Positions 1 through 64,000 of a stretch of DNA of 64,000 bases are shown in pieces. Numbering within the stretch: the stretch's first letter is position 1; each line of letters opens with the position of its first letter. The stretch is from positions 11,723,001-11,787,000 of the forward strand of contig NC_092673.1 in NCBI RefSeq assembly GCF_964355755.1, read 5' to 3'. Origin of the DNA: Antedon mediterranea. Its lineage: Eukaryota > Echinodermata > Crinoidea > Comatulida > Antedonidae. Under the pieces are notes generated by a model. The model made no database searches and had not been told where the DNA came from. It was given only the letters and a program-made list of their open reading frames with translations. Position numbers and translations under genes: made by a program.

Positions 1-165
1 ACCTTCTAGGACAACTACCCTCTAGGACAACTAACCCCTAGGACAACTACCCCTAGGACAATTACCCTATAGGACAATTACCTTCTAGAACAACTACCTC
101 CTAGAACAACTACCCGTACTCATAGGGAAACTAGGTTACTTCCTAGGACAACTACCCCTGGGTAG
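1..165. repeat. 17-bp minisatellite at window start
   Basis: About nine diverged copies of a unit close to CTAGGACAACTACCCC run from the first base to about 165. The array is cut by the window edge, so its full length is unknown. Units vary at the CCCTCT/CCCCT positions. No coding or regulatory role is visible. Confidence 0.85.
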
Positions 166-2280
166 GTAACTGTCAAACCAATATATTTACTGGACTTGCA
201 GTAAATGCATAATGTCATTAAACAGCATGACATAAGCTCCTATGGAAAAGAAAAAGAATGAACAAAATCAGGCAAATTGTATCGATAGTAAGGGGCTGTT
301 AAAATAAATGTTTATATGATTTTCGATGACTGGTGCAACTTGGTAAACTGTGTTCCTAGATTTCTAAACGGTATCTTACATGTCAAATGTAATTTATTAT
401 TATTTAAAAAAGCAAAATAAATGAAATTAAATGAAAAGACTAAAATGTAGGTGTCATGAGATTAGTTACTCTAGTTGTTCATTGTGTGTTGGTTGTTGAG
501 AGAGGTAGTTTTCCAAGGGGAATATTCAATTCAATTTATTCCGGATTTTACTGGGGGACTCATCTCTTTCGATGGTACGTCCCATCCCAAATTTACAAAT
601 TTAATATAATTAAATAGAATGGTCAATGGCGTCATATATGGCTCAACACGAGCGATGTCTACATAACACGAGCGAGGTCAACTTGAGATAGTTATGTCCC
701 GTCCTGGCGTGCCATACAAATTTCATAAGAGCCAGACACACCTCACATCCACTTTTTGGAGTACACACCTTACCGACACTTCATCAGAAGCAAATCTACA
801 GCCCGGGCTACAGCCACATCTCACTTACAGCAACATTCATCCTCTGTTCCTGTGTGTTTGTACTTTAAACCTCACACATATTAAATTATGTATTTTAAAA
901 AACGAAACTTTCCTCCTGCAATGTGTGAGTCCCCTTATGGGTCTCAAGTAAATTCGATTAACCAATTATAAATGGAACTATTAGATTTGGCGATATCGCT
1001 TTGCTAAATTCTATTATTTGTTGTCCAAATATTTATTTATACTTGCTAACTACGTTACCGCATTGTTACAATCTAAAATTAATTTTGGAAAGATTCAAGA
1101 AAATTTTTTTATGCTTTTTTTTTGTGTGTATTGTTTCCAACTTTGTTTGCTTTTTGTATTTTAAAAAATATATGAAATATGCCAAAAAAGAATAAGAAAA
1201 GACTACTTGCCAATAATAATAATATAGGCCTACATTTTCAGTATTTATACAAACACCGTATAACTTTCATCTACACATAAATGTCGCGACACTGAATTGC
1301 TTTGTATACAAGTTCAATAGGGCCTCCACTTTTGTCACAACTCATCATACTAAAATATGAATTTATATATATTGCGAGCCATTAATTGTATTTCTACGGT
1401 CAGTCGTCATCCAATATAGCATATCAAGGTCAGGGGTAAAAAATGGCGGTTCCGGTCATTTTTTGTCCAATGTTTAATTGGAGTAAATATTTTCAGTATT
1501 TAGGCTACATAGGCTAGTGGGCCTATAGGCCTACACAGTCTTTTGCAGTGTTAGGACGTCATACGTTCACTGGTACTCATGTCTAGACCGAACGCCAAAA
1601 TGCCACTAACACTTGCCAGTCGACGTGCCAGTCGCCTAGCGCATGCGCATATCATAAAATGACGTAACAGAGTAGCAGTCGACATCAGTCGATGTGAAAA
1701 TCTAAAAGTCGCTAATGATCTTACTAATTATGATTATGTCGTCATTTGACTGGACGTGTGGAAATTATTTTCATTTCATTTTCATGTTTATGTGTACGTA
1801 AATGGGCCTTACACGTGATAACCTTATTTATCCTAAAAAATCTAATACAATTTTCGAACAGCATTTATTTAAGTATAATGTTTTAAGGCAATGATAACCA
1901 ATATTATGATAGGCATAGGCCTAATGTAATAGGTCACACACAAATTTACAGAATCATTTCGAATGATATAATTGTCCTTATTTTCACTATATGAAATTTC
2001 AGCTAAATGTTGGATTTTCTCGTGATGATATGCACATAACACGTTATGGTGGAGACTAATGCAACCTCTGTATGCTGTCACGAATTTGCCACCTGCTGCA
2101 AAACAATTAAAATAATACTTTACTTTGTTTTGTTATAACGCATAAAACAAATTATACGATAAGGAACAAGACTTGACAACATAATTACTTGATAGACAAT
2201 CGGTTTGCCTCACCGGCATCCCACTTTTTGATACCGTTACGAAGTAAACAATTTACCTTGATAATTGAAACTTTGTTTTG
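166..2280. other. Non-coding stretch, no gene recognised
   Basis: AT-rich sequence without a convincing gene. Around 523-560 a short TTCAATTCAATTT run followed by TTCCGGATTTTACTGGGGG resembles the 3' tail of a LINE on the minus strand. The short open frames at 694-951 and 1001-1195 have no domain-like composition. TTTATT at 1864-1869 (AATAAA on the minus strand) could serve as the polyadenylation signal of the secreted-precursor gene just to the right. Confidence 0.5.
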
Positions 2281-3555
2281 TTACTGCTGTTTTGCATGAT
2301 GTATATTCCGTTCAAACGAACTCGACTTGCTCATAGTCGATGAATCGTCAACTGAGAAATCAGGCTGGTTGAACGTCCGGTCACTACGGGAGTCACTACT
2401 AGACCAACCAAATGACCATTCTGAAATGGACCAGTCGAAACTAGACCAATTTATTTCATGAGACCAGTCGAAGTCGAACCAGTCAAAACTGGACCGGTCA
2501 AAACTGAACCAATCCAAACTGGACCAGTCAAAACTGGACCAGTCAAAACTGGACCAGTCAAAGCTGGACCAGTCAAAACTGGACCAGCCAAAACTGGACA
2601 ATTTCAATTTGAGTAAATTCTTTTTTGTGAGTTTTTCGCTCAAAATCTGCTGGTCGTTCATTTTCATTGCGGAAATTAATTCATCTTGAGGTAGTGACGT
2701 GTTTATGGAAAGTAATTCTTTTGCTCGTCTGTCTTCTAACTTATCATGGGAAACTGCATGTGACTGTTTTGATGATCGTGCTTTTAATAGGGCTTTCAGT
2801 AATATCTTATCCTTCTTTAACGAAACATCTCTGAAAACCTAAGTTGTAAAAAATTAGTAGTAGTAAGTATGCATTGATTCTTGGTTGTATTTATTGTACA
2901 AAAACCTATAATGAAATGGACAGATCTTGTGAGATGTTTCTCCCAGTGGAGAAGTAATAAACTCAAAAGATTAATTTCGCACTGTGCATTAACATTTGGA
3001 TAACAAATGAATGCCTGTTCGTTTGGTTAATTTGATAGAATTAATCATAACTGAATTGATTCATATATAATTATTTACCGCTGGCGGGATGAGATGAAAT
3101 AGGCATTCATAATAATCTTTTTAAAAATGTTCAGCCACTTGGCCAAGAATTGCCAATAGTAAATTGAACTGTCCATCGCTGCTGTTTAACTCTTTATCTG
3201 AACTGTGTTCTTTAAAGTGCATACGGGCTGTGTACACGAGACCTTAGACCTACAGTTTGGTCTTGAACTCATGCCGATATTGTTGGCTCTTTGTTTACGG
3301 TAACGACGCCCTCCCTTCCGCATGGTCATTTTACTCATTATGCACAATAAATACACAAGCCTCTGTGGTTCTTTTATAAATTAGGACAAAACATTTGTAC
3401 TTTGTAGCTACAATAAATAATCACAGGAAGTCAAATAAGCTAAGAAGAATTAAAGAGCCTACCTGTTTATATGGTGCTGCATTACCTATCGTCATTATTG
3501 CAATTAATAAAATCCCTATTATAGTTTTACTCCACACCATGTTTGTTGAAGTCAA
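2281..3555 (-). CDS. Secreted precursor with tandem SSFDW repeats (unrecognised)
   Basis: Predicted two-exon gene. Coding exon 1 (3540-3463) starts at ATG 3540 and encodes 26 residues beginning MVWSKTIIGILLIAIM, a typical signal peptide with probable cleavage after NAA. It ends at a CAG|GTAGGC donor. Exon 2 (2838-2281) follows a TTAG acceptor, is in the same phase (0), and ends in TAA, giving about 211 residues. A CTCAG acceptor 15 bases before the ATG (exon from 3555) suggests a 5'-UTR intron. The middle (about residues 60-95) is charged, with KK, RR and KTKK sites. The C-terminal half holds about 12 pentapeptides of SSFDW type (variants SSFGW, SSLDW, SFDR, ISEW), then an acidic-serine tail. 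There are no dibasic sites between repeats, so a classical multicopy neuropeptide is uncertain; a secreted repeat or adhesive-type protein is an alternative. No family was recognised. Confidence 0.6.
2455..2600 (-). repeat. 15-bp coding minisatellite (SSFDW units)
   Basis: On the plus strand CTGGACCAGTCAAAA repeats in register every 15 bases, so it never breaks the frame of the precursor gene. The most uniform copies are at about 2515-2590; those at both ends are diverged. The unit length equals one pentapeptide, so copy number can change without a frameshift. Confidence 0.85.
3205..3312 (-). mobile_element. SINE fragment (same family as 58.9-59.2 kb)
   Basis: The stretch with TTCTTTAAAGTGCATACGGG, TGTGTACACGAGACC, CTACAGTTTGGTCTTGAACTC and CATGCCGATATT matches in order the copy at 59.04-59.17 kb. 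It is a truncated, diverged copy of the tRNA-derived SINE described there. Confidence 0.55.
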
Positions 3556-3947
3556 CTGAGAAATAAAATACCACTTTCCAATACTAGCACCTGTAATCAA
3601 ATAGGAATACATAAAGGAAATTAACTTCCGCCTCTGCAGCAAGACAACTATGCAGCCTGTGTATAAGTACAACTTCTATTTGTAGTGATAAAAACCTTAT
3701 ATTTCTTATTTTTCTCTCCTTACTACTTTTATCTACAACACATCCAAAAGATGATTTCGAGATTACATCAGTGAAATGTAGACCTATCCGTTATGTTAAC
3801 ATTGAATGTTGCTGTCTGATATGGACATATAAAGCGTTGTGAGAACGATCAGCGCTTTATAAAAAGAAGGAATTATTATCATTATAACAGCTAAAAAATT
3901 AATAAAAATAATAACAATAGCAATAGAAAATGAAAAATAGAGCTGCT

Positions 3948-6197
3948 TGTTACAACCGCTAATGTAGAAAACGCCAGCTAATGTCGAAACAACCGTTAAT
4001 GTAGAACAATCCACCGCTTATGTAGTAAAACCTCCAGCTTATGTAGAAACACCAACAGCTTATGTAGTAAATAAAAATCAACACCAGCTAATGTAGAAAC
4101 AGTCAACAGCTTATTTAGTAACGAAAATTGCCTCCCAGCTTATGTAGTTACTATCGCCAGCTAATGTAGAAAATGTTATATATTTTACAAAAATGTCTAA
4201 TTCATGTGCAAATGCATCGATCTTTACTTAGCTATCAGTCTTTCCACCTCTCGTAAGCAACCAACTTTCTAAAATGACCACACATCGTAATAAGCTACCA
4301 TCTCTGTTAAGGGACCGCTTCTCATAATCGACCACGTCTCGTAAGGGATCACCTCCTCTCATAAGGGACCGCTTCTCATAATCGACCACCTTTCGTAAGC
4401 GACCACACCTCTCGTAAATGACCACCTCTTTTAAGGGACCACGACCTCTTTCTCCCTATTCAATTCAATTCAATTCAATTAAAACTTTATTATCCCCATG
4501 GGGAAACTCTGTTGGCCTTTTCAAAAATACAGTACATACAAATATAAAATGGATACAGTACATAAAATATAAAATACGATAAAAAAAGCCATACAAAATA
4601 TACATATAAAATCCTAAAAAGTCGATTAAAATACTACAAAAAATAAAACTAGCGCATAAAATACGATTATACGATTATATAATGAATGATATTATCATTC
4701 ATTATATAATCGTATAGCAGCAGGGACGAATGAATTGCCATATCTATTTGTTTTAATTTTTCTTTGAAGGAGTCTGTCACAACGTTGACTTTTGTTAAAT
4801 TTATAGTGCAGAGGATGAGCGTGGTCTTTTAAAATAATTTTCAATTTTTTAATTACTAATTCCTTATATAAAACTTCAGGTTGAATTTGTTCAGAGCCTA
4901 CTATTCTACTGCCTTGTTTAACTATTTTATTAAGTAAAAGTCTATCTTTAAAACGTGAATTACCATAATAACATATTAGGCAAAAACTAAGTACACTGTT
5001 TAAGATAGAAGTATAAAAAAGTTGTAAAATAGTACGGTCAATCTTAAAAGAGTTTAATTTGCGTAGAAAGAAGAGACGTTTTTGTAATTTATTGTATATG
5101 CACCTACTATTTGCATCAAATTTAAGTTCATTATCAATTTCAACCCCTAAATATTTGTAAGTTTTAACTTCCGAAATGGTCTCACCATTAACGGACCGCT
5201 TCTCATAATCGACTATCTCCCGTCACAACGACCTCTGGTAAGTGACCACCTCTATTGAACGTCCACCGTTTCTATTAAGGGACCGCTTCTTATAATCGAC
5301 CACCTCTCGTAAGTGATCACCGCCTCTCATAAGGAACCGCTTTTCATAATCGACCACCTCTCGTAAGCGACCACCTCTTTTAACGACCACACCTCTCGTA
5401 AGTGACCACTTCTTTTAAGGGACCACGACCTCTTTATCTCTATTAAATCTTCAATGATGAGAAGCGGTCCCTTAACAGAGACAGTGGTCGTTCAATAGAG
5501 GTGGTCACTTTCGAGAGGTCATTGTGATGGGAGATGGTCGATTATGAGAAGCAGTCCCTTAATAGAGGTGGTGGTCCTTTAAAATAGGTCGTCATTTACG
5601 AGAGGTGGGGTCGTTAAGAGAGGTGGTCCTTTAAAAGAGTCGTCACTGACAATTATGAGAAGCGGTCCTTTAATAGAGAGAAAGAGGTCGTGGTCCCATA
5701 AAAGAGGTGGTCACTTATGAGAGGTGTGGTCCTTAAGAAAGGTGGTCGTTTACGAGAGGTGGTCGATTATGAGAAGTGGTCCCTTATGAGAGGAGGTGAT
5801 CCCTTACGAGACGTGGTCGATTATGAGAAGCGGTCCCTTAACAGAGATGGTTGCTTACGATGTGTGGTCGTTTTAGAAAGTTGGTTGCTTACGAGAGGTG
5901 GAAAGACTGATAGCTAAGTAAAGATCGATGCATTTGCACATGAATGAGACATTTTTGTAAAATATATAACATTTTCTACATTAGCTGGCGATAGTAACTA
6001 CATAAGCTGGGAGGCAATTTTTGTTACTACATAAGCTGTTGACTGTTTCTACATTAGCTGGTGTTGATTTTTATTTACTACATAAGCTGTTGGTGTTTCT
6101 ACATAAGCTGGAGGTTTTACTACATAAGCGGTTGGTTGTTCTACATTAACGGTTGTTTCGACATTAGCTGGCGTTTTCTACATTAACGGTTGTAACA
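3948..6197. mobile_element. Foldback (long inverted-repeat) DNA element with 5-bp TSD
   Basis: Nearly the whole segment is a palindrome. Without the LINE inserted at about 4458-5188, the left arm is about 770 bases and the right about 750, with the axis near 5445. The ends are TGTTACAACCG and its exact complement, flanked on both sides by CTGCT (3943-3947 and 6198-6202), a probable target-site duplication. The outer arm consists of repeats of the type CCAGCTTATGTAGAAAC, the inner arm of repeats of the type GACCGCTTCTCATAATCGAC. Open frames at 4228-4425 and 5717-5917 are translations of these repeats, not genes. No transposase is present. The superfamily is not assigned. Confidence 0.85.
4458..5188 (-). 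mobile_element. 5'-truncated LINE insertion, intact RT C-terminus
   Basis: Reading on the minus strand from 5188 there is an open frame of about 165 codons without a stop, ending at about 4690. It carries KTYKYLGVEID (the usual end of the RT palm/thumb), LQKRLFFLRKL, and the final NSFVPAAIRLYNE typical of CR1/L2-like ORF2 ends. The 3' UTR ends in an (AATTG)n tail at about 4458-4480. The insert interrupts the left arm of the surrounding foldback, so it is younger than that element. A strong hairpin lies at the stop codon (4669-4715). Confidence 0.8.
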
Positions 6198-7524
6198 CTG
6201 CTTATAAATTGCACTTTATACCTAAAATGTTAGGCCTAGGCCTAAAAAAGACCTTTTTGCCCGTTTGGGGTCGGGAGGTGGGAAGTGGTTGCGGCCGCAC
6301 CACTCTCGCACCCCAGCCAACCCCACGCACCTGCTTTTGGGTTTATCCAATTTTAATAATATGATCCTTTGATCGTAATGTAACATTTTATATTTCATTT
6401 TTTCATTATGGGAGTGTTTAATTAAATTAACCGATTCAGTTGCTGTTGACTGCGTTTTATTTCACAAACGATATTTTCTTTCCTTCCGAAAATCACGAAA
6501 AAACCTACTTGTCTCAGACTTATTATTGTCAGATTCTGATTATTGGGGGAAACAAGTGTCATAAACAACGGCGCAGATTCGTTTTGAATAGTGGGGGACG
6601 TATAAAAATTAAATAATGCAAATGCAAAGCGAGCAATATTAGGCTGGGGGCCAGGGGAAGCAAGGGCGCCCGGTCGGGGTCCAAGCGGCGAACCCTGGAA
6701 GCCACTGGTTATATTCACGCAAAATCTATTCTTTAGATACTGTATTTTCTGAAATTAGGTCTACATACGACGGTACGTCATGCGTATCATAGAAGTCTTA
6801 CTTCTATTCATTTCAACAATTTAATGATTTTGCTGTCGAAAAGCGAGGGGGACAATCCTTCACTAAAAATATATATATCTGCGCCGGTGGTCATAAACAG
6901 CAGTTGGAAATAATATATTTTTCTTTTAAATCAATTAGGCCTAGTAACCGTGCGTTTTTATTTTGTGTAGAGGAAAGTAGGCATTATGACGCAGAAAATT
7001 GGAAAGAGGCAATGATGTAAATTAAACTCCACCCATTATCTGCCATTAAGGGACTAGGTATTTCCAAGTTAATTAATAAAAAGTACATAAAAACATAGTT
7101 CATTAATTCTGTCGTGCACAATTCAGTACTGTGTTACAATATTTAACATGATTTTTAATCGATTAGGCCTACAGTAAAATGGTATACAAATAACGAATGT
7201 TTATGTGGAATGGTAATAATACCATTACGTGAATAATGATAGCATGGAAGCTATAGATTTTGTATTGCTTTATGATGAAAGGTTATATTTCAACCTTTCA
7301 TAATTCACCAAATGACATTATTTTTTTAATCAGATTGAATAAAAAAATAAAAAGTAGGCCTAGGCGAACACACCTATTGTATTGTTAATTATGTCAACAA
7401 ACGAACATTCTTAGACCTTGGCTAAAGGGGATCTGAGTGGAGGCTAGTCAAGTCGCCCAGGTCGCATTACCTCAGCAACATCAGAGAGGAAGCCCCCTGA
7501 TGAGGCCTAATTACTCCCACGGTC
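6198..7524. other. Non-coding stretch, repeat relics
   Basis: No gene is recognised. The open frame at 6422-6718 (minus) is of low plausibility. Bases 7256-7310 contain a short inverted motif (GATGAAAGGTTATATTTC / CAACCTTTCATAATTCACC) related to the long hairpin at 24.6 kb. TAGGCCTA-rich spacers are frequent. Confidence 0.4.
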
Positions 7525-9090
7525 GTATAGCAAGCCGATTTATCATTTACCTCTAAATTAACAACACATTCAACTTCAAGTGCAATACATTCGACTTAAG
7601 TTTAAATGATTTGCACTGAATTGCAATTAGACTTTAAATGCAAATTTTAATTAATTTAATTGCACTGAAGCGTAAATGAAGTGTCATTACGGTGGTCAAT
7701 TCGACTTCAGTGCAATTGTATTTCACTTCAGTGCAATTGTATTTCACTTAAAAATACTTATTTTATTCATGGTCTTAACTCTTACGCACCCAAGTTAATT
7801 AAATTCACCTACACAGTGCAGTGAATCAAAGATCGAATTTTTAGATTAAGCAACATGGTGGATAATGTTCTTTTGTCTGTTTTTAAACTCTTCGTATTAT
7901 GTTAGTACAACATTAGCATTGCAACAGAGCAATACCCACTACGATCTTGTAAAGATACAGTTGACGGGGACCGGGAAAAGTGGCCGCTTACGGGAGGTGA
8001 CCGCTACGCATGATATTTTTCGGCGTTCTTAACGCAATAATGGACCTCTAAATTCTCCAGCTAATTGTATTTTATTGTTTATGATCAGGTGGATTAGTAT
8101 TATTTATTTTCAGACAAATTTTAGAATTTTATTTTGAATTCATATTAAAATATACTGTATAGGGATGAAAGTCCCGTTATTCTAATTTTTTGTATATAAA
8201 TTCAAAGTTTCCTGCACATCTACAGTTTAAGGTCAATCTTCTGACAAAGTTATACGATGTTACAAGATATACGTGACACAAAATTCGAAAGAAGAACAAG
8301 ATAGAAAGATTTGAACTCGTTACTGACGAGTTCGGGTTATCCGCGCAAATGCAACATGCACATACATTAAAATATGACCGCCGACAATTATTATGCCATC
8401 ATATGACATGAATTAAATATGTGTACAGTGCTGAATTGTACCTATTTTGTGTCATAAAGCCGCACCTTAAATCTTCTAATAGTAACCCCCTTCTAATAGT
8501 AACCCACCTTATAAGTCTATCTATAATAATAACTCTAATAGTAACCCTATTAGAGTCACAAAAACTATTGACAAAATGGCATTATGAAGACGTTTATGAT
8601 GAAGCAGTATTTTGAAAATAAGGAGATAATGCATGTTGATCTCGGGAGTGGGGGAGGATTGAGTGTTTTTGAGTTTATAAAATAAACAAATGTGTTTATT
8701 CGTACTGTTTTATTATTTTGCTATGAGTTGCTGACCTAAAAAGTTAGGGTGGGTTACTATATTCAGGTGCCTAATTTAAGATTAGTAATAGTAACCCGCT
8801 ACTCTAATAGTAACCCACCCTAAAAAACAATCAAAGAATAATAAGCCAGGGTTACAATTAGAAGATTTACTGTAGCCTAACAGTATTAACGGAATACACT
8901 GTAGGCACCAAATGCACTAACTAGATAAGAAGAACAAACAGGCTTTTGAAAGTGCGGCCGTTAAGGGAAGTGGCCGTATGGCAAGCTGTTTTACCATGAT
9001 GATTTACCTAAACGTAAGTTGAATTCATTGCACTTCAGTGCAATACATTTTATTTGCAATGAAGTTATGCATTGCACTTAACTCTAATTT
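7525..9090. repeat. Two diverged ~110-bp direct repeats, 1.45 kb apart
   Basis: Bases 7525-7630 (GGTCGTATAGCAAGCC, then TTTACCTCTAAA and CAAGTGCAATACATTC) and 8974-9085 (GGCCGTATGGCAAGCT, TTTACCTAAACG, CAGTGCAATACATTT) agree in order and orientation. Internally 7696-7750 carries two copies of CTTCAGTGCAATTGTATTTC. The arrangement resembles flanks of a decayed element, but no coding sequence lies between, only a MITE (8467-8869). Confidence 0.5.
8467..8869. mobile_element. ~400-bp MITE with terminal inverted repeats
   Basis: The left end TTAAATCTTCTAATAGTAAC and the right end (complement: TAAATCTTCTAATTGTAACC) form terminal inverted repeats, with several internal TCTAATAGTAACCC motifs in both orientations. 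A TA dinucleotide at both ends is compatible with a TA target duplication (Tc1/mariner-like), but this is not decisive. No transposase. Confidence 0.65.
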
Positions 9091-11156
9091 TATTGGAAAA
9101 AAATTAGTAGTATTTAACGAATATCGTTTAATAGTGCGTACTATGGACGCACGCCATGTCATCCATAATCAAATAAAAATGACAGTATGGGGATGCATAT
9201 ATTATTGTAACACAATAGGTAGAATAATCTAAGATAGAAAAATTTGAACACAAACATTCTCATGATTGCAACATTTTGAAAATACATATTTTATTTAATA
9301 AAATATATTTTGTAGTTGTATATGGTTTTAAAAAAGCCAGTGAAATGGTATTATCAAATGATAAAAAGGATAAAAATAATAAATATGCGATTTATAAATA
9401 AAAACATGTATTAAATTGAAATATTGATATAAACATAACATAATCTAACCCAACTCAAAGATGACACAATTACAATGCTCTTTAGAAATTTATGTATATA
9501 GGCATTGGAAGAAATTCTAAACCACCAGGTAATATACTGAATAATTAAAATATAAATATTTTACATATTCATAAGTATTTATAAATATATATTTGAATCA
9601 AGGTATTTTGATCCAGATCTGGCTTTACATAACCTTTCATTTATGATTTTATGAGGCAATGTATTTTAGTTACTAAACTTTATACTTTAATCAAGGACTT
9701 ATATTATAGGTCCATGCATTAAAACACATCAACAGCAATTGTCTTTGTTATCTCACTTATTGTTACAGCTGGAATGAAAACATTGGATGAAATATTTTTT
9801 TACATAATGTAATAATAAATTTGTAAATTTTGTAGGATAAAAGCATAATTTCTTAATGAATACGCTAGAAAACTGTTATGCTCTGCTCTTATATTCAACA
9901 TAATTTTGACTACGCATGTTCATATGGTATTCTGCAAAGAAATGTAAAAGCAAATTAGAAATCTTGCAAAATAATAAGGTTTTGTATAATACTAAATCAA
10001 AAGTCAAAGTATCATGTAGGACAAAAAGAGCTTGAAAATTAAATCTATTTAATGCTGAAGATAGAGTTATTAATTTAAAGATTGACTGCTACACCATACT
10101 TAAATGTTTAATAAATTTGTGATCAACGACACAACAACAATTGACCGTACCTCTACGCTACTGCCACAAGTGCATGGAACAAACTATCAAGTGTTATTAA
10201 AAACACAAAGATTAAGATCATTTTTAGTCGCGTGGACGCGACTAAAAATTCACTCTGTCGGTCGGTCCGGTATCACTATGCGTTTTATCGCTTTCTGGCC
10301 TTATCTTGATATCAGTTTAATCTAGCTAAGCCAATTTTTCACAGTATATTCCTTATGGCCAGGAATCGATGTGGTTATGTTTTCACGGTGAGCAATAAAA
10401 AATTACGCGGTCTACGCACGATTTAATGAAATCATGTTTGTAATCATATCTTCACAACCATGAATCACAATTAAATAAAATTTGGTACTCATAAATTTCA
10501 GGCCATAAATCATCATATGGCAATACAATTACGTGCGTAGCGCATGTAACGCATTCGTACGCGTGCTTAAAATTTTCAAAATTTATTTTCGATGAAATAA
10601 GAGTACGTTTCAGGCAATTTTAAGCGTTTACAAAATTGCCATGAGTGCGCAGATTTTTTCGCGCGCACTGCGCGTTAAATGTTGTTACGCACTCATTTTG
10701 CCCGATTTCTGTTTTCTTGACTTACTTTTCAACTCGAAATTACGTTATACGAGCACGTCAAAAGTGACAGGCTACGCACGTGTAAATTAAAAAAATATAA
10801 ATGTTTTAAAACATTTCAACATTTTTAAACATGTTCAGTAATTTCGGTCAGTTGGTAGGTTGGTCGGTCGGTCGGTAAACACTAATGAGCACGCGACTGC
10901 AGCCATCTATATGGCTTTGTTCCCCTTTGTGTTGCATAACTAATGCGGATACCCACTTTGAAAGTGATTTTGTTGGTGTTGTTCTGTAACAAGATCAGAC
11001 AAACTTAGCCCATTGAAGATGGATTGCCAATCAAGTTATATTATACACCCAATTTCTGTGCACATATTTTAATGAAAATAAAAAAAAAATTATCATTATT
11101 GTACAGTATATATATTACAATATACACAATAAAATATGCTGATTAATTCAGTTAGT
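9091..11156. other. Non-coding stretch with dispersed repeats
   Basis: Bases 9118-9190 match the inner hairpin arm at 23.75 kb (TAATAGTGCGTACTAT, CACGCCATGT). At 10218-10246 there is a near-perfect palindrome around TCGCGTGGACGCGA. Bases 10330-10900 belong to a CG-containing dispersed repeat, with relatives around 13.4-13.7, 27.6-28.0, 33.3 and 55.4 kb, and end in a (GGTC)n run at about 10859. The frame at 10104-10325 is not a credible gene. Confidence 0.45.
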
Positions 11157-14100
11157 TCAAATTCTTTGAAGTTCTGAATTGCCATTTGCTATTTCCAAAT
11201 TTTGCATTGTTGTTAAATTTGGATCAAGTAGCTTCACAGCTCCCCCAACAAGATGTAAACTCCCTGTGACAAGTACTTGGACATGTACAGCATTCTCAAG
11301 CTTAATAGGAACAGCAGGACTATCTTGTAATGGCTTCAACTTACTGTCCTTAATGCCAACTAACCACCACATTGCACTAGAAATACATTGAAACACAGCA
11401 TTATTTTTTACAAATGCTTCTTTACTGTCCATTACATGTTGTTTCTTTACAACCTCTGTGTTTGTAACATCAATGTGTTTTTCATGGAACTGTGTATCTA
11501 GTGGTTGAAATGAATTCCCATTGCTCCTTTTCTCCCCTGAATTGCCAATACAGTGTGAAACTGTATCTGTTGTTTTTAACAAGGACTCATAAATAGCATT
11601 GTTACCATGACATCTGGAAAGTTGTTTGCTTAAGGTAGTATTATAATTTGTTTGATCTGTAAAAAGAAAAATTACCCTGTTTTACAAAAAAAGTAAAACA
11701 AATTACATAATAAATATGGAACATTCAGATCTTGTGTGTGGACAACAACGACAAGATGAAAGCACTAAAACTGTCAGGTTAATTTAAATGTTGTTTGAAT
11801 TTGAATCCCTGAACAAGATATTTTGACTTATAATTGATTTCACAAAACATGAAGGATTACCTGCTGAATTTCCTGAGGTATCTGAAGTGACAATATTAGG
11901 ACAGAATGCAACAGCATCAAATTTACATGTCTAAAATTAAAGAAAAATATTTAGTTAAAGATCTATTGTCCCTTTGACTAATTCCAAAAAAAAATTTAAA
12001 AAAAGATTTCGAAAAAAAGTAGGTCATTTTGAAGTATCATAATAGTTATAAACTTTCACAAAAAATTAGTCGAAAAAAAATTGTTTAACTGAAATACAGA
12101 CGTTTTTTGTTCAAAAAATAACTTTGACTTCCAGTCAAAGTTTTTGATCAAAACATATCTCATAATGCAACGCGCTTGTTTGGCTAATCTGTATGCATAA
12201 TCATAAAACTTCCTAACGATCTGTGTGAAAACACCTTCTCAACCGTGACGAGTTGTAAACAATCCTAATTAGCATCATGCATAATGCGTACTCGTGGTTT
12301 GAAATCTTTGTTTACTTTTGCTCGCGACGATTTTCCAGATGAAATGTAATCAAACTAATTTACCTGTTAATTACGTAAACTTGTTGTTTTTGGCTCAAAT
12401 TTTCGACTTAAAGTGAATAATTTTAATATTACTTTGATATGGCCAATTTAAATTTAGAATATTTTGACATTCATTTTTTTTTGTGTTTCAAGGGAAAATA
12501 CATCTTTAAATGTATAACTATACAAAACTGGCTGAATATATAATTTCTATTTATAACACACCAAAGCTACATTAACGAAACGGTAGACAGCATTGGTGAC
12601 CCTAAACAACATTATGCTGACAAGCAAGGGGAACTTATATAAACAGGTGATACAAACATCAATAAAAATAGTTATAGAAAAAAAAATATCACAAAACATA
12701 AACTATATAAAAATATACTTAGGTGATGAAATACTGTACCGTATTTATTTGAATAAACATTATTCTCCAAAGGAGAAATTAATTTGCTCAGAGTTAATTA
12801 AAATATGTATATATTTAAAAATATCAATATCAGAAGCTTTACATAGAAATGATTATTATAAAAAGTACTATAAAACAATACATATAAAGAGAAGATATGT
12901 ACAAATAAATACATTTAAAAACAAACCCCAATACTAACACTCATAAATACAACTAGATTTGAACTCGTCACGGTGACGAGTTAGGCTACCGCGTTGCGCA
13001 TTGTAACATGCACATGGTATTTATAGTCTACAATAGGCTGCACTACAACAATTGTACAATCAGCATGCAATCGTTCAGTATGCTGTTTTGGTATTGGCAT
13101 TTTTATTTTACATCGCTTACGTTTATTTAATTGTTTGAATATGATGACCTTTTCAAATTAAAAATAAAGTTCATATGTCTGAAGGAGAATGTTTTGAGTA
13201 ATAACATAACTGAAAATTGGAAGAAAATTGATAAAGTTTACGCGATATACGCTCTATTGAATGAGACGAATTGTGTCAAAAGAGACAATCCAATTTTTAA
13301 AATTCAGATAGCCATATGATGACATAACATATTTACGGTCTAAATTTTTACCTGAATTCATATCTACAACTCATTACTCTTATAATACATGTAAGTTACA
13401 AAAATAGAGGGTCACCATCCATCCCGGAGAGCTATAATCGATTCAAAATAGGCATATTTTTACACAAATTTGCATAAAATTACCCATTTTCAGGCGCACG
13501 ATTGTTAAAGTTTGACGCGCATGTGTGTCATAATTTTACATTCATAATTCATCAAAAATTAAAGGAACTTATCACAAAAGGTATACAGAACAACAATCAA
13601 GTGCAAAAACGGTCTTTCTAAGCTGCGTACGAGCCATGTACGCAAAGCGCGCGTGCAAAGCAAAGTTTTTTTAAAAATGTGAAATGCTTAAAATGTCCTG
13701 AAACGTGATTAGAAATTGATTTTGAGCATTTCAAAGCGTGCATACGCGCGAAAATACCAAGGTTCAAAATTATGCTGATGATACAGGAAGATGACCAACA
13801 TAAAGAATATGTGTGTCAAGTTGTATTTAAAAATATCTATTGGTTTCTAATTTATAGTCAATCTAAGAATTTAAAAAAACCTAACTACGCGACCATATTT
13901 TCATTAAACCAAAGTATGTTGCACAACTACATATATACGTGCATCTGCTGGCCAAGTTACAACATAACTGCTATTGCCGTTTTCGAGATCTGTGAGGAAC
14001 AAAATATGAGCAGAAAAAATGAATTTTTTTAACAATAACAATGGGCTATATTATCTTATCATTTTCGTCGTCGTTATTATTATTATTTCATTTCATTTCT

Positions 14101-17100
14101 TATTTCAATGTATTACTGTGCATTATCTCATATGATTCATATTGAAAAACTTGATGCTCATTGGGACAAATGAATAAAGATAACGATTGGTGCGGGAGTA
14201 TGGCAGTCGCATCCTAGCACTTCTAGGTAATAATAGACCAGCCTATCATGAAGTGGATGACTATTATCATCTAGGATACACATAAACAATCTCACCACAT
14301 GTGTGTGAACAGACTCAACACAGACTAGAGCCAGTTAAATTACCTACTTTCTTTCAACGCGTTACTACCCCCCGCTGTAATACAATAAGCCCATACACCA
14401 CAAATAATGGATTGGTAGAACATAGTAAGGATTGCCCAAGCAATGCAGTATCATTAGCAAACCTTTTTTATTTATTTTATTTCAACTTTATTTATAGAGG
14501 GTAACCCTTCCAGCTGATATCCAGGGGCCCTCTTAAAAATGACAAAATATATAAAACTATACTTAACTAATACGAATCTACTATATACATTTAAATTTAA
14601 AACAATTATCTAAAAAAATAATTATCTAAAAAAATAATTATCTAAAAAATGTTCAATTAGACAATTACGATTTAATGTGTTTTTAAAAATTAAATTTAAA
14701 CGAGTTAATATTGGTACATTCTTTTAAAACAGAAGGTAATAAATTATATAAAATACAAGCAGAATAAATAAAAGAGCGCCGGAAACATTTCAATTTTACT
14801 TTGGGTACCAGTAAGTCGCCCCTGGAAGCAGCCCTAGTCCTCATAGAGCGTATCAGAACAGTGGATAATAGTTGGGTGATGTATCGAGGGGCAATATTGT
14901 TCATAGCTTTGAAAGCTAGGCAGCCTACCTGGTACTGCACCCTCTGTGACACATTCATGATGTGTAGAGATGTTAGAAGAATGTGAGTGCTGGTGCGAGG
15001 CGGAGCTTGAAGAACAACGATTTTGAAGTTTTTGAATCTTGTTAATGTTTGTTTTACTTCCGGTGCTCCAGAGAAGAGCACCGTAGTCAATGTGTGGTAA
15101 AATTAATGTGTTGTAAAATAAATGTGCTGTACGTTTGTCAAGATATTTTCTAATTCGTGCAAGTGTGTGGATTTTGAAAGAAAGTGTAGAGCTCAACTTA
15201 CTGACATGGGTATGCTAGTTAAGTTGATTGTCAATGTGCACACCTAAGTGTTTGTGGTTAGTTACTACTTTGATCGGTTGTCCAGCAGTCGATACATCTA
15301 TTGTTTTGTGTTTGAGCCGCTGAGGGACGCCAATTAACATCGCCTCAGTTTTGTCAGTGTGTAATGATAATCGGTTAGAGGTGAGCCATGTGTTAATTAG
15401 TGAGAGGTCAGAGTTGATGTTTCTGTTAATGATATGTATGTTAGAGTGCGAATATTAGAGGGTGGAATCATCAGCATAAAGATCAAGAGTGCCATGTTCT
15501 AGAACAGTGGCAAAATCATTGATGTAAATTGTGAATAACAAGGGTCCAAGAATGGACCCCTGAGGTATACCGTGTGTTATGGTTACAAAATTAGAATAAG
15601 TATTTTTGAATTTAACTGTTTGAGTGCGGTTAGTTAGATATGATGTGAACCACTCGATGCCAGATGAGGATACACCACACCGAGTCAGTTTTCTAAGCAT
15701 GATCTTGTGGTTGACCGTGTCAAAAGCTTTTCTTAAATCTATGAAAACTGACCCGGTGAGGAGACCCTCATTCATAGCATCGAGCCAGTTGTCACAAGTG
15801 TTAGTAAGTGCTGTAGTGGTAGAGAAGTGTTTCCTAAAGCCTGATTGGTTATCTGAGAGAATGTTCTGTGCTGTAAGATAGTCATAGAGTTGGATATGAG
15901 CAGCGCGTTCGATGATTTTAGAGAGGATTGGTAAAACGGATATAGGTCGATAATTGTTGAGTTCGTCCTTGGCCCCACTTTTGTATATGGGAACTTTGGA
16001 AAAATACCAGATAAAAGTGAAAGATTACAGATATATCACAGAAGGCGCAATAACAGGGGCTGCCAACTTGAGCAATTTGATAGGGTAACAATTTACTCCA
16101 AGCGACGTTCCACAGTCCAATCGACTAAGCTGTTCCAGAACAGACTCACAAGATACCCTCTGAAAATCAAATTGAGAATCAAATAAAGGTAAGTAAGAAC
16201 ATGGATCAACATTATAAGTGCATTGTCAAGATGAGTAGCTATATTTACAAATTAATCATTATATGCAGTACTAATTTCATTTTCATTACAAGAAGCATGA
16301 CCATTGATCCTAACAGAAGATGGCAACCAGTTAGACTTTGATGAGATCAAATGTTTCATTCCTTTCCACATCTTGCTGGTGTCATTTGCAGATTCAATTA
16401 AAAAGTTCCTATAATAATTAACTTTTGACTTTCTACACATTTTATTAATCTGATTTCTTAATTTTTTAATTTTTAACCATAATTCAGCTTGACCGTTTGG
16501 TTTTGCCTTTGACTTTAATCTATCACGTTCGTACATCAGAATCAATATGTCATCACGACCTTTTAACCACAAGGGCAAACTTTTTTTTAAACGTTTCGTT
16601 TTTTTCTGGAGCATGGACATTAATTACTCCACCAAGGAAATTGTGAAGAACTTTTAAACAGACGTTCACGTCATCAAGTTGAGGAATTATGTTCCAAGGT
16701 AGTTTTTTCAGGTCATTAATGAAGTTATCCTCATTGAAATTTCGGAAGTCCCTGAAGGTCCGCTGATCATGTTCATTCTTAGGGGGTTTGATACGTATTG
16801 ATGTAAAAATAAAGTCATGATCACTTATGTCCGACGACAACGTTGCATTGTTGTTGTGTAATTCCTTGTTGGTTGTGAGTATAACATCAATTAACGTTTG
16901 AGAGTCTCTGGTCGTACGCGTTGCATTCGGGAAAATCTGTGTCAGATTGAATAAGTCCATGATATGCATGAGACTGTTTCTATTCGTGTGTGGTTTCAGC
17001 ATATCCACATTAAGATCGCCTAGCATGATAAAATCCTTGGAATCACAATAGTCTTCCAGGAAACTCTCAAGATGAGTAAAATATATCGCAGGCGAGTTTG

Positions 17101-17891
17101 GGGGTCTGTAGACAACTGATGCCCGTGTTGCAACTGAAGCCACATGAATTTCTACAAGAAGGGATTCGATACTAGCATGTTTAGGATCCACGATTAACTG
17201 GGTAAAAAATCCTTAACAAGAGCCGGTTTATTAAAATTTTCTCACACACTTTCATGGCATAAGCGCAATAGGCCTTAGGTCATTCATGCATTTCATGACT
17301 GATTTCTTTGGAATAGGAACTATACAAGAGGTTTTCCATATGTTGGAAATAGTTTGAGTAAAAGAAATATTAAAGATATTCATAAATACGTAACTTAGTT
17401 GGTCAGCACAATTTATCAGGACCAGCACCCTTACATGAGTTTGATCTCATTTGTTGTTACACTATCTAGCTGACCCCAGCATTAAGCATCCGTGTGATCG
17501 CATCCTTCTCCTCAGAGAAGTTGCGTGTATCTATTTTACTATTAGCAAACCCACTCATCAATCGCATGCCATTCCAAACCTGAAATCATTATTCATAAAT
17601 TTGTTCAATTTTTCTTTTGTAGGCTAATTCACCTTTAAGAATGACACGTTAATTATTAAATGCTGTTCTCTTCTGTTTACTATTGGCATACGATTTAACA
17701 AACGTGGGTGGGCTAATCATATTTTTACAAAACTCTATATAACCACAAACAGTTTCAGTAACTTCAGATACGTCACCAGAATTATGTAGAAACATATTTT
17801 AGTCAGTACAGTCCAAAGCCCCCCTTAAAGATCCTGAAACACAAAAAATAAAGGTCAAAATATTCTAAATATAAATTGGCCATATTATTAT

Positions 17892-17924
<33 letters not shown>

Positions 17925-20900
17925 GTATTAGTCAAAGGGACAATACATCTTTAAACATTCAAGTTTATAAGTGGTGCCAGAGCATCAACTTGCCATTCTT
18001 ACCATGTTCACCATCTGCTTCAATTTAAAACAACATTATTGCCAAGCAAAAAGCATGATAAATAGTTACAGTAGATGGAACTGAGGAACAAGCTACTCTC
18101 AGAAATAACATTTCAGCTGCCCTCCAGGATGTAGAAAACCCTGATTATGCAAACCCAGCCAGTCATTAGGAAGATCTTCCAGGCCTCAGCTGACTCAATT
18201 AATTTTGCTAAAAGGAACCAGGACTGGTTTGATGAGATTGATGCATCTATGAGGAAAAAAGAACTTCAGCCATTGGCAGCAAGATTTTTGCCAGAGTGAT
18301 CAATTGCCTTTACCACTCACCTTTATAATACCCTCCCAGAAATTCAGTGTGGTTTTAGGCCAGATAGAGGCTATCATGTTGTTTGCAGCTAGGTAAATAA
18401 AAGAAAAATGCAGAGAACAAAACTTAGATCTGTATATGGTGTTTGCTGATCTCATCAAAGCTTTCGTTTCAGTTAGCTGTGATGGGCTTTGGAAACTTCT
18501 CTTGATGATTGGATGCCCACCATGAGTGACCAAAATCATCCGCTCATTCCATGAAGGCATGAATACGGTGGGAGTCCGTCAGACTCATTCCTGTGACAAA
18601 TGGTAACAAACAAGGATGTGTCATGGCCCTACTTTGTTTAGTGTCATCTTTTCTGCAATGCTTCCTGATGCTTTCAAGAACTGCAACAAAGGTGTTCTGA
18701 TCAGATTCATGATGGATGGTGGTATAATATTCAACCGTCGACGTCTAAAGGCCCGCTCTAAGGTGTCATCACTACTTCTGCGTAAATTATTATTTGCAGA
18801 TGATTGTGCACTAATATCATACACAGAGGATGACCTACAGAGCATTGTGAATGACTTTGCAAGAGCAGCCCAATGTTATGGCCATCAGTATAAAAATATA
18901 TATGTTCCAACCAAAACCAGGAAGCATACCTCATGAACCGGTCATAAAGATAGGTGACGATCAACTGAAAGTTGTGTAGAAGTTTTGCTACTTGGGTGGA
19001 TTCCTTTCACAGTATAGACAAAATCACAGGTTAGAAAAGCAAGTGCTGCCTTTGGAAGACTGCATCAGACCATGGAATACGACTCAACACAAAGATTGCC
19101 ATCTTTGTGTTGGACTTGGTACTGGCGATATGTAAAGAAGCTAGACCAATTCCACCTTCGGTGGCTTCGAAAAGTCTGTGGCACCTCCAGAATGATAGGG
19201 TATCCAAAACAGGTGTGCTAGAGCGCTGTCAGATCGAGGGAGTGAAAGCTTTCTTTATCAGGGCTCAACTGCGCTTGTCTGGTCACCTTATACATATGGA
19301 GGATAAATAAATATCAAAGGCACTCTTCTATACAAGAGATACAAGGATGAAAGCCTGTGACATTCCTAACAACACCTGGGAGGGACAAGCACTTTGTCAT
19401 ACAGAAAGGTGATCAACCTGCCGAGATATTGTAGATAGATTTGGGAATCAGCGCATTCATGTTCAGCCTGTCACTAAATTTAATGTAACAGTAAATACGA
19501 TATGGTCATATTGCGATAACTTTTCTCCTCTTTAAACAGTTAAAAATGTGAAAAATAAGTCATTTCTAATAATTTAAGTGGCTCGCTATAAATCCCAACA
19601 GGCATTGCATGCAGATAAATTTTTACATTTTCCTTTAATAATTCACCCAATTTTTGGTCGATCATGATTCCAAAACAAATGGAAGACTCCTAACTCCCGC
19701 AATTTGTATTAACAGATTCTGGCAAAAACCGAAAGACAATTAATGCAGTAACTAGAAAACGTCAGACTAGGCCTTAGCTAGTGTGCAATATTCGTACGTT
19801 ACTGCTGTTTACTAGCAGCTAAGCCTACAAAACTAAAGACAATCCATGATGACATTCACCGCGAGCTACTAGTGCATTGTTCCTCTCTTTTTATCTTAAA
19901 TTTACTATAAAACGTAAATTTAAGACAAGGAATGACCTGGTTTTAATGTATAATATATATGCATTATTTTTATAAAATGTCAAAAATTGTAGGGAATGGG
20001 TCTTTAACTAAATATATGATGTAGCTTAAGTGACCGGGTTTTATTTATAAGCTACTGTAAAAGTTTTGTAAAATAATGAAAATTTTGAAGTAATCTTCAG
20101 TTGAAAATGAAGTACAATGCCTGTTAACACAAAATATGTAATGGGAATGGGAAAATGAAATGCTCAAAATGGTCTGAAATTTGCTCTGATTTTAGGAAAC
20201 AAATATTTTGTGTGTGTACCATAACCTATGGTGTGAAGTTTATAAAAAACTATATTCCTGTTCTCTCAATTAACAGGACCTCTGCCATAGTAATTGTGCA
20301 CAGTAATTGTAATTCTTGCTGAAATACAATTATCTTTGCTTTGTCAGGTTACTTAATAAAGTATTGGTGAATCACAATTAGATTAATAATAATAAAGGTT
20401 AAAATACCATCAAGGGTGAAATTAATGCACTGTCTTTTCTATCTCCAGTTGAATTAAACACAAGTGCTTTAGCTACTAAACCATCAATGTTATTAGCCTC
20501 ATCTTCAGCCACTTCTGTGAACCAATCAATACATGCCTGGATGCTACGTGGTGTGTGTGCACCATCAAGGTAATAAGTTGCATTTTCCCGCTTGAATGTC
20601 TGAGTACGACCAGCCCAATAACAATCCTGTAAACCTATTAAAACCAGTATGAATAGAATGTAAATGATACTCTGTATCAGAATTTTGTTTTTGTCAGTTA
20701 CTCTATAAATTTTAAATTTTTTTTTAAAAGATGCATTGTACTAGAGAGATAGAAGAACACTTATCAATTTCATTATTAATGTTTTAGTATACATACAAAA
20801 TACATGCATACTATCACGCATACCTTGCATGAAAACTTGTGGCACAACAAATGGCTGAATGACAGGCATACCCCAAGACCTAGGTGTGTCACTAGTGTCT

Positions 20901-23900
20901 TCAGAGTCCACACATGTTCGCTTGCATTCTGGTTCAAATTCTACATCTAAAAATAAAATAATATGTAGTTGTGGTGTATGTATTACAGATGTTGTACTAC
21001 AAGACTTTACAAACAAAGTAAAGAAACATCTGATATGATATATTGTTTGAAGGTTTGCATGGCAAAATAAATGTGTTGGAATATAAGTTTGTGGTACACC
21101 ATATGTGTACTTCTTAAAAGAACTGTTGCGTTTTGATTAATATACATTGATCATCCAGGAGTGAGAATGCGATTAAAATGATATTCCTTGCAGTAGATGC
21201 AACTACTATATAAACATTTTAAGATGTTCACACTGTCCCCAGGGTGTTTTGACGGGGTTGTCCATCCAAAACATTTAGAATGACTATGGCAAGCTTAAAA
21301 CTGATTGATCTACATGTTGAGCCAATAAAATGATATTGCTTAAAACACTTTCATATTCATTTAAAATGTTAAAGCACTATTAACTCATAAAATGTTCCCA
21401 TAGTGCCAATACAAAATGATATTAGTTGCAGTATATGCCTAATTTGAACTGTATGTTTACATTTGTATACAAAACATACAAACATAAAGTGATTTAAAAG
21501 GCCACAAATAATAATAATATTTACATTTAAACAGAAAATACTGATTACCTTCAAATTTGATCAAGTCTGGATGTGTTTCCTGTACCCATGTTCTACATAA
21601 CTGCAATGCCAGTGAAGCATTAACATGCTGATGTTTGCCTGCCAGCCCTAACTTCAAAGGTCTTCCTTTGAAATCATAATCACTTATTTTAGGGCAACAA
21701 TGAATATTAGCCTAAAAGAAAACAAATCCAAACATAACAAATGAGGCAAGTTATAAAATTGTAATTATTGTATCTATTTAGATTTTTTTGCACGAAAATG
21801 TGACTGCAGGCATTTGGATATAACAGATCCAATGTTACAGATGTACGGACACTTTTCCAAAACATTTGATTTATCAGTTGATACAAATGTTCTAATAGGA
21901 GGTTTAAATTCTTTGTACGTTTTGTATGCACATACCCTATTTCCAAAAAAAAAAATTTCTAAAAATAAAACAGCGAAAATATGAACGGTACGGACGGACA
22001 AGACGATTTCAGTACAATTTCTATCTAGGAAAGCAAGGCCTTAAATTGTTATTGGTAAAGTAAATTTACTCATGTCGTTGTAAAATACGAGCAAATATTA
22101 AAAAATAAAATTTTTTAGTTTTTAAAATAATTCAAAAATTATATTGTTACAGATGCACACTGTTGTGTATTAAGGACAGACACTTTTGCTCCAAAAACAT
22201 ATTTGGTGCACTTTCATAATATAAATTGCCGAATATGTATTTTCTTCTGTAAATATATTGTTTAAACAATTGTTACAGCATATGTCTGGCAGTAACAGAA
22301 AGAAATCATGGCAATCAATAGGTACACGTATTTTACAATATGTACAAAATTTCTGTTTTCATCGGTAGATTTTCATCCCAACGCTGTAGAAGTAATTACC
22401 GGGTTCATGGTGGGTCATGGCCTTGCAACTTGGTGGGTCATGGCCTTGCAACTTGGTGGCGATAGTCATTTTATTAATTTTTTTGGTTTTTGGAGCGTGT
22501 GTGTGAACGTACATTATCTAGCAAAATAAACATTTTACTGCAAAATAATAAAGATCAAATGAAATATATTCATAAAGCATAGGAGTATACTTGTGGGGAA
22601 TAGTATATAAAATTACATCGGGAAAACTGATAAGACATTTGTATGAAATTAAGTGAAACCCAGATAGCCGAGTTGTTGAATGGGCTGGCAGGAATAACTG
22701 TGGGCTATCTGTGTCCCGTTATGTTGCAAGCCGTCTCAAGCGTCTTCCTTCTTAGGCCGAAACGGCCCACTGTGTCGCAAAAGTTAGTTTCAAAAGACGT
22801 GTAAACTAAATAATGTATCAATTATACCAATTAGGATGTTATTTATTTGAATAAACCCAATAAAACATCACTTAGATTAATAATCGACGTTCCTCCCCCT
22901 TCCAAAACATCTAATAAACGCCGCCCCCCTTCCACCCAATCATTTAATAAACGCCCATCCACATACATTTATACACACAATATTGTATTATATTTTATAA
23001 CACAATTATTATACGACTCTATTTGATTATAATAAATGTTACCATATAATGAAAACTTCGACAGGCAACTGGAACTCATCTAGACCCCATTTACACTTAC
23101 GATTTAGGCCGGCCCTGGGTCGGCAATTGATAAGTGTAAATACTCCAAAAAGTTAGGCCGGCCCTGGGCCGGACGCAGATCTGGGCCACCTCTCCAGGTA
23201 GGTTCAGGAGCGGCTTTTAAGTTTTGGGCCAACTTACGCAGTGAACCGTGAACAACGTTTGACCTTTTTATGAGGTTGTTGTTAGATATTTTGTAAAAAG
23301 AACCTCCTCTTCATTATCCTCATCTGTGACTCTTTTCAATAAAGTATTCCTCCGCTTGACGGTCGGTTCGTGCGGAAAGTTGAGATCGAGAGAGAAAAAT
23401 GTAAACAAACTGTACTTCGTATCCCAGTATGCAATGGTACTTCCGATAAAATTATTTACGACCAGTAATCTGCGTCGCTAGTGTAAACCCTCTGGGCCAG
23501 CCTAAAAGGTAAATATTTGCAACCGGCCCAGGACCGGCCCTGGACCCAAACAAAAGTGTAAATGGGGTCTTAGGCTAATTATATTTTTTGAAAGATTCCA
23601 CGTCTTGTAGAGATGCTCCCATTAATTAATAAAAATCCTAAAAATGATCTAAAGTTAATTTAAATACCCTTTTGATTTAAATTAGTACATTTCTCCAAAT
23701 ATAGAATAGATTTTTTTTTTCGTATACAAAAAAGTACTATTAAACATTTTTTAATAGTGCGTACTATTGCACGCCATGTGACCCACAATCGTCCCATCAA
23801 ATGACAGGAATTTATTTAGGTGTTATATAATATAAAATAATATATAAAGTATTATATAACACCTAAATAAATTCCTGTCATTTGATTGGACGATTGTGGG

Positions 23901-26900
23901 TCACATGGCGTGCAATAGTACGCACTATTAAACGATCGTTTAATAGTACTTTTTGAAACATTTTTGTGTACGAAAAAAAAAACGTCTCGCGGATGAAAAA
24001 AAATCTAGTACACAAATTATCCTATGATATGGCTCTGTACTGTGAAATACAACAGCACCACCTGTCGTCTGGTCTCAGTTTCATTTGTAAACACCACCGC
24101 GAGATATGCAACAGCAGCAGATATTTGTGTACGATTTGGACATTATGTACTAATTTCATTCAAAAAGGCATTTAAATTAGCTTTAGATCGTTTTTAGGAT
24201 TTTGATTAATTAATGGGGACATCCCTACAAGACGTGGAATTGTTGGAAAAACCATAATTAGCTTAGATAAGTTCCAATTGTCTGTCGAAGTTTTGCCTTT
24301 CAGCCAAGCTAGTACTAGGCTACTAGGTCTAGCCTAGGTCATGCTAGTATTAGGCTAGGCCTAGCCTAGGCGTTTTAGCCTTGATAGGCCTAGGATTGTT
24401 TGGTCGTTTGTTGACATAATTAACACAAAAGTAGGTGTTTTTACGAAATCCATATAAATATAGCATTTAATATAAAATTATTAAAAACCAAATGTTACTG
24501 TTTTTAATCAATGTGTGTGAATGAAATGTAGTAAGCTTTGGCTAGGGCTACCTTTTATTTGATTCAAATAACTAGAATTTATTTAGATGTTATATAAAAC
24601 AAATAATGAATGTTTTGTATTCGTGTAATGGTACAAATAATGGCACTTGGTGAATGATGAAAGGTTATATCAACTCGGCGTTGCCTCGTTGATATAACCT
24701 TTCATCATTCACCTCGTGCCATTATTTGTACCATTACACTCATAAACATTCATTATTTGTATATTAATACAGAGTGCTATAACACAATGAGTTTGCTTGT
24801 ACTGTATTTAGGTTTAATATAATAACAAAAAAATATAACTACAAAAAACATGGTAAAATGCCTATTCATCAACATAGTAAAAAGTTGTTATATGATCCTG
24901 TAAGTGTAAAGTTTTAAAATGACATTATGATTATCTCATTAGCATTGGTAGTTACACTTTTACAGGAAAATATACTTTTTTTTGTAGAAGCTCCTATTAT
25001 TTTTGTTGACCTAATTAAATTTTCTTTTGCTACGGATGGACATAAAAAATGCCTATATATTGTGTGTGATTTTATACTGTTTTACAGGATCATGTAAAAA
25101 CTTAATTACATTTTTTATGTTACGGACAGACATTTTAGCATGTATTTTAAAAACTTATTTTTTAAACTTATATTAATTGAAAATTCTTATGAAATGTCAA
25201 TCTGTAACGTTCAGATTGTATACCCCTTTTGTACCCATCTTTCTTTACCTTTGTTTTACAACTCAGGCGAACTTCAACATACAGTATTATACAGTCAACT
25301 CTCCCAATACCGGACTCTCTGAAAACCATAAACTCTCCCAATACCAGACATTTTTTGAGAACCAAAAGGTCCCCAATTTATATTTACCATTAAAAACACA
25401 TTCCGAATACCAGACTTTCCGGAAAACCAGACTTATTTGGCCGGCCCAAAGGTGTCCGGTATTGGGAGAGTTGACTGTACTAGTATTGGTATCAACACAC
25501 ATTAATTCCCAACGTTTCGTGTTTGTGTGTGTTAAATGTTTGCAATAGTAATAGAACAAGTAAAATATGAAATTTATTTTGTTTTTCCTAATTGTCTTCC
25601 TTAATGTTTTATGATCCACCACTTGCTATAAAGTATTATGCTGTTTTTAAAATGTAAAAACTAAGTCAAACCTTAAGTTCATTTGCCCTTTGGAAAATTA
25701 CATTCATTCCATCTTGAGGTTGAGGCACTGTGAAGGCAGGATGATTTGGCTTTGGAAAAAAAAATTGCTATTGATTATATTTCTTTATTGTAATAATATG
25801 CCAAGTGTTATAAATTAATTGTAGGTTTAGCTTTAATATTTTAGCTATATGTAAAATGGCATTCAGTACTAAACAGGTTAAAATAATAACTTATAGTTTA
25901 AGAGCCAGAAAAGGATTACTTGCACCCTCTAGCAAACTAAGTTAGCAATGTTTTTTTGCTTTTGCTTGAAAATATGGACCTATAGTTGGCCAGAAATTAA
26001 GTTATGTAAAAGTCGTATCAAAGTTCCAACTTGGAGTCAATTGTATAAAACCTTAAAAAGATATTTGAATTATACACATAGGTCAGTTTCTTTCTTGCTT
26101 GTGTTTAAAATTATGAAAATCTAAAGACAAATCAAAGTAAACCATTACTAGTATGACTATGTTATAATAACCCGAAAGGACAATATTTCCTCCTTTTTCT
26201 TGGATTTACTAATAATTTAAAAAGCAAATAAATGAATGAAAATTGCATAGTAAACCATCATACTATATCAGTGCGCATGTGATTTCAATTAAAACTAGTA
26301 TCCTAAATATAGGTTTGTGAATAAAGATTACTATGCAACTAATTTACATATTATCAAACATCAAACATTATTGTAATGGAGGAAACACTGGAACATCTGA
26401 CCAAAACAAACCTAAGTTCTTTAGAATTGTTAACTTATTAATATTTAATTTTAGTTTTAATTAAAATCACATATACTGAGTAGTATGATGTTTAGGTCAT
26501 GGTAATCTTCTTAATTTGTATTAGCTATAAATTATTATAAGTTATTGATTCAAACAAAAAGGAGGACAAATAAATAATATAATATAATTAGTTTAGATTG
26601 TAATTATAATACTAAATATTAATAATGATATTGGTGATGAGAGATTTAACTGTGATGTTATTCATTAGAATGAATAGAGTTATGTATCTACTAATAGGAC
26701 TGTCACAGATATTTTGATATTAAGCAAAACAATATTCGCTAGTTATTAAAAATGTAAGTGTGCTCCACGCACAAAAAGGTTTGTACCAGCTATAGGTTAA
26801 ATGTCAAAATAAGATGTTTTTTTTATTTCTGTTGTATTAGAGCAAATATAAATACTGTATATATATTCCGAGTAATTTGAGACTAAAATTATAACTTTCT

Positions 26901-29900
26901 AACTAGTGGTTGCTGAGATATTGATATGGCCATTTTCTTGACCAATGGTTAACAATAAAGTTTCACAGTAATTTAAGTAATTTCACTACACCTAGTATTT
27001 ACCAAGTTACGCAAAGTTTTAATTTTGACCATATTGACCTTTTGGCCCCTGTACTGACCAAGCATTTTTTCGGCCAACAGCAAAAATTGATATAAGCAAA
27101 AAAACATTGTTAACTTAGTTTGCTAGAGGGTGCAGGTGAACCCTTTCTGGCTTCCCAACTATTATATGTCTTTACTCACCTTACAAATGCCAGCCTTCTG
27201 CCAGGCAATTTTACCAATGGTATCTCCTAAAACACGGATATGATCCAAACCTAGACTTGTTATTCCCACAACTACAGGATTTCTACACAAAAAAATATAT
27301 AATCTTTGAATAATTTCAAAAAGTGAAGTGTATGGTGATACTGCTAATTGGGCACTGCAGAGAATCAACAACTTTCTTCAGCATACAGCATTTGTTTACC
27401 TGCAAAGCAGATGAATTCAAACATCTTCTATAAAGATAAAATGAACTAGATTTAAACTTGTCACTATAGACGAGTTAGGTTATCCACACGACAAATGCCA
27501 TGTGCACGTCATACATGTTGTTAGTGTGCTCTCTATTTTGTGTCTAAGTATATATACAGTGTAGCATAGGTGAAAATAACGGGACCCGCATTTTATTCCA
27601 ATTTTTAACATGATGACATCAACAAAATAAAACACAAAGACAGCAATTTTTAAGGGAATTATCTAAGCAGATTGTGAATCTTTAAGAAATTTGGATACGT
27701 ATAATATGAATGCGCGCTCTTTTGTGAACACTACTAAAAAAGGCTGGAAAATATAATTAACGCTATGTGTACACTGTGCACGTACAAATTTGACATGAAA
27801 GTTGATTAGAAATTGATTTTTTGCATTTTAAATTTCATGCACGCATAACTTTCTGTGGAACTTGCCATTTGTTTTCATCAGAAAGTTAGCGTATGATATA
27901 AATTACATTTTTGCTAAGTTTCAATTTAAAATGTTATTTCGTTTTCGCCCTACGTTAAAAACGTGAAAGTCATAAAATCGCGGGTAAGTCATGTTGCACA
28001 ATTGTAAACGCCATGAAAATGTAAGCTGCAACACTACTGTACACCAACCAATTTATTAAAGCATGAGACCAAAACTTACCATTGCAGTCCATTGCCAAAA
28101 TATTCATATTCATTAAAATAAATTCTATATTCCCTAGATTTCATTACTTTTTAGGCAAATAATGTCAACAATGTGGCCTGGCTTTACAATACATGTCACA
28201 TGTATTGTAAAGCCATGCCACTGTTGTGGAATTGCAAACTTACTTAATAATATTAGTGCAATCATAAGCTCCTCCCAATCCTACTTCAATGATAGCAACA
28301 TCAACCTATAAAGCCAAACATGGACAGAACAATTTTTCCACTGGTCTTTTTTCAGATGTTTGGTATTTAACCTTAATTAAAATACCAAAGTCATTCATTC
28401 ATTCATCAATATTTCATTCCAAGATTTAAAACAAATACAATATGACAAGAATGATAATGAAGTGCTTTAAAGATATAATGTCATTTTTTTTTCGTTGAAT
28501 ATGCCATTTTAATGTTACATAATTATTATATTAAGCAAAAAAACATAAACATAGTTTTCTAGTGGGTGCAGGTGGACCCTTTCTGGCTCCCCAACTATTA
28601 TATAAATTCTCCTATTTAAGATTTCCCACCGAATATATATTTTGTATTGTTTAAATCTAGCTATGTTATTTCTGTTGGTTACGCTTCTCTGCACAGCATT
28701 GTGTGTCATTGATCAAAGATGTCTTCCATTTCGTGTAATGCTGTGGTCAACTTGATATTGAACATTTTATGACATGCAGAGCTATGAAAACATCCATTAA
28801 AATCTTATGAAAATCAGGCAATCATTTTTGAATACTTCTGCTAACTAACAAAGAAACAAACAAACACACACATTCTGGCAGAGGTAATAAATACAAATTT
28901 ACTCGCATATGCACACACTTATGACCGCTAAAAAAATTTAAACTTTAGCCACACATACACCATTGGTTGGAGCCGAGGTTAGAACATTTTTAGGAACATA
29001 GTCCTGTAGTTCCCTGGAAATTGCATTGTATTTTGGAGGGTAAAGATTCTGCTGATTCACCGGAAAAGAATCAGCGTAGCCTGGGGCCCATTTAATGTCT
29101 TCAAAGTACACACAGGATTTTAAATTACATTTATTTTGGCCGAAACAAGTTACACACATTTTCAGCAACATTAAAAGACGCTTATAACACTAAATTATGT
29201 TGTTTTTTAAATATTTTTTCTTAAACAATGCAAAGGGGCAGATGGAAAAAAAATAAAACGCAGTAATATGTATGAATAAATTTTTTCCAATGACATTACC
29301 TTTTCTTGTAAGAATAGATGAAATGCCATTATTGTAAGAAATCGAAAATATGCAGGCATTTCACCATTGCACTGATCCTTGGTTGCAACCAGACGATTAT
29401 AAACAGTAAATAAAGTGTCTGCAAATGACTGCTTAGATATTGGCTGACCGTTAATTCGTATTCTTTCACGTACTTCAACTAAATGAGGTGAACTATAAGA
29501 CAATTGTAAAATTCTTTTCATTGATTCAATATTTAACCATACAAATAATATGTATTCACAAAGTTATGAAAACATACAAATTACAAAAAAAATTTAAAAA
29601 AACTTTAAGGTGTGTCACATTTTTGGTTGGGTAACTTGACCTTTTTAGCATAACTAAATCAATGACTATAATAGTGATGAATCACCTGTAGAAGCCAGTC
29701 TTAAAGCCACAAGAACGTAGGATGCTTTCACATAATGCACACACAGAGCCTTTTCCTTTAGTACCGCTCACATGAATTATCTTCAGTTTGTCTAGATCAT
29801 CTAACTGTACAAAACAACATATAAAACTACATAACAGTACAATAACTTGAATAATTATAGTAAACAAATATCATAATATGAATAATAAAAAATGGCCATT

Positions 29901-30403
29901 TTCCAAAACAGATTGATGAGCATTTCTTTTAGATTTGTATTGTATGTATGGTAGATGTTCACAAAATACTGAAATAATAACAGAATGGCAAATGGTTTTA
30001 CATTTAGCAAAAGCAAAACAAGTGGAGACAAATTTGGAGAAGGATCATTAATAGTCTAATTATTTAAAACATTTTTTATAATAATACTCATACAAATATA
30101 CTTTCCCATTGAGAATTTTTTTTCTGGTTAAAACTATGGCCAGAAGTGCCTCCAAAACTGTTTTGAGTAATACTAATAAGGCAAATTATATTTGCTAAAT
30201 GGTAAATGTTTGAGCCAATACAGAATATATGATAATGTCTAGGCATGCATCTTCCTGTGTACACTTACACTCATTTCTGCCCTTTGAAGAAAATTGACAA
30301 CAGTTGGCAGGTTGTTGGTGGGACTACCTGGTTGCTTGTCTTTACGTATTTTATCAAGAACTTGTGAATTTGTCTGCAATGTATTCAATGCAGATACAGC
30401 TTC
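11157..30403 (-). CDS. FPGS: Folylpolyglutamate synthase, 11 exons (first exon not found)
   Basis: ATP-dependent ligase that adds glutamates to tetrahydrofolate, retaining folates in cytosol and mitochondria. Exons in coding order, all GT..AG and phase-compatible: 30403-30269, 29804-29686, 29492-29300, 28305-28244, 27282-27180, 25749-25672, 21711-21549, 20946-20824, 20634-20408, 11930-11861, 11656-11157; together 1773 bases, 590 residues plus stop. Diagnostic motifs: LNTLQTN; the P-loop GTKGKGS; SPHLVEVRERIRINGQPIS; MPAYFRFLT; EVGLGGAYDCTNII (ligase domain); SLGLDHIRVLGDT with IAWQKAGI; YYLDGAHTPRS (second domain); and the conserved end VLVTGSLHLVGGAVKLLDP. Total length matches animal FPGS apart from the missing N-terminal leader exon, which must lie upstream of 30403. 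The last exon has a Ser/Asn-rich insert before the conserved end. The 8.5-kb intron 11931-20407 is filled with transposon relics. No frameshift or stop is seen, so the gene looks functional. Confidence 0.93.
11959..12505. mobile_element. 547-bp MITE, copy 1, TTAA-flanked
   Basis: Terminal inverted repeats AGATCTATTGTCCC (left) and GGGAAAATACATCT (right) are flanked by TTAA at 11955-11958 and 12506-12509. The body matches 60189-60737 almost throughout (for example CAGTCAAAGTTTTTGATC, CGCGACGATTTTCCAGA). TTAA duplication points to piggyBac- or Kolobok-type mobilisation; TA duplication with a longer TIR cannot be excluded. It sits in an FPGS intron only 28 bases from the acceptor of exon 11930-11861. 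Confidence 0.85.
12506..14465. other. FPGS intron sequence with dispersed repeats
   Basis: Bases 12956-13020 carry the GAACTCGTCAC/GTGACGAGTT palindrome shared with 8.31 kb and 27.45 kb. Bases 13420-13770 are the CG-containing dispersed repeat also seen near 10.4 and 27.7 kb. The frames at 12593-12937, 13131-13319 and 13772-14032 are AT-rich with lysine/isoleucine-biased composition and no recognisable domain, so I do not call them genes. Confidence 0.45.
14466..17215 (-). mobile_element. CR1/Jockey-type LINE, ORF2 endonuclease plus RT, decayed
   Basis: One minus-strand element. Endonuclease at 17191-16553 has MLGDLNVDML, QTLIDVILTTN and the catalytic SDHDF. A basic linker at 16620-16252 contains KIKKLRNQINKMCRKSK. 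RT at 15978-15455 contains FIDLRKAFDTVNH, HGIPQGSILGPLLF and the YADD box (LYADDSTL). RT end and thumb lie at 15430-14683 with several frameshifts. The 3' UTR has three copies of TTTTTTTAGATAATTA (14606-14650), then a hairpin-like end GAGGGCCCCTGG..GGGTTACCCTC and an ATAAA/AAATA tail at about 14466-14500. Several frame breaks show it is a dead copy. It lies in an FPGS intron in the sense orientation. Confidence 0.9.
17216..17815 (-). mobile_element. Second LINE RT fragment, decayed
   Basis: The minus-strand translation has IWKTSCIVPIPKK followed by LRPIALMP, the usual RT motif 1-2 region of L2/Rex/Jockey LINEs, and further upstream GAGPDK. Stops interrupt every frame. It abuts the preceding LINE endonuclease region, so either two insertions are adjacent or a rearrangement has placed RT pieces upstream of the endonuclease. 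Confidence 0.65.
17829..17950. mobile_element. Deletion derivative of the TTAA MITE, copy 2
   Basis: Flanked by TTAA at 17825-17828 and 17951-17954. The left part is the complement of the right end of the 547-bp MITE (GAAACACAAAAAATAAAGGTC, AAATTGGCCATAT) and the right part is its left end (GTCAAAGGGACAATACATCT). The interior has been lost and replaced by (ATT)n and a T run of about 34 bases at 17889-17923. Confidence 0.8.
18100..19470 (+). mobile_element. Non-LTR reverse transcriptase relic (different family)
   Basis: Plus-strand pieces in shifting frames: EIQCGFRPDRGYH (about 18338), VFADLIKAF, GNKQGCVMAPTLFSVIFSAML (RT motif 4), LLLRKLLFADDCALISYTEDD with the FADD catalytic box (about 18770-18830), and a downstream part with LRKVCGTS and LRLSGHLI, the usual C-terminal end of such ORFs. 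The longest piece is 18616-18936. Several frameshifts and stops show it is dead. It is in antisense orientation to FPGS within its intron. Confidence 0.85.
19471..20407. other. FPGS intron sequence, nothing recognised
   Basis: AT-rich intron sequence between the RT relic and the FPGS exon ending at 20408. No inverted repeat, tandem repeat or protein-like frame stands out. Confidence 0.4.
23052..24303. mobile_element. Foldback element with a nested MITE
   Basis: The outer arms pair AAAACTTCGACAGGCAACTGG (23052 on) with CCAATTGTCTGTCGAAGTTTT (about 24279-24299), then CTAATTAT, then TTCCACGTCTTGTAG with CTACAAGACGTGGAA, then TTAATTAATAAAAATCCTAAAAATGATC with its complement. The core 23745-23838 and 23850-23945 is an almost perfect hairpin around TTATATAATATAAAATAATATATAA. 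A GC-rich MITE (23082-23570) interrupts the left arm and an unrelated stretch of about 130 bases (about 23995-24125) interrupts the right arm. The frame at 23966-24175 lies in that insert and is not a credible gene. All lies in an FPGS intron. Confidence 0.75.
23082..23570. mobile_element. 489-bp GC-rich MITE with AGACCCC termini
   Basis: Ends AGACCCCATTTACACTT and AAGTGTAAATGGGGTCT are perfect terminal inverted repeats, followed inwards by repeated GGCCGGCCCTGGGC motifs. Its GC content is far above that of the surroundings. Flanking CTA/TTA may be a 3-bp target duplication. It lies inside one arm of a foldback element and is therefore younger than it. Confidence 0.8.
24595..24768. repeat. 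Long hairpin (arms about 80 bases)
   Basis: AATGAATGTTTTGTATTCGTGTAATGG.. and GTACAAATAATGGCAC..GATGAAAGGTTATATCAAC on the left pair with GTTGATATAACCTTTCATC..GTGCCATTATTTGTAC..CATTCATTATTTG on the right, around a loop CTCGGCGTTGCCTC at about 24675-24688. Related diverged sequence occurs near 7.26-7.31 kb. It is probably a small foldback MITE. Confidence 0.8.
25292..25477. mobile_element. 186-bp pogo/Tigger-like MITE with TA duplication
   Basis: Starts CAGTCAACTCTCCCAATACC and ends with its exact complement GGTATTGGGAGAGTTGACTG, flanked by TA at 25290-25291 and 25478-25479. The CAGTNNA-type termini and TA target are as in pogo/Tigger relatives. The interior has further CTCCCAATACC copies. 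Overlapping frames at 25140-25622 are translations of this repeat. Confidence 0.85.
25890..27166. mobile_element. 1.27-kb TIR element filling an FPGS intron
   Basis: The left end (GAGCCAGAAAAGGATTACTTG, CACCCTCTAGCAAACTAAGTTAGCAATG) is the complement of the right end (CATTGTTAACTTAGTTTGCTAGAGGGTG, CAGGTGAACCCTTTCTGGCTTCCC). A partial third copy of one end lies at 28533-28605. The interior is AT-rich and non-coding. It fills about 90% of the intron 25750-27179 and ends about 12 bases from the donor of exon 27282-27180. Confidence 0.75.
28173..28222. repeat. Perfect-type hairpin next to an FPGS exon
   Basis: TGGCCTGGCTTTACAATACATG and CATGTATTGTAAAGCCATGCCA pair around TCA. It lies about 21 bases from the donor side of exon 28305-28244. 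It may be a solo MITE end or a structure affecting splicing. Confidence 0.75.
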
Positions 30404-31020
30404 CTACAGGATAGTACAAAACAAAATTAGATTACAATTTCACCAAATATAAAACATTCCATACCAACCAACAAGATTTTGAATACAAACACTATCGTAG
30501 GTTACATTTAATGTTTTCCTCATGTTTGCAGAGGTATATCAATATGCACTAAAAAATGTTGAAAACATAAAATAACAATAAATATAATGTTTACTAAATC
30601 ACTGAACATGAATTTTCATTACTACTTTATACCAAGTTATTGCAAATTTAAAATATAGAAAAACCTTATTAAAAATATAGAAAAACCTTATTAAAAACAT
30701 ATGAAATATAACAAATAATTATAAAAAAGTTGTTGTTTGCTGTTCACAAGGTACAGACTATTAATTATGTTATTTAAAATTCTGGTAGTATGGGATTGCA
30801 CTATTTGAATAACGACTGCTGTTTTTGGCTAATGATTCTAACAGATTTCTAAGGTACTGATAAAATACTTTTATTGCAAATTTTGGATTTGTTAAATTAT
30901 ACAATAAATATATTATTATAATTAAAAGAAAATATAAAAAATATTGTGTTAAACAAAACGGAAAACTTTACATCAAAGAACAAACAAAACAAAAGTCAGG
31001 GAAAAATACTACTGTGCAAG
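30404..31020. other. FPGS upstream intron, nothing recognised
   Basis: AT-rich sequence upstream of FPGS exon 30403-30269. The missing first FPGS exon is not evident here. A short direct duplication (AAAAATATAGAAAAACCTTATT) occurs at about 30652-30695. Confidence 0.4.
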
Positions 31021-32100
31021 GATACTTATGCCTACCACTTATGAAAAAGAAGTTTACAATGACATTTTTTTATCCTTTCCATTTTTACTGTTGGAATGCA
31101 ACATTCTTTAACTTGCCTTAAATTGTATCTAGATTTAGGTGCTTTTGGCAAAAGATGGTGATAGTCTATGGGAAGGGTCTTTAAGTTTCTGAAAGTAGTC
31201 CTTGCACACTGTCTCAAGGACCATCTTGTGAGCTGTGTTATTTCTTGTAGGAAAATTGTTGACACATTTAATTCTTTGCTCAGATGTTTTAACATCTGAG
31301 CAAAGGTTATGGTTATATATCTCGGTATCTTTATTTAAAAAATTACAAAAAACAATGACATATAAAAATGCAGCACAAATGGTAAATTGACATATTTTAT
31401 ACACAAAAAAGAGAATAAAAAATTACAGTGACAATTCAAATTATCAAAGGAAAAATGTATAAAAATATATGTCAATAAACAAATAGGTTCCAATTGGTGA
31501 GCCCCAATATTTAGTTGTTTACTTAATACTATTTTCTAATAATTTCATTAAGTAGATCAGTTTTTGCCACAGGAATTTCATTTTTCCTTTTATTCCATTA
31601 ATGAAACATTTGTTGATTTTGGTAGCCAGTGATTAAAACATTTATTTTTGCTTATTTTTTTTGCAAAACGTATGCACAGGTTTCTCCTGCGTTGAGAAAG
31701 GGTCTATAAATTTAATGTGCCTGTTGGTAGTTATCATAGTTTTTGGCAAGAATAAACCTACAGATACGTTTCTGCACCCTTTCAAGCGAAACATCAAGTT
31801 TTACAGAAAGCCAACCGCATATTCTAAAATAGGGCGAATATAGCCCAAGTAAACACTTAATAATCATTGTTAAAACTAAATTCTTTTAATTTTCTTAGCA
31901 TAAACATTTTTTTATTTGCTTTTTATATCATTTGGTCAACGTAGCAGTCCCATTTAAGGTCATCATTATACACGGCACCTACTAATTTAAAATGGCTAAC
32001 AATCGGTAGAAAAAAATTATAAATGTGAAAATTTGCATGACCTCACACTTGCAGGGGTTCGCTTTTATATTTTTTCAATAGAATAAACTCTGCACATTAG
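31020..32100 (-). mobile_element. LINE 3'-end relic (RT thumb and C-terminus)
   Basis: The minus strand encodes LDVSLERVQKRICRFILAK at about 31795-31740, the usual RT thumb motif. It continues, after frame breaks, with LTRWSLRQCARTTFRNLKTLPIDYHH and KSRYNLRQ..KMERIKKCHCKLLFHKW at 31295-31032, as in CR1/L2 ORF2 ends. Frame breaks at about 31300 and 31650 show decay. It lies upstream of the last located FPGS exon. Confidence 0.7.
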
Positions 32101-35100
32101 TTATTCCTGAATGCCATACTTGGGCTGCATTTTAAAGGTGGATCTGATGTAGCCAGTACTGCTACAAGATCTTCTTTGGGAACACAACATTTTTTTAGGC
32201 AACATAACAATACATTATGTAATTTTTATTTGCATTTGACCATTTACAGAAATCATTTTACTTGTTGGTTATCCCTTGTTATTGTAAATATCTTTTTTTT
32301 TTCATCTTTATTCTTCTTTCTTTCCAGGATTTTTGTGCGCAGCATATCCCCTAGACTTGCCCCAAGTCTGTATTATCTTTTTTATTTATTTATTTGTTTT
32401 TATTTCGACCGCGATTTTTGTCTGAAAATACAGACTTGTGAAACACGTATAGAAATCGATTTGCAGACCGCAAACGTCCGATAAGAATAACGTAGTTTAT
32501 CATACCGTATTTGGCTATATGGGGCGGGAGGTATGTAAATATGGATTTCGAATCAACCAATGATCATTTTGTTTCAAAATGAAAAAGATCGAGTACGTAC
32601 AGTGCTGAATGTACGATCGAGACTGTTGAAATATAAAATCGTAATACCAAGTTGTTTTGTTTATTAATTGTTTAGTCCTTGGCCTAGGCCTCTTTCGTAG
32701 GTCCTACTCAATTCGCACGTATGACCTGCCAAATAAAACGCCAATAAAGTAGGCCAACATACCACCACCGGCGGCACACAACAACAGGGCTACACCACCA
32801 TACAGAACAGGACAGGGTCTGGGTGGGAATTAAATCAAAATTATCTCCGCGTAATAAATGATCCATTCAATGTTTGATTTGCGGAGAAGCTAGCCTATCA
32901 TTATCAAGACGAGTTTTCATGTTCTTGGGAAAAATCCCATCAAATGTTTACCAGACTACTAGGCATATAAAATAATTTCTAGCCTTCAGAAACTTTCATA
33001 AATGTACCCAAGTACACATTGTCTAAATGTAACATAACGCATATGCATCATTTTAGTTGTTGAGTCTTTGAAATTCTGAAATATGAATATTAAAACAGTG
33101 TATCGCATGCAGCTGAAACTAGTCAACCGGATAATCGTATGCACCAAGAATTCTTGGTGTCAAACCACGTGACTTGTGCGTGTTTCCCCAGACGGAGTAT
33201 CCAAAATCAAGTAGTATACGTATGAAACGCCATATGTGCCAAAATATTTATCTTTTTACTAATATTAAGACAAAACTCCGTCTGGAACCCAGACTACATA
33301 TCCCCTATTGCTTGTGAACATAACTTTGTCATCATATGGACATTTACCTGAAATTGTGCACCTATTTTTGAAAGACGTCAGAGTTGCGCAACGTGACTTA
33401 CGTGCGATTTTATGAAATTCAATGATTGATCATATAAACCAAAAGTCATTTTGTATTGACACTTGATGAAATTAAACTCATATCATGGGCAAACTTTCTA
33501 TGGATTAAAAATGGCATGTTTTACAAGTAGTTAAAAGTTAAAAAATTCGTTAAAATTATGTCTTTTTTAAAACAGTCATATTTTCTAAAGTAAACCATGA
33601 ATTTTTTTTTGGAGCAAATTCTAGAAATGTAGACAGGGATGTCACTAGCTTTTTGGAGTACCGGTCGGCAAATTTCCCGAGGGGGGGGGGGGGGGTGTAA
33701 CCCCCGGGGTATACCCCTGGGGTTTGTCGTTATTTTAGCGAAAAATAAAGAATTATGAAAATAAATAACAACAAATTGCGTCAGGTCTAGGCCTAACCTT
33801 GTACCACCGGGGAGTCGCCGTTATTATTCGTGAAAACAAAAAAACACTTACAAAATGAATAGCAATAGATTGCGTCAGGCCTAGCCTTGTGGACACTAGG
33901 CCTATCTAAGGCTTAGATAGATTCCCCAAAATCTGAATTCCACAAAAACAGGCGCTTCCTTATTTAGGCCTAACCCCTAATCAAATACTGTAGATAAATT
34001 ATTAGCCTAGACCTTACTACTTGTTGCTCGATTTAATATGTTTGTGTTCTTTTGCACGAGAGTTTTTTTGCGTATTCGCGAATTCCGGATTTGTTGTTTC
34101 ACAACTGTGCGGTAAGTTGTATAGCAGTTAGCAGGGGAAGTCCCCTGCCGCTGCGCGCGTGGTTGTTGTCTTTGTGCCGTACGTATTTGTTTGTCTTTCT
34201 TTAGTGTTAATGTATTCAGTGTTTTAGAGTAAAATAATAATAATAATAAATAAAAAACAGTTTATATTTTCGTTTGTCTACTTTATTTTTACTTCATTCT
34301 ACAGTAAATCGATCTCATTTTACTGGCACTTTTAACATATATAATATTCACAAAATAAGAAACATGGCATAACATAATAATTCGGTGGCATAACATAAGT
34401 ACTGCGTACTTGTTTGTATTTTTAATCTGTGCAAAATAAAACGCTTGAATCAATCAATCAATCAAAGTAACATTTATTTCTCTTGTCTTTCATAGAAAAT
34501 AAAAATTAACAGTAAAAATTATTAAAATAAGAGGGGCAACATTCCTAAAAAGCAAAGCTTGTATAAGGCAGCCCATAGAAACTAAAAAAAACCCCCAAAA
34601 AACAGGACAACACGGGAACCGGAAACAGGACAAAAACAGTAATGAAGACTTTAAGTTTCAGGGTACCGAAAAGACTAAATATCAAAACTGGGTTGAAGAT
34701 TAAATTATTTAATCGATCTTGGTTAGGAAATGTTTCGGTACAGGGGTTCATTTGGGAAGAAAATGACATATATACAAGTACAAATCAACACACACAAAAA
34801 CAAAACCAGATAAACTGGGGACAGGTTAATGAGAAAAATAAATGTACCAAGTGGAAATACCAGAGATCAGTCTCCATAGAGATAAAAGTGCCTACGCATT
34901 TTTTATTTTTTTTGTTTCTTGAAAAAAAAATATAAAAAATGTCTTATTAATGTTGTAGAAATATAAACGAGAACAATTATTTCAATAATGAATTAGGAAA
35001 TTCAGAAAAAGAAATTATGAATAAACAAGTTGAGGAAACACTTTAAATGTAAGGTAAATAAAGTTTAAAGTAAGAGTTTATGCAAACAAAATATGTTCTT

Positions 35101-35150
35101 GAAAAAATTAAATGGATCTAAAACAGTTCCATGTATGTGTAAAATAAGAG
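32101..35150. other. Non-coding stretch with small repeats
   Basis: At 33139-33160 there is the palindrome CACCAAGAATTCTTGGTG. Bases 33187-33290 hold a short inverted pair CCAGACGGAGT/ACTCCGTCTGG. Bases 33681-33695 are a run of 15 G, followed by two diverged ~105-bp direct repeats (each with a GTCGTTATTTT-type start and TTGCGTCAGGYCTAG) to about 33900. (AATA)n lies near 34235. Open frames at 32176-32484, 34545-34769 and 34642-34935 are low-complexity and not supported. The FPGS first exon may lie here but I cannot identify it. Confidence 0.4.
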
Positions 35151-35589
35151 TTAAATGTTTTCAAGATCAGCAAAAGAACGAATTGGCTTCACAACATCAC
35201 GGCCTTTAACTTGGATCAATGCAAACACTCTTCCATCTACCGACCATGCTGACCATATCCTACTATGCTCACTTGTTTTGCGTAACAGATCGATGCGTTT
35301 ACGGGTTAAGTCTTCCTGTATGGATAGGGCAGATCCCTTTAGCTTCCTCCGAGCCGTAATCACCATCCTACGTATTACAGTAGTTTGATTAACAACCTGA
35401 CTAAGTTTGTCATCAATGATACTCGTAATCGATTTATTGAGAGAATCTTGTATTTTAGTAGAATTAAGCATCTTTGAGAAGCAGTTTTCAACTATGCTAG
35501 TTAGTGTATCACTCTCAAATAACTCTATCACTATTTGCCTAACCAGCTGTGCATGCCTAGTAACCGCACCCTTAGCGGGAAGTTCAACT
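35151..35589 (-). CDS. LINE ORF1-like protein, C-terminal exon or fragment
   Basis: An open frame of about 146 residues without disruption, ending in a TAA. The end is typical of LINE ORF1 C-termini in invertebrates: RRKLKGSALSIQEDLTRKRIDLL, then SAWSVDGRVFALIQVKG and PIRSFADLENI. The N-terminal part is helical (VRQIVIELFESDTLTSIVENCF). A strong acceptor (TTTTTAG after a T/C-rich tract) lies at about 35590, directly where the frame begins, so it could be a spliced last exon of a domesticated gene; otherwise it is a truncated retroelement piece. No RT follows downstream. Confidence 0.5.
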
Positions 35590-37080
35590 AAAAACAATGC
35601 AGAGAAGAAAATATAAGTTATACTTAGCTGATATAGGCAGTAAATAAATTAAATAGTGATAATTCAGGAGACTGATTTGATTGTATGGAGCGCCGCTAGA
35701 TACGCTTTTTATCCTATTAGTTACGTTTGATATCGGTCGCGTTTTATTTTGGTCGCGCTAATTTGTATATGGCGCATTAGATACATTTTTAATGAAAACG
35801 TTCATTATGTTTTTAGTTAATTTTGAATATTGGAATTTCTAATAATACTGTTTGACATTTTTTTAAACCTCGATCGTTATTTTTTAAGTACAGTAAATAT
35901 AAATATTTATCTCATTATTTATAAATAATTTGTGTTTCCATTTTATCTTACAGGTTTTAATGAATTGTAATGTGTTCTTTTAGCATGCCGTTGTTTAAGG
36001 TTTTGAAAATAAATAATAATTTAATAGTTAAACAAGTAGACGCGCCTATTGCGTATTTTTTAATCACAGTTAATTACGAAACTCGTTCTATAACCTGCAA
36101 GTGGATACCAGCTCAATGAGGTTTATGCAATAAAGGAATTTGATGCATGATGATGATTTTTGCATTCGATATCCGCCACTCTGACGTGAGCATGGTTTAG
36201 GATAATAATAAAATATATAGATAATATTCCGTTATAAATCAATCTACCAGCCCTACAGTATAGGTCTATGATGTACAATGATGATAGATGTGAGAATAAT
36301 GTATGGATAATAAAGGTGGACACGATTCTCAAAGAGGTACTGATATTTAAACATTTAGAGGGGTTGTGGGCTCAGGAAGAAGCCGGCGAATGATAGTAAA
36401 ATAGCGCAACTCTATACAAATCAAAAAGTATGATCGTTTTTGTTGATTGCTGCTTGCTGTTTGAAGCACGTCTATTCAGGCGATAGGCACATGTATACAC
36501 CATTTTTTATAATTAAGGCGTGCCATACGTTATTAACAATATTGACGATTGTGGCGGCCGAAATGAACAATACATATTTTGTCCTTTTTGCCGTTTCATG
36601 ATTTTAGGCGTTCCATAACCGGCGGCCGAAATGACTGGCGGCCGATATGCACTGTGACGGTACCAGCCTATATTATAGCCAAAATAAAGTTTTGATTATT
36701 TGACAGTGAATTATTATAATACCGGCCTAGGTTGACAGCAAGAACAAAGTCGTTATTCATTGAACAAGGTCGTGTTTATACAACACCCTAAATTTAAACA
36801 CGGCTTTAATTTTTAGCTTGTTGTTCAAGGTCAACCCACCTTAATGTTTGCTGTTATACAAGAAACAGCGTTGCCAGCGATAAAATTTAAATTATGCCGT
36901 ATCCTGTCTCAAATAATGCCAGATTGGGAAAAATAATGCCAGATCCCCAAAATGTGGCCCTAAACAGCGCCACCAACGGTTGTATGTCTAATAAACGTTT
37001 GTAAAACCCCAACTGACACAAAATAGGGCCTAAAATTGTATCCCCATGTCGTACAAAATTTATATTTTTAGTTTTGTGAG
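35590..37080. other. Non-coding stretch
   Basis: No gene is recognised. Three copies of GGCGGCCGAAATGA-type sequence occur at 36553, 36625 and 36645. ATAATGCCAGAT-type motifs at 36915-36950 recur at 38390-38510, bracketing the tandem repeat at 37.1-38.0 kb. The poly-A tract at 37160 is simple sequence. Confidence 0.4.
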
Positions 37081-37189
37081 TATACTAATAATTCTAAATA
37101 TCTGGGGTGCGAAAATGGTAATTGCAAATGACACCAACACCAACCCCCACCCCCACCCTAAAAAAAAAAAAAACCTGTTACAGCCACGG

Positions 37190-38010
37190 AAATTTATAAT
37201 TTTTGAGCTGAAATATGAGAGCTGCTCGATGGCCGGGATCTTTGCACTTAATTTAAAAAATAAAAGGATCTTATAGCCACCATAATTAGAAAATGTAAAT
37301 TATAATTTAAAATAGGAAATAAAAAAAAATATTTTGAGTGTCTCTAGGACCTCAGCCCCACCATGGTTGATAAGAAAATTTGGAAAAATACAGCTACTCG
37401 ATGGCCGGAAATGGCACTTAATTTAAAATATGAAATAAAAATATATTTATTAGTGTCTCCATGATCTTAGCCCACCATAGTTCGAAAATGGCAATTATAA
37501 TCTAAAATAAGAAATCAAAATATATATTAATTGTGTCTCCAGGACCTCATGGTTGGGGCTGAGGTAAGAAAATTTGAAAAAATAGAGCTGCTCAATGGCC
37601 GGAAATGGCACTTAATTTCAAATATAAAATAAATAAAATTTATTAGTACCTCCAGGATCTTAGCCCATGATAGTTTTGAAAGTGCCAATTATAATTTAAA
37701 ATAGGAAATAAAAATATATATTAAGTGTTTCCAGGACCTCAGCCCCACCATGGTTGGGGCTGAGGTAAAACAAATTGGAATAATAGAGCTGCTAGATGGC
37801 CGGAAATTGCACTTAATTTTAAATAAAAATGTATAAGAGTCCCTAGGACCTCGCCCCATCATGGTCCCTGAGAGGTGAAGAACATTTGGAAATATAGGGT
37901 TGCTACGACGATGCAAATGGAACATAATTTGAAATATGGAAAACAAATTCTCTAGAAGAAATTCTTTTTAAAATTACAGCTTCTAGTTACCGGAAATTGC
38001 CATTTTAAGG
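37190..38010. repeat. ~195-bp tandem repeat, about four units
   Basis: GATGGCCGGAAATGGCACTTAA-type sequence recurs at about 37227, 37400, 37593, 37795 and, diverged, 37988. Between copies, CCAGGACCTCAGCCCCACCATGG and GGTTGGGGCTGAGGT form a palindrome in some units. Flanking ATAATGCCAGAT motifs on both sides suggest the array may be the core of a transposon. The frame at 37689-37946 is a repeat translation. Confidence 0.75.
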
Positions 38011-38745
38011 GTTGGGGTAGGGGTGTGGTTGGCTGCTTATTTATGAACTGAAAAAACAAAACCCCTTTCATAATGTGTTTTCGTTCAATTGTCTCTATAT
38101 CTGGGGATCCAATAACCTGCATGGTCTCTGAAATAGAGCAACATAATTGGCCAATAGGTAGCCTCTTCGGATTTGTTGTGCTGCCTATATCGCACACACG
38201 GTAGTTTTCGAGCAGCCTTCCTATCCGAAGAGTCGATTAAGTCCGAAACGAAAGGATGGAAGAACTATTGTACGGAAAACCCGAACAGATCTGTTTTGTA
38301 CGATATATGATATTGTGTAAGGTGATATGTATTAACAAAATATTTTATTTTTGTTCTGTGGTATATTATTTTTTTGGTTGTTCAAAAAACACAAAATTAT
38401 GCCAGATTATGCTAAAAACGGCTAAATAATGCCGCGGCATTATGCCAGATGCCGTGGGCCTCCAAATAATGCCAAAAAGCATAATAATGCCAGAAATGGC
38501 AACTATGACAAGAAATCACGATAGCTTGTTGTACCGGAAGTTTCATCAACACGCAGTGCATGCTAGGATAAAAGGTCAAATCGTTTGCTTGAATTGGCTG
38601 GGTTGTCAACAATGATTGTCACCTCGCTGTCCGATGTATTCGCGCGGTTTTTCCCATTTTCATTATTGTATTCGTTGACGTTTGCATTGTTGTTTATTTT
38701 GTTCTTGGTTCATTTAAATTAATAAAAGTTATTTTAAGGGTTTCA

Positions 38746-40669
38746 TTGTTTCATCTATACACTATGGAAGAAGATGCCATTTTTGCACTGTTATTTTTTA
38801 TTCTGTTTGGAGTAGGAAACGATAGAGGCCTACTACTACGAGGTGGCCCCACCCGGCTAGGCGTAAGACGTGGTAGGAGGATGATTGCTGGCCTAAATGA
38901 TGACATTGTGGTAGCACATCAACAACTGATGTATATGGCTTTAACACATTGACTGCCAAGGCATTTTCCGTAATTTCTGTCCCAGTGCCAAGTCCCGTTT
39001 ACATATTAAATTACAGTTTGAAAGTGTAACATCTGGTCACAGACTATCATGATGTCATTCAAAATACGATGGCGGGAAAAACCGTTGAGACGTATAAATA
39101 CGTCACTGGCAATGGTCCAACAATTTTATTGACTTTGCCAGGAACGTAAATATACGTCGGGGATTTTCCGCGCTAAAATCGGTCAAACCTATCATCGAGA
39201 GATAAAAACAGTAAACCACACTGAATCATTTCATCCTTTATTATTTTTATTTACTATTAGCGCAATTTATGACATGTTTGAGATGATTATATTGAGTGTG
39301 AGGGCGCCATCGTATCAACCATATTCAATGCATGAGGGAATAAACACAAACAAACATATGACATTTATTTTTAGATTATCGTTTACGTACATCATTCATA
39401 AACTGCCATGCGATAATTCCTGTTCCAATCACCACTGCCAGCGATTCTACATACAATACAAAAGTGCTACGATTTTGACGTAGTATTACGTCTTGGCAAG
39501 TAGCGACACGCAATTTTTGACGTATAAATACGCCGTGGCAGTGAACGTGTTAATAAAATTTCGTTTGATAATAGAGGAGTATGTCGAAGCACCAAGATTT
39601 TGCCGATTGGGGCACGTCTTTAGAAGTGACTGTAGGTGGCATATTGATGTTAATAATCAATGGAGAGAACATTTCAGAATGACAAAACCAACTTTTAATT
39701 ACCTATGTGACCGCCTAGATCTAATAATTCGTAGAAAACCAAATAAGTTTGGGCGTAATATGTCTACAAAAAATGTGTGACGATTACCATATATAGACTT
39801 GCAACATGTTGTGATTTACGAACAATTGCAAATTTGTTTGGTGTAGCAAGGTGTAGTGCATGTGTGGCCAACAGATCAGCGCCTAACAGAAACCATCAAC
39901 GATAACACTATTTAAAAATTATTCTTACCTTTAAAATTAATAGGTTAACAAAGAAAAACTGAAACTTCAATTTGTTATTAGATTGCTTTTCTTTTTTCTT
40001 CAGATTTACAGACCTCTATGTTGGTTGGCCCGGTAAAGTTCATGATGCTCGTATTCTACGTATTCTGGATTGTACGAAAAAGGAGTAGACGGCCAACTGT
40101 TTCCGAGGGTTAGTACAGTACTTAATAATAATTAATAATATTGAATGATTGACTATACAATATGTGTTTTTTACTAATAATGTAGAGCAGTTGAATGTGA
40201 TTTAAGGTAGATCAGACAATTTGCATTTGATTTAAATAAGTCTATGCTTTTCTTCATTATAGAGAACAGTAGTCATAAATGAAGTATGTGCCGATATTGA
40301 TTCTTGGTGACCCTGCATATCCTCTGATGAAATTGTTAATGAAAGGTTTGCCTGTGACCGAAAATATAACAAGGGAACAGACAGTTTTAATTACAGACTA
40401 TCAAAAGCTAGGATGGTAGTTGAAAGGGCGTTTGGCATGTAGAAGGGGAGATGGAGAATATTAATGACAGTGCGCTTAAAAATGTGGGATGCATGGTGAT
40501 GGCTTGCTGCATTTTACACAATTTGTGTATCGACGAGGGAGAAATTTATAACCCAGAATGGGAGATTCCCGAGGACCTTCCACAACCTGAACCACATGAA
40601 GAAGTCAATCCACAAGGCGGAGTTTCAGCAGATGACATAAGAGCGGCATTGGTACAAATGTTTGCATAA
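38746..40669 (+). pseudogene. PIF/Harbinger transposase, split and decayed
   Basis: Plus-strand HARBI1-like transposase in pieces. The N-terminal part is at 38764-38940. After the MITE it continues at 39554-39785 with EEYVEAPRF, WREHFRMTKPTFNYLCDRLD and, one frame away, TITIYRLATCCDLRTIANLFGV (39781-39850). After a likely intron ending CTTTTTTCTTCAG (40002) comes FTDLYVGWPGKVHDARI with its catalytic D. Then a second likely intron, ILGDPAYPLMKLLMKGLP with the next conserved D, MVVERAFGM with the catalytic E followed by an in-frame TAG, and a C-terminus CMVMACCILHNLCIDEGE. Stops and frameshifts at about 39777, 40075, 40420 and 40440 make it inactive. It faces the Myb-like partner at 41.2-42.8 kb convergently. 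Confidence 0.88.
38945..39549. mobile_element. 605-bp MITE inserted in the transposase, TTAA-flanked
   Basis: TTAA at 38941-38944 and 39550-39553. The termini CACATTGACTGCCAAGGC and, on the complement, CACGTTCACTGCCACGGC are inverted repeats, with internal repeats of the type GACGTATAAATACG. Removing the insert with one TTAA rejoins the transposase in frame (MAL then IKFRLIIEEYVEAPRF). The start of the frame at 39493 is MITE sequence. TTAA is the piggyBac/Kolobok signature. Confidence 0.9.
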
Positions 40670-40975
40670 TAGTCTATCTAGTTTATTGATTTTATGTTTG
40701 TATATAAATACAGTAGTACACTATAACAGGTTCAAGTTAGTTTTGAACATGCATCCAATATTCAACACAATAACAAATACTGTAAATATGTAAATTAAAG
40801 GTGATTTAGTAAAAACTATGTTTGCATAACAATCTATCTAGTTTATTGATTTTCTGTTTGTATATAAATACAGTAGTACACAATAACAGGTTCAAGTCAG
40901 TTTTGAACATGCATCCAATATTCAACACAATTAAATATACTGTACGGTAAATTAAATGTGATTTAGCTGAAAACT
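40658..40975. repeat. 160-bp tandem duplication at transposase end
   Basis: ATGTTTGCATAA..CTATCTAGTTTATTGATTTT at 40658 recurs at 40818, with nearly identical bodies, up to about 40975. It includes the last codons and 3' flank of the Harbinger transposase. Few differences suggest it is relatively recent. Confidence 0.85.
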
Positions 40976-40994
40976 ATATACAGCTCTGGAATGA

Positions 40995-42790
40995 ATTTTG
41001 CATAGAAATAATGTTGTATGTGAAACTAAAAGTAAATGTGAAAAAATCAATATAACATAAATACATGCACAAAACAAAACAACAATCCACAGCATAATAA
41101 TGAAAGTAAATAGCAGTGTATGATGATTACAACCAAGGCTTATGGATGGAGGCATTGGGGAATGTGCCCTGCTGATGTTCTTGAGGTGAGGGTGGATGTG
41201 TACAGTAGCTGTCGATGTGAAGAGAGGGTACGTCGTCAACCAGAGTAACCAAGTCTTGCAGTCTTGTTGGCTGAAACCTGAATGGCCAGCTTTAGGATGT
41301 TGTGCAGGATGCAGAGGCTGTGCTGGCTGCTGTCTTCCAGCAAACATTTGGTCAAACATTGATAGCATTTGCATCTGCCTTTCATGTGCTCTCTCCTCAT
41401 CTCGCCGCTTTTCCTTATCCTCTTCTTTTTGTTTTCTGTCTTCATATGTGAACATGTTCTGTTGTAGTTGCAACTGGTTGGCGTGATTGATCTCTCCAAA
41501 TTCTTTACTGATTTTCGTCAACGAATTGGAGAACCCTGCCACTACTTCTTCTGTTTTTGCTTTCTTTCTACCTATAAAAAAACACATTTTTAGATATATT
41601 TTCATATCTTCATGATTCCCGCCACTTTGTGGTTGTTTTTATATTTATATGTTTTTTGTCAGTAAAGAACAAGAACTAATTTAATCTCAACAATCCAACA
41701 TTTTTTTTATATAATAGCAATCGTGCACTCTTTTTATTGCTTCACATAAAACTTGAAACCATATTTTAACAAAAATAATACTGTACATACTTTTCACAAC
41801 AGTTTGCGACTGCCTCTTTGCCTCAGTTGTGTTGGGCATCTTTCTCTTTTTATTACCACCTGAAGCACCAGCAGTACCTTAAAAAAAAACAATTGATTTA
41901 CCCAATCCTTTAATTTTTCATATAAGCTTTGCATGTTAAGTTGAAGAAATGCAACTAATTATCAATAGTATAATCATTCATAACATTATAACATATATAA
42001 ATGTTTTACTCTTACCTTCTAAAAATTCCTCCGTGGCCACGTTAAGTTGTAGTTTATTTTGCTCATCCTGTAGAAAGTCTAATAGGCTGTCATTTTCTTC
42101 AATGTCTTCAAAATCTAAATTTAGAGCATTAAAGGATTAGTATATATTTGACCTGTGTTTTTTAATAATACAAAAACAATTATCATTTGAATGATCGCTG
42201 AATATCCCAAGAGCTTGCATATGATTCTGAATATGATCTCCCTGCTGTTATTCATTCCTAATTTCGTAGGTCCGTATAAAATGAATAGATTGACAGTTAA
42301 AATTGGCATCCCTAAAATTAATTTATGAACTACTTTTTAAGTATCTAATCTATTTTTGACAGACTATTAAATATTACTAATATTAAATATATATGTTTTT
42401 GTTAGGACACCTCTTTTTGAAAACTCTAGCTTATATAATATAAAATATAACATGACTGAATAAATGCATACCTGCTGCTGATGCTTCACTGCCAGCTGTT
42501 ATGTCAGGTCGATGAAAGTCAGTTCGTCCATCGTGTAGCGGATTTCTTTAGGCTTACTGACTGACTGGCCTATCTCCAAAAATATCATCCATTTCTGGGA
42601 AAAAAACCCAGTCGGTAGGTGGATTCCCAGACTTGTTGTTTTCGTCTTTAGCCGATGTGTATTGGCGCCGTAGGTTTTTGCATTTGTTAATCACCTGCTT
42701 TGACGTAAATTTAAAACCCATTTCTGTAAGTTTTTCTGTTATCTCCGCATACACCGAACTATTTCGACGGGTACTGTCAAAGCCGCTTTT
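40995..42790 (-). pseudogene. Harbinger partner protein, MADF/Myb-like, decayed
   Basis: A minus-strand gene in several exons. The DNA-binding domain at about 42775-42557 has STRRNSSVYAEITEKLTEMG, KFTSKQVINKCKNLRRQY, WVFFPEMDDIFGDRP (SANT/MADF-type). Then an exon at 42118-42018 (FEDIEENDSLLDFLQDEQNKL, donor GTAAG), an exon at about 41879-41790 (GGNKKRKMPNTTEAKRQ, a basic nuclear signal), and the last exon from 41571 (KAKTEEVVAGFSNSLTKISKEFGEI, then a long E/K/R coiled-coil stretch and Q-rich tail). Frame changes after GDRP and near 41280, and no located start, mark it as degenerate. In PIF/Harbinger elements such a protein helps bring the transposase to the nucleus and the termini. Confidence 0.75.
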
Positions 42791-45409
42791 AGTCTAGGAC
42801 CTGGGTCAGATTTGTATACATTTATCTCAACTGTTATAGGATAATTTGACCCCAACGAACAAAATGGAATGTGTACCAAATTCGCTATCCGGGACGAACA
42901 TTCCCAAAATCGGGTTCGGTCTAACACAACTTTTAGCGAAAAAATGACCGGAAATGCTTTCACTGACCTTTGACCCAAAAATGACAAAAAAACACATTTT
43001 CGGGTTAAATTATTCTTTAAAATGCCAATGGACAAACTGTATGGTATCAAATGAAATATGCACATTTTTAACAAAATTAGCATCATAATTACAGATTTTT
43101 AATACAAGTTGGGTAGCAATGGATAGAATATTTTATGGGCTTTCATTTGATACCAAAATCATAAAACTAGTCATATAATTATATAATTCATAATTATATG
43201 AAGTTTATATATGAATGAAGCAACTACTTTTTAATTACAAAATAAATAGGTCCACTGGTCACGTCTAACTGGTAGCCCTAGCCTAGTATTTACTATTAGT
43301 GGATCCCGTATTAGTAGGCATCTAGGCTAGTTCGCCGTGGCGCAGGCTATGAAATGATCCATCGCTGTTGATAACTATAGAGTCGCCGATTACCTCGCTC
43401 TGGGCATGCGAACTAGCGTGGGAATAACGCTGGGCAGTTGAGTTCCGGTGCCGGAATCCTAACCACGGCGTAGTTTTTAATATGTTTTGATTTCGATTTT
43501 ACTGTAGTATTTAGTTTAGTTGTATTGTAGTTTAAAATGTTTTAATTCCGATTGTATTGTAGTATTTAGGATTTTCTAATTTTGAATACGATTGTACTAA
43601 AATTTAATGTGTTTAAATCCAGATAGGCCTAGGCATAACATAGGCTAGTATAGTATAGTAGTATTTAATTAATATGTTTTAATTTTGATTATACTGTAGG
43701 GTTTAGTTTTTATATATAGTAAGTAAGTAACCTATACTTATATAGGCCTAGTTAATATAGTAATTTAGTTGGCCTAGCCATACATACATAGCCTAGGCCT
43801 AGCTATATAATATAGGCCTATCCTACTAGCTAGGCGGCCCTGTCACGCCAAATGAGGTACCACTGCCAAATGAGGTACCGCACTTAATTTGGTGTCTAAG
43901 GTGCCAAATTTGGTACTATTGCAAAATGAAGTTCTGTTGTAATTTTGTAAAATACAGTTTATATAAAACAAACATATTTAAGCCAGTATTAAACTACAAT
44001 ATGTATTCTGTGTTGTTACGCCTGTTATTAGATTCAAGATATTTCATTAAATTAAATATAAAGCAGAAAATAGTTATCCTTTTTTGATTTTCGTCGAATA
44101 GATCAAAGCGGAAGTGCTTCGGTCATGGTCCGCAAATTATATGATACGCCTTGTGTGCCAAAATGTTTTTACTGCTTTTAGATGAATCACCGCGTGTATA
44201 GTTAAAACCAATAGATTGTGCTGCAGTGCAGATTGTCTGTACAGTAATGTGGGCTGTCTGCTTGGGGGTCTGTCTATCAAGGTACCACATTTCGACGAAG
44301 CCAATTTAATATTTTCATTTTGTTTTAATATCTGTAGAATGCATCGTCATTTATTCTGAAGCTAATACTGTAGGCCTATATACCGTAATCAGGCGGTATT
44401 ATTAAGGCTAGCTCACGTACAGCAGAATTCACGTAGAATTATGTGGTGTTGTTGCTTGATTGTAAATTGCCCAGATTCTTCATTAGAAAAGAACTGATCA
44501 ATTTGAATTGAATTAAGGTTAATTCTAGAACTGATATTAAGGAGTCTTTAGAACAGATATTAAGATGTCCTCTATAAACGGAGTCCTCGCAAACTCATAT
44601 AAGAGGTCCTCTTGTAAAATCAGGTTCCCGTTGAATTTATTTTAGATAAGTAACTAAATTATCATGGATTTCGTACCCACCATTCCATCGATAGCTTTTT
44701 TTTCTCTTTTGTGGCGCAAACACCACTTTTATCCACATTCATATATTATCTCATGTCATTACATAAAATCATATTATTTAACACCTTTGTTAATTCCCAA
44801 TGTCGTTACAATTCATCAGTAACATTTTTACATTTATGAATTCCGTATTGTCTCCTATTTTCATTAATGTTCTTCGTTTTAAAATATTTTACACATAAAG
44901 AATTTGTGAGATTTTCAATTATTTGTTTTAATTTTACAACCCGGATTATACAATGTATTTATTACAAGATAAACGAATTAAATCAGATCAGCAGCACCTG
45001 TAACTCGTATCACAGTGAATTCCTTTTCTGATAAACGAGCAAATTAGAATTTATATTAACATAATAGTATTTCTTAAAGCTACAGGTACCCATTTTTCTA
45101 TACTTGTTTCTTTATTGTTATATCTTTCACATTCAATGTTAAGCATATTGCTTTCCTTTTGAAAGAATTCCATAAAGATTTACCCACTGGCTTATTTAAT
45201 GCTGATTTATTCTATAAATAGTGAAGGCTGCAAATGTGTAAATATAGGCCTAATCTACTATTTCATCGATATAACTAATTAAATTACTGTATGTCAATAA
45301 ATAAAAAATATTAACTTACAGAGCATCCCACTCTCATCACCCCACAAAGTATAAAAGTGTATGCATGTTCCATATTATGTACGACGTATGAATTGATGGA
45401 ACGAACAAT

Positions 45410-46340
45410 CGAGATGAAAATAACGCATGCAATCTCCATTGCAAAATTAGGTTCCATTTAAGTATAAATTCTAATATTCCCGACCTCAAAATAATTAGTG
45501 TTATAACTACGGTAACTGTATTAGCTTCCTAGAATTTCGTCCACCCCTCCGAACATGTTTTCAACATCGTATGAACAAACAAGGTGACCGACTTCATTGC
45601 AAAATTAGGTTCCATTGCATTATTGCGAATTTAAGGTTGTTTCTGACTTCGAAGTAATACTTACTTAGAATTTCGCTCACCACCCCATTCTTATCCAAAC
45701 TTGTTTCCCACATCGTAATATGAACAAACGAGATGACGACTTTATTGCAAAATTACGTTCAATTATTTGCGAATTCACGTTGTGTTCCCAACCTTAAAAT
45801 AACTGTATCATGTACAGTATTTAGCTTGATTAGAATTTCGCTCACCACATTCCCATCCAAACTGTTTCTCACATCAATATGAACAAATGAGATGACAACT
45901 TCATTGCACAATTATGATCCATTATTGCGAATTTATGTTCAAATGTAAAAGTACCAGCTGAATAAAATATCTAACATATTGCAAAATTAGTCTCTATTAT
46001 TGGGAATGTTTCCGACATCAAATATTGTTAAAACTTGATGAAAATGCTGAACTAATTAGGTACCATTATTTATTTGTGATATGCATGTTCAACTGTTACA
46101 TTCTATTACGGTACGTGACATGAAAAGATTGATAACAAGAGAGAACAAGGCAATATCTCATCTTTATTGCAAAATTTGGTTCCATTATCTAAATGTTTCC
46201 GACCTTTAGGCCTACCATCCCTTATTTATTTATTATAGGTCACACACACATGTGTAACAAATGAGATGATGAAATTATAACGAATATCCAACTAACAATT
46301 TGCGACTTAGGTTCGCCATAGTATTGCGAATTTATGTTTT
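45410..46340. repeat. Diverged ~150-bp tandem repeats inside the TIR element
   Basis: A core ATTGCAAAATTAGGTTCCATT followed by ATTGCGAATTTATGTT recurs at about 45439, 45597, 45745, 45904, 45979 and 46167. Between copies is AGAATTTCGCTCACCAC..CATCGTATGAACAAACGAGATGA. Spacing is about 148-159 bases, with one half-unit. The units are diverged, hence old. Confidence 0.75.
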
Positions 46341-46726
46341 AATGTTTCAGACATCAAAGGAAATATAGTGTTATACTGTAGGTATAATAAGTGACAAAAA
46401 TGTGATCATGTAACTAATATTTCTAAAGAACTTATAAATAAAAAACATAGGCCTAAATAACATTGGTCATATACATTAAAAAAACGGAATTGATTAAATA
46501 GTATAAGCAATGTTAAACAAAAAAATATATATAATAATCAGTAGAATAACAGGATACATTCATATTCAACGAATAATCATTTTAATTTGAAAACATAAAC
46601 ATAGAAATTCATAAAACCGAACAAAATAATAACGGGAATAATGTATCGACGAAAGGAACGTCAAATCAAAATATTACTAGAAAATAATGCAGCAATAGCG
46701 TCCCATAACTCAAACACTAAACGCTT

Positions 46727-46820
46727 TAGCGCCAAAGGCAAATTGTCCCAGACCATGTCCGCATATTAACATGCAGACGTGACTTCAGACACTTTCCTTT
46801 GGCGCTAAAACGAGTAGTCT
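46727..46820. repeat. Hairpin TTAGCGCCAAAGG
   Basis: CGCTTTAGCGCCAAAGGCAAA and its near-complement CTTTCCTTTGGCGCTAAAACG are separated by about 55 bases. It lies inside the right part of the 3.3-kb TIR element and may be an insert within it. Confidence 0.65.
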
Positions 46821-47167
46821 TCTTTTCCAGCTGCTTAGAAAGGGGTCGGTAGGCTTCCCATCATGCATTTCGAGTTTTCTAGATTTTTCGATGAACAGTG
46901 CCTAACGTTTTACACTAAAATAGTAAATTTTCGTCGTATGTTTCAGTTACAATGGTTTAATTTCATACAATGAGTAAAGGTTATTAGGTTAGAAATGGTC
47001 CGGTTAATAATTTTCAGTTTGTGTTTATTTGGAAATAAGTAATATCAATATTTATAACACGATTAGCTCGCCAGAAACCTGCTGCCAAATTAAGTGACCT
47101 AGCCTTGTGCGATACAGGCCACGCGAACCTCATTTGGCAATGTCACTTCATTTGGCGTTACAGGCCC

Positions 47168-47841
47168 TATAGGCCTAGCTAGCTAGTAGAGTAGGCACAC
47201 AGGGATACAGACAGGCAGCACAAACCTGATATGAATTCGGCTCCGTTGAAAGCATTTTATTGTTACGAGATAGGCGTTGTAAAATCTTATGACACTTTTT
47301 CAGACAAAAACCTCGTCCATGCATGACAAAATTTATCTCAAAACGTAGTAAGTAATAAATACTGGTACTGAGTAGGTGGGAAGAGTTATTGTTGCTTCGG
47401 TTCACTGCCTTTTTGTTTTATTTTCGCGTTCCCCCGGCCCACATGTGTCATCAAAGAGATGTAATAAGCCGAAGGCTAGAGGGCGTACTCCAGACTGAAA
47501 AATGATTCCAAAATGCGTTTAAATGTGTTTATACGCTTAACATGCGCTGCGCGTTGCGTATCGTTCTCAGGCAGTTAGGCTCAAAACAGCTCAGGCGTGC
47601 AGTGCGTACTGCGTAGGGCATCTGATTGGTCGATTGCAGCCGCCATCTTGTTGGTTCCCTCTCCATGGAGAATCACTTTTTGAACTGCAATAACATTGTA
47701 GTTTGCCTTCCGGCAATTATCATTGGTTTACATACGACATGTTGCAGCATCCGACGTTGAGGGGGGCACTGTAAATTTTAAAAAAACACATGTTTCCAAC
47801 AAAAATTTGGTCTTGCTGCGTAAAGAAGAGGTGTGTTATAA
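47168..47841 (+). promoter_or_regulatory. SETD6 5' flank
   Basis: Gene-free interval between the TIR element and SETD6. From about 47420 it becomes richer in CG dinucleotides than its surroundings (for example GCGCTGCGCGTTGCG at 47545), as expected near a promoter. A GCCGCCATCTTG element (YY1-type motif) lies at 47639-47650 and could mark the core promoter. No TATA box is obvious. This is inference. Confidence 0.4.
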
Positions 47842-49164
47842 ATGGCTTCATATCCTAAAAAACAACGCATGTCTGCAGATTCGTGTCTTGAAACGTTTAT
47901 AAGCTGGTGTGAAACAAATGGATTCAATCTGAATCGCAAAGTTAGTGTGAAAGCAGCAGCAAGGTCGGAAGATGAAGTTACTCCATGGTCTGAGAATGTA
48001 GTGGCTGAATTGGGAATGATGGCTATTGCAGACTTAGACAAGGGTGAAGAATTGTTCAGGATACCAAGAAAGTTACTTATTCATCCAAAAACATCACATA
48101 TATCGGAAACAATTGAAATAAATAAAGATAAGCTAAAAGGTGAAAGCGGTTGGGTACCCTTGTTAATTACACTGATGTTTGAATATACTTTTTCAGAATC
48201 TTCTTGGCGATCATATTTAGACCTCTGTGTTGATCACCATGTGTATAACTTGCCCATGTTTTGGTCGTTTGAACAACTTGGACAATTAAAAGGCACAGGT
48301 ATCAATGAGGAAGTTAATCGTGATCTTGAAAATATTGCAACCGAGTTCGATACAATTGTTCTTCCATTTCTTAAAGAACATTCAACAATGTTCAATACGG
48401 ATGTACATACATTTGAACTGTACAAGAAAATGGTGGCATTTGTTATGTCATATAGCTTCACAGAACCACCAAATGATGTTGATAGACCACCAACACCCCC
48501 AATGATGGTACCAATGGCTGACATATTAAACCATGTATCAAAACACAATGCTTGCTTAGAATTTGATCAAGACTGTCTTAGAATGGTAACAACTTGTAAA
48601 ATCAATGCAGGAGAGGAAGTGTATAACACATATGGGGAGCTTTCCAATTCACAGCTTCTCCACATGTATGGCTTTGCAGAAAAACCATCCGATAATGTCT
48701 TTGATGTTGTTGAGTTCACATCCGACGACTTGTTTGATCAAGCTAAATTGATGAAAGAAGTTAAAATAGAGCTATTAGATGAAAAGATGTTGCTTCTTGG
48801 GAAAGAGGAAACATTTGTTGTGGGAAATGAAGGCATATTAACAGAAGATGAAATTAACTTGAACCTTAAAGTTCTCTTTATGCCAGCAGAGGAATTTAAG
48901 AATTATAAAAGAAACAATGGTTGGATGTCTGATGATGATGAGGATATCAATTTTGATTTTGACCACTTAAAGGAACTACCAAACTTATGGAAAATCCTTT
49001 TAGCTTCTGTAGCTAAAGAGTGTTTAGCAAGATACCATAATATCCAAAATGAAGATGCTGAATTTCAAAACAATAAAATCTGTTTTGTTTATGTTGGTTA
49101 TGTGAAAGAAGGACAGATTAAATTGTTGCAAAGTTTGCTAAGTTCTCTCAATATAGGAATATAA
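47842..49164 (+). CDS. SETD6: N-lysine methyltransferase SETD6, intronless
   Basis: A 440-residue protein. SETD6 enzymes are nuclear SET-domain methyltransferases that monomethylate lysines in non-histone targets such as RelA. Start: the ATG at 47842 is directly preceded by an in-frame TAA. The domain order fits: short N-terminus with FISWCETNGF; split SET domain with ELGMMAIADLDKGEELFRIP and SGWVPLLITLMFEY; YLDLCVDHHVYNLPMFW; IVLPFLKEHSTMF; MVAFVMSYSF; MVPMADILNHVSKHNACLEF (DILNH at residues 227-231, cofactor site); EEVYNTYGELSN (residues 259-270, catalytic tyrosine region); and HMYGFAEKPSDN. A Rubisco-LSMT substrate-binding domain follows, with VLFMPAEEFKNYK. The acidic DDDEDINFDFD lies near residue 360. 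There is no intron and no stop, and the length is close to the family's. AATAAA at about 49457 is a plausible poly-A signal. Confidence 0.95.
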   Translation: MASYPKKQRMSADSCLETFISWCETNGFNLNRKVSVKAAARSEDEVTPWSENVVAELGMMAIADLDKGEELFRIPRKLLIHPKTSHISETIEINKDKLKGESGWVPLLITLMFEYTFSESSWRSYLDLCVDHHVYNLPMFWSFEQLGQLKGTGINEEVNRDLENIATEFDTIVLPFLKEHSTMFNTDVHTFELYKKMVAFVMSYSFTEPPNDVDRPPTPPMMVPMADILNHVSKHNACLEFDQDCLRMVTTCKINAGEEVYNTYGELSNSQLLHMYGFAEKPSDNVFDVVEFTSDDLFDQAKLMKEVKIELLDEKMLLLGKEETFVVGNEGILTEDEINLNLKVLFMPAEEFKNYKRNNGWMSDDDEDINFDFDHLKELPNLWKILLASVAKECLARYHNIQNEDAEFQNNKICFVYVGYVKEGQIKLLQSLLSSLNIGI

Positions 49165-49539
49165 TTTGTTCTGTGTAAGATTGTTCTAGATAAGTGTACT
49201 GTATATCAATTATAAAAAAAAACCAATCGTAGAATTGTAAGGTATATTTGTATTTAATCTAGAATGAAACAAAAATGATCATGTTACTGGAGATGTCTGA
49301 AAGGGAGCTTAAATCTTGATGATCATGTGAATGGCAAAATTACCACATTGCACTTCCGTTGCTTCCTGGTGGAAACCAAGATTTAGGTTCCTTATAAATG
49401 CAATGTTTTAGCATCCATATCATGTTCAAAGAAAAAAATTTAATGTTGATGTGTAAAATAAATGGAATATCAAAATGTTATTGCCAAATGTTCAATTTTG
49501 TCTAAACTTCAATTATTAATATGGAGCTTTCAAGACCAA

Positions 49540-50620
49540 GAACCGACGACCTAGGTAAATCCAATTGATGTTTCTTTGAGGAACCTCTATGGAACGCCTT
49601 CTTCGGCTCTTTCACCAATTTATACGGCACTTTTACCATTACGTTCGGCACTTTTACCATTTTATATGGCTCTTTCATCGTTCAGTGCTATTTGGCCCTT
49701 TTACCATTACGTTCAGTGCTTTCATCATTCGGTGCTTTTACCTTTCGGCCTTTTTACGTCTCAACAAATATGACCGATGACATCGGGTCAAATGAAAAAA
49801 ATTACATGGAGCATAGTCGAAACTTGCCCAACAAAAGTACATGCAAGTACATGAGTTCGAGGCAGGTTTGTTTCCACTAGGCAAATTTGTTGGGTCAAAA
49901 ATATTGTGCAACCAATCAAAAATGATGATTTTTCGATTCAGGCAAATATATTCTATATTTTACACATTTTCTCTCTTTCGTTGAAGGCGAATATATTCAC
50001 CCGAATCGAAAAATCTCAAGTTTTGATTGCTGAAAACACCTATTGGTGAAAACAACAATCTGGCTCGGACTTGATGTGTCGCATGGGCAAGTTCGACTTG
50101 GCTTTAATTTTTTTCCTTTGACCCGATGTCAGATGGTTACAGTTGTGGGAGGTGCTGGTCAACCCATACCCAAACCAACCAGTTTAAATTATTTTTTTTT
50201 ATTTTACATGTCTGGGGGAAAATGTGTACCAATAAAAATGAAATATCTTTTAATTTTAGGCATATTTATTTGTTGTTCTACTTGTTTTCTTCACTCTACT
50301 GTACCTCACTCACTCTCACTCGCTCAATCTTTTCATCTTAACGTGTCTTCCTCTTCTGTGCTTGACATTAAAACTGCCCTTAAGATGTAACCTATAATTT
50401 ATTACACTTATATTAATTATTATAATAACTTTTCGGTAAAAGTGTCGAACGTACTGGTAAAAGAGCTGTATAAAATGGTTAAAGAGCCAAATGGTAAAAG
50501 TGCCGAATGTAATGGTAGCGCTGTATAAAATGGTATAAAAGAGCTGTTTAAAATGGCTCTTTCACCATATGGTAAAGGGCTGAATAGTAAAAGTTCCATA
50601 AACCTCCATGGTTGGATGTT
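49540..50620. mobile_element. Second foldback element with repeat-rich arms
   Basis: The left arm (49565-49760; GGAACCTCTATGGAACG, CGGCTCTTTCACC, CGGCACTTTTACCATT repeated) pairs with the right arm (50430-50615; AATGGTAAAAGTGCCG, GGTAAAAGAGCTG, GTTCCATAAACCTCC). The arms consist of ~20-base tandem units, the same design as the foldback at 3.9-6.2 kb but unrelated in sequence. Frames at 49576-49773 and 50420-50689 are repeat translations. A smaller MITE (49783-50131) lies between the arms. Confidence 0.75.
49783..50131. mobile_element. ~350-bp MITE nested in the foldback
   Basis: GACATCGGGTCAAATGAAAA and the complement of the right end, GACATCGGGTCAAAGGAAAA, are inverted repeats followed by TCGAAACTTGCCCA/TCGAACTTGCCCA. 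A second inner pair GATTTTTCGATTC..CGAATCGAAAAATC lies at 49928-50018. No coding sequence is seen. Confidence 0.8.
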
Positions 50621-50895
50621 ATTTAGGAAGAGGGAATTACAGATAGGTGTAGGATCATATGGTAGCGTGACGATTCGGCCCTGAGACAATTCGGCACACT
50701 TATATTTATCGGCTTTGCATATGCATTTTCTTTTTTTAAATGGTCACATGATGAGATCAAAATTTGAGCATCACACTTCTGTCACTCATTCCAATAATGC
50801 AAATTAGCTTAAATATGCAAATTAGGGTAAAATTACAGGGTTACTATCCCAAAAACTACTACTTGTCAGAGAGAGTTGATTTTGTCACTGATTTA

Positions 50896-51680
50896 TTCAG
50901 AATGTATATATTTATATTTGCTTTAATGAAACAATTTACCGGAAGACCGGAAGTACAACATTTAACCCTCAACCCCATTTCTCAATGTTTGCATACATAA
51001 AGTGACTAAAATGTCTGTTGAGACTTTGTTTTGACCTCAAAGACTCAGATACAGATTCAAATAGCCAGCGTAGGACCACTTTGTAATTCCTAAAATCACA
51101 CCTTTGTCACACACCTCCAAAAGTATGCAAATTAGTAGTACAAGTTAAATAAAATAAGGGGTGAATTTACAGTTGTTGATTTTTTCAGAGCCGTATCTAT
51201 ATAAATATAATAATTCACGAATGCTAAAGATGTAAACATTTGACCCTTGACCCTATTTCCCATTGTGACTAAAATATCTGTAGAGATTTATTCAGAATGT
51301 ATATATTTATATTTGCTTTAATGAAACAATTTACCGGAAGACCGGAAGTACAACATTTAACCCTCAACCCCATTTCTCAATGTTTGCATACATAAAGTGA
51401 CTAAAATGTCTGTTGAGACTTTGTTTTGACCTCAAAGACTCAGATACAGATTCAAATAGCCAGCGTAGGACCACTTTGTAATTCCTAAAATCACACCTTT
51501 GTCACACACCTCCAAAAGTATGCAAATTAGTAGTACAAGTACAATAAGGGGTGAATTTACAGTTGTTGATTTTTTCAGAGCCGTATCTATATAAATATAA
51601 TCATTCACGAATGCTAAAGATGTAAACATTTGACCCTTGACCCTATTTCCCATTGTGACTAAAATATCTGTAGAGATTTA
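50896..51680. repeat. 395-bp near-identical tandem duplication
   Basis: Unit 1 50896-51290 and unit 2 51291-about 51680 start with TTCAGAATGTATATATTTAT and differ at only a few positions (for example an extra few bases near 51146). Each carries GACCGGAAGTACAACATTT and CCAGCGTAGGACCACTTTG. The near identity indicates a recent duplication or an assembly effect. Confidence 0.9.
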
Positions 51681-53077
51681 TTTTTTGCCTAAAATGAATG
51701 TGCAAATTATTTATATAAAGCAAATTACAGTGTTGCCATCTCGAAAAACGCTAATGATAGAAATAATGGCAAACTTGATATGAGAAAGAAGAAAAATGAG
51801 CTAAATGTCTGTATAAATTGCACTTATACGTTCAAAATGTCAGGCCTAAAAAGAATATCCCTGTCAATGCAATATGTTGTTATTGTCAATAGAATAGTAA
51901 TGCAATGTCAATCGTTAAAGCAAGGTTTAGAAATTGGACTGCATGAGTAAAATTTTTCCCCTGATACATTAACTAATAAAAGGTACAAAATATTAATTTT
52001 ACTTTTGGTCATTTTCAAACAAGATATTTAATTAGTTAGAATATAAATATACATGTTAAGAATAGAATTAAATTGTGCATAATTTCACTTCACCACAACC
52101 ATTCGTTATGTAGATATGGTAAAAAGTAAACAAAATGGTGCATTAAAGCAAATAGAAACATATACATTGTAAACAATTTAACACCAAAATTAAATCTATA
52201 TCTATATATCCACTAATTACAACGATACAGCATGTTAATATTTTTAATAGTGGCTATTTTGTTTATACTAACATCCATATTCTGATGGGCTTCAAATCAA
52301 ATTTCAGAAAGATAAAAAAAAACTACAGGCCACATTGCAACATGTAGCAATGTTAGGCCCCTTGGCTAAAATACCAACTGATAATGGTATACTCTACAAT
52401 CAATAAATACTTATTTTAGTATATCCTATCTTATTACTATAATATCAATTATTCTACAGCCCTAAAATATTACAAATCCCAAGTACTTTAAAATGTACTA
52501 TAACCTGATATTAGAAAAAATATGGTGGCCATTTTGAAATATACAGTAGCAAAACCCACTTATAATAACAATTTGGTTGGGGTTACTTAAAAAAAAATTT
52601 CATGTCATAAGACAGGATAGGATCAAAAAGTGCATGTTTTTTCGCGCTAAGAACCTACTAAGAATGAGAAAGAGATGTGGTATTTACGGTATGCCAATAA
52701 TATTTATATATTAAAATTTATTTTATAAAGTTCAATCCAATTGATCATAACTTAAATACCTGCCATTGATCTATTTTAAACTCTAAGCCATTTGTTTACA
52801 AAATGTACTTATTTACACTATAGATTTGAAGCTAAAAGTTATAGGCAAGTACGTCGTCAGAATTCACAATTCAAAGAGCATTTAAAACAAATTTATTTTA
52901 AATGTTTTTTTCATTAAGTTGTGATCATATTTAGACCAAAATTAACATTGTAGTATTTTCAGATAAATTATACATTTTTGTTTGGTTGCAAAGATTTGGC
53001 TATAAGTGTAAAGAATCTGGTTGTTGACATATTAACCCTGCAATATCTCTGGAGTGCTGTTTGTGATGTAGGTTTAC
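51681..53077. other. Non-coding stretch, nothing recognised
   Basis: AT-rich sequence downstream of the last exon of the minus-strand gene that begins at 53367. It probably contains that gene's 3' UTR. No repeat pattern or credible open frame was found. Confidence 0.4.
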
Positions 53078-56000
53078 TTATATACTTTCTTCTCTGTCAC
53101 ATTCAATTCTTGTTGCAAGACCTGACATCATTTCTAGGGATGCAGATTTAACTTGTTGATTGGCTATGAGTACCAGATCATGAGGCTTTGTTGGTTTTAT
53201 AGAGGCCATAGATTGTTGAGATACATTGGATTGTAAAGATATATTTATAGATATCATGGATTGTGACGGAAGCAGATCTAACATGCCAGATGATTCCGTT
53301 AATTGTTGTGATACTTTTGGTACACAATCAACAATCATCCACAGCTGTTGTAAGTCATAGTGTTGTCCTGTAAATAACAATTCAAAACCATATTTAGTAA
53401 TACAAAAGTAACTAAAACTCAACAATACAACCAGGATGTTTTGTTAATACAAATATGTAAAAACTAAAAATCTGTGTATTGTTTAGTATAATTCATTATT
53501 AAATTTAATTTACTATTAAACTGAGATCAACATTATTCTCTTTTCATTCATATTCTATTTGGTACTATATTTAATATCTTACTGTATACCTCTACTTAAT
53601 TTAACAATGATTTTTTTTTAAACAATTTACCATTGAGGGTTTGTATTGTCATTTTTGAGACGTCTTTGATGTAGCCTGATAGAGCACCACTAAACTTTGC
53701 CACATTCTGATCCCTATGGCAACTTTTCCAGTAGAACTGATCTGGGGCTGATTCATCCATGTCTACGGTAGATGCTAGTTCAAATTGACTATCTTGAACT
53801 TTCAGGAAGAGAAGTTGTACTGATTTAAGAACCTGTAAACAGCATTTTACCAAATCCACCTAGAAAATAATGTTAATTATAGATATTTAAGACTGCTTTG
53901 TATAGTAAATTATCTAAGCAGCAGAGCGAGTGTAGTAATTATCAACAGAAAGAAAACAATTCTCATTTACCCAAGCAAAAACAAACTTGTGTCTATCTCT
54001 AATTCTTTCAGGTTTTTCAATTATTGCGCCAGCCACCAAGCAGGCAGCACGGAATTTTGTTGAGCTCTGTTAATTACATTTGTTTGTTTAAGCACTTCAG
54101 TTGTAATTTTGCTGTTTTATATTGTGATTTTCCTAAACCTTTTGATGTACTTTATTATTGTAAGTTGATTTGTGATACTAGTTTTAACGTACTGTGCTGT
54201 ATTTATTTATTGTGTTTACCGTTTGATTCCAAACCATCTACACGCAGGCATTGGTCAAAGACTGTCACCCTTGTATTAGCATTCCAGCCAGGCATTTTTG
54301 AAACAATAGGGTGGAGGAAGAATGTGTTTTCTATCATACAACGCAAAATTTATGAGAGAGCGACTCACCGAAAAGTTATTGCTAAGGAGAATTTAAGGCT
54401 ACTGGACGATGTTTGGATTGATTTTAAATCGATTGAAGTTCTGAAAGGGAGAGGCTGTTGCACAGGCAAGAACAAAAAATGTCTTATTCCAACTATCTGT
54501 TACACCCAACTTGAGGTAAGCAACAATAGTTGTAGGCCTAGGAATAGGCATAACACTGGTACTGTGCGCAAATATAAACCGAGGACTAGGCCTAGGTACA
54601 TTATAATTCATGCACAGCCTTATAGACCCAAACAGCATTCAAAAGCCTTCTTTTACCAATTTTGTTTCTTACCTAACCATATTCGATGCTAAACAAAATG
54701 GACGAATTATCTGGAACAATCAAGACCGAGTAGGCCGATATTGCTATAGTGACTGAAACTTGGATCACCAAAAATTCTAATCCTGCGAAGTTTAATATTG
54801 ACGGTTTCAATAACTTTAATAAAAACATAAAAAAGGCGGTGGTATAATTACTATGTGAAAGAAAACATCATTGTGAAGAAACACATCGACATCATTGTTC
54901 CAGAGAATCTAGAAGTTCAATGGCTACTTATCAACCACAACCAACTACCTAGATGTGCACCTTATATTATTGTATGTGCAGTATACATACCCCCAAATTC
55001 GGAACATTGTTCATTATTGACTGATCATTTGGCTTCATTGTTAGACTTTATTCGGACTACCAAACCGCAAGATGGAATTGTTGTGTTAGGGGATTTCAAC
55101 AGAAATGACTTAAGAACTATTTTACTTGGTAACAATGTTAAACAAGTTGAATTAACTCCTACTAAAGGTGAAACAACATTAGATTTAATTATAACAAATT
55201 TGTAAAATCAATTGATTAGTCCAACCATTAAGGCTCCATTAGGGCGTAGTGAGCATAATTGCATCATTCTTAAACCCGACCCTAAATTGTACAAACCTAA
55301 CAACCATCTTACAAGCGTATCTCTAATTCTCGTCAACATCAGATTGTATAACTTTGTCATAAGATTGACCTGTAGCTGTAGATATGCAAGAAACTTTGTT
55401 ATATGACATTAGAGTCACGCACAGCGCAAGTTACGCGCGATTTTATGATATTTTATGGTTGCTCATAAATTCTGTACATAAATTAATATTTCAATGAAAC
55501 TATACGAAAGTGTATTTCATAAGATGGAGCAACTTTTGACAAGATAAATATGGCGTGCTAAGCTAAAAATTACGGGAATTTCGCGTACATTTCAGGTTAT
55601 TTTGAGCATTTCAACGTTTTCTAAATTGTTTTGCGCACGAAAGCATAGAAAAATGATTTTTGCAATTAATTTTTGTTTTTCATACATTATTTTGATAAAC
55701 TTTTATTGCAAATTAACAACGCATGTACACATTAAACTTTGTATGCTAAAGAATAGGTAATATAATGCAAATTTGTTAAAAAAATATACCTATTTTTAAT
55801 CAGTTATAGCTCTTCTGGCAGGTTACCACTATTTAAAAAATTTTATTATGGAAGCTGATGAGTTGTAGATACCAATTCATGTAAAATTTGCAGTATATAC
55901 AGTATATTTTAATCTGTTATATTACATAGCCTATGTAAATACGCGAACGTGATTGGTTGAAACTGCATCACATGACTACCGCTGCGAGGATCGTAAATCG

Positions 56001-59000
56001 TATATATCCTCGAGAACGATGATATTGACTGAGTATTTTTCGCGTAATTATCGTGTCCCTGTCATTAATCATATAAATTCTAGAGTACGATGATATTGAC
56101 TGTAAATTTCGTGTGGCAACACTCGCGTTTGCCGATAAATAAACAAAAGTCATCTACTGGGTCTTGAACTCGTGATGAAATTGTCACTCCATCACAAGAC
56201 AACGCTTCATGCGCTGCGCCACGGAACTTGCTTGAAGAAATTAATCATCTAAACTATGCATACATAGCGCCCTCATTTATTTTTAGTCCTCCCTAGATGT
56301 GAAATTGAAATTTTCATTAAATGTAATTATGTAGATAATTATCTTTTAAAATAGTTATTTTTATATGTCAATTTGATGACGTCATCATGTTAATAGTTGG
56401 ATTTAAAAGATGGATAATCACACACAGCATTAAGACACAACAATTAAAAAAAAAGATTTTTTTTCTCAAAGTGAAATCTTATGTAGGAGAATTTTACAGT
56501 AGGCGGAGGTATGCACTCTCGAAGTCCCGTTCTAGTTTAAAATTAAACAAAACTTGAAATGGGATGCTCATATAATCGATCTTGTAAGAGAGCAAACCAA
56601 AAAATGTTTATGATAAGAAAATGTAAAACTGCTGTTTTTGATAATAATTGATGTCATTTTTATATGTAATATCGTAATGTTATTGTAATAAGATGCAGCA
56701 ATTTAGCCTATGGCTGCAAATTTTATATGTTCGAAATAAAAGATACCATGATATCCTGCCAATTAAATGTAAAGTACTGTGTTTTTCTTTATAAATAAGT
56801 GACAGAACTGCCTCTACCTGCAAAAGATGCCAACTTTATAAAATCAGCTTACCTTTTTTGTGTTTTGCATTGCTGTTTGTAGATTCTGTTCACAGTTGGT
56901 AACCAGTTGTATTCCCTCTTGTATTGTACGGTCTGCAAGGGCATCAGCTCCATCCAAGATACCTTGTTTAAGGGTATAATCAATCTAATATAACAATCAA
57001 ATACAGGTTAATATTTCTTGAGTTGAAAGATTGACTGTTCTATTTAACAAAGCGGTCCAAATTGAAGATATAACCCTAAGAGCAAACCAGTTATAGACTG
57101 CACAATCTATGTGGGTTTCCCATCACGCAATATATTTTTATGTTTTATTTATTTTTATTACACCTTATTTATAGAGGGTGACCCGAAACAGCGTATGCTG
57201 ACAATCAAGAGGCCCTCTTGATGTGTGACAGTGGCTGTGTGTATACTAGTACACCGGGGTAACCCCTACTCATCTCAAAAGATGTACTAGGTTCTTTAAA
57301 GTGCACATGAAAGACCCCACCAGAACCAAGGTATTACGGTTCCACTCCCTCACTCATTGTTCAAATGGAAAAAATAATGGCAAGTTAATTAGTAAAAAGA
57401 AACTTGGCCGGGAGGTGACATTTTTCCTAAATTGAATCTAACCCTCTAAATAATCTCTCTCAACTATAAAAAAAAAAACAGATTTCAATGGGACTCAAAC
57501 AGGGCTTTAGGTCCACAATCGCGGCACACAAGCTAGCTTGCTGAAAACCTTTGATGCCTGAAACATTGAGCACTGCATCAAGTACTGTAAACAAATTTCT
57601 CAAACGTAAGTCTTATCACATGGTCTGTTTACTACAACCTACCTTTGGATTTTGTGTAATCTCTTTATTTGGATGAAGTGTTATCAATTCTGTATCTGTT
57701 GCAATAGCCAATTCTCCTATTATCCTGGCTGTAAACTTTAAAGCTTTACATATCACTTGATGGGATTCTGTAATCATGCTAGCAATGTCACCCTCACATC
57801 CCTGCCAATACAAACAAAAATAATGCAAAATGTATTATTAAGGCTTTAACTTTCTCTAATTTAACACGTATGTACTGTTTTTACAATGCAATATTGCATT
57901 TTGGCATATTATCTATATATAAATTTATGTAAGGTAATTCGGTAAAATCACTCCTTACTTCTAGAATTTTTACTCGATGGTATATAAAGTTGGTTCATAC
58001 TTTCGGTACTGATTTTATCCACCTGATGTAACCTTGTTTACTAATTAAATTGAGTTAGATAATTAGTTATTGACAATTAAAACGACTTTAGATTCAACAA
58101 TTTGCCCCGGAGGGGTGTTTTCTGATCGTGGTATTCACTGTCTAATGGATGTCCATCTTTAAAAATACCCGCACACAATAATACGAAGATGCTTTGCATT
58201 TTCCTATCTCCTCCTACGATAATGGTTTTTAATAGCTGAAAACCGGTTGAACAGCTCGAGTACAGCATCATAATGTTGAAGACAGGCTGATTTTCTTTAA
58301 AAAATACTATTTTGATAGATTTAATATACGTTTATACAAATGTATTGATTTGCGATGAATGGAACGTTCCAATCTGTATTTGCTTCAAATTCCTGAGTAA
58401 ATAGAGGGCGCAATATTTTCGACAAATGCTTAGATTAGAAATAGTGTAGGGTGTTAATCAACACTAAGAGCGGCTTTCGGATAATTTTAGATCCATGACC
58501 GATAAATGAAAATTCATTGAACTGATTATCGTAGGTTCCATCACCACCACCCCGTGCTGCCCAATCCCTGTAGTTAAATTTCCATTTCTCCTTGATTTCC
58601 TGAGTCTACATCAATTACTTGTTCTTTATGGTATCCAGTATTCGTTTTTATCTTTATTTCTGAATACTAGATGCTGAACTAATTGCTACCGTTCCTTCTT
58701 GGCATTTTCTGGATTCTCACTCCTGAGGACGAGCAAAGTATATTGATCAAAACGTCGAGAAACTCAACAGTTCTTTTCAGAACTAATACACGTGGTGTAC
58801 CGCAAACTTTATATCGACTTTCTGAATACCCCAATTAAGGGGACACTTCCATTTTTGTTTAGTGTCCCAAAAATTCCCCCGTTTGTTTGTTTGTTTTGTT
58901 TTGTTTGTTTTTTTTTATCTTTATACTGGGTGACCTCATCAGTCAAAGACTGATCTCCCAGAGGGCCCAGTTGGTGATCAGTGGCTGTGATGTACTAATA

Positions 59001-61758
59001 CACCGGGTAACCCCCTACTCGTCTCGAAAGACGTACTAGGTTCTTTAAAGTGCACACGAGCAAGTTGTGTACACTGGACCTACGGTTTATAGTCCTTATC
59101 CGAGAAGACTCGTTCTACCACCAGAACCATGGAGTAAGTGAGCCTCGAACCCCTGCCGATGTTATGGCTACGTGACGGTTCCACTGTCTTAACCGCTCGG
59201 CCACTCACTCACTACCCTGTGGGTTCTATTGTATTCGAGAACCATCTGAGGGGACCCCTAGATGGTATGCGAGCGAACCATCTAGTTACTAAATTTGCTT
59301 TATGTTAAAAGATCCCATAGAATTTGTTATGTGAAAAATAGCATTTCTCAAATACACAAAATAGATAAAACTGTGAACATCTAGTAACATCAGACCTATG
59401 GCAATGTGTACATCAGACCTATGGCAATGTGTACATCAGACCTATGGCAATGTGTACATATGACCTCAGTGATACATCTAGTAACAGCAGACCTATGGCA
59501 ATGTGTACATATGACCTATGGCAATGTGTACATATGACCTATGGCAATGTGTACATATGACCTATGGCAATGTGTACATATGACCTATGGCAATGTGTAC
59601 ATATGACCTATGGCAATGTGTACATATGACCTATGGCAATGTGTACATATGACCTATGGCAATGTGTACATATGACCTATGGCAATGTGTACATATGACC
59701 TATGGCAATGTGTACATATGACCTATGGCAATGTGTACATATGACCTATGGCAATGTGTACATATGACCTATGGCAATGTGTACATATGACCTATGGCAA
59801 TGTGTACATATGACCTATGGCAATGTGTACATATGACCTATGGCAATGTGTACATATGACCTATGGCAATGTGTACATATGACCTATGGCAATGTGTACA
59901 TATGACCTATGGCAATGTGTACATATGACCTATGGCAATGTGTACATATGACCTATGGCAATGTGTACATATGACCTATGGCAATGTGTACATATGACCT
60001 CAGTGATATTGTATGGGTTTGATTTCCTTTGTCAATTTAACAGACTTATATTACTTTACGAATATAGACACTATACCACAGGAAACCAATTTAATTTATT
60101 TTAAACTTATTTGTATCACAGGTGGGTCTATTTGCTGGATAATTTTGTAAATATTTGTAAAAACAAGTATCCTTTCAAAAACCCTTAAAGATGTATTGTC
60201 CCTTTGTCAAATTCCAAAAAAATAAAAATAAAAAGATTTCGAAAAAAAGTGGGTCATTTTGAAGCATTATAATAGTTATTAACTTTCACAAAAAATTAGT
60301 CGAGAAAAAAAATCATTTAACTGAAATAGAGACGTTTTTTTTTGTTCAAAAAATAACTTTGACTTCCAGTCAAAGTTTTCGATCAAAACATATCTCATAA
60401 TGCAACGCGCTTATTTGGCTACTCTGTACGCATAATCATAAAACTTCCTCGCGATCTGTGTGAAAACACCTTCTCAACCGTGAGGAGTTGTAAACAATCC
60501 TAATTAACATCATGCATAATGTATACTCATGGTTTGAAATCTTTGTTTACTTTCGCTCGCGACGATTTTCCAGACGAAATGTAATCAAATTAATTTAGCT
60601 GTTAATTACGTAAAATTGTTGTTTTTGGCTCGAATTTTCGACTTAAAGTAAAAAACTTTAATATTACTTTGATATCGCCAATTTAAATTTAGAATATTTT
60701 GACCTTCATTTTTTGTGTTTCAAGGGACAATACATCTTTAAATAAGTGCTACTGGATATTCCAAGGAGCAAACATAGGGAGAGTTGGGGAGATCGAACTT
60801 TCAGTAAATTGCTGGGCCCAGGAACCACCTACCTTTGAACATTAAACAAACATCATTATTGAGCACTTTTAACTCACTTCTCAAAACTTACATTTTTTGA
60901 TATTTTTTGCAGCGCCATGAGTAATGACTGTTGGAATGGCGCTATATAAATCTTTATCAATATGTCTTGGCAATGTCTTGGTAGAAAAATGTTCTTGGCA
61001 CATGCACAAAATTGAACACTAGAAGGCAGCATCTTTGCTTATGTGGGCACACTAACACTTCATCTTTTATTTTCACTCCATACTAGGAGAGGGTGCATTC
61101 TGGTTGTTATGCATTTAAGCAAATATATTTGCTTAGTATTATCAATAAATCCAACAAAAATTAAGTTACACTTTTTTTGGCTTTGATAAATCTGTCCCCT
61201 AGGTCATAAATTAAGATATTTTCCAGTTTCTGTATTAAAATGCACTTCTCAGCTATCCAGGACTAAACAGCTCATTCATTCAAGGAAAGTATACTGTCAA
61301 CCAATCAAATCTTTTAAATTGTGGTTTGATGAGGACAACAAAAGAGCTAATATTGTTTTCTGACTTTTACTTTATGTCTGTCACCTTTGCTTTGATTTCT
61401 TTAATTATTATGTCATTTACATACTTGTGCATAGTACTGTAGTTATAATTGTGTGCCTTTGATGATCAAAATAAAGATTGAAACATTGAATCATGGCTTG
61501 CTTCTCGTTATTATTAGTCAATATCATATTTAATAATAATAAATTTTAAACAAAAAAAACTAACTTGTAACATCTTGCTGAAGTCGTTAACCATCTTTTT
61601 AATACAGTCTACTAACTGGTCTGATAAATCTCTCACAAGAATTACTTGAAGGCTAGCCAATTGTTTTGTCCACTGTAAGGCGTAAGTGCCCAGGTACTGA
61701 AAACTTTGGGTTGCTTGCATAACACTTGTATCAACATCTCCATAACATGAAACATCGT
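53078..61758 (-). CDS. Unidentified multi-exon gene, C-terminal five exons
   Basis: Exons in coding order: 61758-61565, 57801-57643, 56984-56853, 53859-53631, 53367-53078. All junctions are GT..AG and phases join (two bases enter the first listed exon), giving about 334 residues ending in TAA. The sequence is mostly amphipathic helix with leucine-rich stretches: QYLGTYALQWTKQLASLQVI, LSDQLVDCIKKMVNDF, HQVICKALKFTARIIGELA, GILDGADALADRTIQEGIQL, LVKCCLQVLKSVQLLFLKVQ. A serine-rich C-terminal part follows (LLPSQSMISINISLQS) and an end ATRIECDREESI. It has no signal peptide or catalytic motif that I can name and looks like a helical scaffold. Upstream exons lie beyond 61758 and perhaps outside the window. 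Introns hold a LINE fragment, SINEs, a 23-bp satellite and a MITE. I do not recognise the family. Confidence 0.7.
54020..55400 (+). mobile_element. LINE 5' fragment with APE endonuclease
   Basis: Plus strand, antisense to the surrounding gene. A 5' open frame at 54024-54692 is followed by MDELSGTIKTE, an in-frame TAG, and ADIAIVTETWITKNSNPAKF (endonuclease N-terminus with the ETW motif). After a frame break come VYIPPNSEHCS, IVVLGDFNRNDLR and TLDLIITNL (54855-55205), then LGRSEHNCI with the conserved SxH. These are CR1/L2-type endonuclease motifs. Sequence ends before RT, so the copy is 3'-deleted or rearranged, and it is dead. Confidence 0.8.
55401..56840. other. Intron sequence with dispersed repeat and tRNA-like stretch
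   Basis: Bases 55415-55800 resemble the CG-containing dispersed repeat at 10.4 and 13.5 kb. Bases 56158-56232 on the minus strand read like a tRNA-derived SINE head: an A-box-like TGGCGCAGCGCATG and a B-box-like GAGTTCAAGACC. No intact tRNA fold was confirmed. Confidence 0.4.
57133..57560 (-). mobile_element. tRNA-derived SINE, diverged copy
   Basis: It shares with 58.9-59.2 kb the core CAGTGGCTGTG, ACTAGTACACCGGGGTAACCCC, GATGTACTAGGTTCTTTAAAGTGCAC and CCACCAGAACCA. Its 3' end (left side, CTTATTTATAGAGGGTGACCC) matches the 3' end of the LINE at 14.5 kb (TTTATTTATAGAGGGTAACCC), as expected for a SINE that borrows LINE machinery. The tRNA-like head is poorly preserved. Confidence 0.75.
58870..59213 (-). 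mobile_element. tRNA-derived SINE with clear A and B boxes
   Basis: On the minus strand the head reads GAGTGGCCGAGCGGTTAAGAC (A box) and GCAGGGGTTCGAGGCTCACT (B box) about 59207-59134, as in Leu/Ser tRNAs. A conserved body follows (GTGCACTTTAAAGAACC, TAGTACGTCTTTCGAGACGAG, GGGGGTTACCCGGTGTATTAG), then a GGGCCCTCTGGG/GGTCACCCAG 3' end and a T/G-rich simple tail on the plus strand (58879-58920). This is the best-preserved of three copies. Confidence 0.85.
59391..60000. repeat. 23-bp satellite, about 26 copies
   Basis: The unit is GTACATATGACCTATGGCAATGT. From about 59480 to 60000 copies are almost identical. The first copies (59391-59480) carry the variant ACATCAGACC and a CTCAGTGATACATCTAGTAACA interruption, and the sequence CTCAGTGAT recurs after the last copy. 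It lies in an intron of the unidentified minus-strand gene. Confidence 0.95.
60189..60737. mobile_element. 549-bp MITE, copy 3, TTAA-flanked
   Basis: Best-preserved copy: perfect termini AGATGTATTGTCCC and GGGACAATACATCT flanked by TTAA (60185-60188, 60738-60741). The body is collinear with 11959-12505. No coding capacity; it lies in an intron of the unidentified gene. Confidence 0.9.
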
Positions 61759-62084
61759 CTATATTGTAATAAAATTTGAATTTAACATGGGCATGTAATG
61801 TATAAAAAAATTACCTAATCTAAATTAATCAACTCATTTAACAAGCAAAATCAGCACTGTGGTCATGTTACAATGGACATTCATGTGCAAGATTGTATTG
61901 TAGTTATAAATGCAGCAAAAAAGTAGATTATTCTGTGGATTTGGTGATACCATGTACTGATGTAGTAATCTTTAGGTCAACTACACACGTTACTATTACA
62001 CAGCTTTAGGTGTGCCAATTCCCACAACTGTATATAAGCGGACAAATTCCAGATAATTATTTTAGGATAACAACCAACCCCAGG

Positions 62085-62300
62085 GGCGGATTGCAATAAA
62101 TGTCTTAAGTCTTAGACTTAAGACCAAGATGAAACCCTTGGCAATGATGGTCTTAGAGTTAAGACCATTGCAATATGAAATATAAGCCTAAGCCTATCAG
62201 TGCTGTGGTCTTACATTGTAATCCTCCTCTAGGCAGGCTTAGGACTATCACATGATCCAAGCAAGGCCACAATAAACACTAACCAAGATCGCCATGTAGT
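62085..62300. mobile_element. Possible Harbinger-type terminal region
   Basis: GGCGGATTGCAATAAATGTC followed by alternating TTAAGTCTTAGACTTAAGACC and GGTCTTAGAGTTAAGACC palindromic motifs looks like a subterminal region of a DNA transposon. At 63800-63845 the plus strand reads CSVVAATIVLHN, resembling the end of a Harbinger transposase. The interval 62.1-63.9 kb may thus be a degraded Harbinger with a recombinase piece inside. This is weak evidence. Confidence 0.3.
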
Positions 62301-62989
62301 AGACCATCATGGTTACGAAAGAGCTTTGAGGGTGTCTGATTCCACTGTCACCATGTACACAGTCAGGGCTCACCACCTTGATATGGGTCATGGTCAGCCG
62401 ACAACAATGAACAAATTAAAAATAGCTCAAAGTAGAAGAGAAGTTTCAATGTACAACTTCTAGACCTAAATCTTCAGCAACAGTTGATTTCTCACCAAAT
62501 CAACTGGAAATCTTAAATGCTATGCAACAGCAAGAAATGGATTTTTAAAAATCTATGTTGCAAGATAATATGATCTTAGGTCGGAATCTGAGTGTCGATC
62601 AAAAGACAGAATTAAGATGCCTCGTAAGAGACAGCGTTTGGGAAGCCCTTCGTCGGAGGATACCTTTTTTAGCCAACGAAGACGTAGTCGGATCTCTAAG
62701 TGACTATTCACCAACTGGGTCATACCAGCAAAAAAGTGAGGATGCCTTATCGGTGAAATACTCTGATAGATAATGACCTTGATATTAGGAAATTTAACCC
62801 GAAGAGGTTCTGTAATGTTAATTAACCCACATGAAGAGGCTAAAAATACATCATAAAACAAAGATATTCTGTTATGTTGGGGAGAACAAAGAACCCATCC
62901 TAGACCAATAAAAAAAAAAGTGACATTTTGGAAAAATTAAAACCTACTGTAGATCATTTTTTAAGTCAGCCGATATGCCAAAACTAATT

Positions 62990-63457
62990 AGATTGACATT
63001 AATAACAAAGAAATTTGAAACATGGAAAACTGACAATTCAATCTGGTCGTTGCATTTTTGGCAATGAATGGGCACAGAAAGTTGATGAAGACTTCGAGAT
63101 TAAAGGATGCATGTATTTGTCCGGTGCAAGCTATTTCTATGTGAATCACACCAGTACAATCAGGGGGTCGGAAACACAAATGTTTGTTAGCTACAATAAG
63201 TAGTTGGATGGTTGAAATTCTGGGTTTGACCGGTGTTAATACTGAACAATTTAGGGCTTCTTCAACTCGCTCGAGGAGAAGCTTCCTACTCCCACAAGAT
63301 GGGAGTTTCATTGAATAATATTTTAGAGGCAGCAGGATGGGCCTCTTCTTCAATGTTTAGCCGGTTTTATCATAACCCATCTACCGCTTCTTCAGTGACT
63401 GGAGGAGCTTCAAAGCCGCCAATTGATTCGAGCCGAGAGAGGGTGATGTATAACTAA
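62990..63457 (+). pseudogene. Tyrosine recombinase relic (DIRS/Crypton-like)
   Basis: Plus-strand pieces in three frames: TIRGSETQMFVSYNK ending 63203, WMVEILGLTGVNTEQFRASSTRS (63203-63275), GEASYSHKMGVSLNNILEAAGWASSSMFSRFYHNP (about 63280-63375). The order fits the C-terminal catalytic domain of eukaryotic tyrosine recombinases: STR supplies an arginine, the helix before AAGW follows, and FYH holds the candidate catalytic tyrosine. The usual histidine near STR appears as serine. Upstream, YLSGASYFYVNH (63110-63150) may belong to the same protein. Stops and two frameshifts show it is inactive. Confidence 0.6.
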
Positions 63458-64000
63458 TGACTATGCAAGGGTACGGAAGTATAATCATGATGATACGACT
63501 CCTCTCGAGGTGAGAAGCAATTCCCACCCACAAAGATTTAGGACAAAATATAACCCTCCCTAATTGATTCTCATGTTTTAGTGGGGTTTAAATATGTGTA
63601 CTGTTCACTGTTCGAAGTACTTCAGTTTTATTTTGTTGTCCTTGGAGGACATGTTTATGGTTTATGGTTTTCCTAAGTTATTTTCTGCGTTGTTCTACAG
63701 AGGGTTGATGTTACAAAACATAATTTATTCATGATTAGGGTTTGCAGACGCTTTCATTATATGCATTAAGAAAATCACATGCAACTAAATCGAGCATGCT
63801 CTGTGGTGGCTGCAACCATCGTTTTGCATAATGTATCTCCATCTCCCAGATAATGATGTTGCTCAGTACCCTGGGGACCAAAATGACCCAGAAAAAAATG
63901 AGCAATTGCCTAATAGATTTCTTTTTTTAAGTTCAATATATATTTGGAATAAATTTTATACTGTATACGTTAAATAGCCTTAATTAAATTATTTACTATT
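63458..64000. other. Non-coding right end of window
   Basis: No gene apart from the short Harbinger-like piece at about 63800-63845 (ACSVVAATIVLHN followed by stops). Otherwise AT-rich sequence without a recognised structure. Confidence 0.4.

Follow-up and report, generated by a model that had tools for sequence, protein, structure and literature searches.

A putative secreted crinoid protein built on an in-frame array of SSFDW pentapeptides

Closest described systems

Crinoids are sister to all other echinoderms. Adhesive and slime proteins of marine invertebrates are, as a kind, secreted proteins with short tandem repeats rich in aromatic residues, serine and charge. Feather-star larvae are described as fixing themselves by an adhesive pit (PMC11336682). 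Among secreted echinoderm precursors, the F-type SALMFamide genes of crinoids and other echinoderms (PMC9793003; PMC4313774) have a phase-0 intron that parts a signal-peptide exon from one repeat exon, as does the gene described here. Both products would be secreted, and this layout may be shared by many secreted proteins. The SALMFamide genes have a phase-0 intron before the start codon as well, where our gene has two candidate 5'-UTR acceptors. Crinoid precursors were accepted in PMC9793003 on the basis of dibasic-bounded peptides, and sequences without such sites were discarded. The genome analysed here holds one neurophysin exon and, about 8.8 kb upstream of it, a signal-peptide exon with CFWRTCPVG followed by GKR. 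CFWRTCPVG is the crinotocin of Antedon mediterranea, and Trp-Arg at positions 3 and 4 distinguishes the crinoid peptides from those of other echinoderms (PMC9793003).

Gene structure and splice signals

We analysed a window of 64,000 nucleotides (the whole stretch of DNA under study) from a crinoid genome. Translation of its minus strand gave a gene model with a 26-codon signal-peptide exon, a phase-0 GT-AG intron and one further exon, which together would encode a precursor of 211 residues. The start ATG at 3540 lies in a good context (AACATGG), the main exon of 185 codons closes with TAA at 2283-2281, and cleavage of the signal peptide, judged by hydrophobicity and the -3/-1 rule only, is likely after residue 21 or 22. 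Translation and the letters of the minus strand bore out a first-pass annotation in its coordinates and strand, in the phase of the intron and in the content of the repeats. The gene model and its candidate untranslated-region signals are as follows.

3463-3540, minus strand: signal-peptide exon, MVWSKTIIGILLIAIMTIGNAAPYKQ (translation; hydrophobicity and -3/-1 rule)
2839-3462, minus strand: phase-0 GT-AG intron, 624 nt (letters and splice scoring)
2281-2838, minus strand: main exon, 185 codons plus TAA (open frame, simulation)
2853-2859, minus strand: TACTAAT branch-point-like motif running into T6 (letters)
3591-3592, minus strand: candidate 5'-UTR acceptor AG, the better scoring of two (score 3.96, in the top 1.8% of 6261 AGs)
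3556-3557, minus strand: candidate 5'-UTR acceptor AG of the first-pass annotation (score 1.92, in the top 4.8% of AGs)
2096-2256, minus strand: possible 3'-UTR intron, a candidate (its donor scores in the top 2.2% of GTs and its acceptor in the top 5.4% of AGs)
1864-1869, minus strand: AATAAA polyadenylation-like signal (sole A[AT]TAAA match on this strand between 2280 and 1500)

The splice sites of intron 3462-2839 had been called consensus, which stands for the strong donor, matched in score by only 0.31% of the 7168 GTs in the window, but not for the acceptor before 2838. The pyrimidine tract of the latter is ordinary (16.7% of the 6261 window AGs equal its score), and a rival AG 8 nt downstream scores equally; its use would lead to a truncated product of 33 residues. 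The combination of TACTAAT and T6 that precedes the first acceptor is present at 49 of 6260 AGs. Splice and signal scores were computed from general metazoan frequencies rather than with a model trained on the species itself.

Segments of the predicted protein

Beyond the signal peptide, the precursor has three parts: a spacer of basic charge, an aromatic array of acidic charge and a tail rich in serine.

2599-2838, minus strand: basic spacer of the main exon; dibasic sites KK, RR and KK (helices predicted, but weakly)
2404-2598, minus strand: array of 13 units, consensus SSFDW (translation)
2462-2599, no strand assigned: 15-bp minisatellite core beneath the array (Tandem Repeats Finder)
2284-2403, minus strand: Ser-rich C-terminal tail, 40 residues (translation)

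The spacer comprises 84 residues with a net charge of +9 and holds all three dibasic sites of the protein (residues 34, 63 and 98), while the 65 residues of the array include 12 Trp, 12 Phe, 21 Ser and 10 Asp and have a net charge of -11. The array reads SSFGW, SSFDW four times, SSLDW, FSFDR, SSFDW, FDFDW, SHEINW, SSFDW, SISEW and SFGW, so that six of the 13 units are exactly SSFDW. The first-pass annotation gave about 12 pentapeptides encoded by a 15-bp minisatellite; the array has 13 units, of which 12 end in Trp (the exception is FSFDR), and the minisatellite extends only over 2462-2599. Tandem Repeats Finder assigned a period of 15 bp, 8.1 copies and 89% matches to positions 2478-2599. The later units SHEINW, SSFDW, SISEW and SFGW lie beyond this core and have diverged in DNA with the frame kept, the two of deviant length (SHEINW and SFGW) differing by +3 and -3 nt.

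An AlphaFold2 model of the main exon, computed from the single sequence without an alignment, had a mean pLDDT of 49 and a pTM of 0.19, with low-confidence helices in the spacer; most of the array stayed below pLDDT 50 or showed no regular structure. As the model was built on one sequence, its low pLDDT is only weak evidence that the protein is disordered. The predicted spacer helices and the opposite charges of spacer and array would also suit a precursor of a defence peptide, in which a cationic helix (around KKDKILLKALLKARSSK) would be neutralised by the acidic array until its release. Typical helical antimicrobial peptides are strongly amphipathic, whereas the spacer has a low hydrophobic moment that does not exceed 0.35 in any 18-residue window, and we regard this reading as quite improbable. 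Acidic activation domains of transcription resemble Asp/Trp/Phe-rich arrays, which raises the further alternative of an intracellular acidic-aromatic segment to which the signal-peptide exon has been wrongly attached. This is very improbable, as Pfam revealed no DNA-binding domain and the sequence immediately upstream holds a signal-peptide exon of matching phase.

Search for relatives

The genome searched comprises 354 Mb on 18 contigs. The main exon found a single full match, itself; the other 49 of the 50 matches all overlap the array, at E 4.2e-4 or worse, and were rejected as relatives. A search of the genome for a second copy of the non-repeat part matched only the gene's own two exons; the gene appears to be single-copy. 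At the DNA level, 38 of 39 matches fell in the intron stretch of about 3353-3199, which is a dispersed repeat, and the exons matched only themselves in this search, which skips simple repeats.

Thirteen of these array-overlapping places (L002-L006 and L011-L018) were inspected. The frames obtained belonged to different minisatellites or to a repeat frame rich in Thr; at L003-L005, L016 and L018 no Trp-rich frame passed the filter. Two 15-bp arrays read as open Trp pentapeptides: STISW/STINW in a frame of 185 codons at L006 (G000:C6 near 1650908) and SVFTW in a frame of 64 codons at L002 (G000:C1 near 23838797). These other open Trp arrays of the genome look non-genic, and their existence means that an open Trp array alone is insufficient to call a gene. 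A further place, L015 (G000:C10 near 2785730), has in frame 3 from 231 an open Thr/Ser/Pro-rich, mucin-like frame of 335 codons with Cys-containing segments.

No Pfam family matched at E up to 1, and the best PDB match had an E of 0.63. The NCBIfam model mini-MOMP_1 was rejected, since its match, with E 0.029 and 14.1 bits where the cut-off is 75, is confined to the hydrophobic start. Pattern searches of viral and prokaryote collections returned 55 and 136 stretches, respectively, none confirmed as relatives. SSFDW occurs in 0 of 5.39 million open papers, a corpus that leaves out supplements, sequence databases and the bulk of subscription journals; the same literature yielded no matching paper on Trp-rich repeats. 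Five papers contain one or more of six strings related to SSFDW, and those listed carry agriculture or immune-repertoire titles. The literature, Pfam, NCBIfam and PDB results uphold the earlier description of a secreted protein whose in-frame array is unrecognised.

Coding potential

A stop-free 15-bp repeat by itself leaves frames open, and the array was for this reason held fixed in a simulation that randomised its flanks by a first-order model and took the best of six frames in each of 20,000 trials. The best frame reached 185 codons or more in 0.24% of the simulations (P = 0.0024; median 91). The 128 kb of strand in the window hold a single instance of the signature of signal-peptide exon and phase-0 donor if the donor score must be at least 2. 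With the loosest thresholds there are six, this exon presumably included, which corresponds to about 0.07 expected per 1.5 kb. The strict signal-peptide thresholds were taken from the 3463-3540 exon itself and later relaxed, and at the strict setting that exon is the sole match.

Comparison of the 11 five-codon units with their consensus gave 17 differing sites, six of them synonymous against 13% expected (p = 0.019); under a transition bias of 2, 3 or 4 the p value becomes 0.050, 0.081 or 0.106. Of the 33 sites in Trp codons one differs, compared with 16 of the 132 other sites (p = 0.105). Both tests used 11 of the 13 units, leaving out SHEINW and SFGW as of other length, and are only suggestive because the units share ancestry. 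In codon usage, the 146 non-repeat codons scored 0.002 bit per codon, below all 18 gene chunks (mean 0.114, minimum 0.048) and about 1 sd above the 54 non-coding open frames (mean -0.074, sd 0.072), with a codon model that was trained on 20 receptor genes (4267 codons) and is compositionally narrow; the SETD6 frame of the window scored 0.036. Codon usage does not support the gene.

This low score, the failure to find a relative in the genome, in Pfam, PDB and NCBIfam or in the viral and prokaryote collections, and the apparently non-genic Trp arrays elsewhere in the genome speak for a minisatellite in a chance or decaying open frame, or for a young orphan without a settled role. Set against these are the improbability of the frame, the signal-peptide and donor signature and the diverged units that remain in frame, and we consider it unlikely that no functional gene is present or that it is such an orphan. 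Overall, we infer that the gene is likely real.

Neighbouring features of the window

Directly upstream of the gene, positions 3948-6197 are occupied by an inverted-repeat element with 343-nt arms that are 98% complementary, ends TGTTACAACCG and CGGTTGTAACA and CTGCT flanks on both sides. Its arms have at least 40 genome matches at 95-100% identity, scored from 474 candidates, and on account of their number and identity the element looks like a member of a recent, numerous transposon family. An open frame of 175 aa inside it (4695-5222, minus strand) resembles by eye the C-terminal part of a reverse-transcriptase protein, and open frames at 14683-17212 (minus strand) resemble by eye a non-LTR retrotransposon (endonuclease, reverse transcriptase). 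On the plus strand, an uninterrupted frame of 440 codons at 47842-49164 is related to SETD6 (PDB 3qxy, E 3.5e-78; SET domain) and is apparently intronless in that stretch. Positions 59393-60000 hold a 23-bp tandem repeat of 26.2 copies with 95% matches (Tandem Repeats Finder). The window had no match in Rfam, and a search for COX1, meant to reveal the mitochondrial code, gave no match either.

Proposed function

Our best guess, to which we give somewhat less than an even chance, is a secreted, disordered, self-associating protein of the sticker-and-spacer type that belongs to an adhesive, a mucus or a granule. The mature protein would be mostly disordered, with Trp and Phe as stickers that associate through aromatic contacts and Ser and Asp spacing them, and the oppositely charged basic spacer may add charge contacts with the acidic array. 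Such self-association would yield a condensed or cross-linked secretion, be it an adhesive, mucus or storage granule, and the 15-bp period would let the array lengthen or shorten without a frameshift. The charge split between spacer and array is consistent with this proposal, as are the retention of Trp in 12 of 13 units although the outer ones fall outside the minisatellite, the changes of +3 and -3 nt in the two units of deviant length, the low P value of the frame, the signal-peptide exon with its strong donor, the branch motif with its T run and, as weak evidence, the low pLDDT of the model. Codon usage, the synonymous excess that fades under transition bias, the p value of 0.105 for Trp-codon conservation, the rival acceptor and the L002 and L006 arrays count against it. 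The proposal would agree with expression of the gene in an organ of secretion or adhesion.

A more specific proposal, which we put forward tentatively and hold to be doubtful, is that the gene encodes a secreted protein of the crinoid lineage with SSFDW as a new sticker-and-spacer unit, in which the Trp-Asp array would condense or glue a secretion, for example in the larval adhesive pit or the tube-foot papillae, and the minisatellite would tune the repeat number. If expressed, the gene would provide a crinoid secreted protein whose repeat unit is new to the libraries and literature searched, a compact natural Trp-Asp sticker sequence for tests of protein condensation in sea water, and an example of coding-minisatellite growth under frame constraint.

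Comparison with described systems

Bacterial pentapeptide-repeat proteins (PF00805) were considered and rejected: Pfam gave no match at E up to 1 and the array is without the A(D/N)LXX motif. What they share with the array is a five-residue period.

The F-type SALMFamide genes and the precursors PCNP1-20 of PMC9793003 bear on another rival, a (neuro)peptide precursor of unusual type that would be cleaved at KK98, and perhaps within the array at sites that are not basic, to release one long or many short aromatic peptides. The three dibasic sites of the spacer and the likeness to crinoid SALMFamide genes in layout and in unit shape (SxFx plus an aromatic residue) favour it, and SSFDW has the form of the SALMFamide units except that it is Trp-final after Asp. 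With the PCNP precursors the protein shares its crinoid origin, some basic sites and a signal peptide, the last by hydrophobicity and the -3/-1 rule only. However, SALMFamide precursors have Gly and basic cleavage sites between their units, whereas the single, minisatellite-like SSFDW array has neither a dibasic site nor a Gly before a basic site between units; segments of the spacer are bounded by dibasic sites, none of which is preceded by Gly. The first-pass annotation was right that no dibasic sites separate the repeats and that the protein is in this respect unlike multicopy neuropeptide precursors. Nor does the main text of PMC9793003 give any of PCNP1-20 such a repeat, and none of the peptides shown there resembles SSFDW. 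A peptide precursor is in our view improbable, and its processing would have to depart from the dibasic rule. As the defining Gly-basic or dibasic sites between units are absent, we do not file the SSFDW protein as a SALMFamide precursor.

Self-association in a secretion, which we prefer, would place the protein beside the secreted repetitive adhesive and slime proteins of marine invertebrates. They differ in that no sequence relation to the SSFDW protein was found; they resemble it in their short aromatic, Ser- and charge-rich tandem repeats that follow a signal peptide.
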